Below are positions 1-24,106 of a DNA stretch of 24,106 nt, in pieces. Made by a program: the position numbers and the translations under genes. The stretch covers positions 1-24,106 of IMG/VR virus record IMGVR_UViG_3300032116_001291; one strand, given 5' to 3'. The notes beneath the pieces are model-generated. The model ran no database searches. It was not told where the DNA came from and saw only the letters and a program-made list of their open reading frames with translations. The DNA is from a virus. Each line of letters starts with the position of its first letter. Within the stretch, counting starts at the first letter, position 1.

Positions 1-2515
1 CTATGTTGGGGGTAAATACCACGGTGGGTAAAGTTCCGTATTTTAAACCCAAATCATATAAAGAGATGCTTTCGGCTTCAAAAGGGATATCGGAAGCAGC
101 TACGGTGAAACCCGTGGCATTGGGGGTGACGTATTGACCGCCCACGGGTCGCAGAACGTTGGCTTGATAGAAAGTAGGGGGGAGTGCGGTGTAATTATTA
201 CCTTGGTTTGTTCCCGATATGATACCAAAATTTTGTACTTCCCCATTCAAGCCCACTAAATTAACAGTGATGCGAATCGGGTTATCGTAAGCACCCCCCG
301 CTAAAGTGATGATATCCCCCGACTGATACCCCACTCCCGTGAAGGACATGGGGGAGAGGATTCCGATGGCAGAGGCTTTGACTTTCACGATACCACGAGC
401 CGCTTGTTCGGCTTGACCTAAAAAAGAAACCGAGGGGATGACCCCAAAATATGCCCCACCTGGGTTCGTGATATACGCCCTCAGAATATCATACCGAGCC
501 GTATATTTATTTATAGGGTCGTAGTATGGGGGTGAAATAAGGTTGGCGGAAGCATCAAAAGGTCGGATGTCAATAATAGGCTGCCGACGAGTATCTACCT
601 TAAAATCAATTTGACGAGTTAAATCAATGGTCAGTTCGCTCGACTGGTCATTCCAAGAATTAACCGCATATCTTTCATAATACACCCCCTCGCCCGTGAT
701 GTCCACAATTCGGGTATTGAGCGGGAGGAATTTTTCTCGCAAATATCGTTTGAGGGCAAATAGTTTGATGAGCACCTCTTCATTGGTATAGGCAAAGGCA
801 TCCTCGGTTTCGGGAATACCAAAATTATCAAAATCCCCATTATCTCGAACAATATCATAGTATAAGCCAAAAAGATTAGTTTTACGATAATGCTTGCTCG
901 GTAACAGTGTAATAGCATCACTATTTTTCCCCTTGTCTTTTAATTGAAAGGGTACTTGCATTTGCCGATACTTCCCAAAATACTCATCTTCTTGATTAAC
1001 GTTTAACCAATATTCTTTGATGCGAATATCAAAATACCCAAACCAATTAATAATATTGACTAAGCCTTTATATGAACCCACATACGGCCAGATATCCTCG
1101 CCTTGGAGTAACATTTCTTTTCTTTTCTTGTTGAGCAGTAACCAATCGGGCAGAGCCTCATTGACATCACTATCTCGCAAAATTAGTTCTTGTTCTTCGG
1201 TCACATCTCGACCAAAATTTTCCAACAACAAACCCAACCTCTCATCTTCGGCAACCACTTCCCCATCATACAAATTGGTCAATAGGGTTCTCTTGGTGGG
1301 AAAGGTGATGTCGGAAATAGTCATAGTTGCCGTATACACCCCCTCATAGTCGGCTTGAAGCCCAATGTTTAATTGGAGGGCTTCCTTTTCCAAACGACCA
1401 TATACAGTTCGGATATATTTCCCATTTCCCGTAGTGGGGATAAGGTCGGGTATGGCAGCCAAACTAGCGTTGGAGAGTGTAAAATAAACCACACTTTGTT
1501 TAACAATAGAGGGGTAATCCTCATTGTAATTAATATCAAATAAAAAATATTCGGGGTCGCTACCCGACTCAAAAGCCACTTCGAAAATAGGAATTACCGA
1601 GTAACGAAGAGTGGAGGTGGTCGTCGCCGAGATATTAACCGTGGTGGTGAAAAAAATGTGCGTGGGGGTGGTTAGGGTAACCGTATGTTCCCCGTCCAAA
1701 GGGGTAGTGGTGATGGTATCAAAGATGCGAATGGTATTACCCGTTCGAATATTGTGGGGGGTATAAGCAGTTAAAACTACACTCCCCGTAACTACCGAAT
1801 CTTCCGATAGGGTAATTAAATTATATTTGGTATCAATGCTCCTAATTTGAGTTCCTTGCGTAATACCTGGACCTAAAACAAACATCCCTACGGTGAGCTG
1901 TGCCAACACCGAGGGGTTGATGGCGGCTAGGGTGTTTTTATTTCCCGCATAAATCGTACCCGCAATAGAAATAGTTTCTATTTTTAAGGAGGCGGATGTA
2001 CCATTTGCACTATACTCCACCACGGGATACGGACCGTACTCCTCAATCCGAGGGAGCACATACTCTAAACCTCCGTTACTGTTCAATACCTCCTCTAAAA
2101 TAAAAATATGGTCGGTAGTTATCAAGCCCGTAGATACGGGTTCTAAATATTTTTGATTGAGGTAATACTCGGAGGGATAGATGAAATTGCCATTTTCGGG
2201 ACTGCTTGGGATAGTGAACCCTATAATTTCCCCATTACCCCCAAAACTAAGGTCGCTTGGTTGGGTATTCCAAACCAAGCCGTTAGCTATATTGAAAAAA
2301 CTTAGATAGGTGGATAGGGGGTTGTAATCTACCCCCGTGGTTTGAATTTCCACGTAATCAATCACCCCAGATAAATTGGCAAAGGCACTTATTTGTGCTC
2401 CGAACCCAACCCCACCCTCGGCTTGTACAACACTTACTATGATAGCTTGTGTTTTGCTAGGATTGAAGTTTAACCCCGCTTTATCGAAAAAATTTAATCT
2501 GTTAGTAAATAGCAT
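1..2515 (-). CDS. gp7/gpI-like baseplate wedge protein (3' end outside window)
   Basis: The frame is open from an ATG at 2515-2513 to the window edge, about 838 residues with no stop. Around residues 460-495 there is a segment with LNKKRKEMLLQG, then SYKGLVNIINWFGYFD, then IRIKEYW. This resembles the core of the phage tail gpI family, where a hydrophobic 'x-YKGT-x-x-A-I' helix is followed by a short-strand E-[WY]. In T4 the equivalent wedge protein is gp7, which forms a heterotrimer with two gp6 subunits. Position supports this, since gp25-like and gp6-like genes lie just upstream as in T4. The first ~450 residues are rich in beta-type sequence and may form peripheral domains. The start overlaps the stop of the preceding gene (TGATG), so translation is probably coupled. 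The wedge-core assignment is by motif and order; the rest of the protein is unassigned. Confidence 0.65.
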   Translation of the reverse strand, partial: MLFTNRLNFFDKAGLNFNPSKTQAIIVSVVQAEGGVGFGAQISAFANLSGVIDYVEIQTTGVDYNPLSTYLSFFNIANGLVWNTQPSDLSFGGNGEIIGFTIPSSPENGNFIYPSEYYLNQKYLEPVSTGLITTDHIFILEEVLNSNGGLEYVLPRIEEYGPYPVVEYSANGTSASLKIETISIAGTIYAGNKNTLAAINPSVLAQLTVGMFVLGPGITQGTQIRSIDTKYNLITLSEDSVVTGSVVLTAYTPHNIRTGNTIRIFDTITTTPLDGEHTVTLTTPTHIFFTTTVNISATTTSTLRYSVIPIFEVAFESGSDPEYFLFDINYNEDYPSIVKQSVVYFTLSNASLAAIPDLIPTTGNGKYIRTVYGRLEKEALQLNIGLQADYEGVYTATMTISDITFPTKRTLLTNLYDGEVVAEDERLGLLLENFGRDVTEEQELILRDSDVNEALPDWLLLNKKRKEMLLQGEDIWPYVGSYKGLVNIINWFGYFDIRIKEYWLNVNQEDEYFGKYRQMQVPFQLKDKGKNSDAITLLPSKHYRKTNLFGLYYDIVRDNGDFDNFGIPETEDAFAYTNEEVLIKLFALKRYLREKFLPLNTRIVDITGEGVYYERYAVNSWNDQSSELTIDLTRQIDFKVDTRRQPIIDIRPFDASANLISPPYYDPINKYTARYDILRAYITNPGGAYFGVIPSVSFLGQAEQAARGIVKVKASAIGILSPMSFTGVGYQSGDIITLAGGAYDNPIRITVNLVGLNGEVQNFGIISGTNQGNNYTALPPTFYQANVLRPVGGQYVTPNATGFTVAASDIPFEAESISLYDLGLKYGTLPTVVFTPNI

Positions 2516-2781
2516 CAGTTCAAATATTTATAGTTCTTATCGACGGTGTAATTAACCGATTTTTTGATTTGAGAAACATAGTCCATTATGTATACAATAA
2601 ATTTTTGCATTTCTGTCAAAATCTCTTTGCGCTTACTGTCATTCAACAAGTAAGGACTTAAGGTTTTATTAAAGACATTGTTTCTCCAATCATAGCCAAT
2701 ATTTTTCAACTCATCGAATTGATGTTTGGTAACTTCTCGATAATTTTCTCGGGTTAAATAACGCCCTTCCCTTTGTGCCAT
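2515..2781 (-). CDS. small basic protein in wedge operon, unrecognised
   Basis: An 88-residue protein, lysine/arginine/tyrosine rich and probably mostly helical, with no signal peptide or membrane segment. I do not recognise its family. Its ATG lies 22 bases after a GATATATA promoter-like motif and behind an A-tract leader, so it may be the first gene of a small transcription unit with the gp7-like gene. Its TGA overlaps the ATG of that gene (TGATG). Tight coupling to a wedge protein suggests an assembly partner or minor baseplate component, but that is inference from position only. Confidence 0.7.
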   Translation of the reverse strand: MAQREGRYLTRENYREVTKHQFDELKNIGYDWRNNVFNKTLSPYLLNDSKRKEILTEMQKFIVYIMDYVSQIKKSVNYTVDKNYKYLN

Positions 2782-2802
2782 GTGAAAGTGTTTTTTTTGT
2801 TG

Positions 2803-2810
2803 TATATATC
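2803..2810 (-). promoter_or_regulatory. putative late promoter motif GATATATA (copy 1)
   Basis: Minus strand reads TTTTGATATATACAAC, ending about 20 bases before the ATG of the 88-aa gene. It matches the element found ahead of several other transcription blocks here. It belongs to the GATATATAC subtype, shared with the copy at 4886. Confidence 0.5.
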
Positions 2811-2853
2811 AAAAGTCTTCTTGCACTATTAGCCCTTGGGTACTCTTTTGATA
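2807..2853. repeat. 9-bp inverted repeat overlapping promoter motif
   Basis: Arms TATCAAAAG (2807-2815) and CTTTTGATA (2845-2853) are perfect complements separated by 29 bases. The right arm begins just after the end of the 83-aa gene, and the left arm contains part of the GATATATA motif. It could be an operator-like element or an RNA stem at the end of the upstream transcript; there is no following U-run to make it a standard terminator. Confidence 0.4.
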
Positions 2854-2856
2854 AGA

Positions 2857-3108
2857 TTAGTCTTGACCGAAAGGTATGTTGGCAAGTTGTTGGGCAAAAT
2901 CTCGAAACGCATCTTCCATAGGTTTTACCGACATTCGTTTGAATTTATCGGCAAATTGGTCGAATAATAAAAACATTTGATTGTTGTCCAATTTGCTAAT
3001 ATCTGACCATAGCGAATTGACCACTGACATATTGAGACCCTCGTGGAGGGTTTCGGGGTTCTGAGTTTCACTCACAAAACTTTCAAAAGTGTTAAGATAT
3101 TTTTTCAT
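2857..3108 (-). CDS. 83-aa protein with capsid-targeting-like N-terminus
   Basis: The first 14 residues are MKKYLNTFESFVSE. This resembles the short amphipathic leader of T4 internal head proteins (for example MKTYQEF-type starts), which directs proteins into the prohead and is cut after an (I/L)-x-E motif by the gp21 protease. Here the cut would follow E14. The remaining ~69 residues look helical and are not recognised. The gene lies between gp6-like and gp7-like wedge genes, 28 bases after the gp6-like stop, so it may instead be a baseplate accessory. The leader reading is inferred from similarity to the 129-, 191- and 204-aa proteins encoded at 6189-7824. Confidence 0.65.
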   Translation of the reverse strand: MKKYLNTFESFVSETQNPETLHEGLNMSVVNSLWSDISKLDNNQMFLLFDQFADKFKRMSVKPMEDAFRDFAQQLANIPFGQD

Positions 3109-3136
3109 AGTTTGGGGTTTATTTTAGGATTATCCA

Positions 3137-4831
3137 TTAAGAATTTTTGACTTGGTCGATATTGATTCGGTGGATACTTAAATTTAGGTTATCGTTGGTG
3201 TCCTTACCAAAGGCGATGTTGACACTACCAGGTTTTCCTTGTTCTACGGTATCATAGTAAATATACCCGTTCCGAGTTTCCCAACCTCCACGAATGAGCG
3301 CATACTCACCTCGACCAATAACGATATCCCCAAAAACATCAATTCCCTTATCGGGTAGGTTCGCATTGTTTGGGTCTTTTTTAAAGGCTTCGTTTTCTTC
3401 GGAAACAAACCATACATTAACGCTATCCACACCCTCTACAGTTTCAATAACCGAAATGATGTCTGATTTGGGGATGCGGTCTCTTCGACGGTTCTTTAAG
3501 AAATAATCACTCGATTTTGATACAACGGACTGCCTAATAGTATCTTTACTATAACCCTCAATGGCTATAATATTAACATTCATGACATATCTTTTTACGA
3601 TTGGGTCTAAGATTTTGATTTCTGTGCCCATAATTTTTTGTCCGCTTTGTTCCACGTAATCATAAATTTTTTCCTTTTCATCATTGGTCAATAAAAACAA
3701 TTGAACTGGAACCGAAAAGTAATCGGCACTTGCGGGTTTTCTTTTATTGACATCGGGAATGAGAAATAAGTAAACCACATTATCATCGGTAACATCATCG
3801 TCATTTAATGAACTAAAGGCATCAATAACTGAAAATATGTTGAATTTTTCTAAAAAATAAACATAAGAGTCCGCATTAGCCAAGACAAAGGCTTTGGAAG
3901 TTTTGGGTGCTAATATTTTGGTTAAGGCGATAGGTTCGGGGTCAGAACCGAATAAAATGGGTTTAAACACCGAGATGTCAATTGCCTCATTGGCATCCAC
4001 GGGTGTCCCAATGGTATCGTATAAACTTTCGGCAAAGGTAAAGCTAGCGGCTTCGGAATCAAAAATGTTCCCCCCATTACCACTTGTAGAAATATACTCA
4101 ATTTGGATAGTCGCCCCCAATTCTGGTATTTGACCAAAATAAATGTTTCCAAAATATAAATCCAAACCCCCGTTGATACCCGTTTTAACAATACATCCTT
4201 TAGCATTATAGGGAATGTCGTATAAACTCTCGTAAATTTTCCATTGGTCGCCGTTAACATAAACTTTGACGTTGAAATTATCAATCAACGCCCCCCTTTT
4301 ACCGTTAAAATTAAAAGATTGGAGTGCATCCCCACCTCCCGTAACTTTTTGTGTTTCAATAACCCCTTGAACTACTCGGAGTTCTATCGAATTTTTTCCA
4401 ATCAGATTCATCCTAGTTTCCTCCCCATCCATATCAATGATATAACTGAGGTTGTTGGTGTTATTGATTAGTCGAGTGTGTTTAGGGATTATGATGGTAT
4501 TCCCATAAATATTGAGCGGGTTGCCATTGTATGTGAGTTTGACTGACCCCGTAGCCGAAATCGCCCGAGTGGGGTTGTGACCTGCGATACGAGCCCAATT
4601 TCGAATAGATACATCTCGAGTAGAGGTGTAAATATTTAATTCAGTGATACTATCTTCAATATAGTAGAAAATTAGTTTTCCTAAATCGATAAGGACTTGT
4701 AGAATTTGACCATAAGCCGAAGCGGGGGTGAAAACCTCACCCACTTGAAGGAATTTACTAGTCAAGTACTCACGAGCATCGTAGTACATTTGACCAAAGC
4801 GAATTCTATTATATTTGAAAATATTGGGCAC
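3137..4831 (-). CDS. gp6/gpJ-like baseplate wedge protein
   Basis: 564 residues. The N-terminal ~130 residues carry the pattern typical of gpJ/gp6 proteins: a helix near residues 40-65, then NIYTSTRDVSIRNWARIAG and a following segment HNPTRAISATGSVKL. The middle is beta-rich, and the C-terminal half has the usual 'DVNIIAIEGY'-type strand-helix elements and a segment around VIETVEGVDSVNVW that also recurs in gpJ proteins. In T4, two gp6 copies per wedge form the ring that holds the sheath-baseplate junction together. The start codon is GTG (4831-4829), preceded by an A-tract and 14 bases from the gp25-like stop. Order gp25-gp6-(two small genes)-gp7 closely follows T4. Length is within the range for this group (T4 gp6 is somewhat longer). 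Confidence 0.85.
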   Translation of the reverse strand: MPNIFKYNRIRFGQMYYDAREYLTSKFLQVGEVFTPASAYGQILQVLIDLGKLIFYYIEDSITELNIYTSTRDVSIRNWARIAGHNPTRAISATGSVKLTYNGNPLNIYGNTIIIPKHTRLINNTNNLSYIIDMDGEETRMNLIGKNSIELRVVQGVIETQKVTGGGDALQSFNFNGKRGALIDNFNVKVYVNGDQWKIYESLYDIPYNAKGCIVKTGINGGLDLYFGNIYFGQIPELGATIQIEYISTSGNGGNIFDSEAASFTFAESLYDTIGTPVDANEAIDISVFKPILFGSDPEPIALTKILAPKTSKAFVLANADSYVYFLEKFNIFSVIDAFSSLNDDDVTDDNVVYLFLIPDVNKRKPASADYFSVPVQLFLLTNDEKEKIYDYVEQSGQKIMGTEIKILDPIVKRYVMNVNIIAIEGYSKDTIRQSVVSKSSDYFLKNRRRDRIPKSDIISVIETVEGVDSVNVWFVSEENEAFKKDPNNANLPDKGIDVFGDIVIGRGEYALIRGGWETRNGYIYYDTVEQGKPGSVNIAFGKDTNDNLNLSIHRINIDQVKNS

Positions 4832-4845
4832 GGGACTAATTTTTT

Positions 4846-5208
4846 TTAACGAACAACTACACCGAGCTGTCTAACATCATCTATGTATATATCTAAATAA
4901 GCTAAATCTCGAACCGAGCCAGGCACAAAGGTTACTTGCATTCGGATATTGTACGTACTAGCTTCGGGGATGTAACGAGAAATTTGAGCATTGAATGCTG
5001 TTTCCAAATCTTTATTATTGAAATTTAATTGAAATAATCTTCGCTCCAAATCCAAACCTAAACGAGGCTCGCCCAAGATATCACCTGGGGTCGTAAAAAT
5101 TATCATTCTAATTTTGGTCAACGCCGCTTCCAAACTAGAATTTGTTTCTAATTGTTCGTAAGTATAATTGGGGTCTTGAAAATTGCGACAATATAATTCT
5201 TTTAGCAC
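4846..5208 (-). CDS. gp25/gpW-like baseplate wedge protein
   Basis: 120 residues, the usual size of the GPW_gp25 family. The diagnostic part is IRMIIFTTPGDILGEPRLG followed by LDLERRLFQLNF, matching the family pattern 'I-x-x-x-x-x-T-x-PGE-x-x-x-P-x-[FL]G-x-x-L-x-x-x-[LI]F'. The C-terminal half has the alternating strands of the family. In T4, gp25 sits in the inner wedge, helps start sheath polymerisation and is incorporated with gp6, gp7 and gp53. The start chosen is GTG at 5208-5206; no in-frame ATG fits the family N-terminus better. About 100 bases of leader precede it. Confidence 0.9.
   Translation of the reverse strand: MLKELYCRNFQDPNYTYEQLETNSSLEAALTKIRMIIFTTPGDILGEPRLGLDLERRLFQLNFNNKDLETAFNAQISRYIPEASTYNIRMQVTFVPGSVRDLAYLDIYIDDVRQLGVVVR
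4886..4893 (-). promoter_or_regulatory. putative internal late promoter motif inside gp25-like gene
   Basis: Minus strand TTAGATATATACATAG lies within the 3' end of the gp25-like gene, 55 bases before the GTG start of the gp6-like gene. It matches the same motif seen in intergenic regions, but because it is coding sequence (Leu-Asp-Ile-Tyr-Ile) the match could be chance. Confidence 0.3.
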
Positions 5209-5309
5209 TTTATGTGTATTTTTAGTTCTTAATTACAACCAGCATCGGTTACTTATTTTTTATTGATATAGATACAACATTGAATATTTTGTATTAGTGT
5301 ATATATAAC
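5209..5309 (-). other. intergenic leader upstream of gp25-like gene
   Basis: AT-rich 101-bp spacer. A weak variant of the promoter motif (TATATATAC, with TT instead of GA upstream) occurs at 5300-5307, overlapping the end of the preceding stop region by position only. No clear hairpin or small ORF was found here. Confidence 0.4.
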
Positions 5310-6041
5310 TCACCTATAAATCATAAACCAATCGGGAACATTCTCCTCATCAATCTTGGTTTTGAGCATTTCAATTTCTTCCTTTCCCTCATCTTTCAGC
5401 ATATCCCCATTAACAGCGATACCACCTGGGAGGTTAAAAGTAAAAAACCCCAAAATTCGACCCAGGGAAATTTTGGCTTCCGCCGTCACCCATCTTTGGA
5501 AATTCCAATCATCGTATAGTTTGGTTTCCTCTATTTTAACATAGGTTTGGAGGAATAGATTTTTTTTGGGGTCTCGACCTAATATCTTAAGTCGATGTGT
5601 ATTGGTATTGAAATCATAAGAAACTCGTTCTAATATAAAGGCTTTGGTTAAATCCCAATAAGAATACTGAGCAGTTCGTAAAACCAAATCATCGGAAGCA
5701 AAGGGGGCTAAATATATCTCCGCTGCTAATAGCCTATTATCGGAAAAATCTCGGTCGATAGTTCCTAAGCGTCCGCCACCCGAAATTTCTTTACATTCAA
5801 AGACACTGATAACACAATCGGGGAGTAAGATACTGCGAGTCCTTTTAAACTCGGGGTCGGAAAACCATTTCTTTTCAATCACGTAATATTGGGTCTCCAC
5901 CGAATATTGATAGTTAATGTAGAACCAATTCAAGGCTTGGTTGATTACCCTTTCAATTTCTTGGGGTGGGACAGAGTAGGGGAGTGCGCCACTACCCGTA
6001 ATTTCGTCATTAACTAATTGAATTAACTCACTTCGGGTCAT
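5310..6041 (-). CDS. virion structural protein candidate, 243 aa
   Basis: I do not recognise the family with certainty. The N-terminus (TRSELIQLVNDEITGSGALP followed by IERVINQALNWFYINYQYSV) has the helical look of small phage neck or connector proteins, and the remainder is a mix of strands and helices with a conserved-looking tryptophan/tyrosine-rich middle. There is no signal peptide or membrane segment. It is the first gene of the wedge operon, behind a clear promoter motif (6086-6093) and just after a terminator-like hairpin, and about 100 bases ahead of gp25. Position suggests a baseplate or neck component made in step with the wedge; a gp8-like or connector role are alternatives. Confidence 0.6.
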   Translation of the reverse strand: MTRSELIQLVNDEITGSGALPYSVPPQEIERVINQALNWFYINYQYSVETQYYVIEKKWFSDPEFKRTRSILLPDCVISVFECKEISGGGRLGTIDRDFSDNRLLAAEIYLAPFASDDLVLRTAQYSYWDLTKAFILERVSYDFNTNTHRLKILGRDPKKNLFLQTYVKIEETKLYDDWNFQRWVTAEAKISLGRILGFFTFNLPGGIAVNGDMLKDEGKEEIEMLKTKIDEENVPDWFMIYR

Positions 6042-6085
6042 ATCGGAAAGATTTTTTTCACCCCTATGAATTGGGGGTTTTCTTA

Positions 6086-6093
6086 TATATCTA
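6086..6093 (-). promoter_or_regulatory. putative late promoter motif GATATATA (copy 3)
   Basis: Minus strand TTTTAGATATATAAGAAAAC, 45 bases before the ATG at 6041. It sits directly downstream of the hairpin at 6103-6130, an end-of-one-unit/start-of-next arrangement. A short CCCC/GGGG pairing (about 6062-6080) could form a small stem in the 5' leader. Confidence 0.55.
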
Positions 6094-6102
6094 AAAGAAG
6101 AA

Positions 6103-6130
6103 CCCCAAAGACCAAAAAGTCTTGGGGGTT
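6103..6130 (-). terminator. probable intrinsic terminator after cargo cassette
   Basis: AACCCCAAAG (from about 6103) pairs with CTTGGGGGTT (6121-6130) with one mismatch around an A-rich loop. On the minus strand the stem is followed by CTTCTTTTAG, a modest T-rich tail. It lies about 60 bases after the stop of the 191-aa gene. It would separate the tagged-protein genes from the wedge operon. Confidence 0.55.
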
Positions 6131-6188
6131 GTTATTTATTGAGGATGTAAACATCTTGATTTATTTTTTCCACCACACAGATATATTA

Positions 6189-6764
6189 CTAGTATGGGTC
6201 GTATTCAATTCCCCCAATCGTTATATGCTCATCACTAAATAGCACATAATCATTCGAATCTTTAGCTATATTACGTTTTAATCCATCTACACCATTTTTG
6301 AGTAAAAATAAAGATGCTTTTTTATCACCACCTAAAATCCTTGATAAAGTATTATAGAATAGCCACCCCACATAAGAGAATTCAACAACTTCGTCAGATT
6401 TTTTATTATGTCCGCCTAATGCTTCTACAACTTTATTAACTATGTCCTCTTGAACTGGATTCCTCGTATCTATCAAAATATATCCTTTTTTGTCTTTAAA
6501 AAGATTTACTTTATATAGATATTCGCCATATTCTTTATCTGGTATAAAGTTGCTAAAATAAATACCCCAACCACTTAACTGTCTATTCTTATTATTACTA
6601 ACTTTTGATATATCAAATTTATCAAATTTAATCGGACTTCTATGGTAAGCTGTTATTCCTTCTTTAATAGAATCGAATTTTGAATTAAGTAGTAAAGTTT
6701 GTTCATTCAAATATTCACGCATAGTAGTTGCTATGAATTTGTGTGGTTTTTTATCTTGTCCCAT
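6189..6764 (-). CDS. ADP-ribosyltransferase-like protein with packaging-tag N-terminus
   Basis: 191 residues. The catalytic-type start is ITAYHRSP (H41) followed by KFDKFD and then GWGIYFSN (Y69), and the end is YVLFSDEHITI. This matches the pattern of phage and mobile-element ADP-ribosyltransferase domains of the H-Y-E kind ('YHGSP...FDKFD...GWGLYF...Y-V-[IL]-F-D'). The last position could be D178 or E179. Residues 10-22 (FIATTMREYLNEQ) form an N-terminal segment nearly the same as that of the neighbouring 204-aa protein and similar to T4 capsid-targeting leaders, with a possible prohead-protease site after E21. By analogy with T4 Alt, it may be packaged and injected to modify a host protein. 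Activity and target are inference; the GS of the usual YHGSP is RS here. Confidence 0.62.
   Translation of the reverse strand: MGQDKKPHKFIATTMREYLNEQTLLLNSKFDSIKEGITAYHRSPIKFDKFDISKVSNNKNRQLSGWGIYFSNFIPDKEYGEYLYKVNLFKDKKGYILIDTRNPVQEDIVNKVVEALGGHNKKSDEVVEFSYVGWLFYNTLSRILGGDKKASLFLLKNGVDGLKRNIAKDSNDYVLFSDEHITIGGIEYDPY
6699..6734 (-). repeat. tag-coding repeat, copy in 191-aa gene
   Basis: This 36-base segment codes for IATT-M-REYLNEQ. It is identical at 30 of 36 positions, ungapped, to 7364-7399 in the next gene upstream; all six differences are transitions. Confidence 0.75.
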
Positions 6765-6805
6765 ATTATAAAAACGTTCTTTTTTATTTGTTGTCGCCCA
6801 AAAAA

Positions 6806-7420
6806 TTATATAACATCATATGTTATGTCTTTTAATTCATTAGTTTCGTCATTTAGTTCGTATATGAATCTAACATCATCCAATGTTACATTTCTAACGG
6901 AAAACCCTAAACCCACATCACCGAGTTGAGAATTAATTGTAAAATCACCAATTTCGTAGGCAAACCCTTGCGTTTCCAATCTTTCAACCATGTTTAGGTT
7001 TAAAAATTCTTTCTCAATGGCATTAATACCAATAACATACAAACCCCCTTTATAGCGACCACTTTTTTTCACTTTCAATCCCCACTCAATAACCTCACTT
7101 CTTGAGCCACCAAAGGAAGCACCGAAATATTTTTCTGGTGGGACACTATACTCACCGCCTATTATTTTTTTCGTTTTTAATATTATATTAAATTCCTTTT
7201 CATCAACAATCCTCCATAAAAAGGTGGTTGTTAAAAACGTACCAACACCAATATTTCTAAACAAGCTAAATTTATTTCTTAAATAAATCGCCTCTTTAAA
7301 ATTATCTTCAGTAATTTCGATGGGCGTTTCTTTGAAATCGTAAATACTATCTTTCGAAATCTTCTGCTCATTCAAATACTCATGTATGGTAGTTGCTATA
7401 TAATCGAAAGAGGGTTTCAT
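6806..7420 (-). CDS. second tagged protein, possible ADP-ribosyltransferase
   Basis: 204 residues. Residues 7-19 (YIATTIHEYLNEQ) repeat the N-terminal tag of the 191-aa protein, with a possible cleavage site after E18. After a 45-residue spacer comes FLWRIVDEKEF (R70), then KYFGASFGGSRSEVIEWG (98-114) and GGLYVIGINAI. An arginine-ended first strand, followed by a 'K-[WY]-F-[AG]-x-S...A-x-x-W-G' segment and then a strand, is a layout seen in R-S-E-type ADP-ribosyltransferases and related phage proteins. The final catalytic glutamate cannot be placed confidently, so the fold call is weaker than for its neighbour. The start lies behind an A8-CA leader, 14 bases after the stop of the 129-aa gene. 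It might instead be an unrelated internal head protein. Confidence 0.5.
   Translation of the reverse strand: MKPSFDYIATTIHEYLNEQKISKDSIYDFKETPIEITEDNFKEAIYLRNKFSLFRNIGVGTFLTTTFLWRIVDEKEFNIILKTKKIIGGEYSVPPEKYFGASFGGSRSEVIEWGLKVKKSGRYKGGLYVIGINAIEKEFLNLNMVERLETQGFAYEIGDFTINSQLGDVGLGFSVRNVTLDDVRFIYELNDETNELKDITYDVI
7364..7399 (-). repeat. tag-coding repeat, copy in 204-aa gene
   Basis: Partner of 6699-6734 (30 of 36 bases identical). It codes for IATT-I-HEYLNEQ. The similarity stops at the end of the tag; the downstream parts of the two genes do not align by eye. Confidence 0.75.
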
Positions 7421-7434
7421 CTAGTTTGTTTTTT

Positions 7435-7824
7435 TTACTGACCGCAGTAACGTTCCAACTCGGCTTGGATTTTTTGATTATTCATGCCCTTAAGGCTGAT
7501 GCCCGTGATAGTTTGGAATATCTCTTGACTAATCGATTGGTCGTAACGGATTTTTTTCACCAAAGCGGCACAATTTTTCTGCTCAATTTCTTGTACTGTT
7601 TTGGACATATTATTGATGAACATCTCTTTTTGTTTCTGTAGGTATTCCTCCCAAGTATCCGCTATGTGAGAAAATACACCCTCATCAAAACGCTTTTTAT
7701 CGTACTCTTGGTAACCAAAATAATCCTTTCGGTTGTACTTGTCAAATAAATCTCCAAGAAATCTATTCATGTTACCCGCTACGCCTTCATTAAGAAAAGA
7801 CTGATAATTTTTGATTGGTTGCAT
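7435..7824 (-). CDS. putative internal head protein with FLNE leader, 129 aa
   Basis: Starts MQPIKNYQSFLNEGVAG. The segment NYQSFLNE-G closely resembles the leaders of T4 internal proteins and gives a good prohead-protease consensus (L-x-E followed by a small residue), with the cut expected after E13. The rest is charged and helical, with no recognised domain and two cysteines (one near the C-terminus). It is the first of three consecutive genes with similar N-terminal tags. An A8-CA leader lies 12-20 bases ahead of the ATG, but no GATATATA motif precedes the gene, so it is probably transcribed from the promoter ahead of the S1-like gene. Confidence 0.6.
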   Translation of the reverse strand: MQPIKNYQSFLNEGVAGNMNRFLGDLFDKYNRKDYFGYQEYDKKRFDEGVFSHIADTWEEYLQKQKEMFINNMSKTVQEIEQKNCAALVKKIRYDQSISQEIFQTITGISLKGMNNQKIQAELERYCGQ

Positions 7825-7888
7825 ATTGTTCTGTTTTTTTTACAATGTAAATATAGCTAATTCGGCTGATAAAACCAAATTTTAGGGT

Positions 7889-9319
7889 CTATTTCTCCTT
7901 TTTATTTTCTTTCTTTTCGCCTTTTTTGTCTTTCTGAGTTTGGCGGTCACTATCCCCATCTTCCGTGTTCGCATCGGGGGTGTTTGTACTTTTACTAACC
8001 AAGACCGTTTCTTTGGATATCTTGGCTAATTTTCCAATTTCCCCATTTCGAATTACCCCACCTTTCATCTCGCAGTTAATAATCATATTTTTATTCTCTA
8101 CGTAACAATCATCTAAGGTATTGGAGGCGTGTAGGATACATTCTGTGACTTTAGAGCCCGTGATGCGATTGTTTTTTAAAAACTCACATCTAAAAAATCG
8201 AGAATTTTTAATTTTACAGTTATAAAACCAACAATGGTCTATCACCCCCTCTAATTCGCACTCCAAAAATTCGACATTTTCCACTTTGCAGTTGGTTATC
8301 TTAGCCGATTGGATTTGATGTCGAGCCATTTCGGTGTCGTAATTATACAGACCTTTCCGAAGCCCACCAGTATTAATTAATTTAAATAAGGTATCTCGGA
8401 TATTTCCCCAATAAGCTTCTAATAATTCACCATCATTTTTTAAATCTACGGATATTTTGATATCGGGAAAAATAGATTTAAAAACCTCGTATTTAACAAA
8501 GCCTCGATAATTACGGCTGTTCGCATCGGTCATTTTTTTAAAGTCGGAGATTTCGAGTTCGGTCAATCCCTCCGAATTTAAAGTTTCGTAGAGGTGTGCC
8601 ACGAAATACTCCAAGATTTCTAAAATCTTTTTGGTTTTGCGCTCATAACCTTCCCCACCAAGGTAGCGGTATTCTAAATACCCCTTGTGTAATTTAGTGA
8701 AATTAACCCCGTAATATTTTTCTTCGTTGGGAAAATTAAGTATGGAGTTGCCATAATTAACCAACGTGGGGTTGTAAAAGAGGATATCATTAAAACCAAT
8801 CTGTTTGATACTTCGAGCATAAACATTATCCTTACGGTCGGGGAATTTATCATAAACCTTGTTTTCATCAAAGGATAAGATAAATTTCGTCATGGGTAAC
8901 GATGTGATTTGGTGACGGGTGGGGAGTTTTTTATTATCAATATTGATATTTAAATGAATCGCACAACGGTTGTTAGTATACCCGTTGTTGGTTATCCACT
9001 CCAACATTTTAATAATCACGTTTCGGCTTTCTTTATAACTGAGCGTGCCCGTCACCAATTCTCGCATTTTCTTTCCCCCCGAGTAATCCAATTCCAATTT
9101 GAAAACGGAATCGGTAGGTTTGACTGAGGAGTGGTAGGTTAATTTTTCATCATCCAATCCTTTAATGACCATAGGAACAACTATTCGCTTCCCAAGAAAT
9201 TTTCCGATACTGCGGGCAATATCTACCCCGTTCTCAATTTCGGAGAAAAATTCAAATTCAACCCCCACTACGGTGGCATCTAAAATTTCTTCGGATGTAT
9301 AGTTTTTCTTAATGCGCAT
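7889..9319 (-). CDS. amidoligase-like domain fused to pentapeptide-type beta-helix
   Basis: 476 residues. Residues ~17-240 match the architecture of putative amidoligases (COOH-NH2 ligases with a glutamine-synthetase-like fold): GVEFEF (E21, E23), then LELDYSG with RELVTGTL (D78, E87), then CAIHLNI (H122) and finally GYLEYRYLGGEG (E216, R218) followed by a long helix. Those positions correspond to the metal and ATP-binding acidic residues, the histidine strand and the 'E-[FY]-R' strand of the family. Residues ~340-440 contain a pentapeptide-like repeat region (NCKVENVEFLECELEG, YNCKIKNSRFFRCEF) expected to form a right-handed beta-helix. The last ~35 residues are a charged Asp/Lys/Glu tail. 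Such enzymes join amino groups to carboxylates, often on peptides. Why a tail gene cluster should carry one is unclear, and the substrate is unknown. Confidence 0.55.
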   Translation of the reverse strand: MRIKKNYTSEEILDATVVGVEFEFFSEIENGVDIARSIGKFLGKRIVVPMVIKGLDDEKLTYHSSVKPTDSVFKLELDYSGGKKMRELVTGTLSYKESRNVIIKMLEWITNNGYTNNRCAIHLNINIDNKKLPTRHQITSLPMTKFILSFDENKVYDKFPDRKDNVYARSIKQIGFNDILFYNPTLVNYGNSILNFPNEEKYYGVNFTKLHKGYLEYRYLGGEGYERKTKKILEILEYFVAHLYETLNSEGLTELEISDFKKMTDANSRNYRGFVKYEVFKSIFPDIKISVDLKNDGELLEAYWGNIRDTLFKLINTGGLRKGLYNYDTEMARHQIQSAKITNCKVENVEFLECELEGVIDHCWFYNCKIKNSRFFRCEFLKNNRITGSKVTECILHASNTLDDCYVENKNMIINCEMKGGVIRNGEIGKLAKISKETVLVSKSTNTPDANTEDGDSDRQTQKDKKGEKKENKKEK

Positions 9320-9333
9320 TTCGGTTAGTTGTG

Positions 9334-10548
9334 TTATTTACTATCGGCAAATTTCAAATGGAGGCGGTTATTATTAGTGATGTAACCAATTTTAACCTCA
9401 ATATTTTCCCCCACATTCAGTTTCCCTTGTTTTTTAGTTTTCAGTTCTTTCCCTGGGATAATACCAATCATATTATCATTCAACCGAACCGTTACCCCAA
9501 AAGGTTTTACGTTAATAACCTCCCCATTAATCACCTCATCTAAACGAGATTTGTGGTAGTCCTCTAATTCTTTCCTCTGTTGGGCGGGGTCGATGCTAGT
9601 CAAAATGATTTTCTTGTCATAAGATATTTCTTGAATCCAAAAAGTGATGGTATCACCCGCTCGATAGCCACGGTTATGAAAACGTTCCGTGTCAGCTTCC
9701 GACATTTTTGAAGTGTGGAGTAAACCCGTGAAAATGTCATCAAACTCGACAAAGACTCCAAATTTAGTCGCCCCCGTGACCGTACCCGTATATTGAGCAC
9801 CCACCCCAAGCTCGTTGGTTTTTTGTGGGAGTACGGTTTTGACATATCTCTTGTATGAGAATACAAAGGTATCGCTCCCCTCTAAATAATCTTCCACCAT
9901 GAGCGGAATGGTTTTGCCAATCATTTCGTCAAAATTACGTACGATATTGGCGGCGGCTAGAGAGCCAGGTAAAAATCCAATCACCCCTTGCACGTTGACA
10001 AAGAATCCCCCTTGGTTTTTTTCCAAGATAGTTCCAAAATAAGCCGATGTTGGGTTGGTAATTTGTTCGTAAAACTCATCTTTAGTTTTGAGGATTTGAC
10101 CTTTAGTAATAGAACCTTTAAGATAGGGTTTGACTTGCTCGACTACTAAGTAGCACTTGTTTGCTAAAAATTCTTCTTTACCCTCGGGATTGCTAACAAA
10201 ATCTAAGAAATCAGTATAGTGCTTAAAGCCTATGCTTTCGATAAAGCTTCGCTCGCTTGCCATTTCGGTAATACATTCAAAGCCACCTTTCAAGACAAAA
10301 TTAACCTCACTACCTCGAACATGGACGATGTCGGTTATAAGGAAAGCTTCACCTACTAAGGGTTCTCCATTGGGCATATCTATTTTTAAGAGTTCCTCAT
10401 AGTAAGCAAGGGCATAATCGGCATGATTATACACATTATCTTTATAACGGGAGAGAATAGCCGCATTGGGTATTTTTTTTCTTCGAGCAGTTTCAGCATC
10501 TAAATAATCCCAATCGAAATCATTGGCTGAGGTGGAATTCAAATTCAT
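9334..10548 (-). CDS. multi-domain S1 RNA-binding protein (ribosomal S1-like)
   Basis: 404 residues with three S1 OB-fold repeats: ~169-236 (YFGTILEKNQGGFFVNVQGV, FLPGS), ~249-318 (YTGTVTGATKFGVFVEF, GLLHTSKMS) and ~338-402 (NGEVINVKPFGVTVRLND, GIIPGKEL). A degenerate fourth copy may lie at ~63-100. The N-terminal 60 residues are acidic and not recognised. S1 proteins bind single-stranded A/U-rich RNA; in the ribosome they help unstructured leaders into the initiation site. Bacterial S1 has more repeats (usually four to six), so this is a shortened, phage-specific version. It is the first gene after a promoter motif (10588) and has an A8-CA leader of its own. It could favour phage mRNA translation, act in RNA protection, or be a virion component; the sequence does not decide. 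Confidence 0.75.
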   Translation of the reverse strand: MNLNSTSANDFDWDYLDAETARRKKIPNAAILSRYKDNVYNHADYALAYYEELLKIDMPNGEPLVGEAFLITDIVHVRGSEVNFVLKGGFECITEMASERSFIESIGFKHYTDFLDFVSNPEGKEEFLANKCYLVVEQVKPYLKGSITKGQILKTKDEFYEQITNPTSAYFGTILEKNQGGFFVNVQGVIGFLPGSLAAANIVRNFDEMIGKTIPLMVEDYLEGSDTFVFSYKRYVKTVLPQKTNELGVGAQYTGTVTGATKFGVFVEFDDIFTGLLHTSKMSEADTERFHNRGYRAGDTITFWIQEISYDKKIILTSIDPAQQRKELEDYHKSRLDEVINGEVINVKPFGVTVRLNDNMIGIIPGKELKTKKQGKLNVGENIEVKIGYITNNNRLHLKFADSK

Positions 10549-10587
10549 GTTTGTTTTTTTTAAAGTGTAAAAATAAAAGTGTCTTTT

Positions 10588-10595
10588 TATATATC
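10588..10595 (-). promoter_or_regulatory. putative late promoter motif GATATATAAAAAG (copy 4)
   Basis: Minus strand AAATGATATATAAAAAGACA, about 40 bases before the ATG of the S1-like gene and just after the stop of the 158-aa gene. Same core plus AAAAAG extension as the copies at 22335 and 24070. Confidence 0.6.
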
Positions 10596-10604
10596 ATTTT
10601 TAAA

Positions 10605-11081
10605 TTAACTGATATTGGCGGGAGATGAGGAAGTGGTGGTTGCTCCCGTGGTCGGACCTGCGGGGCTCACCCCAGCGGTTAATTGACCCGCAGGGGTAAT
10701 AATCGTGGCGGATTTTACAAAAGCATCCACATTATTGGCTACCGCCGCTGCAATAGCGGGCACAATCTGTTCCGCCATCCAATCAACCATAGCCTCAGTA
10801 AGGGCGTTGGCTAATTCATTTGCCGTCACCTTTTGGATAAGAGCCTCGGAACTCGCCGCCGCCGCCCCGCCAGCGTCATATTCCAAACTTAAAATAGAAG
10901 CCGTTTTCAGTTTTATAGATTTGTAGGCTTGGTCTAAATTTTTACTTCCCGAAAGCGCACCGCTTAAAACTCCACCATCGAGTTTTTTTCTCAGCGAATC
11001 TTTGACCTTTGGGTCTAATAATAATTTTTGTTTTAGGTTGGTTTCAATACCCGTGCGAAGCACTTCTTTGACTAATGGCAT
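10605..11081 (-). CDS. alanine-rich small virion protein, 158 aa
   Basis: The first 60 residues are Lys/Leu-rich and helical, the middle (residues 70-125) is alanine-rich (GGAAAASS, IAAAVANN) and the last 30 residues are Gly/Ala/Pro/Thr/Ser, ending in a low-complexity tail. I do not recognise a family with certainty. It follows the spike gene by 14 bases and ends the hub operon, just before the promoter of the S1-like gene. A role as a spike-tip, hub or tail accessory protein is inferred from location. Confidence 0.6.
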   Translation of the reverse strand: MPLVKEVLRTGIETNLKQKLLLDPKVKDSLRKKLDGGVLSGALSGSKNLDQAYKSIKLKTASILSLEYDAGGAAAASSEALIQKVTANELANALTEAMVDWMAEQIVPAIAAAVANNVDAFVKSATIITPAGQLTAGVSPAGPTTGATTTSSSPANIS

Positions 11082-11095
11082 AATAGATTATTTTT

Positions 11096-11851
11096 TTAAA
11101 GGGTTTTAACGACGGGAGATGCTCCTCGACCGCTTAAATGTATTTGTGGCTGCATTGGAACAACGGGTGGTGAGGTGGGTGCGCCTAAATTACCAAGATG
11201 AGTGTGTGAGTTGAAAAGAGTTAGGAAACTATCCCCCAAGACTAATTTTTCGGCAGCTCCCGCCCCTAACTCAATAGTTTCCGTGTGGTCGATGGTAACA
11301 TTAGGGGCGGTTACCGTCACCCTTTCTCGTGCCACAATATTGATTTGCGGACCGATTAGCTCAATGATACTATCCGTACCAGCGTGTTCAATCGTAATAC
11401 TCGAATCGGGGTTAATAATGATTTGGGAATTTTTGTGAAAAATATTAAGCCCCTTCCCTGGGGTGTAAAAAATCTTCATTTCCTCATCCACATCATAAGC
11501 CAAGACGTGGGAATTGATATAAGTGTCGCCTATTTCCGCTTTCACCTCGGGATTAACTGATTGGATAGCGGTATACTCGGCAGCCATCAAATCCCCCTCA
11601 GCGAATTGGACTCGAACATAAGTTCCCAATTTGGGAACACTAATGTCGGCATACCCCCCATTCTCACCGCCCGCAAACATTTTGCGCCCAAAGGGCTGTG
11701 CCCACGGTATGGATTCGGGGGCGATGTCATCCCCATCAAATAACCCAAAAACTTTAATTTTACACCGACCCTCTTGTTCGGGGTCGTTATTATCTACAAT
11801 CTCCCCAATGAATATTTTACCCATCAAGTCTTCTTTGTTCAATCCTGCCAT
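11096..11851 (-). CDS. gp5/VgrG-like baseplate spike without lysozyme domain
   Basis: 251 residues. The N-terminal OB-fold has the hallmark IVDNNDPEQEGRCKIKVFGL followed by IPWAQPF, as in T4 gp5. A YVRVQFAEGDLMAAEY segment completes the barrel. From ~120 to 205 come strands such as IIINPDSSITIEHAG, INIVARERVTVTAPNVTI, typical of the intertwined triple-stranded beta-helix of membrane-piercing spikes. The end (FNSHTHLGNLGAPTSPPVVP) is the usual C-terminal signature of P2 gpV and related spikes. T4 gp5 has a lysozyme domain between OB-fold and helix; here none is visible, so cell-wall digestion must be done by another protein. The gene lies one base after the 710-aa gene stop (TAATATG arrangement). 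Confidence 0.88.
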   Translation of the reverse strand: MAGLNKEDLMGKIFIGEIVDNNDPEQEGRCKIKVFGLFDGDDIAPESIPWAQPFGRKMFAGGENGGYADISVPKLGTYVRVQFAEGDLMAAEYTAIQSVNPEVKAEIGDTYINSHVLAYDVDEEMKIFYTPGKGLNIFHKNSQIIINPDSSITIEHAGTDSIIELIGPQINIVARERVTVTAPNVTIDHTETIELGAGAAEKLVLGDSFLTLFNSHTHLGNLGAPTSPPVVPMQPQIHLSGRGASPVVKTL

Positions 11852-11852
11852 A

Positions 11853-13985
11853 TTATTCTAAAATTGTTTTTCCTAAATTATCGGCTATGATGTTGGTCTC
11901 TGTCCCCGAAAAATTAACATTCTTTTCAATATTGGTATTGATTGTTGGGGCTAACAAATCAACTTGTTCGTTATCTGCTGTTGTGGTAGTCGGAGCTATT
12001 AGGCTCACCTTATCTAACCCTACATTTCCTTTAGGGGGTTCATTAAACTCAACGGTGGATAGTTTAGATTGGGTACTTTCGGGGGCTTCCAAATTGACTT
12101 TCGCTGTTTCTAAAACAGCCTTTGGTGGACTAACCAAGTCGATGCTGCTTTCTATTGGTGTGCCTTCAAAATTACTCTCTAACTCAACCTTTGAATCGGG
12201 TGAGGGTTTTATAGGAAAGCTTAATAGCTTGACCTTAGTATCCGAAGTGGTATTCACGGGTGGCTCTTCGAGGGTCACCGAGGTTTCGATATCGTTACTG
12301 ATACTTGGGGCTATTAATTCTACTTTACCACTTGCGGTACTTGAGGATTCTGCGGAGGTTAATTCCACCTTTTCGGGTACTGTATCTGAGGAAACGGGAC
12401 TAGTTAACTCCACTTTAGGTGCTTGGAGTGAGTTTTCGGTGGGTGTGCCACTTAACTGAATATTTGAGGGTAGACCAACATTTTTAGTGGGGGCTACAAA
12501 TAAAACCCTATCTAAATTCCCTTGTAAGGACGACCCATTATTTTCCAACACTAAACGAACCGAGTCGAGACTGTTGTTTTTATTTGGGGCGTTTAATACG
12601 ACAGCATCCCCACTCATAGGGGGTGTTTGGGTGCTATTTAGGCTAATGTTTCCTAAATTAGTTCTTTGCAGGTTTTCGGAGGCAATGGTATTAATGATGG
12701 TTTCGATAGATTGGTTTTCTAAATCTGTCCCCACCACGGCATTAGCTAACACCTCTACCGACCCTATGGTGTCCTTTACTAATTCTATTTCCGCCCCCGT
12801 TAATTGGATATTGGAGGCGAGGGAATCGGCTATTGGGCTCGCCACCCCCGCATTGGATAACAGACTGCGAGCGGCGGCTCCAGGGTTATTGATAGCACTT
12901 TGTAGGGCATTGATAGCGTTACTAGCGGAGAAGCCATAGACATTCCCCAAAAGAAGTTTATTGGCGGCATTTCGAGCCACATTTTCTGCGGCATTGATTA
13001 AATACTGCGCCCCACCAAGAGCCGAAAAATAATCACTGAAACTCCTCAATACCTTATCCCCACCATCACTTGCAAATGAACTATCCCTAAAGGATTTGCC
13101 TCGCTCGAAAGCATATTTGGTATCTTGTAAGTAAGCCCCCAATAGACCATATTTATTGATTTCTCGAACTGCACCAACTTTTACTTTAAATTTGACTGAG
13201 GCGGGTGTACCGTCGGCAAAACGATTTAAATTAGCCAAATATCCCACATCATCGGAAAATGGGTCTATTTCACAATACTCACATCTAAAGGTGTGGAATG
13301 TCCCCAAGTTGTAAGGACCGAGCAAACCAGGTCGTTGCATAGTTCTTATTTCCGCTATGACAATATCCATCATAAAGTATCTCTGACAATCGGGAGCTGC
13401 CCATCGGTGATAGGTGGCATCCCAAATAGATTTACGATACAAATCTAATATATAGGTCATCTTTAAATCAATGGTTTCTAAACATTCAAAAGTCAGAACC
13501 ACATCCTTGGTGCGAAAATTATTACTAGGGTTGATTTTCCACAAGCTATCCACCCCCGATATTTTTTGAATCATCCAAGGGGTTTTTTTGAATATTTTAA
13601 TAAACCCCGCTTGGAATTCTTCCATCATTTTAGCCCTATAATGTTCATTTCTTCTCCTAAAATAACCAATCACCGAATCTGATTGTTGCTGTTGGGCTTG
13701 TTCACTTGTACTCAGATTATCGGGTATTAAAAGACCTTGGGGTAAATAATCCCTATTGTAGTTATCATTAGCCCCCAAAATAGCCAAATCGGGTTGTAGG
13801 TACACCCAAAACCCTAAGTAAGTGGGGTCTTCATTTTCTATCCACTTATCAACCCCCGAGGATACACCTACCCCAAGACCATTCTCTGATAAGCTAATGT
13901 CTATGTTGAGGTTTTTAAACGGACTAGGGTTGAATTGTCCATTTCCGTTTAAGAAATTTTTCGTTATGGAGTCAGTTTTATTCAT
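11853..13985 (-). CDS. tube-initiator-like baseplate protein with 15-residue repeat tail
   Basis: 710 residues. Residues ~120-270 include KTPWMIQKISGVDSLWK, LTFECLETIDLKMTYILDLYRKSIWD, CQRYFMMDIVIAEIRTMQRP and CEYCEIDPFSDDVG, a pattern seen in tail-tube or tube-initiator proteins (T4 gp48/gp54 type) of large phages. From ~462 to ~692 there are about 16 copies of a repeat with consensus [KS]-[VI]-x-L-x-x-P followed by eight variable, Ser/Thr/Asn/Pro-rich residues. Twelve consecutive copies are exactly 15 residues long. The region 330-460 is Ala/Asn-rich and helical. It sits between hub and spike genes in a compact operon. The tube-initiator call is motif-based; the repeat tail has no assigned function and could be a spacer, a rod or a partner-binding arm. 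Confidence 0.6.
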   Translation of the reverse strand: MNKTDSITKNFLNGNGQFNPSPFKNLNIDISLSENGLGVGVSSGVDKWIENEDPTYLGFWVYLQPDLAILGANDNYNRDYLPQGLLIPDNLSTSEQAQQQQSDSVIGYFRRRNEHYRAKMMEEFQAGFIKIFKKTPWMIQKISGVDSLWKINPSNNFRTKDVVLTFECLETIDLKMTYILDLYRKSIWDATYHRWAAPDCQRYFMMDIVIAEIRTMQRPGLLGPYNLGTFHTFRCEYCEIDPFSDDVGYLANLNRFADGTPASVKFKVKVGAVREINKYGLLGAYLQDTKYAFERGKSFRDSSFASDGGDKVLRSFSDYFSALGGAQYLINAAENVARNAANKLLLGNVYGFSASNAINALQSAINNPGAAARSLLSNAGVASPIADSLASNIQLTGAEIELVKDTIGSVEVLANAVVGTDLENQSIETIINTIASENLQRTNLGNISLNSTQTPPMSGDAVVLNAPNKNNSLDSVRLVLENNGSSLQGNLDRVLFVAPTKNVGLPSNIQLSGTPTENSLQAPKVELTSPVSSDTVPEKVELTSAESSSTASGKVELIAPSISNDIETSVTLEEPPVNTTSDTKVKLLSFPIKPSPDSKVELESNFEGTPIESSIDLVSPPKAVLETAKVNLEAPESTQSKLSTVEFNEPPKGNVGLDKVSLIAPTTTTADNEQVDLLAPTINTNIEKNVNFSGTETNIIADNLGKTILE
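11910..12602 (-). repeat. 45-bp-period coding repeat array (15 aa x about 16)
   Basis: Codes the C-terminal part of the 710-aa protein. Anchors are V-x-L triplets at residues ~462, 476, 494, 509 and then every 15 residues from 525 to 690. Earlier units vary between 14 and 18 residues. DNA copies have diverged, so the repeat is seen better in protein than in DNA. Confidence 0.8.
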
Positions 13986-13998
13986 TTAATTAGTTATT

Positions 13999-15549
13999 TT
14001 AGTTGGTGAACGAAGGCTCTTCGTTCGGAGGACCACCAGGAACAGGCCACTCTCTTCGAGTTAATTTGAATGATTGAGTCATCCCTGGCTCGGGTGTTTT
14101 TTTATTTGGGCTGTTGGAAAAGTCTGTTGATTTTGGGGTCATGCTATAGGTGAATTTCATCCCGTCAACCATGTAATACCCACTGTAAAACTGGTCCATA
14201 GCGGCTACGGTTTCCGACTTGGGTTTTTGTTGGTCATCGGGGGTGGCATCCAAACTTCTTTTAGCATTATCGGATTGGGTGTGTAATACCACAGGTAATC
14301 GTTCCCCCCTATAAATATTTGGATTCCAACGCTCTATATCCACCTCAATAAATAATTTTTCCAATTCGGAATTATTTCGGGCATTCCAAATCTCCGAATA
14401 TAAGTATTTATCGTGGACATCTCGATATTGAATCCCTCTCCAAAAATAACGATTTTGAGTTTCCCACCATTTTTCTTTGGATGTCCCATCTGCCGCCTTA
14501 ATGGTGGAGCGACCCTTCAAGAGGATTTTTTTCTCCTCCGCACCTGGGGTCGTAATCGGGTCAACGAAAATTTCCCAAGGCTGCCCCGAAGCTTGGTCAA
14601 AAAATTGGACATAACTTTTATATCCCCAATCCTTAACCACGTCTAACGAATTGTTTTCGACTCGGTACTGTTTAATATACATATTCGTCCCCTTGAAGTT
14701 ATCCATATCGGATAAAAGTTTGGCTGATTGGGCTTGGTTTCTCTCCTCTTGATTCGAGTCACTCAAAAAATTCTTGAACGCCGAGGTATCCACAATGGCG
14801 GCATCAATCGAACCATCACTATCAATTTGGTTATTCACATTAATGAAGTTCAAATGATAATAAACATCGATAAAACAAGAAAAGAAACTCGACTCATCTT
14901 TCCAAGCGTGCTTCACTATTTTTTGAATGTATTTTTGGTAGGTGTCATTCGGATTAATCCAAATTTGTTCGTCATCGGTAAAATTTTCATTGGTAGCAAA
15001 CCCAAGATTTAAGTCTTGGCATATCGTCTGCAAGACATCGAAACTAGTACCCGTATAGGCTTTTTTATTTTCATCTAACATCCGAGGGATAAACAAATCC
15101 CCATAAATTTCCAATGAACCCCCCATACCCTCTCTAGTCCCTTTTCCACCATTGACCGAAGTGACGATATAGTCATTTCGGATGGGTTTGAACACATCAT
15201 TCTTGGCTCGAATAAAGATGGAAACGATATCCCCATCCTTGGGAATCCCGCTCGATTTAAAGGCGGCACTATTAGTCAACACCACCTTTAAATAAAGTTT
15301 AGGTAAAAAACCCGTGGCATCTATTTGCACCTTATTCATTTCTTGTTGATTAAAGGTGTATGAATTGATAGTGATTTGTGGATAATCTGTACCCACCTCT
15401 AAATGGTACTGCCGCCCCGTTTTTTTATCTTGGAGATTTTCGGGTAATTTTTCACTTGTGCCCGTGTAGGCATCTTCGAATATCATATCATCCAACTCAA
15501 TAGTGGGCGAGATGATAGAGCGGATAATACTTTTTTCCTCTTGTGGCAT
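13999..15549 (-). CDS. gp27-like baseplate hub protein
   Basis: 516 residues. The N-terminal ~170 residues form strands with YPQITINSYTFNQQEMNKVQ and a following KDGDIVSIFI segment, as in gp27/gpD hub domains. In the middle, GTSFDVLQTICQDLNLGFAT is followed by a 'T-x-D-x-x-x-W' loop and then IQKIVKHAWKDESSFFSCFI and DVYYHLNFINVN, the characteristic 'D-S-F-F-x-x-[FY]-I-D-x-Y-Y-x-L-N' stretch of the T4-type hub. A hub trimer surrounds the spike base and connects to the tube. It overlaps the 203-aa gene stop by one base (TAATG). The assignment agrees with its position two genes before the spike. Confidence 0.75.
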   Translation of the reverse strand: MPQEEKSIIRSIISPTIELDDMIFEDAYTGTSEKLPENLQDKKTGRQYHLEVGTDYPQITINSYTFNQQEMNKVQIDATGFLPKLYLKVVLTNSAAFKSSGIPKDGDIVSIFIRAKNDVFKPIRNDYIVTSVNGGKGTREGMGGSLEIYGDLFIPRMLDENKKAYTGTSFDVLQTICQDLNLGFATNENFTDDEQIWINPNDTYQKYIQKIVKHAWKDESSFFSCFIDVYYHLNFINVNNQIDSDGSIDAAIVDTSAFKNFLSDSNQEERNQAQSAKLLSDMDNFKGTNMYIKQYRVENNSLDVVKDWGYKSYVQFFDQASGQPWEIFVDPITTPGAEEKKILLKGRSTIKAADGTSKEKWWETQNRYFWRGIQYRDVHDKYLYSEIWNARNNSELEKLFIEVDIERWNPNIYRGERLPVVLHTQSDNAKRSLDATPDDQQKPKSETVAAMDQFYSGYYMVDGMKFTYSMTPKSTDFSNSPNKKTPEPGMTQSFKLTRREWPVPGGPPNEEPSFTN

Positions 15550-16160
15550 TATTTTTTACCATTTTTTACTAAACGAGCAATAAAATCACTTTTGCTGATG
15601 GAATCCCCGACCTCGGTGATACTCTTCGAGACGTTCGGTCCGAAGTAAATCTTCCCACCCTTGATTTCAATTTCTTTGTCCCCAAAAGCTGCATAGTTGG
15701 GTGGTAGGTTGGTACTATCCACCTTGACTCCTTGTTTTTTTCTTTTCTCAAACTCTTTGAGTTTGGGGTCAATTTTTGATTTCTTTTCGGGAGATAGGTA
15801 CTGCTCTCGAACATCATTTTTTGCTGATAGGTTCGTTCCGCTGTTACGCATATTTTTAGAGGTACTGTACGGCTCGAACATTACAAAAATATCATCTTTA
15901 TCAATAGCCAAGGGGTTACTGATACCATTAAATTTTAATAGCATTTCCATATAATCATCCACTACCACATACATATCTATGGTTACTAAATCGGGGCGCA
16001 TCACATTGGAATCGGGAACAAAGTAATAACTGATACCAATCGGTCCAGAGTCCCCTTGGGTGTAGTTAATATCCTTTTCCAAGAAATCGATAAAGGAGTT
16101 TCCTTGTTTATCGGTGATAACCTTTTTGGTTTCTTGGGTCGCATTAAAAATGAACGGCAT
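15549..16160 (-). CDS. gp53/LysM-like baseplate protein
   Basis: 203 residues. A central segment (residues ~55-100) has VTIDMYVVVDDYMEMLLKFN followed by GISNPLAIDKDDIFVMFEP, matching the LysM-type pattern in T4 gp53 and other wedge proteins ('Y-x-x-x-x-x-[WL]-x-I-x-x-x-N-x-I-x-[ND]-P-x-x-[IL]-x-x-G-x-x-[IL]-x-[IV]-P'). The C-terminal ~80 residues are Lys-rich with a DFIARLVKNGKK end. LysM-fold gp53 binds gp25-gp6 and closes the wedge. Hub genes lie immediately downstream, so another hub or tube-connecting LysM protein is also possible. Confidence 0.55.
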   Translation of the reverse strand: MPFIFNATQETKKVITDKQGNSFIDFLEKDINYTQGDSGPIGISYYFVPDSNVMRPDLVTIDMYVVVDDYMEMLLKFNGISNPLAIDKDDIFVMFEPYSTSKNMRNSGTNLSAKNDVREQYLSPEKKSKIDPKLKEFEKRKKQGVKVDSTNLPPNYAAFGDKEIEIKGGKIYFGPNVSKSITEVGDSISKSDFIARLVKNGKK

Positions 16161-16175
16161 AGTTTAGTATCTTTT

Positions 16176-18455
16176 TTATTTATTCGAATTACTTTTGGTG
16201 TCGGGTTTTTTATCCCCATCCGATTTGGCAAAACCGTGATTGTAAATAGCCACCGCCGAGTTGTACACGGGGGATAAAGCCTTGCCCGCACTGCTCGAAA
16301 TTCTGTCTATTTGAGTTGGGTCACCTAACAATGGGTTTTTGTATTTTCCCGAAGGAACTTTCTGTGAGTTGTATTGTTTGGTGTTTTTGTAGTAACTTTC
16401 ATCCTTTTTGGTGTCGTGGATTGCCGAAGAATCGATATCCAAACCACTTTGTAGACCAGGTGGTACGGAGTATAATCGACCACTACCTTTATTAAACATG
16501 GATTCGATTGCCGTTTTGTCTCGGGGCATTCCGTGTTTTAGGGTAACTGTGGCTTTGATTTCTGTCGGAAAGTCATCAGGACCGAGTTCATCACTAAACT
16601 CAATCTTAATCCCATCGCAAATTAAATTCCCCACCATCATCATGGGGTTCATAGGATTCCCCACAGTTATGTGCCATTCTCCGATAGGTTCACCAGTGAG
16701 GATGGAGCGGAGTTGGTGCGTACTAACCTTACCTCGGGTAGAATTTAATTTCATAGCGGCAGAAGCCCCACCTGCGGCAACACTTTTCAATCCTTCAATC
16801 GGGTCATCTAGAATTTTATTGAATAAATCCGTTAGATTGTTTTTAGCATCGGTTACTTGGGACATTACGGCATCGAAAAATTTGGCGGGGTTGCCCTCAA
16901 TCCAAGCTTGTTTCCCCGCATCCCCACCTAAAAATGGAGATAAGCTACCGTGATTACCATTGGGCATCATACGGTTTTCCCCACCCCAAAACGGAGCGGT
17001 GTTGAAAGTTAAAATCATTAGATTACCAATAATATCTAACATCACCGCTTTACTATTAACCCCCCCGATACTTCGAGCCACATATTCAAATTGTAGGGTG
17101 ATAGAGTGGGTAAACTCAATCCCCCTTTCTCGACCCATGGTACTATCAATTACGGTCACAGGACCGTAAATTTTATTGGCATACGGACCGTTGTTATACG
17201 GGTCGGGCGGCACAACGGGTTCGGGCTTGTCTCGTGCGCCCTCTACTCCCGATTGCCCAAAACCAATGGCACGAGCCAAATTCGGAAAGGGTGAACTTGC
17301 GTCGGCGGGTGAGCCGTTCGGGGTAATTTCCCAAACATCGGCTTTAAATTCTTTCCATTTGAGCTTGGCTTCTATCGGTCCGAGAATCGAAGATATTTTA
17401 TTGCCCGTATCCTCACCTAAATAAGTGACAGCGTGCGCTACCGAGGCTAATTTATCCCCCTTGCCCGAATTTTTATAATTTTGGTCTTCCCCACTAGTGA
17501 CGTTATCAATCACGGGTCGAGTGTATCGACGGAGGGTGACCATATAATTGAGGGGGATTTTCTTAAACCACTTACAAAAAACAAAATCTTGGTAGCGATA
17601 TGGGAATTTTTTGTTATCATCCTTTTGAGACCAAAAAATCAAATCATTTACCGTCAATTCTTGCGTGGTACTTACGGGTGTGTTATCATCTTGTAGTTTA
17701 TCAAATTGGGCGGTGTTGTCATACCACCTTTTTTGCCCCTCACGGTCAACTAACACCTTTAGGGAATCGCTCTTATTACTTGCCCCGCCACTCGCAATAA
17801 AATTGATATATGAGTTATTGGACATTAAAGAGGGTACGCCCCTAAATTCACTCAAACCCGAACCATACCAATAGTCGGCTTGGGATAGATTTTTATCTTG
17901 AACATTTAGCAATTTTTTATCCCCTGTTGGGGTTGCCCCAGCTTGGGGGGTGGCATCCGCTGCTGATTTATTGATGACAAAACCATCCACGAGTGGGGCG
18001 ATATCATTGGGGTCGGCAGAATAAGAATAAACCACTCGAACATCATTCGGGTTTTCACTAGTGTTAGTGATAAAAATCAATCGTTTATCGAAAGGTTGAG
18101 TATCGTCTAAAATAGGGGCATTGTTGTTGGCATCTTGAGTGTTAGTGCTACCGCTCGCATTCAATTCATTGGACGAACCACCTCTCGGTGGATATACGGC
18201 ATTGAATCCAAATCTTGCTTCAAGTGCCGCTCTACCACCCTCCAATACTTGGGGGACGCCACTCGGTCCAGCAAAGGTGATATCTTGATAGACTATAAAA
18301 ATTGGTGTTTCGAGTATTATTGCCACTAAGTACGGCGGGTTGGTCGGACCACCTTGTGGGTTTCCTGGCTCTATAACTTGGTTTGGGTTATTGAAACTGA
18401 AACCTGCATTGGCGGCTTCCTCCGCAAGGGCACCAGTTGGGACACTTATTGCCAT
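16176..18455 (-). CDS. large tube-initiator/baseplate protein (gp48/gp54-type candidate), 759 aa
   Basis: First gene of the hub operon, 30 bases after the promoter motif at 18478. Recognisable parts are KKIPLNYMVTLRRYTRP in the middle, GIEFTHSITLQFEYVARSIG, FNTAPFWGGENRMMP, and GEPIGEWHITVGNPMNPMMM followed by IEFSDELGPDDFPTEIKATV, the last resembling tail-tube-like domains of large phages. The first ~200 residues are Gly/Asn/Pro/Ala-rich with low complexity. The C-terminal ~80 residues are Ser/Lys-rich. There is no signal peptide. It is too large for a simple tube initiator, so it is likely a fusion of tube-like and additional domains. An alternative is a distinct baseplate component without a T4 counterpart. 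Confidence 0.6.
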   Translation of the reverse strand: MAISVPTGALAEEAANAGFSFNNPNQVIEPGNPQGGPTNPPYLVAIILETPIFIVYQDITFAGPSGVPQVLEGGRAALEARFGFNAVYPPRGGSSNELNASGSTNTQDANNNAPILDDTQPFDKRLIFITNTSENPNDVRVVYSYSADPNDIAPLVDGFVINKSAADATPQAGATPTGDKKLLNVQDKNLSQADYWYGSGLSEFRGVPSLMSNNSYINFIASGGASNKSDSLKVLVDREGQKRWYDNTAQFDKLQDDNTPVSTTQELTVNDLIFWSQKDDNKKFPYRYQDFVFCKWFKKIPLNYMVTLRRYTRPVIDNVTSGEDQNYKNSGKGDKLASVAHAVTYLGEDTGNKISSILGPIEAKLKWKEFKADVWEITPNGSPADASSPFPNLARAIGFGQSGVEGARDKPEPVVPPDPYNNGPYANKIYGPVTVIDSTMGRERGIEFTHSITLQFEYVARSIGGVNSKAVMLDIIGNLMILTFNTAPFWGGENRMMPNGNHGSLSPFLGGDAGKQAWIEGNPAKFFDAVMSQVTDAKNNLTDLFNKILDDPIEGLKSVAAGGASAAMKLNSTRGKVSTHQLRSILTGEPIGEWHITVGNPMNPMMMVGNLICDGIKIEFSDELGPDDFPTEIKATVTLKHGMPRDKTAIESMFNKGSGRLYSVPPGLQSGLDIDSSAIHDTKKDESYYKNTKQYNSQKVPSGKYKNPLLGDPTQIDRISSSAGKALSPVYNSAVAIYNHGFAKSDGDKKPDTKSNSNK

Positions 18456-18477
18456 ATTGTAAATTCTCTTTTAAATA

Positions 18478-18485
18478 TATATATC
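18478..18485 (-). promoter_or_regulatory. putative late promoter motif (copy 5, hub operon)
   Basis: Minus strand CTCTGATATATATATTTAAA, 23-30 bases before the ATG at 18455. The core GATATATA is kept but the usual AAAAAG follow-on is replaced by TATTTAAAAG. It lies between two diverging transcription units. Confidence 0.5.
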
Positions 18486-18490
18486 AGAGA

Positions 18491-18502
18491 ACATTATAAT
18501 GT
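18491..18502. promoter_or_regulatory. 12-bp perfect palindrome in divergent region
   Basis: ACATTATAATGT is its own reverse complement and contains TATAAT on both strands. Placed between the hub-operon promoter and the plus-strand gene pair, it could be an operator or the -10 box of a host-type promoter for the plus-strand genes. Confidence 0.35.
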
Positions 18503-18507
18503 CCATA

Positions 18508-18534
18508 TTTTCTAAAAATAACTTTTCTAAAAAT
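18508..18534 (+). repeat. 12-nt direct repeat in leader of 102-aa gene
   Basis: TTTTCTAAAAAT occurs at 18508-18519 and 18523-18534; the second copy runs into the ATG at 18533. It forms an A-rich leader with no Shine-Dalgarno sequence. Confidence 0.6.
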
Positions 18535-18841
18535 GTCAAAGATTTTAAAATTTTCGGATTTCGAGAGTCGAAATCTCCAAGAAGAAGAGGAGGGTAAATC
18601 TTATTTACAGAAACTCCAAAATATTTCCCAACAAACCGAGAAACTAATGGAGTTGATTTCGGATAACGAGGAGTTAGAGGCTTGGGTGCAAGACAAAATT
18701 ACGATTGCGGAACATAACATAGAGGCAATACTTGGTTATTACCAATCGAGCAAAAAAGGGGGTACTGATATGCCCTTAGAACCTAACCCAAACAACCCCG
18801 AACTTAAGAAACCTACTAAACCTTTGTTTGACCGCAAATGA
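18533..18841 (+). CDS. small helical protein with FSDF N-terminal motif
   Basis: 102 residues. Starts MSKILKFSDFESRNLQ, then an acidic stretch, then a helical region LQNISQQTEKLMELISDN and ELEAWVQDKITIAEHNIEAI with LGYYQSS. The last part, 'E-x-x-W-V-x-x-K-I-x-x-A-x-x-x-I-x-x-[IV]-x-x-Y', resembles a short helix-loop module common in small proteins of T4-like phages; its role is not known to me. The C-terminal 25 residues are Pro/Asn/Lys-rich. The first gene of a two-gene plus-strand unit, it overlaps the CapA-like gene by ATGA. The FSDF motif recurs at the start of that next protein, so a packaging or localisation tag is possible. Confidence 0.65.
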   Translation: MSKILKFSDFESRNLQEEEEGKSYLQKLQNISQQTEKLMELISDNEELEAWVQDKITIAEHNIEAILGYYQSSKKGGTDMPLEPNPNNPELKKPTKPLFDRK

Positions 18842-19914
18842 AAACACCCACCTTTTCCGATTTCAACAATCGGAGTATCAAAATAGCTATTTTGGGGGAA
18901 TTGATGTGTGAGCGAGGGGCGGTTAATTCAGTTATTAATGGCGACCCGTTCAAATATATTTCCCCCTTTTTACAATCACATGATTATGTGGTGGGGCAGT
19001 TGGAAACCACCTTATCGGGATTAACCTCTAATTATCCGAGGTTTTCGAGCGGGGATTATTTTGCCGAGTATTTAAGCCACCAAGTAGATTTTTTATTCAC
19101 CGCAAATAACCATTCTTTTGATTGGGGGGTGGATGGGGTCTATCACACCATAGACACCTTAAAACAATATGGGATTTCGCAAATAGGGGTGCATAAAAAA
19201 AATAAAAAACCCCACTACAAGGGGGTGAATGTTCGAGATTTTAGCTTATCTTTTTTAAATTACACACAATTTATCAACCATGGGACGAAAAAAAACCCTC
19301 AACACCAAGATGATGTTTTCCAAGAGTCTGCTGATTCCGCCGACGCAAGGGGAGTCATCTCCTTTTACGAAGAATCCAGCGTTAAAAAAGAAATTAATCT
19401 TGCGAAAAAGGGATGCGATGTCATCCTTGCTGCAATCCATCTCGCAAATCAAAGGCGCAATGGGAGTGTCCGAGAACTCTCCCGAAAATCAACCTCCGAA
19501 CAAAGAGGAATCTTAGAAAAGATGTGCGCTTCGGGGGCGGATATTGTTTTGGGTGGACACCCACACTATTTTCAAGGGGGTCGCCAACAAGGCAAACAAC
19601 TAATGGTTTGGTCTTTGGGGAGTTTTTTCACTTTGATGGAGCACCCCGATTACGAAAACAATTCGGGTTGTGTGCTTAGTGTGCGATATGATTCTTATCT
19701 AAACCCAACGTACACCTTTTTGCCCGTAGCAACGGTGTATAATACCCAAGACCATTTTTATTATGTCCTCCCTATCGCCCCGTTGGCTCAAGGTTTCTAC
19801 TCCTTTGTTTCCGAGCAGAAAAGATATGCATTACTTCAAGAGCTTTCTCAAATAAGAGAAACTTTAAGGGAGAACAGTTTAGTTGAGGAAATAATCCCGA
19901 TTAGCCTCATCTGA
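18838..19914 (+). CDS. CapA-like metallophosphatase (PGA_cap family)
   Basis: 358 residues. Motifs in order: GELMCERG (20-27), QLETTLSG (54-61), FTANNHSFDWGVDG (87-100), VILAAIHLANQRR (195-207), GADIVLGGHPHYFQGG (233-248) and VWSLGSFF (257-264). These match the metal-binding motifs of the CapA/PgsA family, related to calcineurin-like phosphoesterases and linked to poly-gamma-glutamate capsule formation in bacteria. Odd points: the first motif has E instead of the usual D after G, the usual H-W-G is H-L-A, and there is no signal peptide or membrane anchor. Instead, it starts MKTPTFSDFNNRS, sharing FSDF with the preceding protein. It could hydrolyse phospho- or peptide substrates at the host surface or in the cytoplasm; the substrate is unknown. 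Confidence 0.8.
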   Translation: MKTPTFSDFNNRSIKIAILGELMCERGAVNSVINGDPFKYISPFLQSHDYVVGQLETTLSGLTSNYPRFSSGDYFAEYLSHQVDFLFTANNHSFDWGVDGVYHTIDTLKQYGISQIGVHKKNKKPHYKGVNVRDFSLSFLNYTQFINHGTKKNPQHQDDVFQESADSADARGVISFYEESSVKKEINLAKKGCDVILAAIHLANQRRNGSVRELSRKSTSEQRGILEKMCASGADIVLGGHPHYFQGGRQQGKQLMVWSLGSFFTLMEHPDYENNSGCVLSVRYDSYLNPTYTFLPVATVYNTQDHFYYVLPIAPLAQGFYSFVSEQKRYALLQELSQIRETLRENSLVEEIIPISLI

Positions 19915-20331
19915 GGCGATTTCCGAGGGAAAGGCTTGGCATTCTATGATATGAACCTTTCGTAACACGGGATAGAAAATAACTCCGTCAAACAACTCAT
20001 AGTATTCCTCCATCTTGTCTCTTTCGGTGAGTAGGAGGATATCTCTAACGGTTTCTACACTCGAGCAAAAATGAATCAACTCTCGAATTTTTAAATCATC
20101 TAAATTAGGGTTGGAATAAATAATCCCGTAAACTTTTTTACGAGTAGCTCCTTTTTTAATTTGGTTTTGGATTTCTCGATTGATTAAAAATTTAGCACAA
20201 TCATCCAAGTTTTCGGGGTCATAACCCAACCCTTTAATAATGTCTTCAACGGAAAGTAAAATATATTTTCGGAGATTTAGAAACGCCTTTTTTACTTTTT
20301 CTTTGTTATCAAATGTAATGTATAAATTCAC
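19879..20331 (-). CDS. unrecognised protein, 150 aa, GTG start
   Basis: A longer reading from 20415 exists, but it would overlap the 103-aa gene by 80 bases. A GTG at 20331-20329 lies four bases after the stop of that gene and begins MNLYITFDNKEKVKKAFLNL, a natural domain start. I therefore prefer it. The product has helices (VEDIIKGLGYDPENLDD, LKIRELIHFCSSVETVRDIL) and strand-like segments (KVYGIIYSNPN, GVIFYPVLRKVHIIE). It lacks a classical P-loop. The mix of strands and helices suggests an alpha/beta fold, but no family is recognised. Its 3' end overlaps the CapA-like gene on the other strand by 36 bases. Confidence 0.6.
   Translation of the reverse strand: MNLYITFDNKEKVKKAFLNLRKYILLSVEDIIKGLGYDPENLDDCAKFLINREIQNQIKKGATRKKVYGIIYSNPNLDDLKIRELIHFCSSVETVRDILLLTERDKMEEYYELFDGVIFYPVLRKVHIIECQAFPSEIASDEANRDYFLN
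19904..19917. terminator. small GC hairpin at convergent gene ends
   Basis: GCCTC (19904-19908) pairs with GAGGC (19913-19917) around a four-base loop, at the CapA-like stop and inside the end of the opposing gene. There is no U-run on either side, so termination would be weak; it may instead simply slow convergent polymerases. Confidence 0.25.
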
Positions 20332-20335
20332 AATC

Positions 20336-20647
20336 TTACTTGTTTTTTTTCTGGGCAATCCTTGCCTCTCTTTCTTCGTGCTTGGCTTGTATAGAAGCGA
20401 GCATTTTTTGGGCATCCTCTTCGGATGTTCCTGATGCGATTAGATTTTGAAGGATTTTAGCAGAATTTTCAGCAGCCGATTGTTCTAAAGCGTGGTAGCG
20501 TTCTTGAGTATTTCTTAAGTGGATTTCTCGTCCCATTTCCCGTTTCCGTTTTTGGACTTCTTTTCTTTCAGCGGGGGACATCTTTTTGAGGTCGTTTAAT
20601 AGACCTAATTCTTTTTCGATTTTTCTTCTTTGTTTTCGGTTATACAT
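20336..20647 (-). CDS. small charged helical protein, 103 aa
   Basis: Starts MYNRKQRRKIEKELGL, is rich in Lys, Arg, Glu and Ala, and is predicted to be almost entirely helical (MSPAERKEVQKRKREMG, SEEDAQKMLASIQAKHEER). No recognised domain and no Cys. The start overlaps the end of the Nudix gene by eight bases. A coiled-coil or nucleic-acid-binding accessory protein is plausible from composition, but the function is unknown. Confidence 0.65.
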   Translation of the reverse strand: MYNRKQRRKIEKELGLLNDLKKMSPAERKEVQKRKREMGREIHLRNTQERYHALEQSAAENSAKILQNLIASGTSEEDAQKMLASIQAKHEEREARIAQKKNK

Positions 20648-21194
20648 GGTCTAAAGTTTTTGCATACATGAAATTAAATAATCTTAAAAAGGCGGAGAGT
20701 AGAAGACCATCATCAGAGGCAATTCCTTTGCTGACATCTAACATAATTAATTTACTTTTTTCTTCTTGGTCGCTACCGTCACCCGAGGCTTTTCCTTGCT
20801 CTAAACGAGAAACGTCGCAAGCAAAAACGGGCACTAATCGGTCGCTGTCCTTGTATGGGAAAATACCCCCCAAAAACAACCAACGGTCGTTTTCATCCTC
20901 TTTGACCTCAAATCCACCCTCTTCTTTGAGTTCTCGTCTTGCTGTATAGAGCAAACTATCATCTTCATATTCGATAGTGCCCGTAATGAGGGTTTCGGCA
21001 GAGTTGTTAGGTCTTAGGGGGTTGTATTCTTGAAGCACCCCTATCTCTTTGACCATACCATTGTTGTCCGTTTTGTACGGTAGTACCGCCACCGATAATT
21101 TTTTCATTCGGATGCCGACCATACCATCAATATTAACCACGGAAAACCCCGAGTGGTCAAATAATATTTCAGTCTTCAATTGATTCGATTCCAT
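20640..21194 (-). CDS. Nudix hydrolase
   Basis: 184 residues. The Nudix box lies at ~72-95: GTIEYEDD then ARRELKEEGGF. The REL-KEE-G-GF part, with the metal-binding glutamates, is intact (R87-E88 and E91-E92). The upstream spacing has one extra residue and the first acidic position is Asp, not Glu. A further WLFLGGIFPYKDSDRLVPVFAC segment fits ADP-ribose/nucleotide-sugar pyrophosphatase-like Nudix proteins. Such enzymes cleave NDP-X compounds. If the phage also carries ADP-ribosyltransferases, an ADP-ribose-hydrolysing partner would make sense, but substrate is not predictable here. The start overlaps the end of the 197-aa gene by 26 bases. Confidence 0.8.
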   Translation of the reverse strand: MESNQLKTEILFDHSGFSVVNIDGMVGIRMKKLSVAVLPYKTDNNGMVKEIGVLQEYNPLRPNNSAETLITGTIEYEDDSLLYTARRELKEEGGFEVKEDENDRWLFLGGIFPYKDSDRLVPVFACDVSRLEQGKASGDGSDQEEKSKLIMLDVSKGIASDDGLLLSAFLRLFNFMYAKTLDHV

Positions 21195-21762
21195 TTTTTT
21201 TGTATTTCTTTTGAATTGTTTTTTTATCGGGTTCTAACACAGCTAACCAAATTTGTTGGGAAATTTGTTGCCTCAAATCTTCTATATTGATGGTTTGGGC
21301 GATGTAATCCAAAACTTGAGTTTCCCCATCGGGGTAAGTTTCCGCCAATACCGACATCAAATTAGGGGGTGGTGATTCCACTAACAAAGAGATGTTGATA
21401 GACATTCGAGTTTTTTTACTATCCTTTAAAATTTGATGGATAGGAGAATCGAGAACTTTAGGTTTCTCGGTTTCTTGGGGGTTGTATTGTATATCGGGGG
21501 TGGTTTTTTTAATAGGGGCTTGGGGTGTGGTTGCTATTTTAGGGGGTTGGGTCGGATTAGATATGGGCTGCACCACCTCGATGACCCATTCCCCGATGAG
21601 TTGGTCGTTGACTCGTGAGCCATCCTTAAAGAGGAGGAATTTCATGTCCAAATAATCATCATAAATACTTTCACCTACCCACTCCACGGTTTTGCCCGTA
21701 TTGTCACCTTTAATCCATTGAAACCACTTGGTTTCGGTTGCTTGTAGAGGGTTGTCTAACAT
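21169..21762 (-). CDS. unrecognised protein with Pro/Thr-rich linker, 197 aa
   Basis: The reading frame can be extended upstream to 22020, but that extension lies across the 108-aa gene and has a different composition. ATG at 21762 follows that gene's stop by 13 bases and starts MLDNPLQATETKWFQWIKGD. An N-terminal domain of ~75 residues (YLDMKFLLFKDGS, LIGEWVIEVVQP) looks beta-rich. It is followed by a Pro/Thr/Gln linker (PISNPTQPPKIATTPQAPIK) and a C-terminal helical part with IEDLRQQISQQIWLAVLEPD. No recognised family; perhaps a two-domain adaptor. Confidence 0.6.
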   Translation of the reverse strand: MLDNPLQATETKWFQWIKGDNTGKTVEWVGESIYDDYLDMKFLLFKDGSRVNDQLIGEWVIEVVQPISNPTQPPKIATTPQAPIKKTTPDIQYNPQETEKPKVLDSPIHQILKDSKKTRMSINISLLVESPPPNLMSVLAETYPDGETQVLDYIAQTINIEDLRQQISQQIWLAVLEPDKKTIQKKYKKNGIESIED

Positions 21763-21775
21763 AAGATTTTGTTTT

Positions 21776-22102
21776 TCAGAGTTCGATAAAATTTTTGTAT
21801 TGTTCGTGGTATTCTCGCATCCACCCCTCTGGGTGACCCGAAAAAAACCACCCCAAGTAGTCGGTGCGAAAAGTTTCCAAAATAGTTTTGATATAATCAT
21901 CATATTTGCCATTAGAGTCTTGAAGAACTTGATGATATAAGGCACTGAACGTATGAGTTGTACCTTTGATGCGCCAATAGAAAACCAAAACTTGATTGAT
22001 TTGCTCGTAGCCGTATTCAATCGTGAGCGGTTTCCATTTGGGGATATCTAAAGAAAATTCACTCCGAGCAATCAAAGTCGAAAAGTCTTTAATAAAGGGC
22101 AT
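21776..22102 (-). CDS. unrecognised protein, 108 aa
   Basis: Aromatic-rich (YDDYIKTILETFRTDYLGWF, EGWMREYHEQYKNF), helical with two strands, and no signal peptide. It lies six bases after the 67-aa gene stop in a small cluster between a promoter motif and the Nudix gene. Function unknown. Confidence 0.65.
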   Translation of the reverse strand: MPFIKDFSTLIARSEFSLDIPKWKPLTIEYGYEQINQVLVFYWRIKGTTHTFSALYHQVLQDSNGKYDDYIKTILETFRTDYLGWFFSGHPEGWMREYHEQYKNFIEL

Positions 22103-22108
22103 GATAAA

Positions 22109-22312
22109 TTAGTTTATGTTAATATTCTTTTTGTTCATTTCCCCCTCCAAAGTTTGGAGCATTAGTTCGATAATTTTCGACCGCTCTTCCCCGTGGGTTT
22201 CGGCTAAAATTTCTAAATCTTGTCGATGCATTTGGATAGCCACAATGGATTCCTCCCCGTTGAGGAGTTGGACTACTACGCTATCCCAGTCGGAATATTT
22301 TTTATTTGCCAT
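22109..22312 (-). CDS. unrecognised small protein, 67 aa
   Basis: Acidic, with an alternation of strand and helix (SVVVQLLNGEESIVAIQMHR, HGEERSKIIELMLQTLEG). First gene of the cluster that continues to the 150-aa gene; 22 bases after the promoter motif. Function unknown. Confidence 0.6.
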   Translation of the reverse strand: MANKKYSDWDSVVVQLLNGEESIVAIQMHRQDLEILAETHGEERSKIIELMLQTLEGEMNKKNININ

Positions 22313-22334
22313 AATAATGTGTTTAGGTTCTTTT

Positions 22335-22342
22335 TATATATC
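22335..22342 (-). promoter_or_regulatory. putative late promoter motif GATATATAAAAAG (copy 6)
   Basis: Minus strand TTCAGATATATAAAAAGAAC, 22 bases before the ATG of the 67-aa gene. No conserved -35 is seen upstream. Confidence 0.6.
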
Positions 22343-22398
22343 TGAACTTTATATGCGGTCTCTTTGGATAAGTTTTGTGGAACATGAGACCCCCATTC

Positions 22399-23991
22399 TT
22401 AAAAAAGATTATGTAAGTTTGAAAATTCCCCATTGATGAAGTTGATGTGTTGGGCTCGACCATCGGTGTGGATAATAACGTGAGATTGTAACCAACTACT
22501 CGCCCCTTTATTATACCCCACTCGGAGTTTGGTGGATGTGCCCACTGAGAGTGCCCCGTCTTTCCTCCCTGGGCTATGGTAATGACCCACCACAATTTTT
22601 GTGTTCAATTGTCGAAATTGCATCAGCGACCCTCGACTGCCATTCGACCCCATATCCCCATGTTGCCCTAATTCCCATTCTTTCACCTTATATGAGGAAC
22701 TGCGGTGGAGGGTAATATAGTTGGGGTATTTTTCATTAATAATGGCGGGGATAATACCCTTGACGTTATAGGGGTCTGTTTCGTACTGCCCCAACAATAA
22801 ATCACTAAAGCGCATATAAAGCTTGGAATTTTTAAAGGTGGGTTGTTTTTTCCAATCTTCATTTTTCAACCAACGGTCTAAAAAATCATCGTGGTTGCTG
22901 CGCACAATAACAACATTTTCGAAGTCTTGAAATTTACCCAATCCATCGAGCATTCCTTGGATTTCTTTGGATAAATCATTCAAGCCTAAAATCTCTTTAC
23001 CATACTGCACAAAGGGGTCTTTCAATTCGTGATGGCTAATAGAACTCCCATCAAAAACATCATGCAGCACCACATGGCTCGGTCGCAAATCTTGGAGTAA
23101 ATCAAGGGTGGATTGGAGTACCTCCTCATCGTGGTGTCCGTAGTGCAAGTCACCCAAAACAATAGCCTCTATTTGTTTAATTCGGCGTACTGAGCCATCA
23201 ATGACTCGGAAATATAAATCACTGAATGAGCCGCTTTCATCATCGGCGGTAACTTGACGAACAAAAAAGGTATCCTCATCTTTAATTTCCACTATCACAA
23301 AACCAAAAGTGTGGTGGAAATCCCCCTTTTTGCCCGATTTGGAGTCGGTGTAATTTTTCATGGTCACCGAACCCGTAGTAAGCATCATTTTAGGTTTATT
23401 GTGTTCCAAAACGGGAATCATTTCCATGTGTACTTTAGGACTACCAAAAATACAAGAGTTGATTCCGCTGAGGGCTTGGAGACCCGTCATTGGGTTTACT
23501 GCCGTGGGTTGGATTTTAATATCCGAGAGGATAGACACATATTTATGAATATCGTGGCGGTTGGCATCCAAATAAGGCACTACTAAGCCGTCCCAAGTTT
23601 CGTCCTCTTGTTGGGCTTGTGTCCAAATGGAGGTGGGGTTTTTGTATCGACCTGCGATGACGTGAATATCCGCTCCGAGGAAAGTGGCGTAGGCTTCCAT
23701 GTTATGCAACAACCCTTGGTGTACGGGGGTGTTGTTCTGTGCCCAAGTAATAAGAAATCTTTTTTTGTTTTTGTCGAAAACTCTTTCTTTGGCTTTCGAG
23801 TATTGCTCGGGTTCTATTTCGGGCTTTTCTTTAAAATTCAATTTTTCGGAACACCATTTGCGCACAGTTCTTTCCGATTTCCCAAAAAACTCCATGAGCT
23901 TTAGCATTCGTACATCCCAAGTCAACTCTCGGTCGGTATAAATTTCATAAGCATACTTTTTATCCGCTTCCGTTAAGTCTTTAAATTTCAT
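22399..23991 (-). CDS. calcineurin-like phosphoesterase with HTH-like N-terminus
   Basis: 530 residues from ATG 23991. A TTG-initiated extension of nine residues is less likely. Phosphoesterase motifs: GDLHYGHHD (280-288), LHDVFDG (309-315, where GDxxD is usual), SNHDD (365-369, for GNHD), QHGDMG (443-448) and GHYH (469-472). The order and spacing are those of two-metal metallophosphoesterases. Residues ~22-50 (LTWDVRMLKLMEFFGKSERT, VRKWCSEKLN) look like a helix-turn-helix. The stretch 78-200 (FLITWAQNNTPVHQGLL, YATFLGADIHVIAGRYKNPT) recurs in phage proteins I recall with this type of C-terminal domain, whose role is not known to me. It may act on nucleic acid ends or nucleotides. The promoter motif lies 79 bases upstream, with a stem-forming leader. 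Confidence 0.75.
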   Translation of the reverse strand: MKFKDLTEADKKYAYEIYTDRELTWDVRMLKLMEFFGKSERTVRKWCSEKLNFKEKPEIEPEQYSKAKERVFDKNKKRFLITWAQNNTPVHQGLLHNMEAYATFLGADIHVIAGRYKNPTSIWTQAQQEDETWDGLVVPYLDANRHDIHKYVSILSDIKIQPTAVNPMTGLQALSGINSCIFGSPKVHMEMIPVLEHNKPKMMLTTGSVTMKNYTDSKSGKKGDFHHTFGFVIVEIKDEDTFFVRQVTADDESGSFSDLYFRVIDGSVRRIKQIEAIVLGDLHYGHHDEEVLQSTLDLLQDLRPSHVVLHDVFDGSSISHHELKDPFVQYGKEILGLNDLSKEIQGMLDGLGKFQDFENVVIVRSNHDDFLDRWLKNEDWKKQPTFKNSKLYMRFSDLLLGQYETDPYNVKGIIPAIINEKYPNYITLHRSSSYKVKEWELGQHGDMGSNGSRGSLMQFRQLNTKIVVGHYHSPGRKDGALSVGTSTKLRVGYNKGASSWLQSHVIIHTDGRAQHINFINGEFSNLHNLF

Positions 23992-24035
23992 AATCTGAGT
24001 GGTGTTTTTAGTCCTCAAATAAAGTATCCTAAAAG

Positions 24036-24063
24036 AACTAAAAATTGCCTAAGCCTTTTAGTT
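24036..24063 (-). other. stem-forming leader upstream of phosphoesterase gene
   Basis: AACTAAAA (24036-24043) and TTTTAGTT (24056-24063) form a perfect 8-bp stem with a 12-base loop. It directly follows the promoter motif, so it would lie at the very start of the transcript. It might stabilise the 5' end. Confidence 0.4.
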
Positions 24064-24069
24064 TCTTTT

Positions 24070-24077
24070 TATATATC
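24070..24077 (-). promoter_or_regulatory. putative late promoter motif GATATATAAAAAG (copy 7)
   Basis: Minus strand AGTAGATATATAAAAAGAAA, ahead of the phosphoesterase gene. Identical for the 13 bases GATATATAAAAAG to copies at 10588 and 22335. Confidence 0.6.
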
Positions 24078-24106
24078 TACTCACTTTTCCACACCCTTAA
24101 AATCAA

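Follow-up and report, generated by a model that had tools for sequence, protein, structure and literature searches.

The internal proteins of bacteriophage T4 and its Alt protein carry short N-terminal capsid-targeting leaders that are cut after an (I/L)-x-E motif by the prohead protease. In jumbo phages most genes are without known function, and the proteins injected by uncultured members are unknown. Two of the T4 internal proteins, IPII and IPIII, translated here from NC_000866, both begin MKTYQEFIAE. This peptide is an experimentally proven capsid-targeting sequence (CTS), in which mutants assign residues 4 and 7 mainly to targeting and residues 8 and 10 to processing (PMC9026906), and the terminal L/I-x-E is the cleavage motif of the T4 protease, gp21 (PMC9026906, PMC5694885). 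Alt is a head-packaged ADP-ribosyltransferase (ART) that is ejected and modifies the host RNA polymerase (PMC9026906, PMC9503650). Head-packaged ARTs are an established theme, and the ART-PolyVal polyvalent proteins (Iyer et al.) are predicted injected effectors (PMC9503650). In phages phiKZ and SPN3US, many internal head proteins, the inner-body or ejection proteins, are processed by the prohead protease (PMC5694885).

The window analysed here is a virus fragment of 24,106 nucleotides without head genes; a near-identical contig of 35 kb and relatives of 28-92 kb were recovered through its sheath gene. The sheath and baseplate-wedge genes place the window among large myophages, including LR756500 (462 kb), the Lak phages, MaF61 and PTm1, and the hosts of most of the related isolates (Flavobacterium phage MaF61, Tenacibaculum phage PTm1 and others) presumably point to Bacteroidota. 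A nucleotide megablast of phages gave no match. The closest large syntenic relative, G053, is a 238-kb contig whose sheath is 48% identical and whose tail operon has the gene order of the window. The features under discussion are as follows:

2857..3108, minus strand: fourth tagged gene, 83 aa, tag MKKYLNTFESFVSE with predicted cut before T, flanked by the baseplate-wedge gene and an 88-aa gene
5310..6041, minus strand: head-tail adaptor-like protein, conserved on one side of the insertion site (phrog_211 head-tail adaptor Ad2, E 6e-12)
6189..6764, minus strand: tagged gene 3, 191 aa, predicted divergent ADP-ribosyltransferase (ART-PolyVal type), tag KFIATTMREYLNE with predicted cut before Q
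6498..6653, minus strand: segment of gene 3 aligned to ADP-ribosyltransferases (YHRSP...GWGIYFS...YGEYLYKVNL; phmmer alignment and tagged-ART alignment)
6702..6764, minus strand: putative CTS formed by residues 1-21 of the gene 3 product, with the predicted cut after E21 (tag family of gene 2)
6806..7420, minus strand: tagged gene 2, open reading frame of 204 aa with no identified function, tag DYIATTIHEYLNE with predicted cut before Q
7367..7420, minus strand: putative CTS formed by residues 1-18 of the gene 2 product, with the predicted cut after E18 (IATT[IM]xEYLNE tag)
7435..7824, minus strand: tagged gene 1, open reading frame of 129 aa with no identified function, tag MQPIKNYQSFLNE with predicted cut before G
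7786..7824, minus strand: putative CTS formed by residues 1-13 of the gene 1 product, with the predicted cut after E13 (Y7-x-x-F10-L11-x-E13)
7889..9319, minus strand: 476-aa amidoligase/pentapeptide protein of the tail operon, opposite conserved flank of the insertion site (Pfam Amidoligase_2, 4.5e-5)
18533..18841, plus strand: 102-aa protein with a degenerate tag-like N-terminus (MSKILKFSDFESRNLQEEEEG)

A sequence-only reading had quoted the N-termini of the three consecutive genes and taken them for T4-type leaders of proteins loaded into the head. The three open reading frames are present on the minus strand with these N-termini (MQPIKNYQSFLNE-G, MKPSFDYIATTIHEYLNE-Q and MGQDKKPHKFIATTMREYLNE-Q), and the motif Y/I/M-x-x-F/Y-L-N-E ends at the candidate cleavage residue E13 in the 129-aa protein, E18 in the 204-aa protein and E21 in the 191-aa protein. 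All three tags have the form anchor-x-x-aromatic-[LI]-x-E with the T4 spacing, the first anchor being Y in the 129-aa protein and I or M in the other two; in gene 1 the spacing equals that of Y4-x-x-F7-I8-x-E10 in IPIII. Three features expected of a CTS are present: a position at the extreme N-terminus, anchors at 4 and 7, an aliphatic residue at 8 and Glu at 10, and one peptide on unrelated proteins. Among 22 genes of the window (6743 aa), [FYIML]xx[FY]LNE has three matches, all close to the N-terminus and confined to these three proteins; by amino-acid composition, a given gene would have it within its first 25 residues with a probability of ~1.5e-4 (0.015%). The three tags are real and not the product of chance. 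The proteins differ outside the tag, as the earlier reading had it: BLASTP of the 204- and 191-aa proteins aligns essentially the common IATT[IM]xEYLNEQ alone, with no convincing similarity beyond it. The search for further tagged proteins that this reading had proposed yielded the fourth gene, which it had missed and which is not at the corresponding place in the relative G002, and the degenerate N-terminus at 18533-18841, where the equivalent gene of G055 starts MKNIKTFEDFLGD.

The explanation that we consider very probable, in the absence of virion data, is that the three genes encode capsid-targeted, protease-trimmed internal cargo of the virion, their tags being CTSs of the T4 IPII/IPIII type. 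The tag, comprising the first 13-21 residues, would dock each protein onto the prohead core during assembly, a gp21-type (Peptidase_S77) prohead protease would cut after the tag glutamate, and the trimmed cargo would stay free in the mature head until ejected with the DNA; the 191-aa cargo may have a role analogous to that of Alt. Docking, cleavage, packaging and ejection are inferred, as are any host target and action. The system may work like the capsid-targeting system of T4, but its membership is not proven, cleavage and packaging being inferences only.

The site of the cassette varies between relatives. The amidoligase gene occupies an equivalent position in G002, G003, G004, G053 and G055. 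In G002 and G053 it is adjacent to the adaptor gene, leaving the insertion site empty, in G003, G004 and G055 the gap holds another tagged gene (starting MKYIKKFEDYVAS, MRYIKKFEDYVAS and MKHIKTFENFLNE, respectively), and in the window it holds three. The cassette is an accessory insertion, its polymorphism established computationally, in a tail-operon slot that is empty or filled with other tagged genes in relatives. The amidoligase protein (7889-9319, minus strand) fuses the Amidoligase_2 domain to a pentapeptide-repeat-like region and is retained in the tail operon throughout the clade. A 404-aa protein with S1 RNA-binding domains (9334-10548, minus strand; best match 30S ribosomal protein S1, E 6e-28) lies inside the tail/baseplate operon, and genes of similar length at this position in G002-G004, G053 and G055 look like homologues. 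The 710-aa protein at 11853-13985 (minus strand) has degenerate KVELxxP-like repeats over its C-terminal stretch, and a PGA_cap metallophosphatase-like protein (18838-19914, plus strand; E 6.5e-40), conserved in relatives, is encoded in divergent orientation beside the sheath gene.

The proposal that the genes form a host-takeover cassette was the weaker part of the earlier reading: an effector-type fold, that of an ADP-ribosyltransferase, is recognisable in the 191-aa protein alone and not in the 129- and 204-aa proteins. Scored directly against Pfam ART-PolyVal, the 191-aa protein reaches E 0.08-0.1 and 13.8-14.1 bits against a gathering cut-off of 31.2. With phmmer it matches the L160 ORF, a tagged ART of G008, at E 5.3e-5 (15,815 sequences), this ORF itself scoring ART-PolyVal at E 2.8e-20 (74 bits), and the two align over the pattern YH...GxYFS...YG..LYxV. 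As the direct score is under the Pfam cut-off, the protein is called ART-like by homology and not a Pfam member; from this computed similarity it is predicted to be a divergent ADP-ribosyltransferase, its transferase activity being inferred. For the 129-aa protein there was no Pfam, PHROG or NCBIfam family above cut-off and no relative beyond the near-identical contig. The 204-aa protein has no relatives in phages, viral contigs (the near-identical contig excepted) or GTDB contigs and no Pfam match up to E 10. By eye it is ART-like, a candidate identity rejected for want of any sequence or profile match, and without a supporting profile it is left unassigned. AlphaFold predictions from single sequences gave no usable fold for the 191-aa (pLDDT 35) or the 204-aa protein (pLDDT 31). 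Across the wider set, Pfam matches on 98 tagged representatives include ART-PolyVal, GNAT, RimK/ATP-grasp, adenylate kinase, cREC (a cyclic-phosphate-processing receiver domain), cytidylyltransferase, 2OG-Fe(II) oxygenase and an Acb1 anti-CBASS match. A tagged Acb1-like protein (L241:5490-5990, plus strand; Pfam Acb1 E 1.7e-7) could, if packaged, counter CBASS from the moment of injection, before phage transcription. G008, which has tagged ARTs and the protease, also encodes a polyvalent protein of 576 aa that combines GNAT and ART domains (L158:7362-9089, minus strand).

The absence of a prohead protease from the genome was held by the sequence-only reading to be capable of refuting it, and the search gave a divided result. 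None of the window genes, read one by one, looks like Peptidase_S77, the family of gp21, the 24-kb contig being too short to contain the protease, and none was found in the near-identical contig or in four other relatives (28-92 kb), all of them fragments. The family is present, however, in G053, where its gene adjoins a major-capsid-like gene, in LR756500, PTm1 and Lak-A1, in nine of 15 large contigs with IATT tags, and in 18 of the 22 contigs of 100 kb or more that were recovered by the MKHIKLFEQFINE-type tag alone; most contigs of the latter type also encode homologues of the window's baseplate-wedge (36-46% identity) and sheath proteins. Because the window, the near-identical contig and the four relatives lack the protease, the computed link between window and protease runs through the clade. 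Tag and protease are not perfectly coupled, and tag usage varies within the wider group, since PTm1 (W03) has the S77 protease and no tags of this shape, while MaF61 (W01) has the sheath in common and neither a Pfam S77 match nor tags. G054, G057 and G058, three large contigs carrying distant relatives of the sheath, likewise gave no protease match. The S77 family is probably widespread among large T4-like phages. Without a matched untagged control set, the co-occurrence of tag and protease is only consistent with the model and is no statistical proof. In several contigs (L307:15458-17458, W02:226725-228623 and others) an open reading frame of 600-750 aa has the S77 protease as its N-terminal part, apparently in a protease-scaffold fusion; genes 21 and 22 of T4 are separate.

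Gene order provides a further connection to the head. Nine contigs encode a tagged protein of ~115 aa with an acidic tail between the portal gene and the protease (phrog_213, E 3e-71, and phrog_207, E 1.9e-42, respectively, in G036), and in G036 and G030 the major head protein then follows the protease (phrog_138, tested in G036). Exactly this portal-protease position is held in T4 by the core genes 67 and 68, and gp67 is likewise short and acidic, so that the computed location is a link between tag and prohead core that does not depend on the likeness of the tag to the T4 internal proteins. In G008, a protein that starts MKKFIKSQLISLNE and has an ADP-ribosyltransferase domain is encoded ~4 kb downstream of the protease gene. 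The interpretation of the N-termini as T4-type leaders is supported both by their match to the T4 CTS in spacing and residue class and by the tagged protein between portal and protease.

This tagged acidic protein also favours the rival explanation that survives best, namely that the tagged proteins are packaged and trimmed, yet serve the head itself, in core assembly or DNA condensation, and not host takeover. Such a role overlaps with internal cargo as proposed above and differs in the last step only, and no enzyme domain can be recognised in two of the three cargos of the window. It is opposed by the ART-like cargo of the window, by the ART, GNAT, cyclic-phosphate-processing receiver, adenylate kinase and Acb1-like members of the wider tagged set, and by the accessory nature of the genes, which are missing in close relatives. 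We regard a purely head-serving role as unlikely but not to be set aside.

The tag is used throughout the clade. At least 38 viral contig stretches carry the IATT[IM]xEYLNE tag at N-termini, at residue 7-16 in nearly all open reading frames examined (one was ended by the locus edge), and 87 of 100 in-frame matches to IKx[FY]ExFxNE, among the matches listed, begin exactly at protein residue 4. DNA searches found two tag versions in many contigs. Eight genes of G002 start MKHIKTFESFLNE or similar, and N-terminal segments gave 29 high-scoring pairs in G002 and 17 in G003, against none from interior segments in either. Once stripped of the tag, 130 proteins separate into 100 groups without mutual similarity, a computational demonstration of modularity. 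Relatives with the window's tail genes have 6-26 tagged genes per contig where 0.7-3.3 are expected from the rate in the interior of proteins (G053, 24 against 2.5; G022, 26 against 3.3; G030, 14 against 1.5; G036, 6 against 0.8; G055, 9 against 0.7). Counts were always set against this expectation because a strict [FY]-x-x-[FY] expression is too narrow, missing the IATT tags, and a very loose one is prone to chance matches, as in Lak-A1, PTm1 and MaF61. The ORF-based count for Lak-A1 is not interpretable owing to in-frame TAG codons in its genes. Bare tag peptides gave no match in tblastn, as expected for queries so short. Among 297 tags collected with a pattern that itself required the anchors, the aliphatic position and E, the free positions are occupied mostly by N at P2 (213 tags) and often by A, S, N or Q at P1'; several tags are without the exact final glutamate. 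G009 (L140-L145), which has an S77 protease, contains a second shared N-terminus family, MKxxxLKxLIKExIKEVLKE-N (e.g. 8804-10204 and 28416-29181), possibly another capsid-targeting dialect.

As the cassette of the window lies among tail and baseplate genes, in a clade without virion data, the shared N-terminus could instead target another phage structure (tail/baseplate assembly or a replication compartment) or be a docking helix unrelated to the head. We consider this improbable: most tagged genes in relatives are situated away from the tail genes, the tag also occurs on the gene between portal and prohead protease, its conserved terminal L/I-x-E is the gp21 cleavage motif (PMC9026906, PMC5694885), and the corresponding T4 peptide is a proven CTS.

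A feature of the DNA, such as a common translation-initiation or leader sequence or a recombination joint translated by accident, could account for the agreement of the 204- and 191-aa gene tags at 31 of 39 bases. Across contigs, however, the DNA of one tag exists in 25 versions, any two of which differ on average at 4.17 codons synonymously and at 0.32 non-synonymously, and that of the other in 68 distinct versions among 76. With codons that vary beneath a constant peptide, the target of selection is the peptide; computed in this way, the tag peptide is under purifying selection, and the DNA-leader explanation is largely refuted and very improbable. Coincidence between three unrelated accessory genes, for which no supporting point was found, is refuted to the point of having practically no chance, given the low probability per gene by composition, met in all three adjacent genes, and the genome-wide presence of the tag in the clade.

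For the preferred explanation of tagged, head-loaded cargo, what is novel is the scale and modularity of the tag in jumbo phages: related giant phages carry it on hundreds of genes that have nothing else in common, so that the set of proteins that such a phage probably injects could be read from its genome. We lean towards the broader view that the tag is a freely transferable address code, that each jumbo phage of the clade pre-loads dozens of enzymes, among them ADP-ribosyltransferases, acetyltransferases, adenylate kinase and an Acb1-like anti-CBASS nuclease, that new effectors evolve by addition of a tag to any gene and that sequence alone suffices to read the injected proteome. Should the tag be a CTS, a short N-terminal pattern would predict the injected set in metagenomic genomes, point to new host-takeover and anti-defence proteins and provide tags ready for use in packing foreign enzymes into the heads of large phages. 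A search of the open-access literature (titles and starts of abstracts, without subscription papers or preprints) found no report of the tag in jumbo phages. The core genome described for large Bacteroidota phages lists a prohead protease, with no mention of such a tag in the passages found (PMC12619734).

Of the known systems, the T4 CTS is the nearest in form, being a short N-terminal aromatic-x-x-aromatic-[IL]-x-E, identical on different proteins, in a genome with a gp21-type protease (PMC9026906). It differs in scale, as T4 has a handful of such proteins, whereas here a contig has up to ~25 and the cargo forms no fewer than 100 unrelated groups, and in detail, as P2 is mostly Asn here (LNE/INE), an extra IATT[IM]REYLNE version exists, and packaging and cleavage are only inferred. 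With T4 Alt, the 191-aa protein would share the nature of a head-targeted, trimmed ADP-ribosyltransferase alongside other internal proteins, its targeting and trimming being inferred; it differs in resembling the ART-PolyVal family, no comparison with Alt having been made. The ART-PolyVal polyvalent proteins have this transferase family in common with it, but there the domain is part of a giant multidomain polypeptide, whereas the window protein is short, stand-alone and tagged. Finally, phiKZ and SPN3US likewise have many internal head proteins, processed by a prohead protease as is inferred here, but their propeptides often exceed 100 residues and are cut at A/S-x-E, whereas those described here have 10-21 residues and end in L/I-x-E, T4-like despite the jumbo size of the phages.
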